From: Lysobacterales bacterium
Lineage (GTDB): Bacteria; Pseudomonadota; Gammaproteobacteria; Xanthomonadales; Xanthomonadaceae
DNA length: 64,000 nt
Assembly: GCA_017302035.1 (NCBI GenBank)
Contig: JAFLEA010000004.1
Coordinates: 21,714 to 85,713 of the forward strand
Reading direction: 5' to 3'
Positions 1 through 64,000 of the stretch are shown piece by piece; position 1 is the first letter of the stretch; each line of letters starts with the position of its first letter. A program made the position numbers and the translations under genes. The notes beneath the pieces are model-generated. The model had not been told where the DNA came from, did no database searches, and saw nothing but the letters and a program-made list of their open reading frames with translations.

Positions 1-31
1 CGGGGTAGACGGCGATGCGACGATGGGCCAC
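1..31 (-). CDS. coaD: Phosphopantetheine adenylyltransferase, N-terminal fragment (window edge)
   Basis: Only the first ten codons lie in the window. Read on the minus strand from a GTG at 31-29 they give M-A-H-R-R-I-A-V-Y-P. This matches the R-[IT]-A-V-Y-P-G opening of the nucleotidyltransferase fold in CoaD, the enzyme that makes dephospho-CoA in coenzyme A synthesis. The gene follows rsmD on the same strand, the usual rsmD-coaD order in this group. The call rests on a very short match plus synteny. Confidence 0.65.
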   Translation of the reverse strand, partial: MAHRRIAVYP

Positions 32-96
32 GGGCTCGGTTCGTCCAGGGTTCCGGATTGGCGCGGCCAGTGTATCAGCGCCGGCGGCGGGCGTAG

Positions 97-729
97 TCAG
101 GCCTGGCCGCCGCCCGCGGTGGCTTCGCGGGCCACCCGCCGGTACAGCGCGGCCCGCGCCTGGGCGGTGCGCAGCTCCCGGTGCAGCGTCCAGGACCGGG
201 GTACGGCCGGGGCCTGGGCGGCCGGCGACTCGACATAGAGCCAGGCCGAGGGCGCCAGGTGCGGCAGCAGCGCCCGCATTGCGGCATCCCACAGGTCACC
301 GGCAAAGGGGGGATCGAGGAAGGCGATGTCGAATGGCCCGGCCGCGGCCCCCGGCCTCTGCAGCCAACGCAGTGCATCGTCCTGCACCACCTCCGCCTGC
401 GCCCCGGCGTCCAGCCGCTGCACCACCGAGCGCAGGCCGGCCGCCTGCACCGGGTCGCGCTCCACCAGCACCGCCCGCGCAGCGCCGCGCGAGATCGCCT
501 CCATGCCCAGCGCGCCGCTGCCGGCGAACAGATCCAGCACCAGCGCCCCGGACAAGGCCGGCTGCAGCCAGTTGAACAGGGTCTCGCGCACCCGGTCGGA
601 GGTCGGGCGCAGCCCTTCCAGGTCCGGCACTTCCAGCCTGGTGCCGCGCCAGCGCCCACCAACGATGCGCACGCTGCCGGGCGTGCCGGACGCGGCGCGG
701 CGCGGACCGCGGGGCGGGTGCATGCTCAT
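97..729 (-). CDS. rsmD: 16S rRNA (guanine(966)-N(2))-methyltransferase RsmD
   Basis: This 210-residue SAM-dependent enzyme methylates G966 of 16S rRNA during 30S assembly. The N-terminal R-I-V-G-G-R-W-R-G and the L-R-P-T-S-D-R-V-R-E-T-L-F-N-W-L stretch are RsmD signatures. D-L-F-A-G-S-G-A-L-G-M-E-A is the SAM-binding motif I, and D-P-P-F is the amino-methyltransferase motif IV. The start at 729 gives M-S-M-H; the next ATG at 723 is equally possible. It diverges from ftsY at 787 across about 57 bases that must hold both promoters. Confidence 0.95.
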   Translation of the reverse strand: MSMHPPRGPRRAASGTPGSVRIVGGRWRGTRLEVPDLEGLRPTSDRVRETLFNWLQPALSGALVLDLFAGSGALGMEAISRGAARAVLVERDPVQAAGLRSVVQRLDAGAQAEVVQDDALRWLQRPGAAAGPFDIAFLDPPFAGDLWDAAMRALLPHLAPSAWLYVESPAAQAPAVPRSWTLHRELRTAQARAALYRRVAREATAGGGQA

Positions 730-786
730 CGGATGGCCATGGGGCGCAGTGCTAGCATGGCGCGCATTCTCCGACATCCGCAGGCA

Positions 787-1950
787 ATGGTCAGTTTCTT
801 CCGCCGCAAGAAGCCGCAGGACGCGCCTCCCGCCGCCGCAATCCCGCCGGCGCCCGCCGGCGTGGCCATGGAAACCGCGATCCCGGTGGACGAAGCCTCC
901 GGCGCGGTGCGGGTGGAAGCGAGCGTGGTCGGGCAGGTTCCGGGGGAGTGGACCGCCGAGACCCTGACCGGCACCGACGCGGGGACCGTGGCCGACACCG
1001 GCACCGCGATCCAGCCGGCCGCCGCACCCGGCAAGCCGGGCTGGCGCGAGCGCCTGCGCAACAGTGCCTTCGCCCGCGGCCTCGGCGGCCTGTTCTCGCG
1101 CAACCCGAAACTCGACGACGACCTGCTCGACGAGATCGAAACCGCGCTGCTGACCGCCGACGTCGGCGTGGCCGCGACCACCGCGCTGGTGGACGGCCTG
1201 CGCAAGCGGATGAAGGCGCGCGAGTTCGCCGACGCCCACGCCCTGCTGGCCGCGCTGCGCGCCGAACTGGTGGCGATGCTGGCGCCGGTGGCGCAGCCGC
1301 TGACCATCGACCCCGCCGCCCGCCCCTTCGTGCTGCTGACCGTGGGCGTCAACGGCGTCGGCAAGACCACCACCATCGGCAAGCTCGCGCGCCGCTTCAA
1401 GGATGAGGGACGCAATCTCATGCTCGCCGCCGGCGACACCTTCCGCGCCGCCGCGGTGGCCCAGTTGCAGGCCTGGGGCGAACGCAACGGGGTAACCGTG
1501 ATCGCCCAGGGCCAGAACGCCGACCCGGCCTCGGTCGCGTTCGACGCCCTGCAGGCGGCCAGGGCGCGCGGCACCGAAGTGCTGATCGCCGACACCGCCG
1601 GCCGCCTGCACACCCAGACCGGGCTGATGAACGAATTGGGCAAGATCAAGCGCGTGTTGCAGAAGCTGGACCCGTCCGCGCCGCATGAGGTGTTGATGGT
1701 GATCGACGGCACCACCGGGCAGAACGCGCTGAGCCAGTTGCGCCAGTTCCATGCCGCGGTCGGCGTCACCGGGCTGGTGGTGACCAAGCTCGACGGCACT
1801 GCCAAGGGCGGCGTGGTGTTCGCCCTGGCGCGCGAATTCGGCATCCCGATCCGCTTCGCCGGCATCGGCGAGCGCCCGGAGGACCTGCGCGTGTTCGACG
1901 CCGAAGCCTTCGTCGACGCGCTGCTGCCGGAAGCGCTGGGCGGCGGCTGA
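787..1950 (+). CDS. ftsY: Signal recognition particle receptor FtsY
   Basis: FtsY is the membrane-associated GTPase that docks SRP-ribosome complexes at the Sec translocon. The 387-residue product has a variable acidic A domain (about residues 1-110), then the NG GTPase domain. The P-loop G-V-N-G-V-G-K-T-T lies near residue 187, D-T-F-R-A-A-A shortly after, D-T-A-G-R-L near 269 and T-K-L-D-G-T-A-K-G-G near 333. The start at 787 (M-V-S-F-F-R-R-K-K) gives the usual basic opening. mutY starts two bases after its stop, so the two are co-transcribed. Confidence 0.97.
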   Translation: MVSFFRRKKPQDAPPAAAIPPAPAGVAMETAIPVDEASGAVRVEASVVGQVPGEWTAETLTGTDAGTVADTGTAIQPAAAPGKPGWRERLRNSAFARGLGGLFSRNPKLDDDLLDEIETALLTADVGVAATTALVDGLRKRMKAREFADAHALLAALRAELVAMLAPVAQPLTIDPAARPFVLLTVGVNGVGKTTTIGKLARRFKDEGRNLMLAAGDTFRAAAVAQLQAWGERNGVTVIAQGQNADPASVAFDALQAARARGTEVLIADTAGRLHTQTGLMNELGKIKRVLQKLDPSAPHEVLMVIDGTTGQNALSQLRQFHAAVGVTGLVVTKLDGTAKGGVVFALAREFGIPIRFAGIGERPEDLRVFDAEAFVDALLPEALGGG

Positions 1951-1952
1951 GC

Positions 1953-3134
1953 ATGGCGGGCGCATCGCGCGGCCGCACCGGACCCGATACGGCGGTGCCA
2001 TCGGATCGGCCTCCGGCGCAAACGGCGCGGCGGCGCCGGTCCGTCGCACCCGCAGCCGCCGAGCCATGCGCCGGCATCGCGCCATCGACCCGCGATTTCG
2101 CCGCCCGTCTGCTGGCCTGGTTCGACCGCCACGGCCGCCACGACCTGCCCTGGCAGCACCCGCGCACGCCTTACCGGGTGTGGCTGTCGGAAGTGATGCT
2201 GCAGCAGACCCAGGTCGCCACCGTCATTCCCTATTTCCAGCGTTTCGTCGCGCGCTTCCCCACCCTGCCCGACCTGGCCGCCGGCTCCACCGACGAGGTC
2301 ATGGCGCATTGGGCCGGCCTGGGCTACTACGCCCGCGCGCGCAACCTGCACGCGGCGGCCAGACGCTGCGTGGCTCTGCATGGCGGCGAACTGCCGCGTG
2401 GTCTCGATCCCCTGCTCTCGCTTCCTGGGATCGGCCGCAGCACCGCGGGCGCGATCCTGGCCCAGGCCTGGGGCGAGCCCTTCCCGATCCTGGACGGCAA
2501 CGTCAAGCGGGTGCTCGCCCGCTGGCACGGCATCGATGGCTGGCCCGGCGTACCGGCGGTCGAGAAACGGCTGTGGACCGTGGCCGAAGCGCACCTGGCC
2601 GAAGTCCCCGCCGCACGCATGGCCGACTACACCCAGGCACAGATGGACTTCGGCGCGACCCAGTGCACCCGTTCGGCGCCGGCCTGCCTGACCTGCCCGC
2701 TGGGCGCAGGCTGCATCGCCCTGCGCGAGGGACTGGTCGACGCGCTGCCCACGCCGCGCCCCGGCAAGCGCCTGCCCGAGCGCGAGGCGCTGGCCCTGCT
2801 GCTGGAAAACGCCCGCGGCGAACTGCTGCTGCAACGCCGCCCGCCGGTCGGGATCTGGGCTTCGCTGTGGACCCTGCCGCAGGCCGACTCCGACGCCCAA
2901 CTGCGCGAGTGGTTTGCCGGCGAAGTGGACGGCGACTACGACGCGGCCGAAGCGATGCCGCCGATCGTCCACGCCTTCAGCCACTACCGCCTGCACCTGC
3001 AGCCGCTGCGCCTGCGCATGGTCGCGCCACGCCCCGGCGTAGGCGACAATGCGGATCTGCGCTGGGTCGGACGCGCCGAACTGGCCTCGCTGGGCCTGCC
3101 GGCGCCGATCCGCCGCCTGCTCGACTCCCTCTGA
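1953..3134 (+). CDS. mutY: Adenine DNA glycosylase MutY
   Basis: MutY removes adenine mispaired with 8-oxoguanine in base excision repair. Visible are E-V-M-L-Q-Q-T-Q-V with the catalytic Glu near residue 80, the helix-hairpin-helix L-P-G-I-G-R-S-T-A near 157, the catalytic Asp in D-G-N-V near 180, and a [4Fe-4S] ligand set C238-X6-C245-X2-C248-X5-C254. A NUDIX-like 8-oxoG recognition domain fills the C-terminal third. The ATG at 1953 adds about 45 basic, low-complexity residues ahead of the conserved start of the fold; no good internal start was found. Confidence 0.96.
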   Translation: MAGASRGRTGPDTAVPSDRPPAQTARRRRSVAPAAAEPCAGIAPSTRDFAARLLAWFDRHGRHDLPWQHPRTPYRVWLSEVMLQQTQVATVIPYFQRFVARFPTLPDLAAGSTDEVMAHWAGLGYYARARNLHAAARRCVALHGGELPRGLDPLLSLPGIGRSTAGAILAQAWGEPFPILDGNVKRVLARWHGIDGWPGVPAVEKRLWTVAEAHLAEVPAARMADYTQAQMDFGATQCTRSAPACLTCPLGAGCIALREGLVDALPTPRPGKRLPEREALALLLENARGELLLQRRPPVGIWASLWTLPQADSDAQLREWFAGEVDGDYDAAEAMPPIVHAFSHYRLHLQPLRLRMVAPRPGVGDNADLRWVGRAELASLGLPAPIRRLLDSL

Positions 3135-3146
3135 ACCGCGCACGCC

Positions 3147-3419
3147 ATGTCCCGCACCGTCTTCTGCCAGTACCAGCAACGCGAAGCCGAAGGCCTGGAC
3201 TTCGCCCCCTGGCCGGGCGAACTGGGCCAGCGCATCCTCGCCGGCATCGGCAAGCCCGCCTGGGCCGCATGGCTGGCGCACCAGACCATGCTGATCAACG
3301 AGAACCGGCTCTCCCCGCGCGACCCCAAGCATCGCGCGTTCCTGCAGGGCGAACTGGAGAAGTTCCTGTTCGGCAGTGGCGCCGACAAGCCAGCCGGCTA
3401 CGTGCCGCCGCAGGCTTGA
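3147..3419 (+). CDS. yggX: Probable Fe(2+)-trafficking protein YggX
   Basis: This 90-residue protein has the full YggX pattern: M-S-R-T-V-F-C near the N terminus, [10 protein letters not shown][12 protein letters not shown] and a final F-L-F-G-S-G stretch. YggX protects Fe-S enzymes from oxidative damage and is linked to iron traffic. The conserved N-terminal Cys7 is present. It follows mutY by 12 bases, the mutY-yggX pairing common in gammaproteobacteria. It ends the operon before the tRNA-Phe element. Confidence 0.96.
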
Positions 3420-3502
3420 GCCCACCCGTCCGTGGCCCCTGGGGATTGAAAGCCCCGTGGCAGTGGCCCGGCCGCCACACCGGGCCAGCCCCGTGACCAA
3501 AG

Positions 3503-3529
3503 AAAAAGGGCCTGCATTCCTGCAGGCCC
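3503..3529 (-). terminator. Rho-independent terminator of the original tRNA-Phe locus
   Basis: On the minus strand a 9-bp stem (GGGCCTGCA with TGCAGGCCC, loop of 4) is followed by a run of five T. It lies just beyond the displaced 3' fragment of tRNA-Phe. It therefore looks like the native tRNA-Phe terminator, separated from the intact gene when the element integrated. Confidence 0.7.
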
Positions 3530-3553
3530 TGCATGTTTCGTCGACCACGAATG

Positions 3554-3600
3554 AATGGTGGCCGGGGACGGAATCGAACCGCCGACACGGGGATTTTCAA
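3554..3600. repeat. Left attachment site (attL): 47-bp direct repeat, 3' fragment of tRNA-Phe
   Basis: The 47 bases from 3554 are identical to 8103-8149 and stop matching at both edges. They contain the CCA end, acceptor 3' strand, T arm, variable loop and 3' half of the anticodon stem-loop of tRNA-Phe in minus orientation, but no 5' half. This is the displaced 3' tRNA end expected after tyrosine-recombinase integration into a tRNA gene. Confidence 0.95.
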
Positions 3601-3745
3601 GGCACACACCTCGGCCTGACTTGTTAAATAAAATCAGCCACTTAGCGCGCTTGCCGCCCATGTTTTTGGCAACTCAATGCATCGACGTTTCGGTTTCACT
3701 CAAGGCGCACTACCGATAAGTTGCCCAGCCACCGCGGCGGCGGCC

Positions 3746-5185
3746 TCATCGTTTGCTAGCGGACTTCTGGACATTGCCATCGATGATCACGAACTCCGAA
3801 GGCTTAAGTCCTTCCGCTAGCACAGCAGAGCGAGCTTCGCTTAGCTTCCCCATCTTCTTTGAGGTTAGGCCACCCACGTCGATAATCACGTAGTAGGCGA
3901 GCAGAGTGCCCTCAGAATTGCGATAAGCATCCAATTGCTTGGTGTAGCCATCCACAAGCTTGGGATTGGATGATCGCTTTAGTTCAATAAGAACCTTGGC
4001 GCTGGCACCACTCGACACCTTGAAGTCCACCGGACCTGCCCCACCGTCTGATTCCGGCGAAATATCCAGATCATTGGCTTCGCAGTACGACAAAGCAACG
4101 GCATAGAAAAGACGCTGCATGGCCTTCTCCATCCGAGCATGCTCATGCCTGTCGTCCCAAAGCTCCTTCCACAGCCCCCGGTCCTCAATGAGTTCTTTGA
4201 ACTTATCGATTATTGCCCGAGCGACTTCGTCAACCTCTTTCTGGCCAAGCTTCTTGCCCGAATAAAGCTTTAGATCGAGAGGGACTTCCTTTGCGATAGA
4301 TCTTCGGATATTTGCCGGATAAATCTCACCGCGATGATCATTGTCAACGTCGTAGGACTCATCAGCTGCGTTCCGAAGTACTTCAAGCAGAGTCTCGAAG
4401 GACTTCTTACTTCGCATAGCGTTTCGACGAATCTCGTCTTTGTCCTTTCGAGTCTTCGCTTTCCATATCTCTCCGATATTAGCGTTGACACGATCACGCA
4501 GGTCAGCCGTTTCCTTTGCAGCAGCCCCGACCGAGCTCCAGTCAGACGCAATCGGCAAGTCTCTGACGATGTCTTTGGGAACAAGCAGAACCGGCTCCGT
4601 CTCCTTCAGTGGATTTGGCGGAAGTTGATGGGTGGCTCCATTTAGGACGAATTCCTTGGTGCCGACACCGAGATCCTTACACTTCCGGCTCGTAAATTTC
4701 GCTAAACATTCGATGACAATGTTTGTCGTCATGTCGCTTATGCGGTCGGCTCCAACACCCTCCTCAAACAGAGCCAGGGCGACGAAGAGATTTGGGTTCT
4801 CGACGCCGAGGTCTACAACCTCCTTTGCTGTTGCGAGCATATTCCCCGCAAGCTTTTCCCCAAAGCCTGAGCCCCCTTCGCCAGATGAGTAACCAAGATG
4901 GGTGTAACCAACCTCATGAAACGAAATCTGCTTCTTGGCCGCTCGCCACGCGACGTCATCGATTTTTTTCGAGGCCGCCAACAACTCAATTATTTGGCCG
5001 AAACGTAGCTCGTATGCAGCCGTCGCGCAGTCGCGAAACTCCTTATCTGACGCTTCTGCCAAGAGCAGTGGATCTATGAAGAGGTTGGTGTCGCAATTTA
5101 GCGTTACGTCGATGGCGCCAGCTACAGTAATTGCGTCCTGATCTATCTCCCACATCATCGATAACGTCAGTGGTTCAACACCCAT
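3746..5185 (-). CDS. Putative PD-(D/E)XK-type nuclease, element cargo (possible anti-phage defence)
   Basis: I do not recognise a named family for this 479-residue protein. The C-terminal third carries G-P-V-D387-F followed 14 residues later by I-E401-L-K403-R-S, the D-X(n)-E-X-K arrangement of PD-(D/E)XK nucleases. After it comes a Q-L-D-A-Y helix, frequent in such folds. The N-terminal part opens D-T-N-L-F-I-D-P-L-L-L; the middle is helical and charged. No signal peptide or membrane segment is seen. The ATG at 5185 follows a purine-rich AGGGTGGGG; an in-frame GTG at 5215 lacks a ribosome site. Codon use is A+T richer than its neighbours, suggesting recent acquisition. No methyltransferase lies nearby, so a classical restriction-modification pair is unlikely. 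A one-gene defence function is inference. Confidence 0.6.
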   Translation of the reverse strand: MGVEPLTLSMMWEIDQDAITVAGAIDVTLNCDTNLFIDPLLLAEASDKEFRDCATAAYELRFGQIIELLAASKKIDDVAWRAAKKQISFHEVGYTHLGYSSGEGGSGFGEKLAGNMLATAKEVVDLGVENPNLFVALALFEEGVGADRISDMTTNIVIECLAKFTSRKCKDLGVGTKEFVLNGATHQLPPNPLKETEPVLLVPKDIVRDLPIASDWSSVGAAAKETADLRDRVNANIGEIWKAKTRKDKDEIRRNAMRSKKSFETLLEVLRNAADESYDVDNDHRGEIYPANIRRSIAKEVPLDLKLYSGKKLGQKEVDEVARAIIDKFKELIEDRGLWKELWDDRHEHARMEKAMQRLFYAVALSYCEANDLDISPESDGGAGPVDFKVSSGASAKVLIELKRSSNPKLVDGYTKQLDAYRNSEGTLLAYYVIIDVGGLTSKKMGKLSEARSAVLAEGLKPSEFVIIDGNVQKSASKR

Positions 5186-5584
5186 ACCCCACCCTGTTGA
5201 AAGATTGCTGGGCACGATAGTCGCACACTATTGACAGTGCATGAATTATGCGGCAGGGTCTCCGGGCCGCAGTCGCTCTTTCCCAACCTAGGTCGAATCC
5301 CCGCCAGCACTATCGGCGCGGGTTGTGCGCATCCAGACAAGACGAGATGAGCAGCCATACGACCAGATAGCCGCCAAGAATGCGCGGTCGCACCTGCCCC
5401 ACGACGAGGGCCGAAGAGATAGGTGGACCGATAATGCGAGGGGTAGCGCGCGGCGCCCCAAACGTAGAGATTAGGCTCCTACACACAGAATTCATAAGCA
5501 CACCACGCACGCAAGGGCATTGCCCGGGCGGCGTCGCCCTATGTGAAAAGCGGCCGTGGCTTCCCAAAACACTTGGAGGTCACC
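5186..5584. other. Intergenic region between divergent nuclease and Rep genes, candidate replication origin
   Basis: This stretch of about 400 bases has no convincing gene and separates two divergent units, so it must hold both promoters. Near the Rep end are two adjacent inverted repeats: GGGCA-T-TGCCC (5515-5525) and GGGCG-GCGT-CGCCC (5526-5539). Paired hairpins just upstream of a rolling-circle initiator gene are plausible Rep-binding or nicking sites, but I see no known nick consensus. Confidence 0.35.
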
Positions 5585-6850
5585 ATGTCACCGCAACACA
5601 ACGAACCCCTGTTTTCCGACGCTGCCGTTTCGACGGAGGCGCAGACGACTGCGCAGGAAGCGAACTCCGCCGGCACGGCGGAGCGCGCGCGCTGCGCTGC
5701 GGGTGCGCTACCCAGTATCACAGCACCCGCAAACTGCATTCGACCGTATCGGCACGGCGTAGACAGCCTGTATCTGTCCTTCCCCGGGGCCATCGAGCCC
5801 GAGCTGGCCGTCTGCCTGCAGGAGTGCAAGCTCAAGGCCCAGGACAGCAACGAGCACGTCATCGCCATGGCCGGCATCGGCATCGGGGACCATCAGTTCC
5901 TCGTCCTGCCGCGCGGTCGTGGGCGGTTCGCCTTCGTCCTTGAGGACAACTGGTTCTCCATCCAGCTGGCGAACGCTTCGGCCGGGCAGCTTCCGCTGGC
6001 GCTGGTACAGGTCCGGAGCGAGTACCTGACCGCTGTCGGCCCGGATGAGGCCATCCGGGTGATTTCCGGGCTGGTCGCCGGGATGGGCCGGGTGGACGGC
6101 CCGGGCCGGATCAGCCGCATCGACCTGTACGCCGATTTCGGGACTGCCTTCCCGCTCGCCGATTTCCCCGGCAGCCACTGGGTCAAGCGCAGCAAGAAGC
6201 GCTCGATCCATGAAGAGTGTGACGAGGTGACCGGCATCTCCTTCGGCAGTGGCAACGAGGTCAGTGCCCGGCTGTACGACAAGACCCGGGAGTTGCTGAA
6301 GTCTGGCAAGGACTACCTGAAGCCGCTTTGGGCCTCGGAAGGCTGGGACGGCCACAGCCAGGTCTGGCGGATGGAGTTCCAGATCCGGCGGGAAGGCCTG
6401 CCCGACCCCATGAAGGACGCGGCTGCGGCCTCGCTGGAGTTGTGCGGCAACCTCTGGCGCTACCTGTGCACGGACTGGCTGCGGCTGGCGGTGCCCTCGG
6501 ACTCCGACGACACGCGCAGTCGCTGGCCCACCCATCCGCTCTGGGACGACCTGTCCCGGCTCTGGGACATCGACCCGGAAGCCCCGCCCCTGACCCGGGT
6601 CGAGAAAACCCGCGCACCGACCGACGACTACCTGTTCCGCGCCGGGATCGCCGGGCTGACCTCGTTCATGGCCCGGGAGGGCATCGAGGACGTGGGCGAA
6701 GGCCTCGGGGAATTCCTACACGCCTTGGAGGCCTACTACGACAATCCGGCCCGGCAAATTCCGGAGGGATTGCAGGAGTACGCCTACCGCAAGTCGCGGC
6801 TGAAGGCCCGTCGCTACAACGTGCGGATGGATGCCCATGGACAGGACTAA
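5585..6850 (+). CDS. Replication initiation factor (Rep_trans / filamentous-phage RstA-like)
   Basis: This 421-residue protein resembles rolling-circle initiators of the Rep_trans class (filamentous phage RstA-type and Tn916 Orf20-type proteins). Recognisable landmarks are S-R-I-D-L-Y-A-D-F (from about residue 177), A-R-L-Y231-D-K-T-R-E and V-W-R-M-E-F-Q-I-R-R. These are strands and the candidate catalytic region of that family. The start at 5585 has a GGAGG five bases upstream; an in-frame upstream ATG at 5543 lacks one. The HTH gene begins three bases after the stop, so Rep, HTH and integrase probably form one transcript. A role in replicating the excised element is inferred from the family. 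Confidence 0.75.
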   Translation: MSPQHNEPLFSDAAVSTEAQTTAQEANSAGTAERARCAAGALPSITAPANCIRPYRHGVDSLYLSFPGAIEPELAVCLQECKLKAQDSNEHVIAMAGIGIGDHQFLVLPRGRGRFAFVLEDNWFSIQLANASAGQLPLALVQVRSEYLTAVGPDEAIRVISGLVAGMGRVDGPGRISRIDLYADFGTAFPLADFPGSHWVKRSKKRSIHEECDEVTGISFGSGNEVSARLYDKTRELLKSGKDYLKPLWASEGWDGHSQVWRMEFQIRREGLPDPMKDAAAASLELCGNLWRYLCTDWLRLAVPSDSDDTRSRWPTHPLWDDLSRLWDIDPEAPPLTRVEKTRAPTDDYLFRAGIAGLTSFMAREGIEDVGEGLGEFLHALEAYYDNPARQIPEGLQEYAYRKSRLKARRYNVRMDAHGQD

Positions 6851-6853
6851 GCC

Positions 6854-7264
6854 ATGCGCACATACGACCTGCACGAAGCGGCGCACTTCCTGCGCATGTC
6901 CCCGGCCGTCCTGCGCCTGCACGCCCGCCAAGGCCGAGTCAAAGCGGCCAAGCCGGGCAAGCGCTGGGTGTTCCTCGAAGACGACCTTGCTGCGTATCTC
7001 GGTCAGCTTTACGCTGGCAGACGGCAAGCGCCGCTAAGTGGCTCCAATCAGGAGAAATCCTTATGGGGCTATACCAACGCGGACCTGTCTGGTGGGTCGA
7101 TCTCACCACGCCGAACGGCGAGCGAATACGCCGCTCTACTGGGATTGAGGACCGAGCGCTCGCGCAGGAGTACCACGACCGGCTCAAGGTCGGCTTCTGG
7201 GAAGAGCAACGGCTCGGGGTCAGACCCCAGCGGAGCTGGCAGGACGCCGCCGTCCGGTGGGTGA
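6854..7264 (+). CDS. Excisionase-like MerR-type helix-turn-helix protein
   Basis: The first 55-60 residues form a small winged-helix DNA-binding domain: M-R-T-Y-D-L-H-E-A-A-H-F-L-R-M-S, then L-R-L-H-A-R-Q-G-R-V and W-V-F-L-E-D-D-L-A-A-Y-L. This is typical of excisionases that control recombination direction. The frame then stays open to 7264 and overlaps the integrase gene by about 200 bases. That tail is low-complexity and reads like out-of-frame integrase sequence. Either the overlap is real or a small indel removed the original stop near 7035. The domain call is good; the C-terminal end is not. Confidence 0.65.
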   Translation: MRTYDLHEAAHFLRMSPAVLRLHARQGRVKAAKPGKRWVFLEDDLAAYLGQLYAGRRQAPLSGSNQEKSLWGYTNADLSGGSISPRRTASEYAALLGLRTERSRRSTTTGSRSASGKSNGSGSDPSGAGRTPPSGG

Positions 7265-8061
7265 AGGAAACCCGCGACAAGCGGTCGCATGGAAAGGACA
7301 TAGCCAAGTTGCGCTGGCTGGATCGCTACCTCGGGCACCTGCAACTGTCGCAGGTGACCCGGGATGTGATCGACCAGATCGCCGAGCGGAAGACCCGGGA
7401 ATCGAGTCCAAGCAACGCGAACCGCTACCTAGCCTTGATCCGGGCGATCCTGAGGCGCGCAAGGGACGAATGGGGGTGGCTGGAATCCATCCCCAAGGTC
7501 CGGCTGTACCGGGAACCGAAGGGGCGCATCCGCTTCCTGTCCCCGGATGAGGCGCGGCGGCTCCTGAGCGAGCTGCCGCCCCACCTCCGGGACATGGCGC
7601 AGTTCGCGCTGGCCACGGGCCTGAGACAGCGCAACGTGTCTTTCCTGCGGTGGGAGCAGGTGGACATGGCCCGCCGTGTCGCGTGGATCCATCCAGATGA
7701 AGCCAAGGCCGGACGGGCCATTGGCGTCCCACTGAACACCTCGGCCATGGATGTGCTGGGGCGGCGGGACGGGCAGGACGCCGAGCACGTGTTTACCTAT
7801 GAAGGTAAGCCTGTGGCGCGGTGTTCGACCCGGGCATGGAAGCTGGCGCTACAGCGCGCCGGGATCGAGCGGAGCTTCCGTTGGCACGACCTGCGGCACA
7901 CCTGGGCCTCGTGGCACGTGCAGAACGGAACCCCGTTGCAGGAGCTGATGGAGCTGGGCAGTTGGGCCAGCTACGAGATGGTCCTGCGGTACGCACACCT
8001 TGCGGCGGATCACCTTCGCGGGGCGGCGTGCCGGATCGACGGCACACTGGCGACACAATAG
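7063..8061 (+). CDS. Tyrosine-type site-specific integrase
   Basis: The 332-residue product has the catalytic residues of phage-type tyrosine recombinases: R188 in T-G-L-R-Q-R-N, H275-D-L-R278-H in the HxxR box, and the nucleophile Y310 in L-R-Y-A-H-L-A-A. The N-terminal part is a short AP2-like arm-binding domain (M-G-L-Y-Q-R-G-P-V-W-W-V-D) followed by a SAM-like core-binding domain. AGGAGAAATCCTT upstream of 7063 supports the start. The gene reads toward and ends 43 bases from tRNA-Phe, its attachment target, so it should catalyse integration and excision at the 47-bp repeat. Confidence 0.95.
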   Translation: MGLYQRGPVWWVDLTTPNGERIRRSTGIEDRALAQEYHDRLKVGFWEEQRLGVRPQRSWQDAAVRWVKETRDKRSHGKDIAKLRWLDRYLGHLQLSQVTRDVIDQIAERKTRESSPSNANRYLALIRAILRRARDEWGWLESIPKVRLYREPKGRIRFLSPDEARRLLSELPPHLRDMAQFALATGLRQRNVSFLRWEQVDMARRVAWIHPDEAKAGRAIGVPLNTSAMDVLGRRDGQDAEHVFTYEGKPVARCSTRAWKLALQRAGIERSFRWHDLRHTWASWHVQNGTPLQELMELGSWASYEMVLRYAHLAADHLRGAACRIDGTLATQ

Positions 8062-8082
8062 AAAAAGGGCCTTTCGGCCCTT
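8062..8082 (-). terminator. Terminator next to tRNA-Phe at the right end of the element
   Basis: AAGGGCC with GGCCCTT (loop of 4) followed on the minus strand by a T run forms a terminator just past the 3' end of intact tRNA-Phe. The element appears to supply a replacement for the tRNA terminator it displaced to 3503-3529. Read on the plus strand the same stem could also end the integrase transcript. Confidence 0.65.
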
Positions 8083-8102
8083 CTCGCTAACCACCTGATT
8101 TA

Positions 8103-8149
8103 AATGGTGGCCGGGGACGGAATCGAACCGCCGACACGGGGATTTTCAA
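8103..8149. repeat. Right attachment site (attR): 47-bp direct repeat inside intact tRNA-Phe
   Basis: This is the exact partner of 3554-3600. It forms the 3' part of the intact tRNA-Phe plus two flanking bases, so the element restored the tRNA gene on insertion. Confidence 0.95.
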
Positions 8150-8180
8150 TCCCCTGCTCTACCAACTGAGCTACCCGGCC
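8105..8180 (-). tRNA. tRNA-Phe (GAA)
   Basis: The 76-base minus-strand sequence folds as a full cloverleaf. The acceptor pairs GGCCGGG with CCCGGCC and ends A-CCA encoded. The D arm contains GCTCAGTTGGTAGAGC, the anticodon stem GGGGA/TCCCC surrounds loop TTGAAAA (anticodon GAA), and the T arm contains GGTTCGATTCC. It is the integration target of the adjoining element. Confidence 0.97.
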
Positions 8181-8350
8181 ATGCGCGGCACGGCCGCGGC
8201 GAGGGGCGGAATGATACCGGGGCGCTCGGGGTCCGGCAAGCCGCCGCGGCCCCACGCCGGATGTGAACACCGGCTCCACGGTTGCCGCGGTGACCCTTGG
8301 CAACCGGCCGCCCGCGGCCGCATCATCTTGCCGACCCCGATGCCATCAGG

Positions 8351-8836
8351 ATGGATGCCATGAAGAAGTTCCTGTCCCTGATCCCGCTGTCTCTGCTGGT
8401 CCTGGGCCTTGGCGCCTGCAGCAGTTCCGGCGCTCCCCGCGCCAGCGATGCCGAACGGCTCGCGTTCTACCAGGCCCACGCCGGCGAACCGGTGAACAGC
8501 TTCCGCATGGTCGGCCGGCTCAACGGCTGGACTCCGCTGGGCATCAATGCACTGACCGTCTGGACCCGGCCGAACGAAGCCTTCCTGCTGGACGTGACCC
8601 CCTGCCACGACCTGCCGTTCGCCAATTCGATCACGATCTCCAATTTCGCCAACACGGTGACCGCCCGCTTCGACACCGTGACCCCGATCGGCCCCGGGAC
8701 CAACCCGGCCGCCCGCATGCCGTGCCGGATCACCCAGATCCGCCCGATCGACGTCAAGACCCTCAACCAGACCCGCGAGGAAATCCGCCAGGCCAACACC
8801 GAGGCCCGCGCGGAACAGACGCCGCCCTCGAACTGA
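8351..8836 (+). CDS. DUF6491-like lipoprotein
   Basis: This 161-residue protein has a short basic start, a hydrophobic stretch and a lipobox L-G-L-G-A-C, so it should be lipid-anchored in the periplasm. The mature part contains F-R-M-V-G-R-L-N-G-W and L-T-V-W-T-R-P-N-E-A-F-L-L-D-V. These resemble a small family found widely in Xanthomonadales (DUF6491), whose function is unknown. Two further Cys (in T-P-C-H and M-P-C-R) could pair. The ATG at 8351 or 8360 could be used. A perfect terminator follows, so it is a single-gene unit. Confidence 0.8.
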   Translation: MDAMKKFLSLIPLSLLVLGLGACSSSGAPRASDAERLAFYQAHAGEPVNSFRMVGRLNGWTPLGINALTVWTRPNEAFLLDVTPCHDLPFANSITISNFANTVTARFDTVTPIGPGTNPAARMPCRITQIRPIDVKTLNQTREEIRQANTEARAEQTPPSN

Positions 8837-8860
8837 TCCCGGTTCGGGCGCAGCACCCCG

Positions 8861-8897
8861 GAAGCCGGTGCGGCCATGCCGCACCGGCTTCTTTCTT
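8861..8897 (+). terminator. Rho-independent terminator after the lipoprotein gene
   Basis: A perfect 14-bp stem GAAGCCGGTGCGGC/GCCGCACCGGCTTC with a 3-base loop is followed by TTTCTT. Confidence 0.85.
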
Positions 8898-9046
8898 GCT
8901 CGGCCTGCGACTCGGCGACCGTCCACCGGCTTCGGAGCTTTCCTACACCGCCACGGGCAGGCCACCGACTTCCGCGCGCCGCGACCCCGCGCAGACTGCT
9001 GCCGAGCCGGCGCGTGTCCGCGGCCGGCCGGCCAAGGGAGCGGCAC

Positions 9047-9259
9047 ATGGACCCGCGGGTGCTCGTCGTGAACAGGGGCCATCATGGCTGCCTCCTGGTG
9101 GACGGGGGCCGGCCGCTGGCCTGGTATCCCCACCTCGCCTCCGCCCTGGAACTGGCCCGGCTGCTCGCCGATGCCAGTGCCCTGCGCCACGGGCCGCCGG
9201 TCCAGGTCGAAGTACACGATCACGGCAGACCACCCCGGCGCATCCCCGGCGACGGCTGA
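9047..9259 (+). CDS. Small hypothetical protein
   Basis: This 70-residue protein of unknown function begins M-D-P-R-V-L-V-V-N-R-G, preceded by AAGGGAGCGG as a ribosome site. It looks like a small alpha/beta fold with an amphipathic helix (A-S-A-L-E-L-A-R-L-L-A-D-A) and a basic C terminus. No signal peptide or membrane segment is seen. The frame stays open upstream to 8876, but that part is proline/arginine-rich and overlaps the preceding terminator, so the internal start is preferred. It may not be a real gene. Confidence 0.45.
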   Translation: MDPRVLVVNRGHHGCLLVDGGRPLAWYPHLASALELARLLADASALRHGPPVQVEVHDHGRPPRRIPGDG

Positions 9260-9364
9260 CGTCCACGGATCCGGAGCGGGCCATCATGGCCGCCCTTCCG
9301 GCCCCGCGACCGGACGCCTGAGCGCAGATGCTATAGGATCGGCGCGCCGCCCCGTGGAGGCTTC

Positions 9365-9916
9365 ATGCGCGCCCTGCCGACGCTGCTCTTCGCCTGCATC
9401 ACCGCCCTGGCCGTCCTGGCCACACCACCGGCGCGCGCCATCGATCCGGTCGCCTCCGTGGCGGACATGGACCTGACCCGCTATGCCGGGCACTGGTACG
9501 AGATCGCCCACCTGCCGGTCTCGTTCCAGCGCCAGTGTGCCGGCGACATCACCGCCGCCTATGCCCTGCGCGCCGACGGCAGGATCGCCGTGCGCAACGC
9601 CTGCCGCACCCATGACGGCGAGCAGGTCGCCGCCGACGGGGTCGCGCGCACGGTGGAAGGCCATCCCGGCCGCCTGCAGGTGCGCTTCGTGCCCGACTGG
9701 CTGGCATGGGCGCCCCTGGTATGGGCCGACTACTGGGTGATCGCCCTCGACCCGGATTACCAGTGGGCGGTGGTCGGGGATCCCAAGCGGAAATACCTGT
9801 GGATCCTCGCACGCGAACCGTCGATGGACGGCGCGCTGTTCGCGCGGCTCAAGGCCAAGGCCGAGGCGATGGGTTACGACCTGGACCCGCTGGTGGTCGC
9901 CGCGCCGCTGCGCTGA
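9365..9916 (+). CDS. blc: Bacterial lipocalin (Blc-like)
   Basis: This 183-residue secreted lipocalin has a cleavable signal peptide ending A-R-A and no lipobox, so it is probably soluble periplasmic rather than outer-membrane anchored. The lipocalin signature M-D-L-T-R-Y-A-G-H-W-Y-E-I-A lies near residue 40. Y-W-V-I-A-L-D-P-D-Y-Q-W-A-V-V-G and K-Y-L-W-I-L-A-R are the later conserved strands. Bacterial lipocalins bind lysophospholipids or other lipids at the envelope. It sits among other small envelope genes without clear operon partners. Confidence 0.93.
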   Translation: MRALPTLLFACITALAVLATPPARAIDPVASVADMDLTRYAGHWYEIAHLPVSFQRQCAGDITAAYALRADGRIAVRNACRTHDGEQVAADGVARTVEGHPGRLQVRFVPDWLAWAPLVWADYWVIALDPDYQWAVVGDPKRKYLWILAREPSMDGALFARLKAKAEAMGYDLDPLVVAAPLR

Positions 9917-9964
9917 GCCCCGTCCACGGCGTACCATCGCGGCATCCGCCATCCCGGAACCGGC

Positions 9965-10438
9965 ATGAAGTCCATCCCGAAACTCTCCCTGGCCGCCTGC
10001 GCGCTGCTGCTCCTCGCCTCGTGCGGGACCAGCCCGCGCATCTCGCCGCCGGCCGCCGCGATCCAGCAACTCACCGTGCAGGCCAACGGCGACTGGCTGG
10101 TGGAACTGCGCCTGCACAACTACAGCAGCGTGCCGATGCGCTTCGATAGCGTGCGCCTGGAAGTCAGCGTGGACGAACACCCCGCCGGCACCTTGCAGGC
10201 CGCACCGGCCATCTCCATCGGGGCGACCTCAGCCGACGTGGTGAAGGTAGCGATGAAGCCTGAGGCGATGGCGCGGATGGCGGTGGCCGATGCGCTGGCC
10301 AGCCGGCGGGCGCTGTCCTATCGGCTGCAGGGCAAGGTGACCGCCGCCCCGGCGGAATCCGGCAAGCCGCGCGAGTTCCAGATGGACGACCACAGTTCGC
10401 TCAATCCCGCACCCGGCCTGGACGGCGTGCTGCGCTGA
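9965..10438 (+). CDS. LEA14/WHy-domain-like lipoprotein
   Basis: The 157-residue product has a signal peptide with lipobox L-L-A-S-C, followed by a beta-rich domain. W-L-V-E-L-R-L-H-N-Y-S-S-V-P-M-R-F-D resembles the LEA type 2 (water stress and hypersensitive response) fold seen in many gammaproteobacterial lipoproteins. Its function is not known. It begins 48 bases after blc on the same strand and may share a transcript. Confidence 0.75.
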   Translation: MKSIPKLSLAACALLLLASCGTSPRISPPAAAIQQLTVQANGDWLVELRLHNYSSVPMRFDSVRLEVSVDEHPAGTLQAAPAISIGATSADVVKVAMKPEAMARMAVADALASRRALSYRLQGKVTAAPAESGKPREFQMDDHSSLNPAPGLDGVLR

Positions 10439-10491
10439 CCGCGGCGGGGCGTACCCAAACTGTCGTCATTCGGGTATAAGCTGTCTTCCCG

Positions 10492-11139
10492 ATGGAGACG
10501 GACACAGCGCAAGCAGGTCTGGTCTGCACCGGAGCCTCCGCCCCGGTCGCCGCCCCTCCGCCGCGGGAGCATGCCCCGGCGGTCAGGGTGCTTTCGCTGG
10601 ATGCGCACGGCCGGGCAATGGACTGGATCGGCTGGCAGGACGCCACCTGCCTCTATGCCCGCGACGCCGTCGCCTGGACCCTCGGCGACCCCTGTCTGCG
10701 GGTGCGCGGCGGCGTATGCCGCGCCACCGGCGGGCGCAGCCTGATCGAACTGCACCCCATCGTCGCCACCCGCGGCCACGCCCATGCGCGTGCCCTGGAC
10801 CCGACCCCCTGCCTGTCCAATACCGCCCTGTTCGCCCGTGACGCCCACCTGTGCCTGTACTGCGGCCAGCAGTTCGCCCGACCGTACCTGACCCGCGACC
10901 ACGTCATGCCGCTGTCCAAGGGCGGCCGCGACGTCTGGGAGAACGTGGTCAGCGCCTGCTTCCACTGCAACTCGCGCAAGGGCAACCGCACCCCGCAGCA
11001 GGCGCACATGCCGCTGCTGGCCGTGCCCTACCGGCCCAGCTGGATCGAGCACCTGATTCTGTCCAACCGCAACATCCTGGCCGACCAGATGGCCTTCCTG
11101 AGGGCCCAGTTGCCCAGGCGCTCGAAGCTTTCGGCCTGA
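10492..11139 (+). CDS. HNH endonuclease family protein
   Basis: This 215-residue protein has a C-terminal HNH fold held by two zinc knuckles: C-L-Y-C-G-Q-Q-F and [13 protein letters not shown]. Between them lies [12 protein letters not shown], with D-H the metal/catalytic pair. The N-terminal part (about 100 residues) is shared by a conserved gammaproteobacterial group annotated only as HNH endonuclease. No partner methylase or phage gene is near, so it is probably a housekeeping or repair-type nuclease. Cytoplasmic; substrate unknown. Confidence 0.88.
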
Positions 11140-11240
11140 CCCATCCCGCCGTCGCCCCCGCGCACGCGGGAACCACGGCTCCGAACGCCACCTCTCCCCT
11201 GAACGGCCTTGCTTGCCCCGTCACGCCCCGGGGGAGGAAA

Positions 11241-13187
11241 ATGGCCGGGATGATCGATTCGACCCGCTATCCGCGCCTCTCGCGCATCGACTCGCCCGCC
11301 GACCTGCGCCAGTTCGACGAAGCCGAATTGCCCGCGATCGCCGACGAGCTGCGCGCCTACCTGATCGAGTCGGTCGGCCGCAGCGGCGGCCACTTCGGCG
11401 CCGGCCTGGGCGTGGTCGAGCTGACCGTGGCCCTGCACTGGCTCTACGAGACCCCGGTCGACCAGCTGGTCTGGGACGTGGGCCACCAGGGCTACCCGCA
11501 CAAGATCCTCACCGGCCGCCGCGACCGCATCCACACGGTCAAGCAGAAGGACGGGGTGGCGCCGTTCCCGAAGCGCGATGAGAGCGAGTACGACACCTTC
11601 GGCGTCGGCCATTCCTCGACCTCGATCTCGGCCGCGCTGGGCATGGCCATTGCCCTGCAGCGCAACGGCGACCCGGGGCACGCGGCCGTTCCCAAGGTCG
11701 TTGCGGTGATCGGCGACGGCGCGATGACCGCCGGCATGGCCTACGAGGCGCTCAACCACGCCGGCGGCATGGACGAGGAGCCGAACCTGCTGGTGATCCT
11801 CAACGACAACCGCATGTCGATCTCCGAGGCGGTCGGCGGAGTCACCAAGATGCTCGGCCGGATGACCGGCAGCGCCACCCTCAACAAGTTGCGCGAGGGC
11901 GGCAAGAAGCTGCTCGGAGACAAGAACAAGCCGCCGGCGCGCTTCGTGCGCCGCTGGGAAGAGCACTGGAAGGGCATGTTCGTGCCCTCCACCCTGTTCG
12001 AGGAAATGGGCTTCCACTACACCGGCCCGATCGACGGCCACGACCTGCCGGCCCTGCTCAAGGCGTTGAAGACGCTCAAGACCCTCAAGGGCCCGCAGCT
12101 GCTGCACGTGATCACCACCAAGGGCAAGGGCTACGAACTGGCCGAAGGCGACCAGATCGGCTACCACGCGGTGGGCCCGTTCGACCCGAGCAAGGGCCTG
12201 GTGGCCAAGTCCGGCGGCGGCGTGAAGAAACCCACCTACACCGACGTGTTCGGCGACTGGCTGTGCGACGCGGCCGCCGCCGAACCGCGACTGCTGGCAA
12301 TCACGCCGGCGATGCGCGAGGGTTCGGGCCTGGTGCGGTTCTCGAAGGAATACCCGGAACGCTATTTCGACGTGGCCATCGCCGAGCAACACGCGGTGAC
12401 CCTGGCCGCGGGCATGGCCACCCAGGGCGCGAAACCCGTGGTGGCGATCTACTCCACCTTCCTGCAGCGCGGCTACGACCAGCTCGTGCACGACGTGGCC
12501 ACGCAGAAGCTGGACGTGCTGTTCGCGATCGACCGCGGCGGCGTGGTCGGCCCGGACGGTGCCACCCATGCCGGCAACCTCGATTTGAGCTACCTGCGCT
12601 GCGTGCCGAACATGGTGGTGATGGCGCCGGCCGACGAGGACGAGTGCCGGAAGATGCTTTCCACCGGCCTGGAATACGCAGGCCCTGCCGCGGTGCGGTA
12701 TCCGCGTGGCACCGGTCCGGGCGTGGCGGTGGAGCCGAACCTGGACACCCTGCCGATCGGCAAGGCGCAGTTGCGCCGCAGCGGCTCGCGCATCGCCCTG
12801 CTCGCCTTTGGCGCCACCGTACCGGCGGCCGAGCAGGTCGGCGCCGACCTCGGCCTGACCGTGGTCAACATGCGCTTCGTCAAGCCGCTGGACCGCGACC
12901 TGCTGCTGGATCTGGCGAGGAGTCACGAGGGCTTCGTCACCGTCGAGGACAACGTGGTCGCCGGCGGTGCCGGCTCGGGCGTGGGCGAACTGCTCAATGC
13001 CGAGGGCGTGTCGATGTCGCTGCTGCAGCTGGGCCTGCCCGATGCGTTCCAGCGCCACGCCAGCCGCGAGGACCTGCTGGCCGAGGCCGGCATCGATGCC
13101 GCCGGGATCCGCGCCGCGGTACTGAAGCGCTGGCCGCACCTGGCGGCCGCTTCGCAGGACGGCCTGCCCCTCGCCGCCGGCGCCTGA
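11241..13187 (+). CDS. dxs: 1-deoxy-D-xylulose-5-phosphate synthase
   Basis: Dxs condenses pyruvate and glyceraldehyde-3-phosphate, the first step of the MEP isoprenoid route, using thiamine diphosphate. The 648-residue length fits the family. The ThDP-binding [13 protein letters not shown] to N-D-N-R-M-S-I-S motif lies near residues 155-200. G-H-S-S-T-S-I-S precedes it, and the C-terminal transketolase-like half has [10 protein letters not shown] and [23 protein letters not shown] lies directly before 11241; the ATG at 11250 has better spacing and may be the true start. Confidence 0.97.
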
Positions 13188-13258
13188 TCCGCCCTGCCGA
13201 AGAAGCCGGAATCCCACGGCTCGCAGCGGCGACCCCGACCGAAGACGGGCTGCGGTTG

Positions 13259-14383
13259 CTACAACGGCACGGCCGCTTCGTCTTCTTCCTCGTCGCCTTC
13301 CCCCGGCGCCTGGATCACATAGCCGCGCCGGGCCAGTTCGGACAGGTAGCCACCTTCGCGCAGCAGGTCGTCGATCGACAGCGTGGCGAACGATACCGGG
13401 TGTTCGGCCAGCGCCTTGTCCGCCGCCGCCAGCCAGCTTTGGAGGACGCGCGCGTCGATGTCGGTGAGCCCGCGCTTGCGCGCGGTCTCGGTTTCCGTCC
13501 ATGCCGACATGCAGGTGTCGACCTGGCGGCGGCCGGTGGACATCGCCCGCAACGCGTCCAGGTCCCCGACCGCCCAGGCATTGGCGCGTGCAGCGGCCTG
13601 GGGCAGCCCGTTCTCGATGATGTCCAGGGTGTCGCGGAAGCACTGCAGGTCCTGCGGCTTGAGGCCTTCCTTGCGGAAATCGGCCAGCGCCTCCCGCGGA
13701 TCGTCGATCTTGAAGTTGACCACGACGGACGTGGTCTTCATGTCGCGGGCCTTGAGCGCTTCGGCAATCACCGGGCCCACGACCCCGCCCTCACGCAAGC
13801 CATTGCGCTTGAGCGCCTCCCTGTACAACTCGTAGACGGCGATCAGCGGGCGCTTCTTCTCCACGCCGCGGTCGCGACCCAGGTAGCGCTGTTTGAGCGT
13901 GCTCCAGCGTGCGTACAGGTCGGCGGGCAGCAGTTCGTCCAGGGTCGCCCCATCCGGGTTCTTCATCGCTTTCAGGGCCGCCGGCGCCATCGCCAGGCCT
14001 CTGAAGAAACCCACGTCGGCGCCGATCGCCACACCGGGCGAGCCAAGCACCGCCCCCGCCCGTTCCAGCACCCCGCGCACCTCCCGCGCATCCCATTCCA
14101 TGTCGCGCGGCAGCGGCGACTGGGTGCCGAGGATGTAGAGGACATGGCCGTCCTTGTTCACCACCTTCCACAGGCCGGGCCCGGGCAGCACGCCGCTGAC
14201 CACGACCGTGTCCAGGTCCATGATCGGCGCGTCGCCCGCTCCGGCCGATGCGCCCACGGCCGATTGCTCGCGTGCCGGGTCCGGTTTCGGGTCCTGCGCC
14301 CCTGGCTCCTGCGGCGGCGACGCCGCCGCGATCGATGCTGCCAAGGCCAACGCCAAGATTCCGGTCGACATACCTGCTCTCAT
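13259..14383 (-). CDS. TraB/GumN family protein, secreted
   Basis: The 374-residue product begins with a signal peptide (L-A-L-A-L-A-A-S-I-A-A-A-S) and carries the TraB/GumN fold. V-N-K-D-G-H-V-L-Y-I-L-G-T-Q-S-P-L-P is the usual first motif (W-x-V...G-x-x-x-L-x-G-T-x-H), here with Q-S in place of the H-x pair, so a presumed metal ligand is altered. The C terminus ends in an acidic run (E-G-D-E-E-E-D-E). Its function is unknown; some family members are proposed metalloproteases. Starts at 14395 or 14371 are possible. It lies 29 bases after the ThDP enzyme on the same strand and may be co-transcribed. Confidence 0.78.
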   Translation of the reverse strand: MRAGMSTGILALALAASIAAASPPQEPGAQDPKPDPAREQSAVGASAGAGDAPIMDLDTVVVSGVLPGPGLWKVVNKDGHVLYILGTQSPLPRDMEWDAREVRGVLERAGAVLGSPGVAIGADVGFFRGLAMAPAALKAMKNPDGATLDELLPADLYARWSTLKQRYLGRDRGVEKKRPLIAVYELYREALKRNGLREGGVVGPVIAEALKARDMKTTSVVVNFKIDDPREALADFRKEGLKPQDLQCFRDTLDIIENGLPQAAARANAWAVGDLDALRAMSTGRRQVDTCMSAWTETETARKRGLTDIDARVLQSWLAAADKALAEHPVSFATLSIDDLLREGGYLSELARRGYVIQAPGEGDEEEDEAAVPL

Positions 14384-14412
14384 GCAAAGATCCATTGTCA
14401 GGTGCGCGGGCT

Positions 14413-16077
14413 TCAAGGGGAAACCTTGCGCTTGATTGCCAGCGCCAGCGGCTGCGGCAGGCTGGCCAGCGAACCGAGGATATGCGGCAGCAGGCGCAGC
14501 TTCAGCCCGGAGAACGTACTCGGCACCACCGCCTCGATCAGGTGCGGGCCGGGTGCGCGCAGCGCGTAGGTCAGCGCGTCGCAGAATTCGTCGGCGGTGG
14601 TGGCACGCACGGCATGCACACCCATGCTGGCGCCCATCTGCACGAAATCCAGGCCGGGGTTGCCCAGGTCGAGTTGCGAGCGCGCCTTCTCGCCGGCCGC
14701 GTTGCCGCCGCCAGCCGCGCCCACGCGCTGCAGTTCCACGTTGAGGATCGCGTAGGAGCGGTTGTTGAGGACGACGGTGGTGACGTCGAGTTTCTCGCGC
14801 GCCATCGTCCACAGCGCCTGGATGGTGTACATCGCCGAACCGTCGCCCACCAGCGCCAGCACTGGCCGGTCCGGGCAGGCGATGGCCGCGCCCACCGCGT
14901 TGGGCAGGCCCTGGCCGATGGCGCCGCCGGTGAGGGTGATGACGTCGTGGCGCGGCGCGCCGCGGGTGAAGTGCGGCAGCATCACCCCGGAGGTCTGCGA
15001 TTCGTCGACGACGATCGCGCGCTCGGGCAGCAGGTGGCCCACCGCCTTGCAGACCTTCTCGGCCGTGAGCTTGCCCTTGGGCCGGTCGGGGCGCAGTGGC
15101 GGCTGCAGCGCCGGGGCGGTCGCATCGGCACCCAGGAGTGCGGCCAGCCGCTCCAGTCCGCCCAGCGCATCCTGGGTGGGCGTGGCCAGCGCGTGCACGG
15201 TGCAGCCTTCGGGCACCAGGTCGCTGGCCTTGCCCGGATAGGCGAAGAACGACACCGGCGACCTGGCGTCGACCAGGACCAAGTGATCCAGGCCGCGCAG
15301 CTGCAGGGAAGCCAGTTCAGCCAGGTAGGCGATGCGTTCGACGTGCGGCAGGCCCGCGCCGCGCTCGATGCGGGTCGGGAATACTTCGGCGAACAGTTTC
15401 ACGCCTGCATGGACCGCGATGCGCGAGGCCGCCAGCAGGCCCGGCTCGCGCAGCGCGCGCGCGCCCAGCAGCAGCGCCACCTTGCCGCCGGAACGGATGG
15501 CCCGGGCGATGGCGTCGATGGTCGCCTCGTCGGCCACCGGCGCGACGGTCGGCGGCAACGGCGCCGCAGGCACACCGCCCTCGCTCCAGGACACGTCGGC
15601 CGGCAGGATCAGCGTGGCCACCTGCCCCGGCGGCCCCATCGCCGCGGCGACGGCCTGCGCCGTGTCCTCGCCCAGCGCCCGGGTGGACGCGGAGGCCCGC
15701 ACCCAGGTGGACACGTTGCGCGCCACCGTCTCGATGTCGGACTGCAGCTGCGCGTCGTACTTGACGTGGTAGGTGGCGTGGTCGCCCACGATGTTGACCA
15801 CCGGCACCCTGCCCTTGCGCGCGTTGTGCAGGTTGGCCAGGCCGTTGCCCAGGCCGCAGCCCAGGTGCAGCAGGGTGGCGGCCGGCTTGTCCGCCATCCG
15901 CGCATAGCCGTCCGCCGCGCCGGTGGCCACGCCCTCGAACAGGGCCAGCACCGCGCGCATCCGCGGCTCCTGGTCCAGCGCGGCGACGAAGTGCATCTCG
16001 GACGTGCCGGGGTTGGAGAAGCACACGCTCACGCCGGCGTCGGCGAGGGTCTTCATCAGGGCCTGGGCGCCGTTCAT
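14413..16077 (-). CDS. ThDP-dependent enzyme, acetolactate synthase / benzoylformate decarboxylase-like
   Basis: This 554-residue three-domain ThDP enzyme has N-P-G-T-S-E-M-H-F at the N terminus, the cofactor-activating Glu in L-F-E-G-V-A-T-G-A-A-D-G-Y-A, and the ThDP/Mg motif G-D-G-S-A-M-Y-T ... N-N-R-S-Y-A near residues 415-450. It belongs to the group usually labelled acetolactate synthase large subunit, but no small regulatory subunit or ilv gene is nearby. The neighbours are an FMN 2-hydroxyacid dehydrogenase (4-base ATGA overlap) and an FAD dehydrogenase. A 2-oxoacid decarboxylase in a catabolic route, as in the mandelate pathway, is therefore more likely than branched-chain synthesis. 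The substrate cannot be told. Confidence 0.82.
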   Translation of the reverse strand: MNGAQALMKTLADAGVSVCFSNPGTSEMHFVAALDQEPRMRAVLALFEGVATGAADGYARMADKPAATLLHLGCGLGNGLANLHNARKGRVPVVNIVGDHATYHVKYDAQLQSDIETVARNVSTWVRASASTRALGEDTAQAVAAAMGPPGQVATLILPADVSWSEGGVPAAPLPPTVAPVADEATIDAIARAIRSGGKVALLLGARALREPGLLAASRIAVHAGVKLFAEVFPTRIERGAGLPHVERIAYLAELASLQLRGLDHLVLVDARSPVSFFAYPGKASDLVPEGCTVHALATPTQDALGGLERLAALLGADATAPALQPPLRPDRPKGKLTAEKVCKAVGHLLPERAIVVDESQTSGVMLPHFTRGAPRHDVITLTGGAIGQGLPNAVGAAIACPDRPVLALVGDGSAMYTIQALWTMAREKLDVTTVVLNNRSYAILNVELQRVGAAGGGNAAGEKARSQLDLGNPGLDFVQMGASMGVHAVRATTADEFCDALTYALRAPGPHLIEAVVPSTFSGLKLRLLPHILGSLASLPQPLALAIKRKVSP

Positions 16078-17255
16078 TCCGTTGCGTTCCCATCTTGCGT
16101 GCGGGTGGAAGTATCCAGCACGCCGGCATCGATGTCCGCCACCCGGCGCACGCCGGCCAGGGCCATGGCCAGGCGCAGTTCATGTTGCCAACGCACCAGC
16201 AGGTCGGCCAGGCCGCGCTCGCCGCCCGCGGCCAGCGCCCACACCCACGGACGTCCGACCAGCACGCCGCGTGCACCGAGCGCCAATGCGCGCAGCACAT
16301 CCACGCCACTGCGGATGCCGCCATCGACCAGCACTTCGGCCTGCGTGCCGACCGCCCGGACGATGGCCGGGAGTTTGGCTGCGGTCGCGGCCACGCCGTC
16401 GAGTTGGCGCCCGCCATGATTGGACACCACCAGCCCCTGCGCACCGGCACGCACCGCCGCGCCCGCGTCGTCTTCGTCGAGGATGCCCTTGAGCAGCAGG
16501 GTGCCGGGCCATTGCGCACGCAGCCAGTCGATGTCGGCCCAGGTGACCGAGGGATCGAACTGGGTATCCACCCAGGTCTTGAACGCATCCAGGTCGCGTG
16601 CGCCGGGCACCTGCTCGGCGAGGCTGCCGAACAGGTGCGGCTTGCCGCCCACGCCCACGTCGCGCACCCAGCGCGGATGCGACAGCAGGTCGAAGGCCTT
16701 GAGCATCCGCGCACGCAGGCTGCCCACGCCCAGGCCGTTGCGCGCGTCGCGGTGGCGCATGCCCGGCAATGGCAGGTCCACGGTGAACACCAGGGTGCGG
16801 CAGCCCGCATCCCAGGCGCGTTGCAGCAGGGCCCGCACGATGCCGCGGTCGCGCAGCATGTAGAGCTGGAACCACACCGGCCGGGTGACGGCGCGCCGGA
16901 TCTCGTCCAGCGGACAGATGCCGACGGTGGACAGGGTGAATGGAACGCCCGCGGCTTCGGCGGCACGCGCGGCCTGCACCTCGCCGCGGCGAGCCAGCAT
17001 CCCGGCCAGCCCGACCGGGGCCAGCGCCAGCGGCATGGCGCAGGGCTGCCCGGCCAGCATGGTGCCGGTATCCACGCCGTCGACGTCGACCAGCACCCGC
17101 TGGCGCAGCGTGACCATGGCCCAGGCGGCATCGTTGGCGCGCAAGGTCCGTTCGTCGCCGGCACCGCCATCGACGTAGTCGGACAGGAAGCGCGGCAGCC
17201 GCACCCTGGCCAGTTCCCGGTAATCCTGCGCCGTGACGGGGAATCGCAGTGCCAT
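16074..17255 (-). CDS. FMN-dependent alpha-hydroxyacid dehydrogenase (LldD/MdlB-like)
   Basis: This 393-residue TIM-barrel flavoenzyme oxidises an L-2-hydroxyacid to the 2-oxoacid. The active-site signature S-N-H-G-G-R-Q-L-D-G contains the catalytic His and substrate-binding Arg. F-Q-L-Y-M-L-R-D and L-L-K-G-I-L-D-E-D-D (FMN-binding Lys) are also present, as is F-L-S-D-Y-V-D-G-G-A near residue 27. Its start overlaps the stop of the FAD gene by one base, and its stop overlaps the ThDP gene start by four. All three are thus translationally coupled. Lactate, mandelate or a related acid could be the substrate. Confidence 0.88.
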   Translation of the reverse strand: MALRFPVTAQDYRELARVRLPRFLSDYVDGGAGDERTLRANDAAWAMVTLRQRVLVDVDGVDTGTMLAGQPCAMPLALAPVGLAGMLARRGEVQAARAAEAAGVPFTLSTVGICPLDEIRRAVTRPVWFQLYMLRDRGIVRALLQRAWDAGCRTLVFTVDLPLPGMRHRDARNGLGVGSLRARMLKAFDLLSHPRWVRDVGVGGKPHLFGSLAEQVPGARDLDAFKTWVDTQFDPSVTWADIDWLRAQWPGTLLLKGILDEDDAGAAVRAGAQGLVVSNHGGRQLDGVAATAAKLPAIVRAVGTQAEVLVDGGIRSGVDVLRALALGARGVLVGRPWVWALAAGGERGLADLLVRWQHELRLAMALAGVRRVADIDAGVLDTSTRTQDGNATE

Positions 17256-18868
17256 CAGCCGCCCTCCCTGATCGATTCGGCCGCCGCCCGCGCGGTCAGG
17301 ATGCAGCCCGGCAGGAAAGTGCCTTCCAGCGAGCGCTTGCCGCTGGCGCCCCCACCGCCGAAACCCGCGGCCTCGCCCACGCAGTACAGTCCCGGCACCG
17401 CGCTGCCGTCGGCGCGCAGCACCCGGCTCCGCAGGTCGGTCTGCAGGCCGCCCAGGCTCTTGCGGGTGATCAGCCGGGTCTGGATCGCGATCCAGGGGCC
17501 AGCGCCCCGCTTCCGCAGCGGCGCCGGCTTGCAGGTGCGCAGCCGGTCCGGCCCCCATTGCCGCGCCTGCTGGATGCGACGGACCTGCTCGTCGTCTGCG
17601 GGCGCGGCGCCATCGGCGAAGTTCGCGTCGAAGGCATCGACCGTGGCCTGCAGCGCGTCCGCTTCGATGTCGTGCGTGCCGGCCAGTGCATTCATCCTGC
17701 CAGCCAATCCGGCCAGGCTGGCGGCGGCCAGGAAGTGCGGGCTCTCGCGCAGCATCCGGTCGATCAACGCGCTGCGGCCCAGCACCGTTTCCGCCACGAA
17801 GCGGATGAACTGCTTGTCGCGGATGCGCGGATTGTGCTCGGCGCCGGAGATGGCCAGTTCCCGCGCCGCGATGCGCCGGTTCATCAGCTGCCAGGTCCAG
17901 CCGCCTTCCAGTGCGGACACCCGCTGGCACAGGTCGTGGGTGTCGAAACCGGTAACCAGCGGCCGCGGGCCGATGCGCCGGCCACGGTGGTCCAGCCACA
18001 GCGCCGACTTGCACGGGATCAGCGACAGCCCATGGCCGGGGAAATGCGGCTGCGGGTGCGGCACGCCGGCGGCGTAGTTCCACATCTCGCCGACATGGGT
18101 GAGCTGGCCGCCCCATTCGTCGGCGACGCGATGGTGCAGCCGGCCGTCGGCGAACGGGTGGGCGCCATTGAGCATCTGCGCCGGGCGCGGGCGGTCGGCA
18201 GGCCAGTTGGCGATCGCCTGCTCGAGCGAGCCGTTGATGCCACCCATGGCCAGCGCGACCGTCGGCGCCTCGATGCGCAGTTGCTCGCCGCCCGCCTCCC
18301 GCTCGAGTTGCACCCCCGAAACCCGCCCGCCGCTGTTCTCGATGGCGGTGACACGGTGCCCGCTGAGCACCCTCAACCGTCCGCCGCTGTCGGCCGCCCG
18401 CATGGCCGCGATCATGCAGCGCGCCAACTCGCGCGAAGTGCCCCAGACGATGTGGTAGCGCGGCACGCTGTTGCCCTCGCCCGAGTATCCGCGCTCGACC
18501 CAGTTCACCGCCGGCATGAACTTCAGCCCGTGCCCCAGCAGCCAGTCGTATACCCGCACCCGCGAATGCTCGACGTAGTGCTCGGCCCAGCGCCGCGGCC
18601 ACGCGTCCGCTTCGTCCAGTTCGCCGAAGCTCATCCAGTCGCGCAGCGCGAGCTCGGGCGAATCGGCGATCTTCCTGCGCCGCTGCAACGGCGTGTCGAC
18701 CAGGGCCATGCCGCCGAAGGCCCACAGCGCCAGGCCACCCAGCCGCTCGGGCGTATCGCGGTCCACCAGGGTCACGCGCAGGCCTGCGCGCAGGCATTCC
18801 AGCGCGGTCACGATGCCGGCCAGGCCACCGCCGGCGACCAGCACATCGGTGCGGTCCGCTTGCGCCAT
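17255..18868 (-). CDS. FAD-binding dehydrogenase (succinate/ketosteroid dehydrogenase-like)
   Basis: The 537-residue flavoprotein opens with the dinucleotide fold V-L-V-A-G-G-G-L-A-G-I-V-T-A-L-E and ends with the FAD-binding G-L-Y-C-V-G-E-A-A-G-F-G-G-G-G and S-L-E-G-T-F-L-P-G-C-I-L-T. It resembles the FAD-binding dehydrogenase group related to 3-ketosteroid dehydrogenases and fumarate reductase flavoproteins. No signal peptide is visible, so it is cytoplasmic. It is the first gene of a three-gene coupled operon, and its role in that pathway is unknown. Confidence 0.83.
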   Translation of the reverse strand: MAQADRTDVLVAGGGLAGIVTALECLRAGLRVTLVDRDTPERLGGLALWAFGGMALVDTPLQRRRKIADSPELALRDWMSFGELDEADAWPRRWAEHYVEHSRVRVYDWLLGHGLKFMPAVNWVERGYSGEGNSVPRYHIVWGTSRELARCMIAAMRAADSGGRLRVLSGHRVTAIENSGGRVSGVQLEREAGGEQLRIEAPTVALAMGGINGSLEQAIANWPADRPRPAQMLNGAHPFADGRLHHRVADEWGGQLTHVGEMWNYAAGVPHPQPHFPGHGLSLIPCKSALWLDHRGRRIGPRPLVTGFDTHDLCQRVSALEGGWTWQLMNRRIAARELAISGAEHNPRIRDKQFIRFVAETVLGRSALIDRMLRESPHFLAAASLAGLAGRMNALAGTHDIEADALQATVDAFDANFADGAAPADDEQVRRIQQARQWGPDRLRTCKPAPLRKRGAGPWIAIQTRLITRKSLGGLQTDLRSRVLRADGSAVPGLYCVGEAAGFGGGGASGKRSLEGTFLPGCILTARAAAESIREGG

Positions 18869-18966
18869 CGAGCCTGCCCCCTGTTCGCGATCCCGTTCCT
18901 GGGCGGGAGCTTACCCGACCCCGGTACCCTGCTTCGGCCTGATGGCCGGTCGTGCGGGGGAAAAGA

Positions 18967-18996
18967 CAAAGGCCTGCGGTGTTCCGCAGGCCTTTG
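18967..18996 (-). terminator. Terminator downstream of tRNA-Pro
   Basis: CAAAGGCCTGCGG pairs perfectly with CCGCAGGCCTTTG around a 4-base loop, just past the 3' end of tRNA-Pro. It has a short T run on the minus strand and is nearly symmetrical, so it may act in both directions. Confidence 0.75.
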
Positions 18997-19010
18997 GCAA
19001 TGACGCGAAT

Positions 19011-19087
19011 TGGTCGGGGTAGCCGGATTCGAACCGACGACCACCAGTCCCCCAGACTGGTGCGCTACCAGGCTGCGCTATACCCCG
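19011..19087 (-). tRNA. tRNA-Pro (GGG)
   Basis: The 77-base minus-strand sequence folds as a cloverleaf: acceptor CGGGGTA/TACCCCG with encoded ACCA, anticodon stem CCAGT/ACTGG around loop CTGGGGG (anticodon GGG), and T arm GGTTCGAATCC. It ends the pheST-ihfA-merR cluster, a conserved position in Xanthomonadales. Confidence 0.96.
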
Positions 19088-19162
19088 AAGCAGCTTCCCG
19101 CCGAGGCGGGCCGGTGATTATACCGGTTCGGCAAGGACTGCGGCGAGCTTCCGCCGGGCCGT

Positions 19163-19519
19163 TCAGCGCCGCAGCAGTTGCAGCACTTCCTCCAGCTCCA
19201 TGCGCACCTGGCGCACGATCTGGCTGCTCAGCGCCGACTCCTGCTTCGCGCCCTCGCCTTCCAGCCTCAGGCGGGCGCCGCCGATGGTGTAGCCCTGCTC
19301 GTAGAGCAGGCCGCGGATCTGGCGGACCATCAGCACGTCATGGCGCTGGTAGTAGCGGCGGTTGCCGCGGCGCTTGGCCGGGCTCAGGCTCGGGAATTCG
19401 GTCTCCCAGTAGCGCAGCACGTGCGGCTTGACGTCGCACAGCTCGCTGACTTCGCCGATGGTGAAGTAGCGCTTGGCCGGGATCGGCGGGAGTTCGCGGT
19501 TGCTGCCGGGATCAAGCAT
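19163..19519 (-). CDS. MerR-family transcriptional regulator
   Basis: This 118-residue protein has an N-terminal MerR winged [24 protein letters not shown] and R-R-G-N-R-R-Y-Y. A short C-terminal coiled-coil helix ([12 protein letters not shown]) follows for dimerisation. No effector-binding domain or metal-ligand cysteines are seen, so it is the short MerR type that always follows ihfA in this group. It overlaps the ihfA end by eight bases. Targets unknown. Confidence 0.92.
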
Positions 19520-19817
19520 TCGGCTCGGCCCCCGTGTAGGCTTCCACGCGCTCCTTCAGCTTCTGCCCGGGGCGGAAGGTGACCACGGTGCGGGCGGAGA
19601 TCGGGATCTCCTCGCCGGTCTTCGGGTTGCGCCCCGGACGCTGGTTCTTGCGGCGCAGGTCGAAGTTGCCGAAGCCCGACAGCTTCACCTGACGGCCGGA
19701 CTGCAGCGCCTCGCGCAGCACGTCGAAGAACGCGTCGACGAACTCCTTCGCCTCGCGCTTGTTCAGGCCCACTTCGTCGAACAGGCGTTCGGCCATCTCG
19801 GCCTTGGTCAATGCCAT
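19512..19817 (-). CDS. ihfA: Integration host factor subunit alpha
   Basis: The 101-residue HU/IHF-fold protein starts [10 protein letters not shown]. The beta-arm region [17 protein letters not shown] contains the DNA-intercalating Pro, and G-F-G-N-F-D-L-R precedes it. IHF-alpha pairs with IHF-beta to bend DNA at specific sites. The gene follows pheT by 18 bases, the same pheT-ihfA order as in E. coli. Confidence 0.97.
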
Positions 19818-19835
19818 TGCGATTCTTCCCCTGGA

Positions 19836-23741
<3,906 letters not shown>

Positions 23742-23754
23742 TGCTCAGTCCTCC

Positions 23755-23952
23755 TCAGAGATAGGGCAGCATGCGGTTCAGACGGCCCGCGTCCTCGGCA
23801 CGAACGATGTTCGTCTGCCGCAGGTTGCGCTTCCGCTTGGTCGCCTTCTTGGTGAGGATGTGGCTACGGTTGGCGTGGCCGGCCTTGTACTTGCCGGAGG
23901 CGGTCTTGCGGAAACGCTTGGCCGCCGCCCGGTTGGTCTTGATCTTGGGCAT
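23755..23952 (-). CDS. rpmI: 50S ribosomal protein L35
   Basis: The 65-residue protein begins [14 protein letters not shown] at 23952 and contains the K-R-K-R-N-L-R-Q segment near its end. In-frame sequence upstream of this ATG is unrelated to L35. The first ATG after the promoter at 24108-24136 in this frame fits a leader of about 150 bases, long enough for an L20-responsive control region. Confidence 0.98.
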
Positions 23953-24107
23953 TGCTGAGTCCTTGAGAAATCTGTCACTGGCGCGGGCGGCGGCCGGAAC
24001 CGCACTTTCCATCCTGCCCACACCGGTCGGTAAGCCTTTGATTCCAATGGGGAAAAAAGGCGGGTCCTGTTGCCGCTATGGCAACCCCCGGCGAACCGGA
24101 GCCGCGC

Positions 24108-24136
24108 ATTATGGCAGGCACCGGATTCCGTTGCAA
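24108..24136 (-). promoter_or_regulatory. Candidate sigma-70 promoter for rpmI-rplT
   Basis: On the minus strand a -35 TTGCAA (24136-24131) and -10 CATAAT (24113-24108) are separated by exactly 17 bases. The leader of about 150 bases before rpmI contains a GTTGCC/GGCAAC hairpin and a GACCCGCC-T6 tract. It would allow rpmI-rplT transcription apart from infC. Confidence 0.55.
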
Positions 24137-24253
24137 ATCAGCAGGTTCCAGGTGCGGGAAGCCCCGGCCCCGGCGGCGTGCCGCGGTGGCATGAGGACAT
24201 GAGGGATCGCGCCGGCGTGCGGGCGACCGCCCCTCCCGGGACTCCAGAAAGCC

Positions 24254-24277
24254 AAAGGGCGCCCTCCGGCGCCCTTT
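24254..24277 (-). terminator. Terminator after infC
   Basis: AAAGGGCGCC and GGCGCCCTTT form a perfect 10-bp stem with a 4-base loop about 30 bases past the infC stop. The T run is weak, so partial read-through is possible. It lies in the 356-base infC-rpmI gap, which otherwise holds only the promoter and leader of rpmI. Confidence 0.65.
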
Positions 24278-24308
24278 GCTGCAGATGGCCGATCGCGCGG
24301 CCCACTGC

Positions 24309-24830
24309 TTACTTCTTCTTCGGCGCGATCATCATCACCATCTGCCGGCCTTCCAGGCGCGGGCGCGACTCGATGACGATGTCCTCGCCCAGGTCGGTCT
24401 CGATCCGCGCGGCCATCTGCCGGCCCAGTTCCTGGTGGCTCATCTCGCGGCCACGGAAACGGATGTTGACCTTGATCTTGTCGCCGTCGACCAGGAACTC
24501 GCGCATCTTGCGCAGCTTGATCTGGTAGTCGCCCTCGTCCGTGACCGGACGGAACTTCACTTCCTTGATCTCGACCTGCTTGGTCTTCTTCTTGGCCTCG
24601 TTGGCCTTCTTCTGCAGTTCGAACTTGAACTTGCCGAAGTCCATGACCTTGCAGACCGGCGGATCGGCATTGGGCTGGATCTCGACCAGGTCCAGACCCT
24701 CGTCCTCGGCCATGCGCAAGGCTTCGTCGCGCGACAGGACGCCGACCATCTCGCCATCGGACCCGATCACGCGCACGCGCGGGACGCGGATCTCCAGGTT
24801 CTTTCGGTTTTGCTTCTCGGGGGTGCTGAT
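24309..24830 (-). CDS. infC: Translation initiation factor IF-3 with ATC start codon
   Basis: IF-3 binds the 30S subunit and enforces start-codon fidelity. The 173-residue product reads (M)[17 protein letters not shown], with [13 protein letters not shown] and the C-terminal [13 protein letters not shown]. No ATG or GTG lies at the family's usual start. ATC at 24830-24828, preceded by CGGAG, fits the length and alignment. A rare start codon here is known to underlie IF-3 autoregulation. thrS lies 62 bases upstream. Confidence 0.93.
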
Positions 24831-24892
24831 ATTGCAGTCTCCGGGGGTGGTAGGGCGGCGCACCGGCACGGGGCCGGCGGCGCCATTGTTGG

Positions 24893-26794
24893 CTACATCC
24901 GCTGCGAACGCAGCATCTCGGCGAACGCGGACACCGACATTGTGCCCAAATCTTCCCCGGAACGCGTGCGCACCGCCACGGCACCGTTCTCCTTCTCGCG
25001 GTCCCCGACCACCAGCAGGTACGGCACCCGCTGCAGCGTGTGCTCGCGGATCTTAAAGCCGATCTTCTCGTTGCGCAAATCGGCCTCGACCCTGAATCCT
25101 TGATTTGAAAGGGTTTTTTCAACCTCGGCTACATGGTCGGCCTGGGCGTCGGTGATGTTCATGACCACCGCCTGGACCGGGGCCAGCCAGGCCGGGAAGG
25201 CCCCGGCATGGTGCTCGATCAGGATCCCGATGAACCGCTCCATGGAGCCGACGATGGCCCGGTGCAGCATCACCGGGTGCCGGCGCTGGCTGTTCTCGTC
25301 CACGTACTCGGCGCCCAGCCGGCCGGGCATCATGAAATCGACCTGCATGGTGCCCAGCTGCCAAGTGCGGCCGATGGCGTCCTTGAGGTGGTACTCGATC
25401 TTGGGGCCGTAGAAGGCGCCCTCGCCCGGCAGTTCCTGCCACTCCACCCCGGAGGCGCGCAGGGCCGAGCGCAGGGCGTCTTCGGCCTTGTCCCAGGTGG
25501 CGTCGTCGCCCAGGCGGGCGTCCGGGCGCAGCGCGATCTTGATCTGGATGTCCTCGAAGCCGAAGTCGGCGTAGACCTTCAGCGCCTGCCCGTGGAAGGC
25601 GCGGACCTCGGCCTCGACCTGCGCCTCGGTGCAGAATACGTGGCCGTCGTCCTGGGTGAAGCCGCGCACGCGCAGGATGCCGTGCAGCGCGCCGGACGGC
25701 TCGTTGCGGTGGCAGGCGCCGAACTCGCCGTAGCGGATCGGCAGGTCGCGGTAGCTGTGCAGGCCTTGGTTGAACACCTGGATGTGGCCCGGGCAGTTCA
25801 TCGGCTTGAGCGCGTAGGTGCGCTTCTCCGACTCGGTGAAGAACATGTTGTCCTGGTAGTTGTCCCAATGGCCGGACTTCTGCCACAGCGACACGTCCAG
25901 GATCTGCGGGCAGCGCACCTCGCCGTAGCCGGTGTCGCGGTACACCTTGCGCATGTACTGCTCGACCACCTGCCATACCGACCAGCCCTTCGGGTGCCAG
26001 AACACCAGGCCCGGGGCCTCTTCCTGCAGGTGGAACAGGTTCTGCTGCTTGCCGATCCGGCGATGGTCGCGCTTCTCGGCCTCTTCGATGCGCTGGATGT
26101 AGGCCTTGAGTTGCTTGTCGTCGGCCCAGGCGGTGCCGTAGATGCGCTGCAACTGCTCGTTCTTCGCGTCCCCGCGCCAGTAGGCGCCGGAGATGCGGGT
26201 CAGCTTGAACGCCTTGAGGAAGCGCGTGTTGGGCACGTGCGGGCCGCGGCACATGTCCACGTATTCCTGGTGATGGTACAGGCCCATCGCTCCGATCGAC
26301 GGGTCCATGTCCTCGACCAGGCGCAGCTTGTAGTCCTCGCCGCGGGCCTTGAACACCTCGATCACCTCGGCGCGCGGGGTCATCTTCTTGACCACGTCGT
26401 AGTCCTGCGCGACCAGTTCGTGCATGCGCTGCTCGATCGCGGCCAGGTCGTCCGGGGTGAACGGACGCTCGTTCCAGATGTCGTAGTAGAACCCCTCGGC
26501 GATCACCGGGCCGATCACCATCTTCGCGTCCGGGTACAGCTGCTTGACCGCGTGGCCGACCAGGTGCGCGCAGGAGTGGCGGATGATCTCCACGCCCTCC
26601 TCGTCCCTGGGGGTGATGATGCGCAGGCTGGCGTCGTGGTCGATGAGGTCGCAGGCGTCGACCAGGCGGCCGTCGACCTGGCCGGCCACGGTGGCCTTGG
26701 CCAGCCCGGCGCCGATCGACTGGGCGACCTGCAGGACCGAAACGGGAGCGTCGAATTCGCGGCGGGAACCATCGGGAAGGGTGATCGTGATCAT
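24893..26794 (-). CDS. thrS: Threonyl-tRNA synthetase
   Basis: This 633-residue class II synthetase has the TGS domain at the N terminus ([14 protein letters not shown]). An editing domain with [14 protein letters not shown] follows, then the catalytic core with Zn ligands (M-N-C-P-G-H, H-R-N-E-P-S-G) and R-V-R-G-F-T-Q-D-D. The anticodon-binding domain closes the protein. The ATG at 26794 matches the family start. A leader region with an intrinsic terminator precedes it. Confidence 0.98.
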
Positions 26795-26891
26795 GGGCAA
26801 GGCTTCAGGTTTCAAGGCGGCCGGCCAAAGCCGGCGCTATGCATTGGGGTGTCCGGCCATGGATGGCCGGGCTCTGCCCATGGACGGGCAT

Positions 26892-26915
26892 AAAAAAAGC
26901 ACCACGAGGGCGCCT
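26892..26915 (-). terminator. Intrinsic terminator in the thrS leader (candidate attenuator)
   Basis: On the minus strand AGGCGCC pairs with GGTGCTT (loop CTCGT), followed by seven T, about 100 bases before the thrS start. CGAGG at 26935-26931 could instead pair with CCTCG at 26909-26905 inside this hairpin, giving a mutually exclusive structure. With the short upstream reading frame this looks like transcription attenuation of the thrS cluster. Confidence 0.6.
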
Positions 26916-26942
26916 GCGGTGTCGCGGGGGCCTCGGCGGCGT

Positions 26943-26969
26943 TCAGCGGTGGGCGCGGGTAGTGCTCAT
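26943..26969 (-). CDS. Candidate thrS leader peptide MSTTRAHR
   Basis: An eight-codon frame, M-S-T-T-R-A-H-R-stop, lies 27 bases upstream of the terminator hairpin in the thrS leader. It contains tandem Thr codons ACT ACC, the residue loaded by the downstream enzyme. Ribosome stalling there could favour the alternative pairing over the terminator. The Shine-Dalgarno is weak and two Thr codons are few, so this is a suggestion only. Confidence 0.4.
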   Translation of the reverse strand: MSTTRAHR

Positions 26970-27138
26970 GTCGCACGCTGGGCCGGCGTTGCCGCGGGCC
27001 ATCCTGTCTGCTGGCGCGCCGGCCCGGTGCCGGCGGCGATGACCCGATTCTAGCCCAGCGGGGCGGTGGCGCAAACCCGGCGACGGGCCGTGGCATGATG
27101 CCGGGAGCAGGACGCCATCCGGCCCGGAGGGGGGCCGC

Positions 27139-28170
27139 ATGACCATCAAGGGCAAGGCCACTTCGCTCGACATCGCCCACCTGGCCGGGGTCTCCCAGCC
27201 GACGGTGTCGCGCGCCCTGCGCGGCAGCCCCTCGGTCAACGAGGAGACCCGGCAGAAGATCCTGACCATCGCCCGCGAACTGAACTACAAGGTCGACAAG
27301 AACGCGTCCAACCTGCGTTGCCAGCAGTCCGGCACCCTGGCCCTGCTGTTCTTCGAGGATCCGACCCCGGACGACTCGCTGATCAATCCGTTCTTCCACT
27401 CGATGCTCGGCTCGATCACCCGTGCCTGCGCGCTGCGCGGCTTTGACCTGCTGGTGTCCTTCCAGCAGCTGTCGGCCGACTGGCACGCCGACTTCGAGGA
27501 CAGCCACAAGGCCGACGGCCTGATCCTGCTCGGCTACGGCGACTACCTGGAATCGGAGTCCAAGCTGCAGCAACTGGTCGCCCAGCGCACCCATTTCGTG
27601 CGCTGGGGCGCGGCCCTGCCCGGCGAACCGGGCGTGTCGATCGGCTGCGACAACTTCCAGGGCGGGCACGACATGACCGCGCACCTGCTGGCCCGGGGAC
27701 GGCGGCGGATCGCCTTCCTTGGCCACGCCTCGGACCACTATCCGGAATTCTTCGAGCGCTATCGCGGCCATGCCGAGGCGTTGCATGCGGCCGGACTGGA
27801 ACCGGACCCGGCGCTGCAGGCCGACGCGATCACCACCGAGCAGGCCGGCTACGAAGCCGCCGCCGGGCTGCTCGCGGCGGGCGCGCACTTCGACGCGGTG
27901 TTCGGCGCCAGCGACCTGATCGCGTTGGGTGCGATGAAGGCGCTGCGCGAGCGCGGCCTGCGGATGCCGGTGGACGTGGCGGTGGCCGGCTTCGACGACA
28001 TCGCCATGGCCGGCCTGGTGCAGCCGGCGCTGTCCACCGTGCAGCAGGACACCAAGCAGGCCGGCGAAGTGCTGGTGGACAGCCTGATCCGGCTGATCCA
28101 GGGCGAGAAGGTGGAGAGCCGGACCCTGCCGGTACGCCTGGCGCTGCGCGGCTCCAGCATGGCCGGGTGA
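27139..28170 (+). CDS. LacI-family transcriptional regulator
   Basis: The 343-residue repressor has an N-terminal HTH with L-D-I-A-H-L-A-G-V-S-Q-P-T-V-S-R-A-L-R-G and the hinge helix, then a periplasmic-binding-like effector domain (residues about 65-340). GGAGGGGGCCGC precedes the ATG. It lies directly upstream of the pullulanase and GH97 genes on the same strand and probably controls them in response to a glucan-derived sugar. The effector cannot be told from sequence. Confidence 0.93.
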   Translation: MTIKGKATSLDIAHLAGVSQPTVSRALRGSPSVNEETRQKILTIARELNYKVDKNASNLRCQQSGTLALLFFEDPTPDDSLINPFFHSMLGSITRACALRGFDLLVSFQQLSADWHADFEDSHKADGLILLGYGDYLESESKLQQLVAQRTHFVRWGAALPGEPGVSIGCDNFQGGHDMTAHLLARGRRRIAFLGHASDHYPEFFERYRGHAEALHAAGLEPDPALQADAITTEQAGYEAAAGLLAAGAHFDAVFGASDLIALGAMKALRERGLRMPVDVAVAGFDDIAMAGLVQPALSTVQQDTKQAGEVLVDSLIRLIQGEKVESRTLPVRLALRGSSMAG

Positions 28171-28219
28171 GGCGCCGGCGGCGCGGCGAACCACGCGTGC
28201 GCCCCGCCCGCCGCGGTTC

Positions 28220-28240
28220 CGGTACATACGTATTCATGCC
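28220..28240 (+). promoter_or_regulatory. Possible LacI-type operator before the glucan operon
   Basis: The palindrome ATACGTAT (28226-28233) within GTACATACGTATTCATG has the central CG and A/T flanks typical of LacI-family operators. It lies about 85 bases upstream of the pullulanase start. No second copy was noticed, so confidence is low. Confidence 0.3.
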
Positions 28241-28315
28241 GTTGGCAGTGGCGGCACCGCTTGCGCTCCGCAATAGTGGGGAAACGATGCGGACGACTCG
28301 GCCTGGGAGGGCGCG

Positions 28316-31108
28316 ATGCGGGACCGGATGCGCGGCGCCGTCGCCGCACGCCATGCCAACCACTGCGTCCTCGTCCGTGCAGTACGGCCATGGCTCGCCG
28401 GACTGCTGCTGGCCACATCCTGGGCAAGTGCCGCGCAGTCCGCCGCGCTGTCGACGGATGCCTGCGACGGCGGTTTCCAGACCGTGCTGGCCGCCGATCC
28501 CGGGCCAACGACCGAAACCCGGGCGTTGTGGCTGGACCGGCGCACGATCCGCTGGCCCGGCAGCGATGCCACGCAGCGCCATGTCCTCTACCACGCCGCA
28601 CGCGGCGGCATCCGCGCCCGTGCCGGCAGCCCGGTGCAGGGCGCCGACGGCGCCGTGGCATTGCAGCCCGCCGCGCCCCTCGCCCCCGCATTGCGCAAGC
28701 GCTTCGCCCATGTCGCGGCCGGCGCGACGCTGAGCCTCGAACTCGACGACCGCCGCCTGCGCGAGCTGCTGCGGCAGTCGCTGCTGCTGGTGCGCGAGGA
28801 TGCCGGGGGGCGCGTGCTGGAAGCCACCGCCCTGCAGCACGCCGGTGCCCTGGACGACCTGTACGCCGCCGCGGCCGAAGCGCCGGGACTGGGCGTGCGG
28901 CCCTCCGCTGCCGGCACCCGCTTCGGCGTCTGGGCGCCCACCGCGCAGGCGGTCCATGTCTGCCTCTACGACGACGACCATGGCCACGCCCGGGCGATCG
29001 CGCCGCTGCGCCCGGACCCGGCCACCGGTCTGTGGTCGGCGTCGCTTCCGGGCGACCTGGGGGGGCGTTATTACGACTATCTGGTCGACGTGCACGCACC
29101 CGGCACCGGCCTGGTCCGCAACCGGGTCACCGACCCGTATTCGGTGGGGCTGGGCGTCGACTCGAAGCGCAGCTACATCGCCGACCTGGACGATCCGGCG
29201 CTGAAGCCCGAGGGCTGGGATGCGGCGCCGCGCCCTGCACCGCTGCGCGCGCAGACCGACATGTCGATCTACGAACTGCACGTGCGCGACTTCTCGTCCG
29301 GCGACCCGACGGTGGCCGCCGCGCACCGCGGCAAGTACCTGGCCTTCACCGACGCTGGCGGCGCGGGCATGGCCCACCTGCGGGCCCTGGCCCGGGCCGG
29401 GCTGACCGATGTGCACCTGCTGCCGGTGTTCGACTTCGCCAGCGTCCCCGAATCCGGCTGCGTCGTTCCCGAAGTTCCCGACGCCGCACCCGACAGCCCG
29501 CTGCAGCAGGCCGCGGTGATGGCCCATGCCGCGCGGGACTGCTTCAACTGGGGCTACGACCCGTTCCACTTCAACGTGCCCGAGGGCAGCTACGCCAGCG
29601 ACGCGGCCGACGGCGCCGCGCGCATCCGCGAGTTCCGGGCGATGGTGATGGCGCTGCATGCGCTGGGCCTGCGGGTGGGCATGGACGTGGTCTACAACCA
29701 CACCCACGCCTCTGGCCAGGACGAGCGCTCGGTGCTGGACCGGATCGTGCCCGGCTACTACCAGCGCCTGGACGCGGACGGGAAGGTGGAGCACAGCACC
29801 TGCTGCGCGAACACCGCCACCGAGCACGCGATGATGGCGCGGCTGATGATCGATTCGGTCGAGCTCTGGGTACGCCACTACCGGATCGACTCGTTCCGCT
29901 TCGACCTGATGGGCCACCAGCCGCGCGCGGCGATGGAGGCGCTGCAACGGCGGGTGGACGCCGCCGCCGGACGCCGGGTGGAACTGGTCGGCGAGGGCTG
30001 GAATTTCGGCGAAGTGGCCGACGGCCGGCGCTTCGTCCAGGCCTCGCAGCTGGCACTGGGCGGCAGCGGGATCGGCACCTTCAGCGACCGCGCCCGCGAT
30101 GCGTTGCGCGGCGGCAGCGCCGGCGACACCGGGGCGGACAAGGTCCGACGCCAGGGCTGGCTCAACGGACTGGGATTCGCGCCCAACGAGTTGGCCGATC
30201 CGGCGGCGGGGCGCGAGGCATTGCCGCGCACCGCCGACCTGGTCCGCGTCGGCCTGGCCGGCACCCTGCGCGACTACGTGCTGGAAACCGCCGACGGCAG
30301 CCGCACGCCACTGCACGAGATCGACTACGCCGGCCAGCCCGCCGGCTACGCCAGCGCGCCGGGCGAGGTGGTCAACTACGTCGAGAACCACGACAACGAG
30401 ACCCTGTACGACCTCAATGCGTTCCGCCTGCCGCGCGCCACGTCGGCCCGCGACCGGGCGCGGGTGCAGGTGCTGGGCATGGCCGCCGTGGCCTTCAGCC
30501 AGGGCGTGGCCTATTTCCATGCCGGGATCGACACGCTGCGCTCCAAGTCGATGGATCGCAACAGCTACGACTCCGGCGACTGGTTCAACCGCCTGGACTG
30601 GAGCTACCGCGACAATTTCTTCGGCACCGGCCTGCCGCCGGCCGGCGACAACCGGGACAACTGGCCGTGGATCGGCCCGCGCCTGGCCGATCCGTCGATC
30701 CGTCCGGCACCGGCGGACATCGCTTTCGCCCGCGACGCACTGCGCGACCTGCTGCGGATCCGCGCCAGTTCCACCTTGTTCCGGCTGGACACCGCGGAGG
30801 ACGTGCTGGCCCGCCTGACCTTCCCCAATACCGGTCCCGGGCAGAACCCGCGGGTGATCGCCGGCCACCTGGACGGCACCGGCCATCCCGGCGCAGGCTT
30901 CCGCGAGGTGCTGTACCTGCTCAACGCCTCCCCGCGCACGGAGGTGCTGGATCTGCCGGGCGAGCGCAACAAGGGCTACGTGCTGCACCCGGTGCACCGG
31001 GCACCGGGCGCGGCCGACACCCGGCCGCGGGAGCAGGCCCGGTTCGATTCCCGCCGCGGCCGCTTCAGGGTGCCGCCACGCACCGCCATCGTCTACGTCC
31101 TGGAATGA
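28316..31108 (+). CDS. pulA: Pullulanase-type alpha-1,6-glucosidase (GH13)
   Basis: This 930-residue debranching enzyme hydrolyses alpha-1,6 links in pullulan and branched dextrins. It has a signal peptide ([15 protein letters not shown]), an N-terminal beta region, a CBM48-type module ([11 protein letters not shown], about residue 200) and a GH13 barrel. Conserved residues include M-D-V-V-Y-N-H-T-H, the nucleophile Asp in F-R-F-D-L-M-G-H, the acid Glu in G-E-G-W-N-F-G and V-E-N-H-D-N-E-T. No lipobox is present, so the enzyme is periplasmic or secreted. GGGAGGG supports the start. GH97 follows after 10 bases. Confidence 0.92.
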
Positions 31109-31118
31109 GAGCATCGCC

Positions 31119-33194
31119 ATGACCCATCCGCGTCCCGTCCGCCCCGCGCCTCGCCGCCGGCATCTGCTCCCGGCGCTGTTCGCGCTGCTGATCGCTGCCG
31201 CGCCCGCGGCGGCGAAGGAACTCGCGCGGGCGTCCTCGCCCGGCGGCGTGCTGACCGTGGTCCTGGAATCGCAGCACGAAGGCCGCCTGGCCTACCGGGT
31301 CGAGCGCCGCGGCGAGGCGGTGATCGCGCCTTCGCGGCTGGGCTTCCTGCTCGGCGACGGGCGCCTGGAGCGCAACCTGGAACTGGCCGGCCAGTCCGCC
31401 TCCAGCTTCGATGAGACCTGGGAGCAGCCCTGGGGCGAGCGCCGCTTCGTCCGCAACCACTACAACGAACTGCGGGCCGGCTTCGCCGAGCGGCCCGCCG
31501 GCGGCCGCAGCGTGGGCCGCCGCTTCGACGTGGTGTTCCGCGTCTACGACGACGGCATCGGCTTCCGCTACGAGTTCCCCCGCCAGGCAGCGATGGACGA
31601 AGTCCGGATCCGGCAGGAGCTGACCGAGTTCAAGGTGGCCGGGCCGGCCACCGCCTGGTGGATCCCGGCGTTCGAATGGAACCGCGAGGAATACCTGTAT
31701 TCGCGCACCCCGCTGTCCCAGGTCGCGGTGGCCCAGACCCCGATCACCCTGCGTACCGACCGCGGCCTGCACCTGTCGATCCACGAGGCCGCGCTGGTGG
31801 ACTATGCCGGCATGAACCTGGCCCAGGGCGACGGTGGCGTGCTGCGCGCCGCGCTCACCCCCGGCGACGACCACGGCACCGCGGTGGTGCGCACCACCCC
31901 GTTCGCCACGCCCTGGCGCACGGTCCAGATCGGCGACCGCGCCGGCGACCTGGCCGAGTCGAACCTGATCCTCAACCTCAACGAGCCCAATCGGCTCGGC
32001 GACGTGAGCTGGTTCCGGCCAGCCAAGTACGTGGGCGTGTGGTGGTCGCTGCACCTGGACACGGAGACCTGGTCCACCGGCCCGCGCCATGGCGCCACCA
32101 CCGCGAACACCAAGCGCTACATCGATTTCGCCGCCGCCAACGGCTTCCGCGGCGTGCTGGTGGAAGGCTGGAATCCGGGCTGGGACGGCGACTGGTTCGG
32201 CAACGGCTGGCGCTTCGACTTCACCCGTCCGGTCCCCGATTTCGACCTCGAAGCGCTGGCCGCCTACGGCGCGACCCAGGGCGTGCACCTGATCGGCCAC
32301 CACGAGACCGCCTGTGCGGTCAGCCACTACGAGCGGCAGTTGCCGGCGGCACTGGACCTGTACGCGCGCAACGGGGTGGACGTGGTCAAGACCGGCTATG
32401 TCTGCGATGCCGGCGACATCCAGCGCCAGGATCGCGAAGGCGGCCCGGTGGTGCGCGAGTGGCACGAGGGCCAGTGGATGAGCCGCCACCACCAGCGCGT
32501 GGTCGAGGAAGCCGCCAAGCGCCACATCGCGGTCAACGCGCACGAGCCGATCAAGGACACCGGCCTGCGCCGCACGTATCCGAACTGGATCTCGCGCGAG
32601 GGCGCGCGCGGCATGGAGTTCAACGCCTGGGGCCAGCCGCCCAATCCACCCGAGCACGAGGCCAACCTGGTGTTCACCCGGATGCTGGCCGGACCGATGG
32701 ACTTCACCCCCGGGATCGTCAGCCTCAAGGGCCGCGGCGGGCAGCAGATCGAAAGCACCCTGGCCAAGCAGCTGGCGCTGTATGTGGTGATCTACAGCCC
32801 GATCCAGATGGCGGCCGACCTGCCCGAGCACTATGCCGAGCACCCGGACGCGTTCCAGTTCATCCGCGACGTGGCGGTGGACTGGGACCAGAGCCGGGTG
32901 CTGGATGGCGAGGTCGGCGACTACGTGGTGTTCGCACGCAAGGCCCGTGGCGGCGAGGAATGGTTCCTGGGCGCGGTCACCGACGAGGCCGCGCGGCGGT
33001 TGCGGCTGCCGCTGTCGTTCCTGGAGCCCGGCCGCCGCTATCGCGCCGAGATCTACCGCGACGGCGAACACGCGCACTGGCGGACCGCGCCGTTCGATTT
33101 CGTGCGGGAAACCCGCGAGGTTCGCAGCACCGACACCCTGCCGCTGGTGTTGGCTGCCGGCGGCGGACAGGCGATCCGCTTCGTGCCGCTGTAG
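31119..33194 (+). CDS. Glycoside hydrolase family 97 (alpha-glucosidase, SusB-like)
   Basis: The 691-residue secreted enzyme has a signal peptide (L-F-A-L-L-I-A-A-A-P-A-A-A) and the three GH97 parts: an N-terminal beta-sandwich (S-P-G-G-V-L-T-V-V-L-E), a catalytic barrel with K-Y-V-G-V-W-W-S-L-H-L and V-L-V-E-G-W-N-P-G-W, and a C-terminal all-beta domain. G-H-H-E-T and V-N-A-H-E-P-I-K carry probable acidic catalytic and Ca-binding residues, as in the inverting SusB subgroup. With the pullulanase it should convert branched maltodextrin to glucose in the periplasm. A GC-rich hairpin at 33203-33224 may end the transcript. Confidence 0.92.
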   Translation: MTHPRPVRPAPRRRHLLPALFALLIAAAPAAAKELARASSPGGVLTVVLESQHEGRLAYRVERRGEAVIAPSRLGFLLGDGRLERNLELAGQSASSFDETWEQPWGERRFVRNHYNELRAGFAERPAGGRSVGRRFDVVFRVYDDGIGFRYEFPRQAAMDEVRIRQELTEFKVAGPATAWWIPAFEWNREEYLYSRTPLSQVAVAQTPITLRTDRGLHLSIHEAALVDYAGMNLAQGDGGVLRAALTPGDDHGTAVVRTTPFATPWRTVQIGDRAGDLAESNLILNLNEPNRLGDVSWFRPAKYVGVWWSLHLDTETWSTGPRHGATTANTKRYIDFAAANGFRGVLVEGWNPGWDGDWFGNGWRFDFTRPVPDFDLEALAAYGATQGVHLIGHHETACAVSHYERQLPAALDLYARNGVDVVKTGYVCDAGDIQRQDREGGPVVREWHEGQWMSRHHQRVVEEAAKRHIAVNAHEPIKDTGLRRTYPNWISREGARGMEFNAWGQPPNPPEHEANLVFTRMLAGPMDFTPGIVSLKGRGGQQIESTLAKQLALYVVIYSPIQMAADLPEHYAEHPDAFQFIRDVAVDWDQSRVLDGEVGDYVVFARKARGGEEWFLGAVTDEAARRLRLPLSFLEPGRRYRAEIYRDGEHAHWRTAPFDFVRETREVRSTDTLPLVLAAGGGQAIRFVPL

Positions 33195-33414
33195 CGACTC
33201 CGAGGCGGGCGACGGCGCCCGCCTTGCGGCCCGGTCCGCCGCGCCGGCAGGCAACGGGGACGTTCCAGGCGGGCGAATACGGCGGCGGCCAGCGAAATTT
33301 CCGCGGTTTTCTGCCGTTTCCCCCTTGGCGAAGGCCCGCGCATGCCCTACATTCGCGTTGCCGACACCGTCGGTGCCCCAAATAAACCATCCATTCGAAC
33401 GGAACAGGAAAGTT

Positions 33415-33825
33415 ATGGCGAAGACCACCAAGAAGCCGGCCGCCAAGAAGGCTGCGCCGAAAGCGGCGAAGAAGGCCGCCCCGAAGAAGGCCGCCGCTCC
33501 GGCTGCCGCCAAGCCGCTGAAGGAAGTGCTGGGCAAGTCCGCCCTGGTCAAGCACCTGGCTGAAGCCAGCGCTGTGGCCGCCAAGGACGTCAAGGCCGTG
33601 CTTGCCGCGCTGGAAGGCGCCGTATCCGGCGCGATCAGCAAGAAGGGTGCTGGCAGCTTCACCCTGCCGGGCCTGTTCAAGGTCACCGCGGTCAAGGTGC
33701 CGGCCAAGGCCAAGCGCAAGGGCATCAACCCGTTCACCAAGGAAGAGCAGTGGTTCGCCGCCAAGCCCGCCTCGGTGAAGGTGAAGGTGCGTCCGCTGAA
33801 GAAGCTGAAGGACGCCGCGGCCTGA
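33415..33825 (+). CDS. HU-like DNA-binding protein with Lys/Ala/Pro-rich N-terminal tail
   Basis: The 136-residue protein combines an N-terminal tail of K-K-P-A-A-K-K-A-A-P repeats (residues about 4-35), like eukaryotic histone H1 tails, with a HU/IHF fold: L-G-K-S-A-L-V-K-H-L-A-E, F-T-L-P-G-L-F-K-V and the arm R-K-G-I-N-P-F-T-K-E. The arm keeps the conserved Pro that inserts into DNA. This arrangement is typical of Xanthomonadales. It probably compacts the nucleoid. Strong terminator downstream; single-gene unit. Confidence 0.9.
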   Translation: MAKTTKKPAAKKAAPKAAKKAAPKKAAAPAAAKPLKEVLGKSALVKHLAEASAVAAKDVKAVLAALEGAVSGAISKKGAGSFTLPGLFKVTAVKVPAKAKRKGINPFTKEEQWFAAKPASVKVKVRPLKKLKDAAA

Positions 33826-33850
33826 TCCGCGCGACTTCCCGGGTTTCTCG

Positions 33851-33883
33851 CGGGGCGGCAGCGATGCCGCCCCGTTTCTTTTT
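33851..33883 (+). terminator. Rho-independent terminator after the HU-like gene
   Basis: CGGGGCGGCA and TGCCGCCCCG form a 10-bp stem with loop GCGA, followed by TTTCTTTTT. Confidence 0.9.
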
Positions 33884-33965
33884 GCGGATGGCCCGTCGCG
33901 GTCGTCCGGGAGAGCACGGCGGCCGCGATGCTGGCACCATGGCCGGACTTACCGGGAGGATTCCG

Positions 33966-34547
33966 ATGCAAACCCATGTCCGCCTGCTGTCCCTGCTCGT
34001 GCTTGTGGCCGGTACGGCATTCGCCGCCGCTGCCGTGATCGCCGCCCCGGAAATCAGTGGCCGACGGCTGTCGATCGACGCGGCCGATGCGCAGGGGTTC
34101 CTCGACGGCCGCTTTCCGCACCGGCAGGGCGCGCTCGGCGGGCTGGTCGAGGTGACGGTCGACAAACCGCGGCTGGCGATCCCGCCGGGCAACCGCGTGC
34201 TCCTGTCCATGGATCTGGGCGTGGCCACCGCCGGTGGCGATGCCGTGCCGCTGGGCACGCTCACCCTCAGCAGCGGGCTGCGCTTCGACGCGGGCCAGGG
34301 CGCGTTCTTCCTCGACCAGCCGCGGATCGACCGCTTCAGGCAGACCGGCACCGGCGAGGACCTGAGTCCCGGCAGCCGCGACCTGCTCAACGCCTGGCTG
34401 TCCAGCTATGCGGCCAACCAGCCGGTGTACCGGATCGAACCGGAACTGGCCTCCGCGCTGGGCGGCGTGCAGGTCGAATCGGCCGCGGTGGAGAACGGGC
34501 GGCTGGTGGTGACGTTCAATCGCGACATCGGCGGCGCCCTGCGCTGA
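33966..34547 (+). CDS. DUF1439-like exported protein (YceB-related)
   Basis: This 193-residue protein has a signal peptide but no lipobox Cys, unlike E. coli YceB. The mature part resembles the DUF1439/SMP-like beta-sheet fold: G-R-R-L-S-I-D-A-A-D-A-Q, V-E-V-T-V-D-K-P-R-L-A-I-P-P-G-N-R and the closing L-V-V-T-F-N-R-D. Function unknown; proteins of this fold may bind lipids. GGGAGGATTCCG supports the ATG at 33966. Confidence 0.7.
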   Translation: MQTHVRLLSLLVLVAGTAFAAAAVIAAPEISGRRLSIDAADAQGFLDGRFPHRQGALGGLVEVTVDKPRLAIPPGNRVLLSMDLGVATAGGDAVPLGTLTLSSGLRFDAGQGAFFLDQPRIDRFRQTGTGEDLSPGSRDLLNAWLSSYAANQPVYRIEPELASALGGVQVESAAVENGRLVVTFNRDIGGALR

Positions 34548-34588
34548 CCGGCAGCCGGCCGCGTGGGCGGATGCCGCGCGCGGCCGGA

Positions 34589-35056
34589 TCAGTCCTTGGG
34601 CTGCAGCATCGTCCCGGTGCACTTGGACGAGCCGCAGCGGCAGGCCCAGATCTTCTTCAGTCGCGCCGTGTGCCGCTCGGCCAGGACGATGCCGTAGTTG
34701 TAGGTCAGTTCCTCGCCCGGTGCGATCCTGCGGATCGCCTCGATGAACACCCGGTCCTTCTTGCGGTTCTTCCCGTCGTGTTCGTCGAGCACCGCCTCGC
34801 AGTTGGGATCGCAGCTGTGGTTGATCCAGCGCGCCTTGTTGCCCTTGTGGTTGGCATCGATGACATAGTCGTCGTTGAGCGTGAACAGGAAGGTGTGCCC
34901 GGACTCCACGTCGCCCTCGTCGTCCGCGTCCACTTCGGCATGGGTGCGCCGCTTGCCCTTGTATTCGACGATGCGCTCACCCTTGCGGATGGCGACCAGG
35001 GCGAACACGCCGTTGCCATGGATGTCGGACTGGCGGGCTTCGATCTTGCGGGGCAT
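34589..35056 (-). CDS. SET-domain protein-lysine methyltransferase
   Basis: The 155-residue protein is a complete SET domain, the fold of eukaryotic histone lysine methyltransferases. It has the G-N-G-V-F-A-L-V-A-I-R-K-G-E-R-I opening, R-W-I-N-H-S-C-D-P-N-C (SAM-binding knot), G-E-E-L-T-Y-N-Y with the catalytic Tyr, and a post-SET C-R-C-G-S-S-K-C zinc-binding tail. It is cytoplasmic. Its substrate is unknown; a lysine-rich chromatin protein such as the HU-like tail encoded about 800 bases away is an obvious candidate, but that is inference. The ATG at 35056 precedes M-P-R-K-I-E. Confidence 0.88.
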   Translation of the reverse strand: MPRKIEARQSDIHGNGVFALVAIRKGERIVEYKGKRRTHAEVDADDEGDVESGHTFLFTLNDDYVIDANHKGNKARWINHSCDPNCEAVLDEHDGKNRKKDRVFIEAIRRIAPGEELTYNYGIVLAERHTARLKKIWACRCGSSKCTGTMLQPKD

Positions 35057-35174
35057 TGGCGTTCCGGCGACGAGGGGAAGGCCGATTCTCGCCCATGCCG
35101 CGCCGCAACCCAAGCCCGCGGCCGGTACGCGTCCGGCCGACCGGGGCGGCAGGCAAGGGATCCGTGGCGGACGT

Positions 35175-35363
35175 GGGCCGCTGGTGCCCTGGTACGAACT
35201 GCGCGCAATGTCCGAGGAGGACCAGCGCGCCCTCTACCATTTCGTCCGCGCCCTGGGACCGGCAGGGGAGCGCGCTCCCGAAGCGCTGGCTCCCGGGCAG
35301 GTGCCGGACAGACCACGCCTGGCCATGGTCCTGCCGCCGCCGGGCGCCGCGAACGCGGGCTGA
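35175..35363 (+). pseudogene. Fragment resembling the C-terminal end of a c-type cytochrome
   Basis: The open frame encodes about 62 residues that resemble the C-terminal end of diheme/monoheme cytochrome c proteins: V-P-W-Y-E-L-R-A-M-S-E-E-D-Q-R-A-L-Y, then F-V-R-A-L-G-P-A-G-E and a Pro-rich tail. No heme-binding C-X-X-C-H and no signal peptide precede it in frame. A short protein from the internal ATG at 35209 is possible. It is best read as the remnant of a truncated gene next to the SET gene. Confidence 0.45.
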
Positions 35364-35397
35364 AGCTCGGCCGGGGCATGCTTGGCCGCGCGGGGGT

Positions 35398-35424
35398 AAA
35401 AGCGTACAATTTCGGTACGTTTTA
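35398..35424 (+). promoter_or_regulatory. Inverted-repeat operator in the suf operon promoter
   Basis: AAAAGCGTAC-N7-GTACGTTTTA lies about 20 bases upstream of the Rrf2 gene. The CGTAC/GTACG arms are perfect and A/T tracts flank them. This is a likely binding site for the Rrf2 regulator itself, giving Fe-S-dependent autoregulation of the operon. Confidence 0.6.
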
Positions 35425-35443
35425 ACGCCCCCCCCGTCCCGCC

Positions 35444-35899
35444 ATGCTCCGCGTCACCAAGCTGACCGATTACGCCACCGTGGTCCTGACCGTGCTCGCC
35501 ACGCGCCAGGGCCGGGTGCTGAGCGCCGCCGAACTGGCCGAGCACTCCGGGCTGGAGCAACCCACCGTCAGCAAGTTGCTCAAGCCGCTGGCCCAGGCCG
35601 GGCTGGTCGAAGGCCTGCGCGGCGTGCACGGCGGCTACCGGCTCGCACGCGAGGCGGCCGACATCAGCCTGATCCAGATCGTCGAGGCGATGGAGGGACC
35701 GCTGGCGATGACCGAGTGCAGCCAGCACGACAGCCATTGCGGCATCGCCCACCAGTGCGGCGTGCGTGCCAACTGGCGCCTGATCAACGACGTGGTCGCC
35801 GACGCCCTGCGCGGGGTGACTTTGGCGCAGATGCTGCGCCCGCCCGCCTCCCCTTCCCCTGCCCGCCGGCGCGAGATCGCCGTGCGTGTTTCCAGCTGA
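35444..35899 (+). CDS. Rrf2-family Fe-S-sensing regulator of the suf operon
   Basis: The 151-residue protein has an IscR/Rrf2-type winged HTH ([29 protein letters not shown]). Three Cys follow in [16 protein letters not shown], able to hold an Fe-S cluster. It leads the sufBCDS operon and should repress it when cluster supply is adequate. It is commonly annotated as the SUF system Fe-S cluster assembly regulator. sufB starts 16 bases downstream. Confidence 0.93.
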
Positions 35900-35915
35900 A
35901 TCCCCAGGCAGCCCC

Positions 35916-37397
<1,482 letters not shown>

Positions 37398-37428
37398 CGC
37401 GCCCCGGAATTCAGGAACGGAAAACAAC

Positions 37429-38264
<836 letters not shown>

Positions 38265-38265
<1 letters not shown>

Positions 38266-39572
38266 TGAGCGCCCTGCTCGACTCCTTCCGCGCCGGATTT
38301 TCGGCGCTGCGCGATCCCGATGCCCTGGAACTGGGCGAGGGCCGCCGCCAGGCGCTGGACGCGCTGCTCGCCGACGGCCTGCCCGGCCCGCGCGAGGAGG
38401 CGTGGAAGTACACTCCGTTGCGTACCCTGGAACGGCGCGGTTTCGCCGCGGCCGACGCGGTGCCGCCGGCATTCGATGCCAGCCTGCTCGAAGGCATCCC
38501 CGCCCCGCGCCTGGTATTCGCCAACGGCCGCTACGACGCGACGCACAGCGACCTGTCCGGCCTGCCGGCCGGAGCGACGGTGCAGGCACTGTCGCAGGTG
38601 CTGGCCGACGGCGAGCCGCGCGACGCCAACTTCCTGCTGCGCCGCTACGAACGCCGCGACGAGGTCTTCGCCCGTGCCAACGCGGCCCTGGCCGAGGAAG
38701 GCGCCGTGGTCCGCACCGAGGCAGGGGTGAAGGCCGAAGCACCGCTGCACCTGGTTTCCGTGGGCGTTCCCCAGGACGGCGACCGTGCCTGGCACCTGCG
38801 CCACCTGGTCCACCTGCGCAACGACTCGGCGCTGGACATCGTCGAGCACCAGCTCGCCGCCGGCGACCATGCGCACCTGTCCACCGAGGTGCTGCAACTG
38901 CACCTGGGCCAGCGCACGCGGATCCGCCACGCCCGGATCCAGGCCGATGCCGCCCGCGCGACCCGCTTCGCCCGCACCGACGCGGTGCTGGCGCGCGAAG
39001 CCGGCTACCGCCGCTTCGACCTGGAACTTGGCGCAGCGCTGTCGCGCAACGAACTCAACGTCCGCCTGGAAGGCGACGCAGCGACCCTGATCGCCAACGG
39101 CGTGCTGCTGGGCGACGCCCGCCGCCACGTCGATACCCGCCTGGGGATCGAGCACATCGCCCGCGACACCGCCTGCGGGCTGACCTGGCGCGGCATCGCC
39201 GATGGCCGCAGCCGGGTGGTGTTCCATGGCGGGATCGGCATCCGCGCCGGCGCCGACGGCACCGACGCGGCGCTGTCGAACAAGAACCTGCTGCTGTCGG
39301 CCGACGCGGAGATCGACACCCAACCGGTGCTGGTGATCGATGCCGACGAGGTCAAGGCCGCGCACGGCGCCACTGTCGGCCAGCTCGACGCCAACGCGCT
39401 GTTCTACCTGCGCTCGCGCGGCGTGCCCGAGGCCCGGGCGCGGCGCCTGCTGACCGTGGCCTTCTGCCGCGAACCGTTGCTGGCGCTGGAAGACGACGGG
39501 CTGCGTGCGCTGCTGCTGGCCCGCCTCGATGCGGCCCTGGCGTCTGGTTCGCTGGGCGGGGACGGCGCATGA
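38265..39572 (+). CDS. sufD: Fe-S cluster assembly protein SufD
   Basis: The 435-residue SufD is the partner of SufB in SufBC2D and is needed for iron entry. It has the same beta-helix fold as SufB, and the conserved G-Q-L-D-A-N-A-L-F-Y-L-R-S-R-G-V-P stretch near residue 375. K-Y-T-P-L-R-T-L lies near residue 47. Translation is coupled to both sufC (1-base overlap) and sufS (4-base ATGA overlap). Confidence 0.96.
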
Positions 39573-40810
39573 ACGCACCCTCGCAGGCCACGGAGGGGGT
39601 CGACTGGGCACGGGTGCGTGCGGACTTCCCGCTGCTGCAGCGCGAGGTCCACGGCAAGCCGCTGCTTTACTTCGACAACGCCAACACCTCGCAGAAGCCG
39701 CTGCCGGTCATCGCCGCCCAGGACGACTTCTATCGCCGTCGCAACGCCAACGTCAGTCGCGCGGTGCACGCACTGGGCACCGAGGCCACCGACGCCTACG
39801 AGGCCGCGCGCGCCCGTCTCGCCCACTTCCTGGGTGCGCGCGCCGACGAACTGGTGTTGTGCAGCGGCACCACCTTCGCGCTCAACCTTGTGGCCTATTC
39901 GTGGGCGCTGCCGCGGCTGGAGGCCGGCGACGTCATCCTGATCTCGCGGATGGAGCACCACGCCAACATCGTGCCCTGGCAACTGGTGGCCGAGCGCACC
40001 GGCGCCAGGATCAGGGTGGCCGAGATCCTGGCCGACGGCAGCCTCGACCTGGACGCGCTGTACCGGGCGATGACCCCGGAAGTGAAGCTGCTGGCGGTGA
40101 CCCACGTTTCCAACGTGCTCGGCACGGTGAATCCGGTGCGCGAAATCTGCCGCGAGGCGCGTCGCCGCGGCATCGTCACCGTGGTCGACGGTTCCCAGGC
40201 CGCGCCGCACCTGAAGCTGGACCTGGCGACGATCGGCTGCGACTTCTACGCGGTCACCGGGCACAAGATGTGCGGCCCCACCGGCACCGGCGCACTGTGG
40301 GCCCGGCGCGAGCATCTCGCCGCGATGCCGCCGTTCCTCGGCGGCGGCGAGATGATCAAGGAGGTCAGCTTCGAGGGCACGGTGTTCAACGATCCGCCGC
40401 GGAAGTTCGAGGCCGGCACACCCAATATCTCTGGCGTCGTCGGCCTGGGCGCGGCGGTGGACTACCTGGAATCGCTGGGCATGGCGAACGTCAAGGCGCG
40501 CGAGGCCGGGTTGCTGGCGCACGCCACCGAGGCGATGCAGGCCATCCCGGGACTGCGCATCCTGGGTACCGCAGCGGACAAGGCGGCGGTGATTTCCTTC
40601 GTGATCGAAGGCGTGCATGCGCACGACATGGCCACCCTGCTCGACCTGGAGGGTGTGGCCATACGCTCGGGCCAGCATTGCGCGCATCCGCTGCTGCAAT
40701 GGTTCGGGGTGACCGCCACCCTGCGTATCTCGCTGGCTTTCTACAATACCCATGAAGAGATCGATCGCTTCATCGCCGCCCTGCTGAAGGCGCGTCGGCT
40801 ACTGGCCTGA
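39569..40810 (+). CDS. sufS: Cysteine desulfurase SufS
   Basis: The 413-residue PLP enzyme takes sulfur from cysteine for SUF. Landmarks are Y-F-D-N-A-N-T-S-Q-K-P, R-A-V-H-A-L-G, the PLP lysine in T-G-H-K-M-C-G-P-T-G, and R-S-G-Q-H-C-A-H-P-L with the catalytic Cys, typical of group II desulfurases. Y-F-D-N-A-N replaces the usual Y-L-D-N-A-A. No sufE/sufU gene is adjacent, so the sulfur acceptor must be elsewhere. Confidence 0.97.
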   Translation: MNAPSQATEGVDWARVRADFPLLQREVHGKPLLYFDNANTSQKPLPVIAAQDDFYRRRNANVSRAVHALGTEATDAYEAARARLAHFLGARADELVLCSGTTFALNLVAYSWALPRLEAGDVILISRMEHHANIVPWQLVAERTGARIRVAEILADGSLDLDALYRAMTPEVKLLAVTHVSNVLGTVNPVREICREARRRGIVTVVDGSQAAPHLKLDLATIGCDFYAVTGHKMCGPTGTGALWARREHLAAMPPFLGGGEMIKEVSFEGTVFNDPPRKFEAGTPNISGVVGLGAAVDYLESLGMANVKAREAGLLAHATEAMQAIPGLRILGTAADKAAVISFVIEGVHAHDMATLLDLEGVAIRSGQHCAHPLLQWFGVTATLRISLAFYNTHEEIDRFIAALLKARRLLA

Positions 40811-40963
40811 GAGGACGGCAGGCCCCGGCCGACGCCACCGTTCCCGCCACCCAGGCGTGCATGCTTCGCGCAGCCGACCGCCCGTCGGCTGCGCGGGAGC
40901 GGCGAGGACGGCCCCCAAGTAGCAGTCTTAGCAACGGCCCGGATACGTCCTAGAATTCCTGCC

Positions 40964-41506
40964 ATGGATTCCCTCACGTTCCGCGCAGCCACCGAAGCCG
41001 ACATCCCGGCACTGGTCGAACTGGTCACCGCCGCCTACCGCGGCGATGCCAGCCGCGCCGGCTGGACCACCGAGGCGGACATGCTCGATGGCCAGCGCAT
41101 CGATCCCGAAGTGCTGGGCGCCGACATCCTCCGGCCGCGCAGCGTGGTCCTGTTGGCCGAACGCGACGGAGCACTGCTCGCCTGTGCCCATGTGGCCGAG
41201 GAGGATGGCGCCGGCTACTTCGGCATGTTCGCCGTGCGTCCCGAGCTGCAGGGCGGCGGCGTGGGCAAGGCACTGCTGGCCGAGGCCGAACGTCGGGTCC
41301 GCGAGGACTGGCGCCTGCCCGCCATGCGCATGACCGTGATCGACATCCGCGACAGTCTGATCGCGTTCTACCAGCGGCGCGGCTACGTCCGCACCGGCAT
41401 CCACAAGCCTTTCCCCTACGGCGACGAGCGCTTCGGCATCCCGCTGCGCGACGATCTGCGCTTCGAGGTGCTGGAGAAGGACCTGCGCGCGGAGACCGCG
41501 GCGTGA
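40964..41506 (+). CDS. GNAT-family N-acetyltransferase
   Basis: The 180-residue protein has the GNAT fold: F-R-A-A-T-E-A-D-I-P-A-L at the start, the acetyl-CoA-binding V-R-P-E-L-Q-G-G-G-V-G-K-A-L-L near residue 95 and I-A-F-Y-Q-R-R-G-Y-V-R-T-G near 150. Substrate unknown. TTAGCA-N17-TAGAAT (40928-40956) is a possible promoter. Its -10 box ends only eight bases before the ATG, so a near-leaderless transcript is possible. It overlaps the Rieske gene by four bases. Confidence 0.9.
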   Translation: MDSLTFRAATEADIPALVELVTAAYRGDASRAGWTTEADMLDGQRIDPEVLGADILRPRSVVLLAERDGALLACAHVAEEDGAGYFGMFAVRPELQGGGVGKALLAEAERRVREDWRLPAMRMTVIDIRDSLIAFYQRRGYVRTGIHKPFPYGDERFGIPLRDDLRFEVLEKDLRAETAA

Positions 41507-41835
41507 GCGAAGCCTGGACCTTCGTCTGCCCCGCCGGCCGGTTGCTGCCGGGCGAAACGCAATCGGTGTTCGACGAGGTCACCGGCGCGCCGATCCTGGT
41601 GGTCAATCTCGACGGCGATCTGTATGCGCTGGAGGACCGCTGCAGCCACGAGGACTTCGAGCTGTCCGCCGGCAGCGTCGATCCGGCCGAAGGCAGCGTC
41701 GAGTGCGTACTGCATGGCGCCCGCTTCGATCTCCGCGACGGCCGCGCACTGTGCGCCCCGGCTTATTCGCCGGTGCCGAAGTTCCCGGTTAAGGTCGAAG
41801 ACGGCGGAATCTGGGCCCGCGACGACCGCGGCTGA
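41503..41835 (+). CDS. Rieske [2Fe-2S] non-heme ferredoxin
   Basis: The 110-residue Rieske protein has ligands C47-S-H49 and C68-V-L-H71, the C-X-H ... C-X2-H set of soluble Rieske ferredoxins. It lacks a signal peptide or membrane anchor. Such small proteins carry electrons to oxygenases or are found in suf operons. Its position after sufS suggests a role in Fe-S metabolism, or a reporter-like client of the assembly system. Confidence 0.93.
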   Translation: MSEAWTFVCPAGRLLPGETQSVFDEVTGAPILVVNLDGDLYALEDRCSHEDFELSAGSVDPAEGSVECVLHGARFDLRDGRALCAPAYSPVPKFPVKVEDGGIWARDDRG

Positions 41836-41871
41836 TGCGGCCTGCGGCAGGACGCGCGCGCTCGCGTTGCA

Positions 41872-41890
41872 AATGATAATCCGTCTCATT
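41872..41890 (+). promoter_or_regulatory. Fur box 1
   Basis: AATGATAATCCGTCTCATT is a 19-base palindrome with AATGA/TCATT arms, close to the Fur consensus of repeated GATAAT hexamers. It lies about 55 bases before the small protein gene and upstream of the first TonB receptor. Confidence 0.75.
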
Positions 41891-41943
41891 ATTATGGATG
41901 GATATCCAGGCCAACCCGGGCATCTGCAACGGCCCGACCGATC

Positions 41944-42330
41944 GTGTCCACCCAGCCCACTCCATCCGGGATCCACCTGCATCGGCCCCTGACCTGGCTG
42001 GCCGGGCTGCTACTGCTGGCGCTGGGCCTGCTTGCCGGCAACGCGCCAGGAACCGCTCGAGCCACGGACACCGGACCCGCACAGCCGGCGCATCATGCCG
42101 GCCCGGACGCGGGCAGCGAGCCCTCTTCGACCGGGCCTCTGGCTCCATCCTCCCTGGAAACCGCGCCACAGGCGGCCGAGACCTCGGCCGAAGGCGACGA
42201 TCTCCCGAACGCCGGCGCAGCGATGGCTTGCCTGCCCTCGATGGCCACTGCCGCCGCCACGACCGCCGCGGCCGCCAACACCGCCGATCGCCGCTGGCGA
42301 CGCCGCGGCCAGGCACCGCCGCCGGCCTGA
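41944..42330 (+). CDS. Small Fur-controlled one-helix protein preceding TonB receptor 1
   Basis: This 128-residue protein of unknown function has about 17 polar residues, one hydrophobic segment (L-T-W-L-A-G-L-L-L-L-A-L-G-L-L-A-G), a Pro/Ala/Ser-rich stretch, an Ala/Thr-rich helix and a basic end R-R-W-R-R-R-G-Q-A-P-P-P-A. It starts from GTG at 41944. Its layout and last residues resemble the protein at 46384, and both sit between a Fur box and a TonB receptor gene. A role in receptor expression or signalling is guesswork. Confidence 0.55.
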   Translation: MSTQPTPSGIHLHRPLTWLAGLLLLALGLLAGNAPGTARATDTGPAQPAHHAGPDAGSEPSSTGPLAPSSLETAPQAAETSAEGDDLPNAGAAMACLPSMATAAATTAAAANTADRRWRRRGQAPPPA

Positions 42331-42460
42331 GCGCCCGCCACCGGGCGCGGTGCACCGTGCACCGCGCCATCTGGTTTTCCCGTGCATCGCCCTTCACCGG
42401 GCACGGCTGTCCGCAAGGCAGCCGTGCGCCCCTGCCGCCCCATACCCACGGATCGCCCCC

Positions 42461-44797
42461 ATGAACCCCACTCGGACCCAGCCGCACGCTGCCTTCCGCC
42501 ACATCCATGCGCGCAAGTACGCCCCGCGTGCGACCCTGCTGGCCACCGCCACCCTCGCCGCCGGCTTCTCGCCGCTGTCGGCCCGCGCCGCCGGAGCGGA
42601 CACCGGCGCCGATGCTCCGGCTCCGCAGCCGACGGCCACCGACCTGGACGCGGTGCAGGTACGCGGCAGCTGGTTCAACCCGTCCTCGCCGAAGTTCACC
42701 GCCGAACTGCTGGATACGCCGAAGACGGTCTCGATCGTGACCGAGCGGCTGTTGCAGGAAACCGGCGCCACCAGCCTGCAGGACGCCCTGCGCATGGTGC
42801 CCGGCATCACCTTCGGCGCCGGCGAAGGCGGCAACCCGACCGGCGACCGCCCGTTCATCCGCGGCTTCGACGGCCAGAGCAACACCTTCATCGACGGCAT
42901 GCGCGACGTGGGCATGCAGACCCGCGAGATCTTCAACCTGGAGCAGGTCGAAGTGGTCAAGGGCCCCAGCTCGGCCTACGGCGGCCGCGACTCCGGCGGC
43001 GGCAGCATCAACCTGGTCAGCAAGACCCCGAAACTGAAGGACGAAACCCGGGTCGGGGTCGGCGCCGGCACTGACCGCTACCTGCGCGGCACGGTGGACG
43101 CCAACTATGTGCTGGGCGACGGCATCGCCGCGCGCCTGAACCTGATGACCCACGAATCGGACATCCCCGGCCGCGACGTCGCCAACGTCCGCCGCTGGGG
43201 CTTCGCTCCGTCGCTCGCCGTCGGCCTGAACAGCGACGTGCAGGCGGTCTTCAGCCACTACCACATGGAAACCGACGACCTGCCCGACGCCGGCGGCTTC
43301 CCGTACAACAATCCCTTCGCCGCCACTTCGCCGTACTACCGGCTCAACGGCGACGGCCGCCCGATCGTGCCGGACCGCAACCTCTACTACGGCCTGAAGG
43401 ACCGCGACTTCCAGAAGACCAAGGCCGACATCAGCACCGTCGAGGCCAGCCTCGCCTTCGGCGAACACAAGCTGCGCAACCTGATGCGCTACGCCAGCAC
43501 CGGCAACGACTACTTCTGGACCCAGCCGGACGACAGCAAGGGCAACCCGCTGGCGAACGGCACCCTGTGGCGGCGCGTCAACAGCCGCGACGCCGAGACC
43601 CGCAGTCTGGCCGACCAGTTGAGCCTGACCGGCCGCTTCCGCACCGGCGCGATCGCGCACAGCTACAGCACCGGCTTCGAATACAGCGAGGAGCGGACCA
43701 CGCGCGGCAGCTACACGGTGACCCCGGCGGTGGGCTTCAACGGCTCCGCCGCCTGCCTGCCCGCCCTGGTCGGCGCGGCGTCGAAGTACAACTGCACCGA
43801 TTTCTACAGCACCAACGCCGACGACCCGTGGTCCTCGCTGCACACGGTGACCCGCACCAACCCGGCGCTGGATGTCCGCCAGCGCACCCGGACCGCATCG
43901 CTGTATGCCTTCGACACCCTGGAACTGTCGCCGCAGTGGCTGCTCAACCTGGGCCTGCGCTACGACGACTACGACACCGTGCACACCACGCGGTCGGCCA
44001 CCGCCGCCCCGGTGGTGCTGCGCAACCAGTCCGACTTCGTCAACTACCAGGCCGGCATCGTCTACAAGCCCACCGCGGACGGGAGCCTCTACCTGTCCTA
44101 CGGCACCTCGTCCACGCCGCCGGGCATGGATGGCGGCGACGGTGCGGACGGCATCACCGCGGCCATCCAGAACCTGGAGCCGCAGGACACCCGCAACGCC
44201 GAGCTGGGCGTGAAGTGGAACCTGCTGGGCAACCGCCTGAACCTGACCGCCGCCGCGTTCCGCACGGTGATGGGCAACGCCCGTGTCACCAGCGACGCCG
44301 GCACCCTGCAGAACGTCGGCAGGAAGCGGGTGGACGGCGTGGAAATCGGCTTCAACGGCAAGCTGGCCGACGAGTGGAGCGTGTTCGGCGGCTACACCTG
44401 GCTGGACGCGGTGGTCGAGGACAACGGCTACGTCAACACCGGCACCACCGCAGCGCCGGTATGGGCCCCCTCGCCCTACAACGGCAACCGGTTCCCCAAC
44501 ACCGCCCGGCACAGCGCCAACCTGTGGACCACCTATGCCTTCCCCTTCGGCCTGACCATCGGCGGCGGAGCGACCTACTCGGACAAGCAGTACGGCAACG
44601 TGGCCAACAGCAAGTGGATCCCCGGCTATACCCGCTGGGACGCGATGGCCAGCTACGGTTTCGGCGGGCGCTACAGCGTGCAACTGAACCTGCAGAACCT
44701 GACTGACAAGCTGTACTTCAACCGGCCCTATGCCTCGCACTACGCCGGCATCGCTCCCGGCCGTTCCGCCACCCTGGCCTTCAACGCCAGCTTCTGA
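42461..44797 (+). CDS. TonB-dependent siderophore receptor (Fiu/PiuA-like)
   Basis: The 778-residue outer-membrane receptor has a long signal peptide (through S-A-R-A-A), a TonB-box-like L-D-A-V-Q-V, a plug domain (P-K-T-V-S-I-V-T-E-R-L-L, then V-E-V-V-K-G-P-S-S-A-Y-G-G-R) and a 22-strand type barrel ending in F. The G-G-R-D-S-G-G-G-S-I-N-L-V-S-K-T-P motif and gene order with sel1 and piuC match the catecholate receptors PiuA/Fiu. It should import ferric catechol siderophores, and related receptors take up catechol-bearing cephalosporins. Fur box 1 lies upstream. Confidence 0.9.
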   Translation: MNPTRTQPHAAFRHIHARKYAPRATLLATATLAAGFSPLSARAAGADTGADAPAPQPTATDLDAVQVRGSWFNPSSPKFTAELLDTPKTVSIVTERLLQETGATSLQDALRMVPGITFGAGEGGNPTGDRPFIRGFDGQSNTFIDGMRDVGMQTREIFNLEQVEVVKGPSSAYGGRDSGGGSINLVSKTPKLKDETRVGVGAGTDRYLRGTVDANYVLGDGIAARLNLMTHESDIPGRDVANVRRWGFAPSLAVGLNSDVQAVFSHYHMETDDLPDAGGFPYNNPFAATSPYYRLNGDGRPIVPDRNLYYGLKDRDFQKTKADISTVEASLAFGEHKLRNLMRYASTGNDYFWTQPDDSKGNPLANGTLWRRVNSRDAETRSLADQLSLTGRFRTGAIAHSYSTGFEYSEERTTRGSYTVTPAVGFNGSAACLPALVGAASKYNCTDFYSTNADDPWSSLHTVTRTNPALDVRQRTRTASLYAFDTLELSPQWLLNLGLRYDDYDTVHTTRSATAAPVVLRNQSDFVNYQAGIVYKPTADGSLYLSYGTSSTPPGMDGGDGADGITAAIQNLEPQDTRNAELGVKWNLLGNRLNLTAAAFRTVMGNARVTSDAGTLQNVGRKRVDGVEIGFNGKLADEWSVFGGYTWLDAVVEDNGYVNTGTTAAPVWAPSPYNGNRFPNTARHSANLWTTYAFPFGLTIGGGATYSDKQYGNVANSKWIPGYTRWDAMASYGFGGRYSVQLNLQNLTDKLYFNRPYASHYAGIAPGRSATLAFNASF

Positions 44798-44861
44798 ACC
44801 ATGGAACGGGTGTGGTCGGCGGCAGCCTCGCCACTGCCGCCGACCATGCCCCCCCGCAACG

Positions 44862-45596
44862 ATGCCGCCGACCATGCCCGAAGCCGCCCTTGCGCCAGAC
44901 GCCGGTGAACTGGCCGGATGGTTGCGCGCGGCGCCGGAGGCCGCCTACGGTGCGGTACGCCAGGCGGCGCAGGCCGGCCAGGTCGCCGCGCAGCTGGCGC
45001 TGGCGCAGATGTTCATGGAGGGCAAGGGCGTCGCCCGCGATCCCCAGGCCGGGCTGATGTGGTATTCGGTCGCCGCCAGCAACGGCAGCGCGACGGCGAT
45101 GAACATGGCCGGACGCTGCCACGAGCTGGGCGAAGGCACCGCGGCCGATCCGTCCCTGGCCGCCGCCTGGTACCGCCGCGCCGCCGACGCCGGGCTGGAC
45201 TGGGGCATGTACAACCTCGCCAACCTGCTGGCCACCGGCCGCGGCGTGGGCAAGGACGTGGCCAGGGCGCTGGCGCTGTACACGCAGGCCGCGCAGCTGG
45301 GCCATGCCAAGTCGATGAACCTGCTGGCCCGGCACCTGGAAGAAGGGCTGGAAACCCCCCGCGATCCGCAGGCCGCGCTGGCCTGGTACCGGCGTTCGGC
45401 CGAATCCGGCGATTTCCGCGGGCAGGCGAACTATGCCTCGATCCTGCTGCAACAAGGCCAGGTCCGGCAGGCGGCCGGGCTGCTGCGGCAGGCGCTGGCG
45501 CATGGCAGCCCGTCGTTCTTGGCCCGCATCGTGCCCGAACTGGCCGCTTCGCCGCACCCGCAGATACGCGAACTGGTCGCGCGCCTTACGACCTAG
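44862..45596 (+). CDS. Sel1-repeat (tetratricopeptide-like) protein
   Basis: The 244-residue protein is built of about five Sel1 repeats: [41 protein letters not shown] and [12 protein letters not shown]. No signal peptide is present. The homologous gene (PA4516 type) lies beside piuC in Pseudomonas. It may be a binding platform for the dioxygenase, but its role is unknown. The start at 44862 or 44874 is uncertain; no clear ribosome site is seen. Confidence 0.88.
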
Positions 45597-45607
45597 AGGA
45601 CCCCGAC

Positions 45608-46285
45608 ATGCTGTTGCACATCCCCGACGTACTCGACCGCGAACAGGTCGCGGACATGCGCCGCAGGCTCGAAGCCGCCGCGTGGACGGACGGCCGCGAA
45701 ACCGTCGGCGCGGTCGGCGCGCAGGTCAAGCGCAACCTGCAGTTGCCCGACGCCTCGCCGCTCAGGCGCGAGTTGGGCGAGACCATCCTGGTCGCCGTGG
45801 CGAAGAATCCGCTGTTCTTCAGCGCCGCCCTGCCGCTCAAGTACCTGCCGCCGCGCTTCAACCGCTACGCCGGCGGCGGTACCTATGGCTACCACGTCGA
45901 TGGGGCGGTGATGAACCTGTCCCAGGGCGAGCAGTTGCGCTCGGACGTGTCGTGCACGGTGTTCCTGTGCGACCCGGACGAGTACGAAGGCGGCGAGCTG
46001 GTGGTCAGCGACACCTACGGCGAGCACGAGGTCAAGCTGCCGGCGGGGGACATGATCGTGTATCCGTCCAGCAGCCTGCACCAGGTCGCGCCGGTGACCC
46101 GCGGCGCGCGCCTGGCCTCGTTCTTCTGGGTGCAGAGCATGGTCCGCGACGAGGGCCGGCGACGGCTGCTGTTCGAAATGGACTCGGCGCTGGGGGTACT
46201 GCGGGCCGACAAGGCCGACGACCGCGCATTGCTGCAGCTGACCGGGGCGTACCACAACCTGCTCAGGCAATGGTCCGAGGTCTAG
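45608..46285 (+). CDS. piuC: Fe(II)/2-oxoglutarate-dependent PKHD-type hydroxylase PiuC
   Basis: The 225-residue dioxygenase has the iron facial triad in Y-H96-V-D98-G and L-H158-Q-V, then a 2-oxoglutarate-binding Arg in [23 protein letters not shown] precedes the triad. Homologues (PiuC/YbiX) lie next to Fiu/PiuA receptors and are needed for full iron uptake; the hydroxylated target is not established. It ends the receptor-sel1-piuC unit. Confidence 0.95.
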
Positions 46286-46296
46286 CCCGGCTACCG

Positions 46297-46332
46297 ATGC
46301 AAATCATTTGCATTGGATAATTATTCTCATTT
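46297..46332 (+). promoter_or_regulatory. Fur box 2 with adjoining perfect palindrome
   Basis: ATGCAAATCATTTGCAT (46297-46313) is a perfect 8-bp inverted repeat with a single central base. It runs directly into GATAATTATTCTCATT (46316-46332), a Fur-consensus-like site. Together they can hold two overlapping regulator dimers upstream of the second receptor unit. Confidence 0.7.
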
Positions 46333-46383
46333 AATATGCGAGCCATGGTCCCGGCCGCCCCGGTGCCGCCGCCGAGTCTTCGC

Positions 46384-46806
46384 ATGCCCCTGCCGCCCAC
46401 CTGCGCAAAGCCGAAAAGCCGGCATCCCGGCCGGGCGCTGCTGGCATTCCTGGCGGCACTCGGGATCCTCGCTTGCCTGCTGTCGGCGCCGACCTTGCCC
46501 GCGCCGGAGCCGGGATTGGGGCAGGAAATCGCGACGGCGGCCGGTTTCCAGCCCGCCTACGGCGACCAGGCACCCTCCGACGACACCCACCCTCTGGTCG
46601 TACGCAAGAAAAACCGGCGCAACGCGTTGTCGCCGGTGGACGCCAATGCCGCTGCGCGGGCCGCCATGGCCATCGCATGGGCGGCATTGACGGCGGCTCC
46701 GGCTGCTGCGGCCAGGCCGCCGATCCCGGATCGCGAACGCGTCGTGCCCGCTTCGACGGCGCCGCAATTGCGCCTGCACCCGGGCCAGGCCCCGCCCGCC
46801 GCCTGA
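46384..46806 (+). CDS. Small Fur-controlled one-helix protein preceding TonB receptor 2
   Basis: This 140-residue protein of unknown function has about 17 polar residues, a hydrophobic segment (L-L-A-F-L-A-A-L-G-I-L-A-C-L-L), a charged central part, an Ala-rich helix (A-A-R-A-A-M-A-I-A-W-A-A) and the end P-G-Q-A-P-P-A-A. The frame is open from an ATG at 46336 just after Fur box 2. The start at 46384 is preferred because it places the hydrophobic segment as in the protein at 41944. It may be a distant paralogue of that protein. Confidence 0.5.
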   Translation: MPLPPTCAKPKSRHPGRALLAFLAALGILACLLSAPTLPAPEPGLGQEIATAAGFQPAYGDQAPSDDTHPLVVRKKNRRNALSPVDANAAARAAMAIAWAALTAAPAAAARPPIPDRERVVPASTAPQLRLHPGQAPPAA

Positions 46807-46942
46807 GCCTCCGAAAGCCGCCGCGCCCATGCGCGCCCGCGGCCTGCTCCCGCTTGCCTCCTGCGCCTCCCCACAGGCGACCGTGCCCTTGCCGGCCGGT
46901 CCGTCCCGCGTCGCGCACGCATATCCCCGCCCGAGATTTCCC

Positions 46943-49321
46943 ATGTCCCCACGCTTCCACTCCAGCCATCCGCGCCCCGCCCTCCTGGCTGTCGCCCTGT
47001 GCGCGGCCCTCGCCTCCCCGCGACCGGCCCTGGCCGATGCCGCCGCGCAGGCTCCGACCGACCTCGACACGGTGGTGGTCACCGCCGCCGGCTTCGAGCA
47101 GAAACTCACCGATGCACCCGCCAGCATCAGCGTCGTCACCCGCCAGGAACTGCAGACGCGCCCCTACCTGACCCTGATCGACGCGGTGCGCGATCTGGAG
47201 GGCGTGGACGTGGGCGAGACCTCGGACAAGACCGGCCAGCGCACCATCTCCATGCGCGGCATGGGCGCCGACTACACCCTGATCCTGATCGACGGCAAGC
47301 GCCAGAACAACCACGGCGACATCTACCCCAACGCGTTCGGCGGCAACCAGTTCAACCACATCCCGCCGCTGGACGCGGTCGAGCGGATCGAGGTGATCCG
47401 CGGCCCGGCCTCCACCCTGTACGGCGCCGACGCGCTGGGCGGGGTGATCAACATCATCACCCGCAAGGTGACCGACCGCTGGCACGGCTCGGCCACCGTC
47501 GGCCACAACCTGCAGTCCAATTCGGACTTCGGCTCCGACACCACGATCGACTTCAACCTCACCGGCCCGATCGTGCGCGACGTGCTGGGCCTGGCCGTGC
47601 GCGGCTCGCGCTACGAGCGCAACGCCTCGGAGCCGGACTACGAAGTGATCCACGACCCGTCCGGCAACCCGCACGAGCGCACTCTGGGCTTCGGCGCCGG
47701 CGGCAAGACCGTGGACAATACCAACGAGGCCCTCGGCGCCACGCTGCGCTGGAAGATCGGCGAATACCAGGACCTGGCCCTGGACTACGACACCTCGCGG
47801 CAGGTCTACGACAACACGCCGTTCGTCAACAACCTCGGCACCCTCAGCTATCCGCTGGGCACGGCCGACAACATCGAGAGCATCTGGCGCGCCGCGCCGC
47901 AGGTGGGCTACGTCGACAAGCAGGAGTTCACCCGCGACTCCTGGTCGGCGACCCACAGCGGCGGCTGGGACTGGGGCAACAGCTTCGTCTCGCTGGCCTA
48001 CGTGGAAACCGCCAACAACGGCCGCACCATGCCGTTCAGCGTCGAGGAGCGGCTGCGCCACCGCGACATCTACTGCAACAACGCCGTCACCTGCACCACC
48101 GGCCCGTACGCCGGCCTGACCCGGCAACAGCGCCGTGGCCTGATGGAGCAGGAGTTCCTGCCGCGTCCGCGGCGCAACCTGGAAAGCAACCAGTACACCC
48201 TCGACGCCAAGCTCGACATTCCCTACGGCGGGCTCGGCGGCGGCCACCACTTCGTGATCGGAACCCAGTTCATCGATGGCGAGCTGGACGACGGCATCTT
48301 CGGCATGGAAAGCGGTGGCGACGGCGCCGGGGTGGTCCAGCAGCACCGCATGTGGTCGCTGTTCGCCGAGGACAACTGGACCCCGACCGATCCGCTCACC
48401 GTCACCCTGGGCATCCGCTACGACGACCACAACATGTTCGGCGGCCATGTCAGCCCGCGCGCCTACGCGGTCTATGACCTGGGCCCGGCCTGGACGCTCA
48501 AGGGCGGCATCAGCACCGGCTACAAGACGCCCAAGACCACCGACCTGTTCGATGGCATCACCGGCTTCGGCGGCCAGGGCACCCTGCCGTGGACCGGCAA
48601 CCCGGACCTGGAACCGGAGACCAGCGTCAACGGCGAGATCGCGCTGTACTGGAACTCGACCGGCAACGACCACAACTTCAACCTCACCTGGTTCCGCAAC
48701 GACTTCGAGGACAAGATCGCCAGCACCACGGTGACCCGGACCTGCGACCAGACCGGCGGCGTGCGCCCCTGCGCCAACCTGGGCGCGTTCCACGAGGTGC
48801 TGGGCGTGGGCCTGTTCAGCCAGCCGATCAACATCGACGAGGTGCGCATCACCGGCGTGGAAGTGGCCGGTCGCTACCAGATCGCCAGGCCCTGGTCGAT
48901 CCGCGGCAACTACACCTTCACCGACAGCGAGCAGCTCACCGGGCCGCAGGCAGGCAGGCCATTGACCAACACCGCCCGGCACATGGCCAACGCCACCCTG
49001 GAGTGGCGGCCCACCGAACGGTTCAGCGCCCAGCTGGTGGCCGAAGCGCGCTCGGAGCGCTACCGCGGCGTGGACGCCAACGGCAACCACCTGTACTTCA
49101 AGGATTACGAAGTCCTGCACCTGGGCGGGCAGTACCGCTTCAGCGACAACTTCACCGTGGCCGTGCGCATCAACAACCTGCTGGACCAGGACTTCACCAG
49201 CTTCAACACCACCTGGACCCAGAACACGGCCACCGGCGCCTGGACGCCCTCGCACGTGGATGACTTCAACAACAAGGACAAGGCGCGCAACTACTGGATG
49301 TCGTTCAACGTCGGCTTCTGA
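46943..49321 (+). CDS. TonB-dependent receptor (enterobactin/colicin-receptor-like)
   Basis: The 792-residue outer-membrane receptor has a signal peptide (A-L-C-A-A-L-A-S-P-R-P-A-L-A), the TonB box region L-D-T-V-V-V-T-A-A-G and a plug with V-E-R-I-E-V-I-R-G-P-A-S-T-L-Y-G-A-D-A-L-G-G. The barrel ends R-N-Y-W-M-S-F-N-V-G-F. It belongs to the CirA/BfeA-like group that takes up catecholates such as enterobactin breakdown products. It is a different subfamily from the receptor at 42461. Fur box 2 lies upstream and Fur box 3 follows. Confidence 0.9.
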   Translation: MSPRFHSSHPRPALLAVALCAALASPRPALADAAAQAPTDLDTVVVTAAGFEQKLTDAPASISVVTRQELQTRPYLTLIDAVRDLEGVDVGETSDKTGQRTISMRGMGADYTLILIDGKRQNNHGDIYPNAFGGNQFNHIPPLDAVERIEVIRGPASTLYGADALGGVINIITRKVTDRWHGSATVGHNLQSNSDFGSDTTIDFNLTGPIVRDVLGLAVRGSRYERNASEPDYEVIHDPSGNPHERTLGFGAGGKTVDNTNEALGATLRWKIGEYQDLALDYDTSRQVYDNTPFVNNLGTLSYPLGTADNIESIWRAAPQVGYVDKQEFTRDSWSATHSGGWDWGNSFVSLAYVETANNGRTMPFSVEERLRHRDIYCNNAVTCTTGPYAGLTRQQRRGLMEQEFLPRPRRNLESNQYTLDAKLDIPYGGLGGGHHFVIGTQFIDGELDDGIFGMESGGDGAGVVQQHRMWSLFAEDNWTPTDPLTVTLGIRYDDHNMFGGHVSPRAYAVYDLGPAWTLKGGISTGYKTPKTTDLFDGITGFGGQGTLPWTGNPDLEPETSVNGEIALYWNSTGNDHNFNLTWFRNDFEDKIASTTVTRTCDQTGGVRPCANLGAFHEVLGVGLFSQPINIDEVRITGVEVAGRYQIARPWSIRGNYTFTDSEQLTGPQAGRPLTNTARHMANATLEWRPTERFSAQLVAEARSERYRGVDANGNHLYFKDYEVLHLGGQYRFSDNFTVAVRINNLLDQDFTSFNTTWTQNTATGAWTPSHVDDFNNKDKARNYWMSFNVGF

Positions 49322-49393
49322 GCGAAGCCGACCGCGCGGCCCGGGCGCGTCAACCGCCCGGGTCCGCGGGCATTGCGGGGACACCGCGCTTCA

Positions 49394-49410
49394 ATGAGAA
49401 TTGTTCTCAT
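49394..49410 (+). promoter_or_regulatory. Fur box 3
   Basis: ATGAGAATTGTTCTCAT is a perfect 7-bp inverted repeat with a 3-base centre, the strongest Fur-like site in the window. A TATACT -10-like box follows at 49419-49424, so bound Fur would cover the promoter of the PepSY-led operon. Confidence 0.8.
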
Positions 49411-49453
49411 CATTGGCCTATACTTGCCCTCTCCGCCAACCGATCCCCCCTTC

Positions 49454-50101
49454 GTGAGCGCAGTCCCCTCCCACGCCGATCCGGTTTCCGCCCAGCGCCG
49501 GCGCGGCTTCTGGCTGCGCCAGCTGCACCAGTGGCACTGGATCAGTTCGGCCGTGTGCCTGGTCGGGATGCTGCTGTTCACCGCCACCGGAATCACCCTC
49601 AACCATGCGGCCAAGATCGAGGGCGCGCCGCGGGTGGACAACCGCACCGCCGAGCTGCCGGCATCGCTGCTGGCGCAACTGGCCGATGCGCCGCAGGACG
49701 GCCATGCGCCACTGCCGGCCGACGTGGCCGCATGGCTGGGCGGGGAACTGGACTTGTCGCTGGGCCGGCGTCCGGCGGAGTGGTCGGCGGAGGAAGCCTA
49801 TGTCTCGATGCCTTCGCCCGGCGCCGATGCCTGGCTGAGCATCGACCGCGAGACCGGCGCGGTGGAGTTCGAGCGCACCGCGCGCGGCTGGATCTCCTAC
49901 CTCAATGATCTGCACAAGGGCCGCAACGCCGGGCCGGCCTGGGGCTGGTTCATCGACGTGTTCGCCATCGCCACCCTGGTGTTCTGCATCACCGGCCTGT
50001 TCCTGCTGCATCTGCACGCGCGGCAACGGCGCCTGACCTGGCCGCTGGTCGGCCTGGGCCTGCTGGTGCCGCTGCTGCTGATGCTGCTGTTCATCCACTG
50101 A
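49454..50101 (+). CDS. PepSY-associated transmembrane protein
   Basis: The 215-residue inner-membrane protein has an N-terminal helix ([19 protein letters not shown]), a periplasmic PepSY-like domain ([18 protein letters not shown]) and C-terminal helices (residues about 165-215). H-Q-W-H-W and D-L-H-K-G-R-N carry His residues typical of heme-binding PepSY reductases. The GTG at 49454 is chosen because the upstream ATG at 49394 lies inside the Fur box. It leads a five-gene operon likely to reduce ferric siderophores. Confidence 0.85.
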
Positions 50102-50130
50102 CCCCCCACTACACCGACGAGGTCCGTTCC

Positions 50131-50646
50131 ATGCGCGTCAAGCTGTTCATCGCGGTCACCGGCCTGCTGACCCTGCCGGCCTACGCGGCCGAACTCGAGG
50201 TCGGAGTCGAGATCCCGAAGCTCAACGTCGCCGAATACCATCGCCCCTACGTGGCGATCTGGCTGGAAGGCGCCGACCAGAAGGTGGCCTCGAACCTGGC
50301 CGTCTGGTACCAGGCCAAGGACACCGCCGAGGGCCATGGCACCAAGTGGCTCCCCGACCTGCGCCAGTGGTGGCGCAAGTCCGGCCGCACCCTGAAGGTG
50401 CCGGTGGACGGCGTGACCGGGCCGACCCGCCCGGCCGGCCGGCACGTGGTCTCCTTCACCGACGCGCAGCCGCAGCTCAAGGGCCTGGCTCCGGGCGAAT
50501 ACACCCTGGTGGTCGAGGCCGTCCGCGAAGTCGGCGGCCGCGAACTGGTCAAGGTCCCCTTCAGCTGGCCGGCCACGGCGCCGCAGTCGGGCAAGGCCCA
50601 GGGCACCAGCGAACTCGGCGCGGTGACCTTGGCGGTCAAGCCCTGA
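50131..50646 (+). CDS. DUF2271 periplasmic protein
   Basis: This 171-residue secreted protein has a signal peptide (L-F-I-A-V-T-G-L-L-T-L-P-A-Y-A-A) and the DUF2271 domain: R-P-Y-V-A-I-W-L-E, W-L-P-D-L-R-Q-W-W-R-K and P-A-G-R-H-V-V-S-F. The family is almost always found with PepSY, DUF4198, ApbE and flavoreductase genes. Its biochemical role is unknown. It follows the PepSY gene by 29 bases. Confidence 0.88.
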   Translation: MRVKLFIAVTGLLTLPAYAAELEVGVEIPKLNVAEYHRPYVAIWLEGADQKVASNLAVWYQAKDTAEGHGTKWLPDLRQWWRKSGRTLKVPVDGVTGPTRPAGRHVVSFTDAQPQLKGLAPGEYTLVVEAVREVGGRELVKVPFSWPATAPQSGKAQGTSELGAVTLAVKP

Positions 50647-50714
50647 CCCCACCCCGCCCTCCCATCCGAACACACCGCCAGCGCATGTGCTGCCGACATT
50701 CCCGGAGACTCCCC

Positions 50715-51590
50715 ATGAAGCGTTCCCTGATCCTCGCCGCCGCCATCGCCACCCTGGTCGCGCCCTTCGGCGCCGCCGCCCACAAACAATGGATCATTCC
50801 GTCGCAGGCCGTGGTCAACGGCAGCGACGTGTGGGTGACCTTCGACGGCGCGGTATCGAACCAGCTGTTCTTTCCTGACCATGTGCCGATGCGGCTGGAC
50901 AACGTCACCGTCACCGCGCCCGATGGCGGCAAGGTGGAGCTGAAGAACGCCAGCACCGGCAAGTACCGCAGCACGTTCGACGTGCAATTGCAGCAGCAGG
51001 GCACGTATCGCATCGCCAACGTCAGCAATGGCATTTCCGCGCGCTGGGACACGCCCGAGAGCCTGGCGGAGAAGGCCAAGGCCGAGGCCGCAGGCAAGCC
51101 GGCCGGCGGACCCGGTGGCGCGCGCGGCGGCTTCCTGCGCAACGCCACGGCCGAAGACCTCGCCACCAAGATCCCGAAGGATGCGCAGAACCTGCAGGTC
51201 ACCCAGGCCATCGGCCGCGTGGAAACCTTCGTCACCAACGGCACCCCGAACGACACCGCGCTCAAGCCCACCGGCACGGGCATCGAACTGGTGCCGCTGA
51301 CCCATCCCAACGACCTGTTCGCAGGCGAGGAAGCGAGGTTCCGCGTGCTGGTCGACGGCAAGCCGGCGCAGGGCCTGGAATTCGAGATCGTCCGCGGCGG
51401 AACCCGTTACCGCAACACGCAGGACGAGATCATGGCGACCACCGACGCCAGCGGCGAGTTCCGCGTGACCTGGCCGGAAGCCGGCATGTACTGGCTGGAG
51501 ACCTCCACCCAGGACACCAAGACCAGCGTGCCGCAGGCCACGCAGCGCCGGCTGGGCTACGTGGCCACGCTGGAAGTGCTGCCGCAGTAA
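50715..51590 (+). CDS. DUF4198 periplasmic protein
   Basis: The 291-residue product has a signal peptide followed at once by A-H-K-Q-W-I-I-P-S. The His near the mature N terminus is a family hallmark, as in NikM/CbiK-like metal-binding proteins. Two beta domains follow, the second with L-F-A-G-E-E-A-R-F-R-V-L-V-D-G-K-P and T-D-A-S-G-E-F-R-V-T-W. It probably binds a metal or siderophore complex in the periplasm. CCCGGAGACTCCCC supports the start. Confidence 0.87.
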   Translation: MKRSLILAAAIATLVAPFGAAAHKQWIIPSQAVVNGSDVWVTFDGAVSNQLFFPDHVPMRLDNVTVTAPDGGKVELKNASTGKYRSTFDVQLQQQGTYRIANVSNGISARWDTPESLAEKAKAEAAGKPAGGPGGARGGFLRNATAEDLATKIPKDAQNLQVTQAIGRVETFVTNGTPNDTALKPTGTGIELVPLTHPNDLFAGEEARFRVLVDGKPAQGLEFEIVRGGTRYRNTQDEIMATTDASGEFRVTWPEAGMYWLETSTQDTKTSVPQATQRRLGYVATLEVLPQ

Positions 51591-51608
51591 GCGGCCACGC
51601 CGCGCACG

Positions 51609-52583
51609 ATGGAACGGGCTGCCGCCGGGAGCCTCGCCAGCCTCGGCGGCGAGACCATGGGAACGCGCTGGAGCGTGCGCCTGTACGCGCGCCCCGGCGC
51701 CGACCTGCACGCGCTGCATGCCGGCATCCAGCGGCAGCTGGACCGGGTGGTGGCGCAGATGAGCACCTGGGATGCGGACTCGGATCTCAGCCGCTACCGC
51801 CGCGCCGATCCGGGCGCCTGGCAGGCGTTGCCGGAGGAGTTCGCGGCCGTGCTCGCGTGCGCGATCGAGGTCGCCGCCGCCAGCGACGGCGCCTTCGACC
51901 CCACCCTCGGCCCGCTGGTGGACCTGTGGGGATTCGGCAGCGCCGGCATGCCGCGGCGGGTGCCGGCCGATACGGAGGTCGAACACGCGCGGGCGCAGGG
52001 CGGTTGGCGCCGCCTGCAGCGCCGCGCCGACGGCCGCGAACTGCTGCAACCCGGAGGGCTGCAGCTGGACCTGTCGGCGATCGCCAAGGGCTACGGCGCA
52101 GACCTGGCCGCCACGTACCTGCGCGCGCACGACATCGCTGCCGCACTGGTCGAGGTCGGCGGCGAGATCCGCGGGTACGGCCGCAAACCCGACGGCGAGC
52201 CCTGGCGCGTGCTGGTCGAATCGGCCGCCGACGAAGACGCCGGCGAAGACGCGTTGCCGCCGCGCGTGCTGCGGCTGGACGACGCGGCCGTGGCCACCTC
52301 AGGCGACCGCTGGCACCGCTTCGAGCAGGACGGCCAGCGCTACGCCCATACCCTCGACCCGCGCAGCGGTCGGCCGGTCGCCGATGCCGCCGCCTCGGTG
52401 AGCGTGGTCGCCGCCGACGCCATGCATGCCGATGCCTGGGCCACCGCGCTGACCGTGATGGGCGCCGGGGACGGACTGGCGTTCGCCGAAGCGCACGGCC
52501 TGGCCGCACGCTTCGTCGTGCGTGCCGACGACGGTCTGCGCGAAACGATGACCGCAGCCTTCGCGGCGCACCTGGCCGGATGA
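51609..52583 (+). CDS. apbE: FAD:protein FMN transferase
   Basis: The 324-residue ApbE links FMN covalently to Thr/Ser of exported flavoproteins. Conserved motifs are G-E-T-M-G-T-R-W-S-V, S-D-G-A-F-D-P-T-L-G-P-L-V-D-L-W-G-F-G, D-L-S-A-I-A-K-G-Y-G-A-D and H-T-L-D-P-R-S-G-R-P-V. No clear signal peptide or lipobox is seen, unlike many ApbE proteins, so its location is uncertain. In this operon it may flavinylate a periplasmic reductase component. It overlaps the next gene by four bases. Confidence 0.94.
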   Translation: MERAAAGSLASLGGETMGTRWSVRLYARPGADLHALHAGIQRQLDRVVAQMSTWDADSDLSRYRRADPGAWQALPEEFAAVLACAIEVAAASDGAFDPTLGPLVDLWGFGSAGMPRRVPADTEVEHARAQGGWRRLQRRADGRELLQPGGLQLDLSAIAKGYGADLAATYLRAHDIAAALVEVGGEIRGYGRKPDGEPWRVLVESAADEDAGEDALPPRVLRLDDAAVATSGDRWHRFEQDGQRYAHTLDPRSGRPVADAAASVSVVAADAMHADAWATALTVMGAGDGLAFAEAHGLAARFVVRADDGLRETMTAAFAAHLAG

Positions 52584-54223
52584 ACGACCGCCACGCCCGC
52601 ACCGCTCCGCACCCGTCCTGGTCGCTGCTGGGCAACCTGGCCCTGGTCGGACTGCTGGTGGGCGCCGCCTGCCTGCTGCTGCCGCTGCACGACGACGCCT
52701 GGTGGCCGGCGTCGCCGCCGCCATCGCGCTGGGCATGGGCGGCCGGCGTGCTGGCGGCGTGGCTGGGCGCCTGCGCACTGTTCCTGCGCCAGCCGCGCAC
52801 GCACCAGGCCGCGCCGATGGGCGCCGGCGACACCCCGCCGCTGCTGGTGGTCTGGGCCAGCCAGACCGGCTTCGCCCAGGTGCTGGCCGAACGCAGCGCG
52901 GCGATGCTGCGCGACGGCGGCGTGCCGGTGCAGGTGCTGCCGCTGGACGCGGTGGATGCGGCGCTGCTCGGCCGTACCCGCCGCGCGCTGTTCCTGGCCA
53001 GCACCACCGGCGAGGGCGATCCGCCCGACCACGCCCTTGGCTTCCTGCGCGACATCCTGGCGCAGGCACAGGCACTGGACGGACTGGAATACGCACTGCT
53101 GGCCCTGGGCGACCACGAATACGACCACTTCTGCGCCTTCGGCCGGCAGCTGGACGACTGGCTGCGCGCGAACGGCGCACGGCCGCTGTTCGACCGGGTC
53201 GAGGTGGACAATGCCGACGAGGCTGCGCTGCGCCACTGGCAGTACGAAGTGGGCCGGATCGGCGGCTTGTCCAGCCTGCCCGACTGGACCCCGCCCGCCT
53301 ACGAAGCTTGGACGCTGCGCTCGCGCAGCCTGCTCAATCCGGGCAGCCCCGGGGCGCCGGTGTTCGACCTGGTCCTGGTCCCGGCCGCCGATGCGCCGCT
53401 GCCGGAGTGGCAAGCCGGCGATATCGCCGAGGTCGGCCCGCGCCAGCCATCCGCGCCCGTGCAGGCGCTGCTCGACGCACTCACGTTGCCGCCGGCGGCC
53501 GAGGTGCAGACCGCGCGTGGCCGCGAGCCGCTGGCGCAGGCGTTGTCGCGCCTGCAATTGCCGGCGGCTGACGCGGTGCGCGGGCTGGCGCCGCAGGCGC
53601 TGGTCGACAGGTTGGCACCGTTGCCGCACCGCGAGTATTCGATCGCCTCGATCCCGGCCGAAGGCTGCGTGCGCCTGCTGGTGCGGCGCATGGCCCATGC
53701 CGACGGCAGCCCGGGCCTGGGCAGCGGCTGGCTGTGCGAGACCGCCGGGCCGGGCCAGGCCATCGACCTGCGCCTGCGCCGCAATCCGGGCTTCCATCCA
53801 CCTGCCGCCGACCGGCCGCTGATCCTGATCGGCAACGGCACCGGCATCGCCGGGCTGCGTGCGCACCTGCAGGCACGCATCGCCGCCGGTGCGCGCGGCA
53901 ACTGGTTGCTGTTCGGCGAGCGCAGCCCGGACCACGACCGTCCCTACGGTGCGGAACTGCGCCAATGGCAGGCACAGGGCTGGCTGGACCGTGTCGACCT
54001 GGCGTTCTCGCGCGATCTTGAACATCCCGCTTACGTGCAGCACCGCCTGCACGCGGCCGCCGGCCTGCTGCGCGAGTGGGTCGACCGCGGCGCTTCGATC
54101 CTGGTCTGCGGCAATGCCACCGGCATGGCCCCGGCGGTGGACGCTGCACTGGCCGAAGTGTTGGGCGAACCGACCCGCGACGCCCTGCGTGCCGGGGGCC
54201 GCTACCGGCGCGACGTCTACTAG
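52580..54223 (+). CDS. Membrane-anchored flavodoxin/ferredoxin-NADP reductase-type flavoprotein (CysJ-like)
   Basis: The 547-residue protein has two N-terminal membrane helices (about residues 15-35 and 48-67). A flavodoxin domain follows with W-A-S-Q-T-G-F-A and S-T-T-G-E-G-D-P-P-D for FMN, then an FAD/NADPH reductase module with R-E-Y-S-I-A-S-I, I-G-N-G-T-G-I-A-G and C-G-N-A-T-G-M-A-P. It resembles the sulfite reductase flavoprotein alpha component but has no cysI neighbour. It probably takes NADPH electrons to the PepSY protein for periplasmic iron reduction. Confidence 0.88.
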   Translation: MNDRHARTAPHPSWSLLGNLALVGLLVGAACLLLPLHDDAWWPASPPPSRWAWAAGVLAAWLGACALFLRQPRTHQAAPMGAGDTPPLLVVWASQTGFAQVLAERSAAMLRDGGVPVQVLPLDAVDAALLGRTRRALFLASTTGEGDPPDHALGFLRDILAQAQALDGLEYALLALGDHEYDHFCAFGRQLDDWLRANGARPLFDRVEVDNADEAALRHWQYEVGRIGGLSSLPDWTPPAYEAWTLRSRSLLNPGSPGAPVFDLVLVPAADAPLPEWQAGDIAEVGPRQPSAPVQALLDALTLPPAAEVQTARGREPLAQALSRLQLPAADAVRGLAPQALVDRLAPLPHREYSIASIPAEGCVRLLVRRMAHADGSPGLGSGWLCETAGPGQAIDLRLRRNPGFHPPAADRPLILIGNGTGIAGLRAHLQARIAAGARGNWLLFGERSPDHDRPYGAELRQWQAQGWLDRVDLAFSRDLEHPAYVQHRLHAAAGLLREWVDRGASILVCGNATGMAPAVDAALAEVLGEPTRDALRAGGRYRRDVY

Positions 54224-54339
54224 GCCGGCATCCTGCAGGAAACGGAGGGCCGGTGGCATTCCCGGGCAGGCGCGGGGATGAGGGCAGTCGTTCGAGCCTT
54301 GCCCGCGACCTGCCCCGCGCGGTGGCCTGACCGCCGTAC

Positions 54340-54993
54340 CTACCCTTGCGCGGCGCCCCGCGCAGGCCACTCCACCTGGACCAGCAGCAGCTCTCCCGCA
54401 CCATCCAGGCCATGTCGCCGCCGCGATCCCGGCGCCAGCCAGGCGCTGTCGCCCTGCGCCAGCACGACCGTTTCCCCGCTGCCCGTTGCGAGTCGTGCCG
54501 CGCCTGCCAGCACGTGCACGGCCCAGGCCATGCCCACGTCGCAGAAGCACCACATGCCCCCCACCAGCGGCCGATGCAACACGGTCGCCGCCATGGCATC
54601 GGCCCGCCACATCAGGTTGAACACCCGCACCGGCCCGTCCACGGGTACCCCGGTGACCGCCCGCGCTCCGCCGAAGCGGGCGCGCTGGTGCGGCGGCAGC
54701 AACGTGATCCGCTCGCCATCGTCGAACTCCAGGCGCAGCCCGTTGCCCGACAGCAGCACCTGCTCGCGTTCCAGGCCCGGGAACGGCGAGAAGCCGGCGG
54801 CGGCATCGATCTCGGCGATGGACAGGCGCAGGCCCCAATCCGGGTCCGGGCATGGATCCGGACCGACCCGCCCCAACCACCCGGCGGATGCTGCCGGCAC
54901 CGCCAGAATCTCCCGGGTCCAGCCGCAGCCATTGCGCCAGCGCGTGCGCCGGTACTCGTTGGCGGGTATCGCCAGCACGCCATGGTCGTCCAT
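54340..54993 (-). CDS. HutD-family protein
   Basis: This 217-residue bicupin-like protein has the HutD/Ves signature: R-R-T-R-W-R-N-G-C-G-W-T-R-E-I near residue 15, then W-G-L-R-L-S-I-A-E-I and F-S-P-F-P-G-L-E-R. HutD proteins often accompany histidine-use genes, but no hut gene is nearby. A small-molecule-sensing role is the usual guess. The ATG at 54993 gives the expected start. Confidence 0.88.
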   Translation of the reverse strand: MDDHGVLAIPANEYRRTRWRNGCGWTREILAVPAASAGWLGRVGPDPCPDPDWGLRLSIAEIDAAAGFSPFPGLEREQVLLSGNGLRLEFDDGERITLLPPHQRARFGGARAVTGVPVDGPVRVFNLMWRADAMAATVLHRPLVGGMWCFCDVGMAWAVHVLAGAARLATGSGETVVLAQGDSAWLAPGSRRRHGLDGAGELLLVQVEWPARGAAQG

Positions 54994-55077
54994 TGCGCCA
55001 TTCTGCCCCAGGCGCACTCCTGCCGCCGCGGTGCCGGCCGCGCCTCCCCGCGCAGGCCGGCACCGCCGCCGCGGACC

Positions 55078-55422
55078 TCAGCGACGCGCGACGGGCTTGG
55101 TCGCTGGCGTCGCAGAAGCGGCCGGCTTGGTCGGCGCCGAAACCGCCCGCGACGAACCGACCGCGATCAGGTCGCGGTTGCGCTCGACCGTCTTCAGGCC
55201 GATGCCCTTCACATTGGCCAGTTCGTCGGCACTCTTGAACGGGCCATTGGCCTTGCGGTACTCGACGATGGCCTGCGCCTTCGAGGCCCCGACCCCGACC
55301 AGGACCTGGTCCAGCTGGGCGGCATCGGCGGTATTGATGTCGACCTTGTCGGCGGCCAGTACCGAGCCAGCGAGCAACAGCGAAAACAGCAGCGACTTGA
55401 ACAGGACGGAAAACGGCTTCAT
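55078..55422 (-). CDS. ComEA-like helix-hairpin-helix DNA-binding protein
   Basis: The 114-residue exported protein has a signal peptide (S-L-L-F-S-L-L-L-A-G-S-V-L-A) and a double helix-hairpin-helix: D-I-N-T-A-D-A-A-Q-L, then G-V-G-A-S-K-A-Q-A-I-V-E-Y-R and L-A-N-V-K-G-I-G-L-K-T-V. A Thr/Ala/Pro-rich basic tail follows. Proteins of this form bind incoming DNA in the periplasm during natural transformation. It stands alone, without comEC. Confidence 0.9.
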   Translation of the reverse strand: MKPFSVLFKSLLFSLLLAGSVLAADKVDINTADAAQLDQVLVGVGASKAQAIVEYRKANGPFKSADELANVKGIGLKTVERNRDLIAVGSSRAVSAPTKPAASATPATKPVARR

Positions 55423-55643
55423 GGCGACACTCCTTGTCTGGTTGCGGGTCTGATTGCGGTGGCGATCCGGCCCGGGCTTCCTGCCCGCCATGCCGGCGAC
55501 TCCAATCATCCGCCGCGGGCACCGGCCGGCCATCGGCGATCGGCACCTGCACGGGCTCCGGCATGCCCGTTCGCGCATAGGAACTCCCCTACCCCGCCCG
55601 CATCGTAGAATGGGCGCAATCCCTTCAGCTTCCTGGAACCGCC

Positions 55644-58886
<3,243 letters not shown>

Positions 58887-58936
58887 GCGGTACCGCGGCT
58901 GCGACGGAAGCTGCCGCGCATGCGTATATACCGTTG

Positions 58937-59485
58937 ATGGAAGCAAACACCCGGGACGACCACAGCGAAGCCTCCACCCTGCGCCGCGCCAGACGCGGCG
59001 ACGAAGTCGCGTTCGAAGCTCTGTATCGGAGCCATGCCCGTGCCATACATGGCCTGGCCTTGCGCCTGACCGGCGACGCGGCGGCTGCCGAGGACATCAC
59101 CCAGGAAACGTTCCTGCGCATGTTCGGCTTCCTGTCCGGATTGCGCGATGACACGCCATTGCGACCCTGGCTCAAGCGCGTCGCCGCCAACCTCGCCATC
59201 GACCGCCTGCGCCGGATACGCGAGTCCGGCGACGAGGATGCGCTGTGGCAGGCGGTGGATGGCGGCCCTGCCCCGGCCACCGTCGCCGAGGCCAGCGGGC
59301 TGCTGCGACGGCTGCCATCGGTGGCGCGTACCCTGCTATGGCTGCACGAGATGGAAGGCTGGTCGCATGAGGAACTGGCTGCCCGTTTCGACCGCAGCCC
59401 GAGTTGGTCGAAGTCGATCCTTTCGAGATCGCTTGCGCGGCTGCGCGAGTACCTGGACCCGGGAGCGGACGATGCACACCCCTGA
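58937..59485 (+). CDS. ECF-type RNA polymerase sigma factor
   Basis: The 182-residue sigma-70 family protein has region 2 (A-F-E-A-L-Y-R-S-H-A-R-A, D-I-T-Q-E-T-F-L-R-M-F) and region 4 (L-P-S-V-A-R-T-L-L-W-L-H-E-M-E-G-W-S-H-E-E-L-A). GGAAG (58906-58910) and CGTATA (58923-58928) just upstream resemble an ECF promoter, suggesting autoregulation and an almost leaderless message. It overlaps the next gene by 14 bases. The operon with three secreted proteins suggests control of an envelope function. Confidence 0.92.
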   Translation: MEANTRDDHSEASTLRRARRGDEVAFEALYRSHARAIHGLALRLTGDAAAAEDITQETFLRMFGFLSGLRDDTPLRPWLKRVAANLAIDRLRRIRESGDEDALWQAVDGGPAPATVAEASGLLRRLPSVARTLLWLHEMEGWSHEELAARFDRSPSWSKSILSRSLARLREYLDPGADDAHP

Positions 59486-59864
59486 AACGTTGCGCGAAGT
59501 GCTGCGAGACCTGCCGGAACCGGCGCTGTCGGCAGCGTTGTGGCCACGCCTGCTGGAACAACGCCGGCGTCAGGTGCGGCGGCGGCGCGCGCTGGCGGGC
59601 GCCGCCTCGACCGCAGTGGCCGTGATGCTGGTGGCGATCCTCGCATTGCCGGGCCAGTACCCGCCAGCGGCGACGCCGACCGCGCAGGCGCCGCCCGACC
59701 CGCCGGTGGCCGCGCAGGTAAGGGCGCTCGATCACGCTCTGCAGGTCGCCTACGACCGCGGCGCCAGCGATTCGGAAGTGGCGCCGCTTTGGGAGGCACG
59801 ACAGGCCCTGCTGGCCGGAAATGACGATCTCCGCGACGGCCCCAGCAATCCCAACGACATCTGA
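59472..59864 (+). CDS. Single-pass membrane protein, probable anti-sigma factor
   Basis: This 130-residue protein has a cytoplasmic N-terminal helical part (E-T-L-R-E-V-L-R-D-L-P-E-P), a basic stretch Q-V-R-R-R-R, one membrane helix (residues about 41-60) and a Pro-rich periplasmic tail. Gene position and topology suit an anti-sigma factor for the overlapping ECF gene. No zinc-binding H-X3-C-X2-C motif is present, so the assignment rests on context. Confidence 0.65.
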   Translation: MHTPETLREVLRDLPEPALSAALWPRLLEQRRRQVRRRRALAGAASTAVAVMLVAILALPGQYPPAATPTAQAPPDPPVAAQVRALDHALQVAYDRGASDSEVAPLWEARQALLAGNDDLRDGPSNPNDI

Positions 59865-59882
59865 TCCAAGGCCAGGTAACCC

Positions 59883-60416
59883 ATGAACGCCATGCCCAGA
59901 TCTCCCGCCTTGTTCGCCCTTGCGGCCGCGCTGTTGATCGTCGCCCATGCCCAGGCGCAGCCACGGACCCGATCCGGGATCATTCCCGCAATCGCCCCCG
60001 CAGCCGTGCCCGACACGCTCGGCCCGAACGACAGCTGTGGCCTGCTGAGCACCGAGTCCGGGCCGACGCCCGAACGCATGGATCTCTATCCGGCGACGAT
60101 CACCCAGATCAACGGCGAACGCCCGCGCATGGCGCGACCGTTGTACCGGATGGAGCCGGGCAAGCATGTGCTGGTGGTCGCCGAGCGGATCCCGCGTTCC
60201 CACCTCGGCACCGCGGACCAGGCCCAGATCGCAAAGATGCAGCGACGCAAGGATTTCAGCGGCTTCTTCAAGCCGCTGGTGATCGAAGTCCGAGCCGACA
60301 CGCTGCAGCGCGTCGGCGTGCGGCTGGTCCGCGAGCGCCTGAATGCCGCCGGCATTCGCGAGAATGCGTACTGGGAGCCCGTGGTCTGGGAGGAAGTCCC
60401 AAGGGAGTGCCGCTGA
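59883..60416 (+). CDS. Secreted protein, member 1 of an unrecognised ECF-linked family
   Basis: The 177-residue exported protein has a signal peptide (A-L-L-I-V-A-H-A-Q-A). The mature part runs from D-S-C52-G-L-L to a final E-C176-R. Between lie the shared landmarks I-T-Q-I-N-G-E-R-P, E-P-G-K-H-V-L-V-V-A-E-R-I-P-R, F-K-P-L-V-I-E-V and Y-W-E-P-V-V-W-E. The same landmarks occur in the proteins at 60416 and 61263. I do not recognise the domain. A disulfide between the first and last Cys is likely. The stop overlaps the next ATG by one base. Confidence 0.8.
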   Translation: MNAMPRSPALFALAAALLIVAHAQAQPRTRSGIIPAIAPAAVPDTLGPNDSCGLLSTESGPTPERMDLYPATITQINGERPRMARPLYRMEPGKHVLVVAERIPRSHLGTADQAQIAKMQRRKDFSGFFKPLVIEVRADTLQRVGVRLVRERLNAAGIRENAYWEPVVWEEVPRECR

Positions 60417-61144
60417 TGCAAACCTGGCCCCTGGTCCGGCGCGGCGAGACCGGCGCGGGCCGCCGCGCTGCATTCATGCTGGCCGGCCTGCTGGCGCTGA
60501 TGTTCGCCGCGGCAGCGCCGAAGGTGGCCGCACAGGAGGCGCGCGGATTCGAACTGGGGGCGGTAGTCGACGTGCGCCGACCCAGCGACACCGGCTTACG
60601 CGTGCTCGCCGTGAGCCCTGGCGGGGCGGCAGACCGGATCGGCCTGCGCGCCGGTGACCTGCTCCAGGAGATCAATGGCCAGCCGCTGGCCGGAGCGCCT
60701 CGCCCGGCCGCTGCACTGGGACAGGCATTGGATGCCGGCGGTGGGAGGCTCGAGGTGCTTCTGATGCGCGCCGGCCAGCCCCTGCGGCTGTCCGGACCCG
60801 CCGACGTGCGCGGTCACGCAGGCGGGAAATGCGGGCAGGTCACCGCGCTGTTCGACGGACTGCAGGTGCCGGCCGCACTGCGCAAGGTCGATATCACCCA
60901 GATCGAAGGCCGCGCCCCGTTGCCGGCGGATGCGTCCAGATACGCACTGCCGGCCGGTCCCCGCGTAGTGATCGTGCGCGAGCATGTCCCCCGGTCGACG
61001 CCACGGCCGCTGTCCAGCTTCGCCTCCAGGGCCCTGGTCATAAACGTGGAGCCGGACACGACCCACTACATCGGTGCCATGCCTGCGGCCGGCGGCGGCT
61101 GGGTGCCGTGGGTCTGGCAATCGTCCCCGGAACCGTGCCGATGA
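60416..61144 (+). CDS. Secreted PDZ-domain fusion, member 2 of the ECF-linked family
   Basis: The 242-residue exported protein joins a PDZ domain to the unrecognised domain. The PDZ part (about residues 50-125) has L-R-V-L-A-V-S-P-G-G-A-A-D-R-I-G-L-R-A-G-D-L and I-N-G-Q-P-L. The unrecognised part has G-K-C139-G-Q-V, D-I-T-Q-I-E-G-R-A-P, V-V-I-V-R-E-H-V-P-R, L-V-I-N-V-E-P-D-T-T-H-Y-I-G, W-V-P-W-V-W and the final P-C241-R. The PDZ part suggests peptide binding or protease tethering in the periplasm. Translation is coupled to the upstream gene. Confidence 0.82.
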   Translation: MQTWPLVRRGETGAGRRAAFMLAGLLALMFAAAAPKVAAQEARGFELGAVVDVRRPSDTGLRVLAVSPGGAADRIGLRAGDLLQEINGQPLAGAPRPAAALGQALDAGGGRLEVLLMRAGQPLRLSGPADVRGHAGGKCGQVTALFDGLQVPAALRKVDITQIEGRAPLPADASRYALPAGPRVVIVREHVPRSTPRPLSSFASRALVINVEPDTTHYIGAMPAAGGGWVPWVWQSSPEPCR

Positions 61145-61262
61145 GTGGCGGGGCGAGTGCGATTCACCGTCCGGCCAGATCCCCGGGTCCACTCTGTCCA
61201 AGGGATGCCCGCGGCCCGACCCAGGCGCGTCCTCAATGCCCACGCCATTCACGGAGACGACC

Positions 61263-61745
61263 ATGTCGCGCACCCTCGTGATTTCCAGCCTGTTCCTCAT
61301 CGCCGTCGCCGCCTCCCCGGACGCCGCCGAAGCCGCGGCGGCCGCAGGCGCCCCCGGCAGCGCCTGCGGATTCGTCACCGACCAGCGCGCGGCCCCTCCC
61401 AGGAACGATGACATCTTCCCGGTGGTGATCACCCGGATCGACGGCGAGAGCACTCCACTGGAGCCGCGCAACCGTCATTCCGTGCAGCCAGGCAAGCGCA
61501 TCCTCACCGTCGACGAGCGGATCGACCGGCATCGCCTGCCTGGCGCGGCCGTCGCCCAGATCGAGCGGATGAGGACGCTGGAACAGCAGCGCGCCTACAA
61601 GACCTTCGAGGTGGACGTGGAGGCCGGAACCAGCTATGCCATCGGTGCGCGCCTGCGCCGCGATCGCCTGGATGCCGAGAGCATCCGCACCAACCAGCAC
61701 TGGGAGCCGGTGGTCTGGGACACGCGCCCGGAACGCTGTCCCTGA
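61263..61745 (+). CDS. Secreted protein, member 3 of the ECF-linked family
   Basis: The 160-residue exported protein has a signal peptide (S-S-L-F-L-I-A-V-A-A-S). The mature domain runs S-A-C35-G-F-V to R-C159-P, with I-T-R-I-D-G-E-S, Q-P-G-K-R-I-L-T-V-D-E-R-I, F-E-V-D-V-E-A-G-T-S-Y-A-I-G and H-W-E-P-V-V-W-D. It is closest to member 1. A gap of 118 bases separates it from member 2, with no convincing gene inside. Confidence 0.8.
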   Translation: MSRTLVISSLFLIAVAASPDAAEAAAAAGAPGSACGFVTDQRAAPPRNDDIFPVVITRIDGESTPLEPRNRHSVQPGKRILTVDERIDRHRLPGAAVAQIERMRTLEQQRAYKTFEVDVEAGTSYAIGARLRRDRLDAESIRTNQHWEPVVWDTRPERCP

Positions 61746-61773
61746 GCGACGGCCAGCCGCGCGCCCCGGGCCT

Positions 61774-62493
61774 TCAGTCCAGCCCCAGCATCCGGCGCAG
61801 GAACGGCACGGTGACCCGACGCTGCGCGGCCAGCGACTCGCGGTCGATGCGCTCCAGCAGCGCAAGCAGCCGGGCCAGATCGCGGTCGGTACGGGTCATA
61901 AGCCAGTCGATCGCCGCTTCCTCCAGTACCAGGCCGCGTCGCTGCGCCCGCTCGCGCAGCACCCGGCGGCGGCCGTCGTCGTCCAGCGCGCCCAGCGCGA
62001 TCCGGGTGCACTGGCCCAGGCGCGAGCGCAGGTCCGGCAGCACCAGGCCGATGTCGTCGGGAATGCTGCGCGCGGTGTAGAGCACATTCAGTCCCGAGCC
62101 GCGCGCCCGGTTGTGGAAGTCGAACAGCGCGACTTCGTCTTCCCATGCGCCGGCGATCGCGTCCAGGCCATCCACCGCAACCACGTCATGGCCTTCCAGG
62201 GCATCGAGCGCCTCGCGCATTCGTCCTGCCGCCGCGATGGCCGGCAGATAGGCAGCCCGCCGTCCCTGTTGCTCGGCGGCCGCGCAGACGGCCAGCGCCA
62301 GGTGGGTCTTGCCGGTCCGCGACGCGCCGGCCAGGTACACCCAGTCCGCGCCCGTCCCTGCAGCCAGCCACGACAGGGCCGCCAACGCGCCGTCCGGCGG
62401 CGCGATGTAGCTTTCGAAGCGCTGGTCCGGCGGATAGCGCAGCGCCAGCGGCAGTTGCGGCCCCAGCCCGGCCCCCGGAACGTCGCGGCTCAC
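61774..62493 (-). CDS. hda: DnaA regulatory inactivator Hda
   Basis: The 239-residue AAA+ protein is like DnaA domain III. It has Walker A G-A-S-R-T-G-K-T-H, Walker B V-V-A-V-D-G-L-D-A-I and the C-terminal sensor region R-D-L-A-R-L-L-A-L-L-E-R-I-D. The N terminus P-Q-L-P-L-A-L-R-Y is the clamp-binding motif. With the sliding clamp it stimulates ATP hydrolysis by DnaA to prevent re-initiation. GTG at 62493 overlaps the permease stop by four bases. Confidence 0.94.
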   Translation of the reverse strand: MSRDVPGAGLGPQLPLALRYPPDQRFESYIAPPDGALAALSWLAAGTGADWVYLAGASRTGKTHLALAVCAAAEQQGRRAAYLPAIAAAGRMREALDALEGHDVVAVDGLDAIAGAWEDEVALFDFHNRARGSGLNVLYTARSIPDDIGLVLPDLRSRLGQCTRIALGALDDDGRRRVLRERAQRRGLVLEEAAIDWLMTRTDRDLARLLALLERIDRESLAAQRRVTVPFLRRMLGLD

Positions 62494-63653
62494 GGCGCCT
62501 CGTTTTCCCGCGTCGAGGCCTGCTCCACGCTGCTCTTGTCGATGTACGAATCCAGCACGATGGACGGCCGGTCGCCGGCATACAGGCGGCTCTGCGTGTA
62601 GCGTTCGTGGGCGAAGCGCAGCAGCACGTTGGCGATCGCGGCCACCGGCAGCGCCAGCAGCATCCCGAGGAAGCCGAACAGCTGGCCGCCGGCCATGATG
62701 GCGAAGATCACCGCCACCGGATGCAGGCCGATGCGGTCGCCGACGATGCGCGGCGTCAGCACATAGCCTTCCAGCATCTGGCCCACCACGAACACGCCCA
62801 TCACCATCGCCACCAGCGACCAGTCGCCGCCGGACTGCACCATCGCGGCGATCACGCCCAGCACGATGCCGGTGGCGGTGCCCAGATACGGCACGAAGCT
62901 GATCAGGCCGGCGATGATGCCCACCAGCAGGCCCACCTTCAGGCCCACGACCGACAGGCCGATGGCATAGATCGCCCCCAGCGCCAGCATCACCAGGAAC
63001 TGGCCGCGCAGGAAGGCGCCCAGCACCTCGTTGGATTCCAATGCCAGCCGGGTGACCGTGGCGATATGGTCGCGCGGCACCAGCGCGGCGATGCGTTCGA
63101 CCAGCAGGTCCCAGTCGCGCAGGAAGTAGAAGGTCAGGATCGGCAACAGCACCAGGTTGGCGATCCACGCCATCACCGCGAAGCCCGAGCGCGAGAAATA
63201 GCCGAACAACGTGGCCGCCACGCCACCGGCCTGCTGCCAGTGGCCGCGCACCCACTCGGTCAGCCGGTCCACGTCCAGCCAGGCGACCAGCTCCAGCCCG
63301 GTCCGCTGCTCCAGCCACGGCAGCGCCGTCTGCATGAACCAGTCGCGGTACGCCGGCAGCGATTCGATCACCGTGACCACCTGCCGCTCGATCATCGGCA
63401 CCAGGATCACCAGCGACAGCACTAGCAACAGCAGCATCAGGGTGAAGACCAGCACGACCGCGGTCGTGCGCGAGCGCCCCGACCGTTCTAGCCGGTCCAC
63501 CCACGGATCGCCCAGCCAGCCCAGCAGCGCCGCGCAGACGAAGGGCGTGAGCACGGGCGCCAGCAACCAGATCAGCCAGCCCACGATCAGGGCGATCAGC
63601 AACCATTGCCAGCGACGGGCCAGCGTACCTGCCGGCGTGGAGGAGAGATCCAT
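62490..63653 (-). CDS. perM: AI-2E/PerM-family permease
   Basis: The 387-residue inner-membrane protein has two N-terminal helices, a helical hairpin domain (residues about 85-160) and at least five C-terminal helices. These include the family motif G-L-I-S-F-V-P-Y-L-G-T and the end I-F-A-I-M-A-G-G-Q-L-F-G-F-L-G-M-L-L-A-L-P. Members export small molecules; the substrate here is unknown. The perM-hda order is conserved in gammaproteobacteria. Confidence 0.92.
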   Translation of the reverse strand: MDLSSTPAGTLARRWQWLLIALIVGWLIWLLAPVLTPFVCAALLGWLGDPWVDRLERSGRSRTTAVVLVFTLMLLLLVLSLVILVPMIERQVVTVIESLPAYRDWFMQTALPWLEQRTGLELVAWLDVDRLTEWVRGHWQQAGGVAATLFGYFSRSGFAVMAWIANLVLLPILTFYFLRDWDLLVERIAALVPRDHIATVTRLALESNEVLGAFLRGQFLVMLALGAIYAIGLSVVGLKVGLLVGIIAGLISFVPYLGTATGIVLGVIAAMVQSGGDWSLVAMVMGVFVVGQMLEGYVLTPRIVGDRIGLHPVAVIFAIMAGGQLFGFLGMLLALPVAAIANVLLRFAHERYTQSRLYAGDRPSIVLDSYIDKSSVEQASTRENEAP

Positions 63654-63667
63654 GCAGCGTCCTTGTG

Positions 63668-64000
63668 TCAGCGCATCTGGTAGACGGGCGGTTCGCCTTC
63701 GCCGCCGGTGAACGGCGCCTCGTCGCCCATCGTGCGGCGGAAACCGGCCAGGCCGGAAACGAGTTCGAGATCGAGTTCCAGCGTGTCGCCGCTGGCGCGC
63801 ACCGGCGTGATGCGGCGGACCACGGCCATCTTCTGCAGGTGCCCGGTCAGGCGCAGGTAGTCGTCGGTGGTGCGGATGCCGGTGAACAGCACCCGGTACG
63901 TGCCGGCGGGACCGGCGCTGCCGCGCTTGCCGTAACGCTTCACCAGTGCGTCGGCGGTGCCGTCGGCGCCGGATGCCATCGCGCGGCGCGCGTCGGCATC
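63668..64000 (-). CDS. DUF2066 domain-containing protein, C-terminal part (window edge)
   Basis: The last 110 residues before the stop at 63668 are visible and the frame runs off the window. G-T-Y-R-V-L-F-T-G-I-R-T-T-D-D-Y-L-R-L and L-E-L-D-L-E-L-V-S-G-L-A-G-F-R-R resemble the C-terminal domain of the DUF2066 family, which precedes perM in many gammaproteobacteria. Function unknown. The perM gene begins 14 bases downstream. Confidence 0.75.
   Translation of the reverse strand, partial: DADARRAMASGADGTADALVKRYGKRGSAGPAGTYRVLFTGIRTTDDYLRLTGHLQKMAVVRRITPVRASGDTLELDLELVSGLAGFRRTMGDEAPFTGGEGEPPVYQMR

Follow-up and report, generated by a model that had tools for sequence, protein, structure and literature searches.

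Many anti-phage systems are found on very small genomic islands without transfer genes, and how such islands move between cells is an open question. The 64,000 nt stretch of DNA that we have analyzed (the window) raises this question at a tRNA-Phe gene, where a 4.5 kb element with four genes lies between two direct repeats. What kind of element is this, and which of its parts are shared with other bacteria?

Ends and integration site

The element is bounded by a 47 bp direct repeat, whose two copies at 3554–3600 and 8103–8149 are identical at 47 of 47 positions, with a start-to-start distance of 4549 bp. This pair is the only exact repeat of at least 25 bp in the window, and it accounts for all 23 repeated 25-mers on the same strand. 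An intact tRNA-Phe(gaa) gene, the integration target, is found at 8105–8180 on the minus strand, so the repeat corresponds to the 45 nt at the 3' end of the tRNA plus 2 bp. The copy at 8103–8149 is the att copy within the intact gene, while the copy at 3554–3600 is the distal one, a displaced 3' part of tRNA-Phe. Direct repeats which include the 3' end of a tRNA gene, with an integrase at one end, are features of tRNA-type integrative elements. A previous reading of the window (the sequence-only reading) had placed the ends and the site exactly in this way, and our results agree with it.

The genome which contains the window has a single copy of the element. Empty tRNA-Phe sites in relatives had been named as a check, and one is found in a congener without the element (G113, locus L043): yggX is separated from an intact tRNA-Phe by about 120 bp with one att copy, in the same order and orientation as in the window. 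In related strains, every copy that can be read to both ends has the repeat along with these genes. We also considered whether the element had inverted part of the chromosome, but dropped this idea because the orientation of tRNA-Phe relative to mutY-yggX varies among element-free congeners. In another congener (G227), a relic of an int end adjoins tRNA-Phe.

Core genes and noncoding stretches

Only four genes are found between the repeats, all with open frames: a nuclease-like gene, rep, an HTH gene and int. None of them is Zot-like in Pfam, and the genome itself has no Zot.

The Rep protein (421 aa, 5585–6850, plus strand) appears to be a distant rolling-circle initiator of the Rep_trans type. 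Its score with Pfam Rep_trans (PF02486) is 15.4 bits (E 0.015), below the cut-off of 29.6, and only one of 13 Rep relatives gives a match at E 0.1 or better. On the other hand, it is clearly homologous to the product of the one large gene of the 1,724 bp circular plasmid pTHEBA.01 (hhalign 99.5%, E 5e-23, 280 columns), which itself scores 15.3 bits with PF02486. The earlier assignment to the rolling-circle type is supported; the direct Rep_trans match is weak. With two Rep queries, no hit was obtained among 50,697 phage records; a family profile gave 55 pattern stretches in IMG/VR, none of which was confirmed, and a class profile gave two loci there. A sequence search for relatives with solved structures produced no credible match, and none of the 407 listed matches of the fold search (no PDB match) reached E 0.001, with a poor model (pLDDT 50.7). 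Weak matches to TBP-like folds come from this poor model and were discarded.

The gene for the HTH_17 excisionase-like protein (6854–7264, plus strand) starts 3 bp past rep and overlaps int by about 200 bp in another frame; its first 61 residues were used as query in our searches. The gene for the tyrosine integrase (332 aa) lies at 7063–8061 on the plus strand. The sequence-only reading had listed both, with the integrase beside the intact tRNA, and both are present. Both rep and int are under selective constraint in the family: dN/dS is 0.165–0.415 for Rep and 0.139–0.219 for Int (15 pairs each).

A motif of about 18 bp is found at 3636–3653 (plus strand), some 35 bp in from the left end, with an inverted copy at 7025–7043 (minus strand), 19–38 bp before the start codon of int; no other match is found in the window. 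The left motif is also close to the left end in four other copies (L024, L026, L029 and L030) and weaker in L031; it is a putative arm or excisionase site. The inverted motif is at the same place in all six other family-level copies. A hairpin is found at 8062–8102, where int and tRNA-Phe converge; it is probably a terminator shared by both. The cargo and rep genes diverge, and the interval between them (5186–5584) contains no trace of a fourth gene, which sits at this place in the relatives.

Cargo nuclease

The cargo gene (3746–5185, minus strand) codes for a 479 aa protein, likely an anti-virus nuclease. The first 200 residues or so match the defence candidate PDC-M36A, a partial match which covers residues 13–212 of the protein and 13–215 of the 457 positions of the model. 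The protein is also PD-(D/E)XK-like, with the E, D, ExK and Q residues which mark nucleases of this kind: E378, D387, E401, K403 and Q417 are invariant in five of five aligned relatives. No credible match was obtained in a sequence search for relatives with solved structures. None of the 363 listed matches in the fold search reached E 0.001 (model pLDDT 63.2); NucS/EndoMS and PspGI are among the best of these weak matches. The cargo has a lower GC content than the core in the window copy (52.1% vs 66.3%).

Related elements

The rep-HTH-int trio adjoins tRNA-Phe in seven of 395 sampled family genomes, our own included. All six complete family copies, which span 4.5–6.0 kb, have both att copies; the seventh is cut by a contig end. 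No Rep is found among 16 sampled congeners. Outside the family, we examined 12 class-level loci: Rep and Int are neighbours in 10 of them, with a tRNA next to nine of these 10; the distant copies adjoin tRNA-Phe, -Met or -Arg. Rep and Int distances are correlated (Mantel r 0.90, p 0.0001, n 12).

The same core occurs with other cargo, as had been anticipated: a retron, HicAB, R-M and AbiL systems, and others. The defence scan covered part of the cargo proteins, and the cargo of L029 gave no defence match in it. Comparison of these sequences indicates that in the copies of other bacteria the core is conserved and the cargo is swapped, often for defence genes. Of 15 copies, 13 have a fourth gene before rep; its absence from the present element may mean that this copy is impaired. 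None of the titles and abstracts listed in our searches describes this family of rep-HTH-int elements.

Nature of the element and alternative explanations

With a probability of about 0.8, we consider the element a minimal integrative rolling-circle plasmid, in which an integration module is combined with a single exchangeable cargo gene of the defence type. The integrase, aided by the HTH protein as an excisionase, would recombine the two att copies, so that the tRNA gene is restored and a 4.5 kb circle is freed. Rep would nick this circle, starting rolling-circle replication. The DNA would enter a new cell by means which the element does not encode, with a helper, and integrate at tRNA-Phe, where the cargo may shield the host cell or compete with phages. 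The sequence-only reading had proposed a small self-replicating integrative plasmid with defence genes; the ends, the core and the cargo fit this description, while we infer replication, excision and defence.

Transport by tailed phages, either as a PICMI-like satellite or by generalised transduction as in other tRNA or tmRNA defence islands, is possible but rather doubtful. The closest named integrases are those of Burkholderia tailed phages (48.5%), with 219 phage records at E 1e-20, and PICMIs (PMC10803314, as far as its available text goes) and tmRNA islands moved by a jumbo phage (PMC12595487, likewise) follow the same logic; but we identified neither a primase or AlpA gene nor a cos or pac site in the element, and Rep gave no match in the phage records mentioned above. 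The other proposal of the sequence-only reading, a satellite of filamentous phages in which Rep makes single-stranded circles which an inovirus packages, we regard as unlikely. The family copies are close to inovirus size, and of 50 IMG/VR records whose integrases are close, eight contain Zot, these eight being contigs of 5.7–12.8 kb. In an integrase set of 12 rows, two of these inoviruses fall together with 10 elements (SH-aLRT 99). One inovirus contig, L095, has Zot followed by Rep, HTH and Int in the order of the element, with a homologous Rep (hhalign 96.2%, E 2.4e-9). Nevertheless, the same integrases occur in tailed phages, and L086, one of the two closest inoviruses by integrase, carries Phage_CRI in place of Rep. 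Zot is found in none of seven family carriers vs 31 of 198 sampled family genomes, a depletion which is not significant and which a non-resident helper might explain. Among all 18 carriers a single one has Zot, with a score of 21 bits, barely above the cut-off. A resident inovirus as helper we have rejected, as Zot is not enriched in carriers. A second island stacked in Lysobacter sedimenti was likewise discarded as inovirus helper: by eye, its frames look like pieces of a P4-type integrase, a primase and a terminase.

An integrative mobilizable element (IME), which would ride a conjugative system with Rep serving at the same time as a MOBT-like relaxase, also seems improbable. The earlier statement that no relaxase is present was too strong, because a Rep_trans protein acts as relaxase in some streptococcal IMEs, where it is essential for the mobilisation of integrative elements which lack a transfer apparatus of their own (available part of PMC7563843). 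The gene logic is shared: a Rep_trans-type protein, an integrase and direct repeats. However, the NCBIfam and Pfam scans of Rep gave no match to a relaxase family with an E of 1 or better, all 11 records of plasmid relatives are typed as non-mobilizable, and the known cases are all Firmicutes. Least probable of all is a decaying island which is no longer mobile. The missing gene before rep, the single copy in the genome and the int-end relic in G227 would agree with decay; the four open frames, the identical att copies and the constraint on rep and int in the family argue against it.

A broader possibility, which we put forward only tentatively, is that these elements are class-wide, unnamed rolling-circle hitchhikers, composed of rep, xis, int and a fourth gene, which would serve as an interchangeable anti-phage vehicle. 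They might travel as single-stranded DNA, either packed into the particles of filamentous phages or passing through conjugation pores, in which case Rep would be the relaxase, and the inverted motif pair might couple excision to int expression. In any case, the members of this family are short and exactly bounded, and they combine one core with swapped cargo, which makes the helper, the excision and the function of the cargo accessible to separate tests. The interval from the left att copy to rep is a short stretch in which to look for defence genes, including those for proteins without known matches.

Comparison with known systems

A homologous Rep is found in pTHEBA.01 of Mesotoga prima, but this is a free plasmid without an integration module. 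Inovirus prophages of the L095 type (IMG/VR) share the gene order, with homologous integrase and HTH proteins and a distant Rep; they differ in having their own Zot and coat-like genes. A tRNA gene is the target of pSAM2. AICEs such as pSAM2 have int, xis and rep as one operon with a rolling-circle initiator, as in our element, but they carry an FtsK-type Tra protein and a RepSA-type Rep (PMC3218068, in the text available); neither is found among the four genes of the element.

The streptococcal IMEs, which resemble the element in the features given above, have other hosts and other targets (ICE oriT), and the relaxase role was tested there, while Rep is only a candidate relaxase here (PMC7563843, same part). 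The Pseudomonas tmRNA islands I23, I44 and I55 are similar in their RNA gene target, direct repeats, tyrosine integrase, defence genes and lack of transfer genes, and I55 is transduced by a jumbo phage; they are much larger and carry AlpA, and a word search of the available part of PMC12595487 found no mention of a replication initiator. Finally, the PICMIs of Vibrionaceae depend on a helper and are found next to fis, with a core of int, alpA and primase. They also consist of a few genes for integration and excision, replication and defence cargo, without capsid genes (PMC10803314, same extent). No primase or AlpA match is found among the four genes of our element, which has instead a rolling-circle-type Rep, an HTH_17 protein and an integrase at tRNA genes.

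Integrated element at tRNA-Phe

We read the element at 3554–8149 as an integrative mini-plasmid of the rolling-circle type, whose exchangeable cargo is mostly of a defence type. The sequence-only reading had claimed a 47-bp direct repeat with a displaced tRNA 3' end, and this repeat is exact: the copies at 3554–3600 and 8103–8149 are identical, they contain the 3' 45 nt of tRNA-Phe (intact gene at 8105–8180, minus strand) and they are the source of every repeated 25-mer in the window. The four genes it had listed are also confirmed: nuclease-like cargo (3746–5185, minus strand), Rep (5585–6850), HTH (6854–7264) and integrase (7063–8061), the last three on the plus strand. There is a 3 bp gap between the end of Rep and the HTH start codon, and the HTH frame, which extends to 7264, overlaps the integrase gene. 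The cargo stretch has a GC content of 52.1%, against 66.3% for rep-HTH-int and 70–73% for the flanks, as if the cargo had a separate origin.

Rep is found in only one of the 17 sampled genomes of the genus, that of the window. The stretch examined includes tRNA-Phe in 14 of the 16 congeners, and not in L038 and L045. The empty sites which the sequence-only reading had suggested looking for are found in G113 (L043), with mutY, yggX and tRNA-Phe in the order and orientation of the window, a yggX-tRNA gap of about 120 bp and a single att copy, and in G155 (L044), with the same arrangement. The integrated form and its target are therefore established; the element would probably also excise. G227, a congener without Rep, has next to tRNA-Phe (L041, 683–842) what is apparently the relic of an integrase gene 3' end, with a stretch of about 113 bp at 78% identity.

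Several congeners (among L036–L052) have tRNA-Phe and its neighbouring gene inverted relative to mutY-yggX. Both att copies of the window (3556–3600 and 8105–8149) share two base differences with respect to the tRNA-Phe of every congener read; the family copy L026 shows these two differences at each of its ends. A hairpin stretch between integrase and tRNA-Phe (8062–8102) has about 91% identity with the sequence adjoining tRNA-Phe in G239 and G262 (L036, L051), which have no element: Copies since lost could have left these as footprints, or the element may have acquired a host terminator.

Conservation of the Rep-HTH-integrase module

Within the family, 7 of 395 sampled genomes contain Rep, including that of the window, Pseudoxanthomonas gei, Lysobacter sedimenti and Lysobacter spongiae. 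All seven copies keep the Rep-HTH-Int order and their cargo differs, as the earlier reading had anticipated. Both att copies are present in the six copies free of contig-end breaks (window, L024, L026, L029, L030, L031), 4.5–6.0 kb apart from start to start. tRNA-Phe directly adjoins the integrase gene in six of the seven; in L. sedimenti a tRNA-Phe fragment follows it, and the intact gene is found about 11.5 kb further, past a second island. This island (L024 17554 to L025 9092) looks unrelated and is stacked on that same tRNA-Phe gene. The integrases are 77–95% and the Rep proteins 61–78% identical to those of the window, with dN/dS values of 0.139–0.219 and 0.165–0.415, respectively (15 pairs each).

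The Rep profile matches 12 of 369 genomes of the class, again including that of the window. Ten of the 12 loci examined outside the family have an integrase beside Rep; L059 stops within the integrase gene, L068 stops past Rep, and in L077 the Rep match is weak and no integrase is present. A tRNA adjoins the integrase gene in nine of the ten class loci bearing it (Phe in three, Met in four, Arg in two). Exact 18-mers detect a second tRNA fragment in L069, L070, L071 and L072, and none in the remaining five loci, of which some are incomplete. At the level of the phylum there are matches in 21 of 398 sampled genomes, strong only in the window's own genome and in G857, whose integrase is distant and on the opposite strand from Rep. 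Rep and integrase distances are correlated (Mantel r 0.90, p 0.0001, n 12), therefore the core moves as one unit. To reach a new cell the element would probably need a helper. G723 has two copies, at tRNA-Arg and tRNA-Met (L074, L075); both contigs stop at the edge of rep, and there is a rep start on a third contig.

Rep has a homologue in the Mesotoga plasmid pTHEBA.01, whose 1,724 bp hold this one large gene (hhalign 99.5%, E 5e-23, 280 columns), and weaker matches in Synechococcus plasmids of 1.7–1.8 kb. The element would replicate by the rolling-circle mode. Residues R229, Y231, K233, E236, R262 and E264 are invariant in all 13 sequences, in agreement with a Rep_trans active site. The quality of the AlphaFold model was too poor for use.

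Of the 15 copies with a readable upstream side, 13 have a fourth gene directly upstream of rep (11 of them are aligned; L067, with E 3.3e-7, and L079, with E values down to 8.6e-57, were matched outside the alignment). It codes for a protein of about 250–290 amino acids; the window copy and L029 lack it. Identity between the most divergent members is just 13–26%; those of L059, L071 and L072 are putative assignments from position and alignment. The members tried gave only chance-level Pfam or PADLOC hits.

Cargo

The window cargo is a 479 amino acid protein with relatives in 10 of 297 family genomes, its own included, and an E-D-ExK-Q pattern common to the five aligned relatives. PDC-M36A is matched by its N-terminal part (E 3.6e-12) and phrog_30194 by its full length. 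The other family copies carry a retron type VI reverse transcriptase (5.6e-73) and an XRE protein (L030), HicB above and HicA under the cut-off (L024), DUF2971 with a weak PDC-S31 match (L026) and HNH (L031); Pfam and PADLOC give only chance-level hits for L029. Outside the family we find a NucS-like C-terminal domain and DUF3427 (L069), a cytosine methylase and an HNH protein (L070), AbiLi and AbiLii/RloB (L071), PDC-S02 and a Tle1-like hydrolase (L072) and, in a copy without defined ends, PDC-M68B together with ABC-3C domains, next to a gene of a type I R-M system (L073). Cargo is clearly swapped. Six of the ten bounded copies (window, L026, L030, L070, L071, L072) match a PADLOC model at E ≤1e-5, with part of the cargo proteins as input (a single one for L069). 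A defence role is probable.

A nuclease of the window type is also found outside this element family, in G124, where reading by eye places it near tRNA-Thr, an unrelated-looking integrase and a TIR-like protein.

Paired motif

If up to three errors are allowed, the motif AGCCACTTA(G)CGGCGCTTG is found inverted 38 bp upstream of the integrase start in all seven family-level copies. Of the six which have a left end, five also show it close to this end (element positions 71–85). There are no matches elsewhere in the window on either strand. The int-side version is also found in L072 and L080; the motif is not found in L069, L070 or L071. It is a putative excisionase or integrase arm site, placed also before the integrase gene. 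In the exception, L031, the motif is at position 812, with a weaker version close to the left att. This perfect left-end motif (L031 7689) is some 0.8 kb in from the left end, as though an HNH gene had been inserted on the outer side of a former end.

Relation to phages

The element might be a satellite of filamentous phages, which we consider unlikely. Zot, Rep, HTH and Int follow one another in inovirus L095, whose Rep is homologous to that of the element, and Zot is found in 8 of the 50 IMG/VR records with close integrases (50 of our 82 loci). Two inoviruses group with ten elements in a 12-row set (SH-aLRT 99) of a tree with 56 of 87 distinct integrases, 31 similar phage rows having been removed first. 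However, tailed phages have the same integrases too (219 records, the best at 48.5%), and Zot is present in 1 of 18 carriers overall (21 bits) and in none of the seven family carriers, against 31 of 198 family genomes. At this last rate a result of none in seven has a probability of about three in ten, therefore it excludes nothing.

Comparison with known systems

We have found no description of this element family in open-licence full texts, a scope which leaves out most subscription journals. The element works like PICMI and like the AICE core, but lacks a defining feature of each. Its way of working would also be like that of Rep_trans IMEs.
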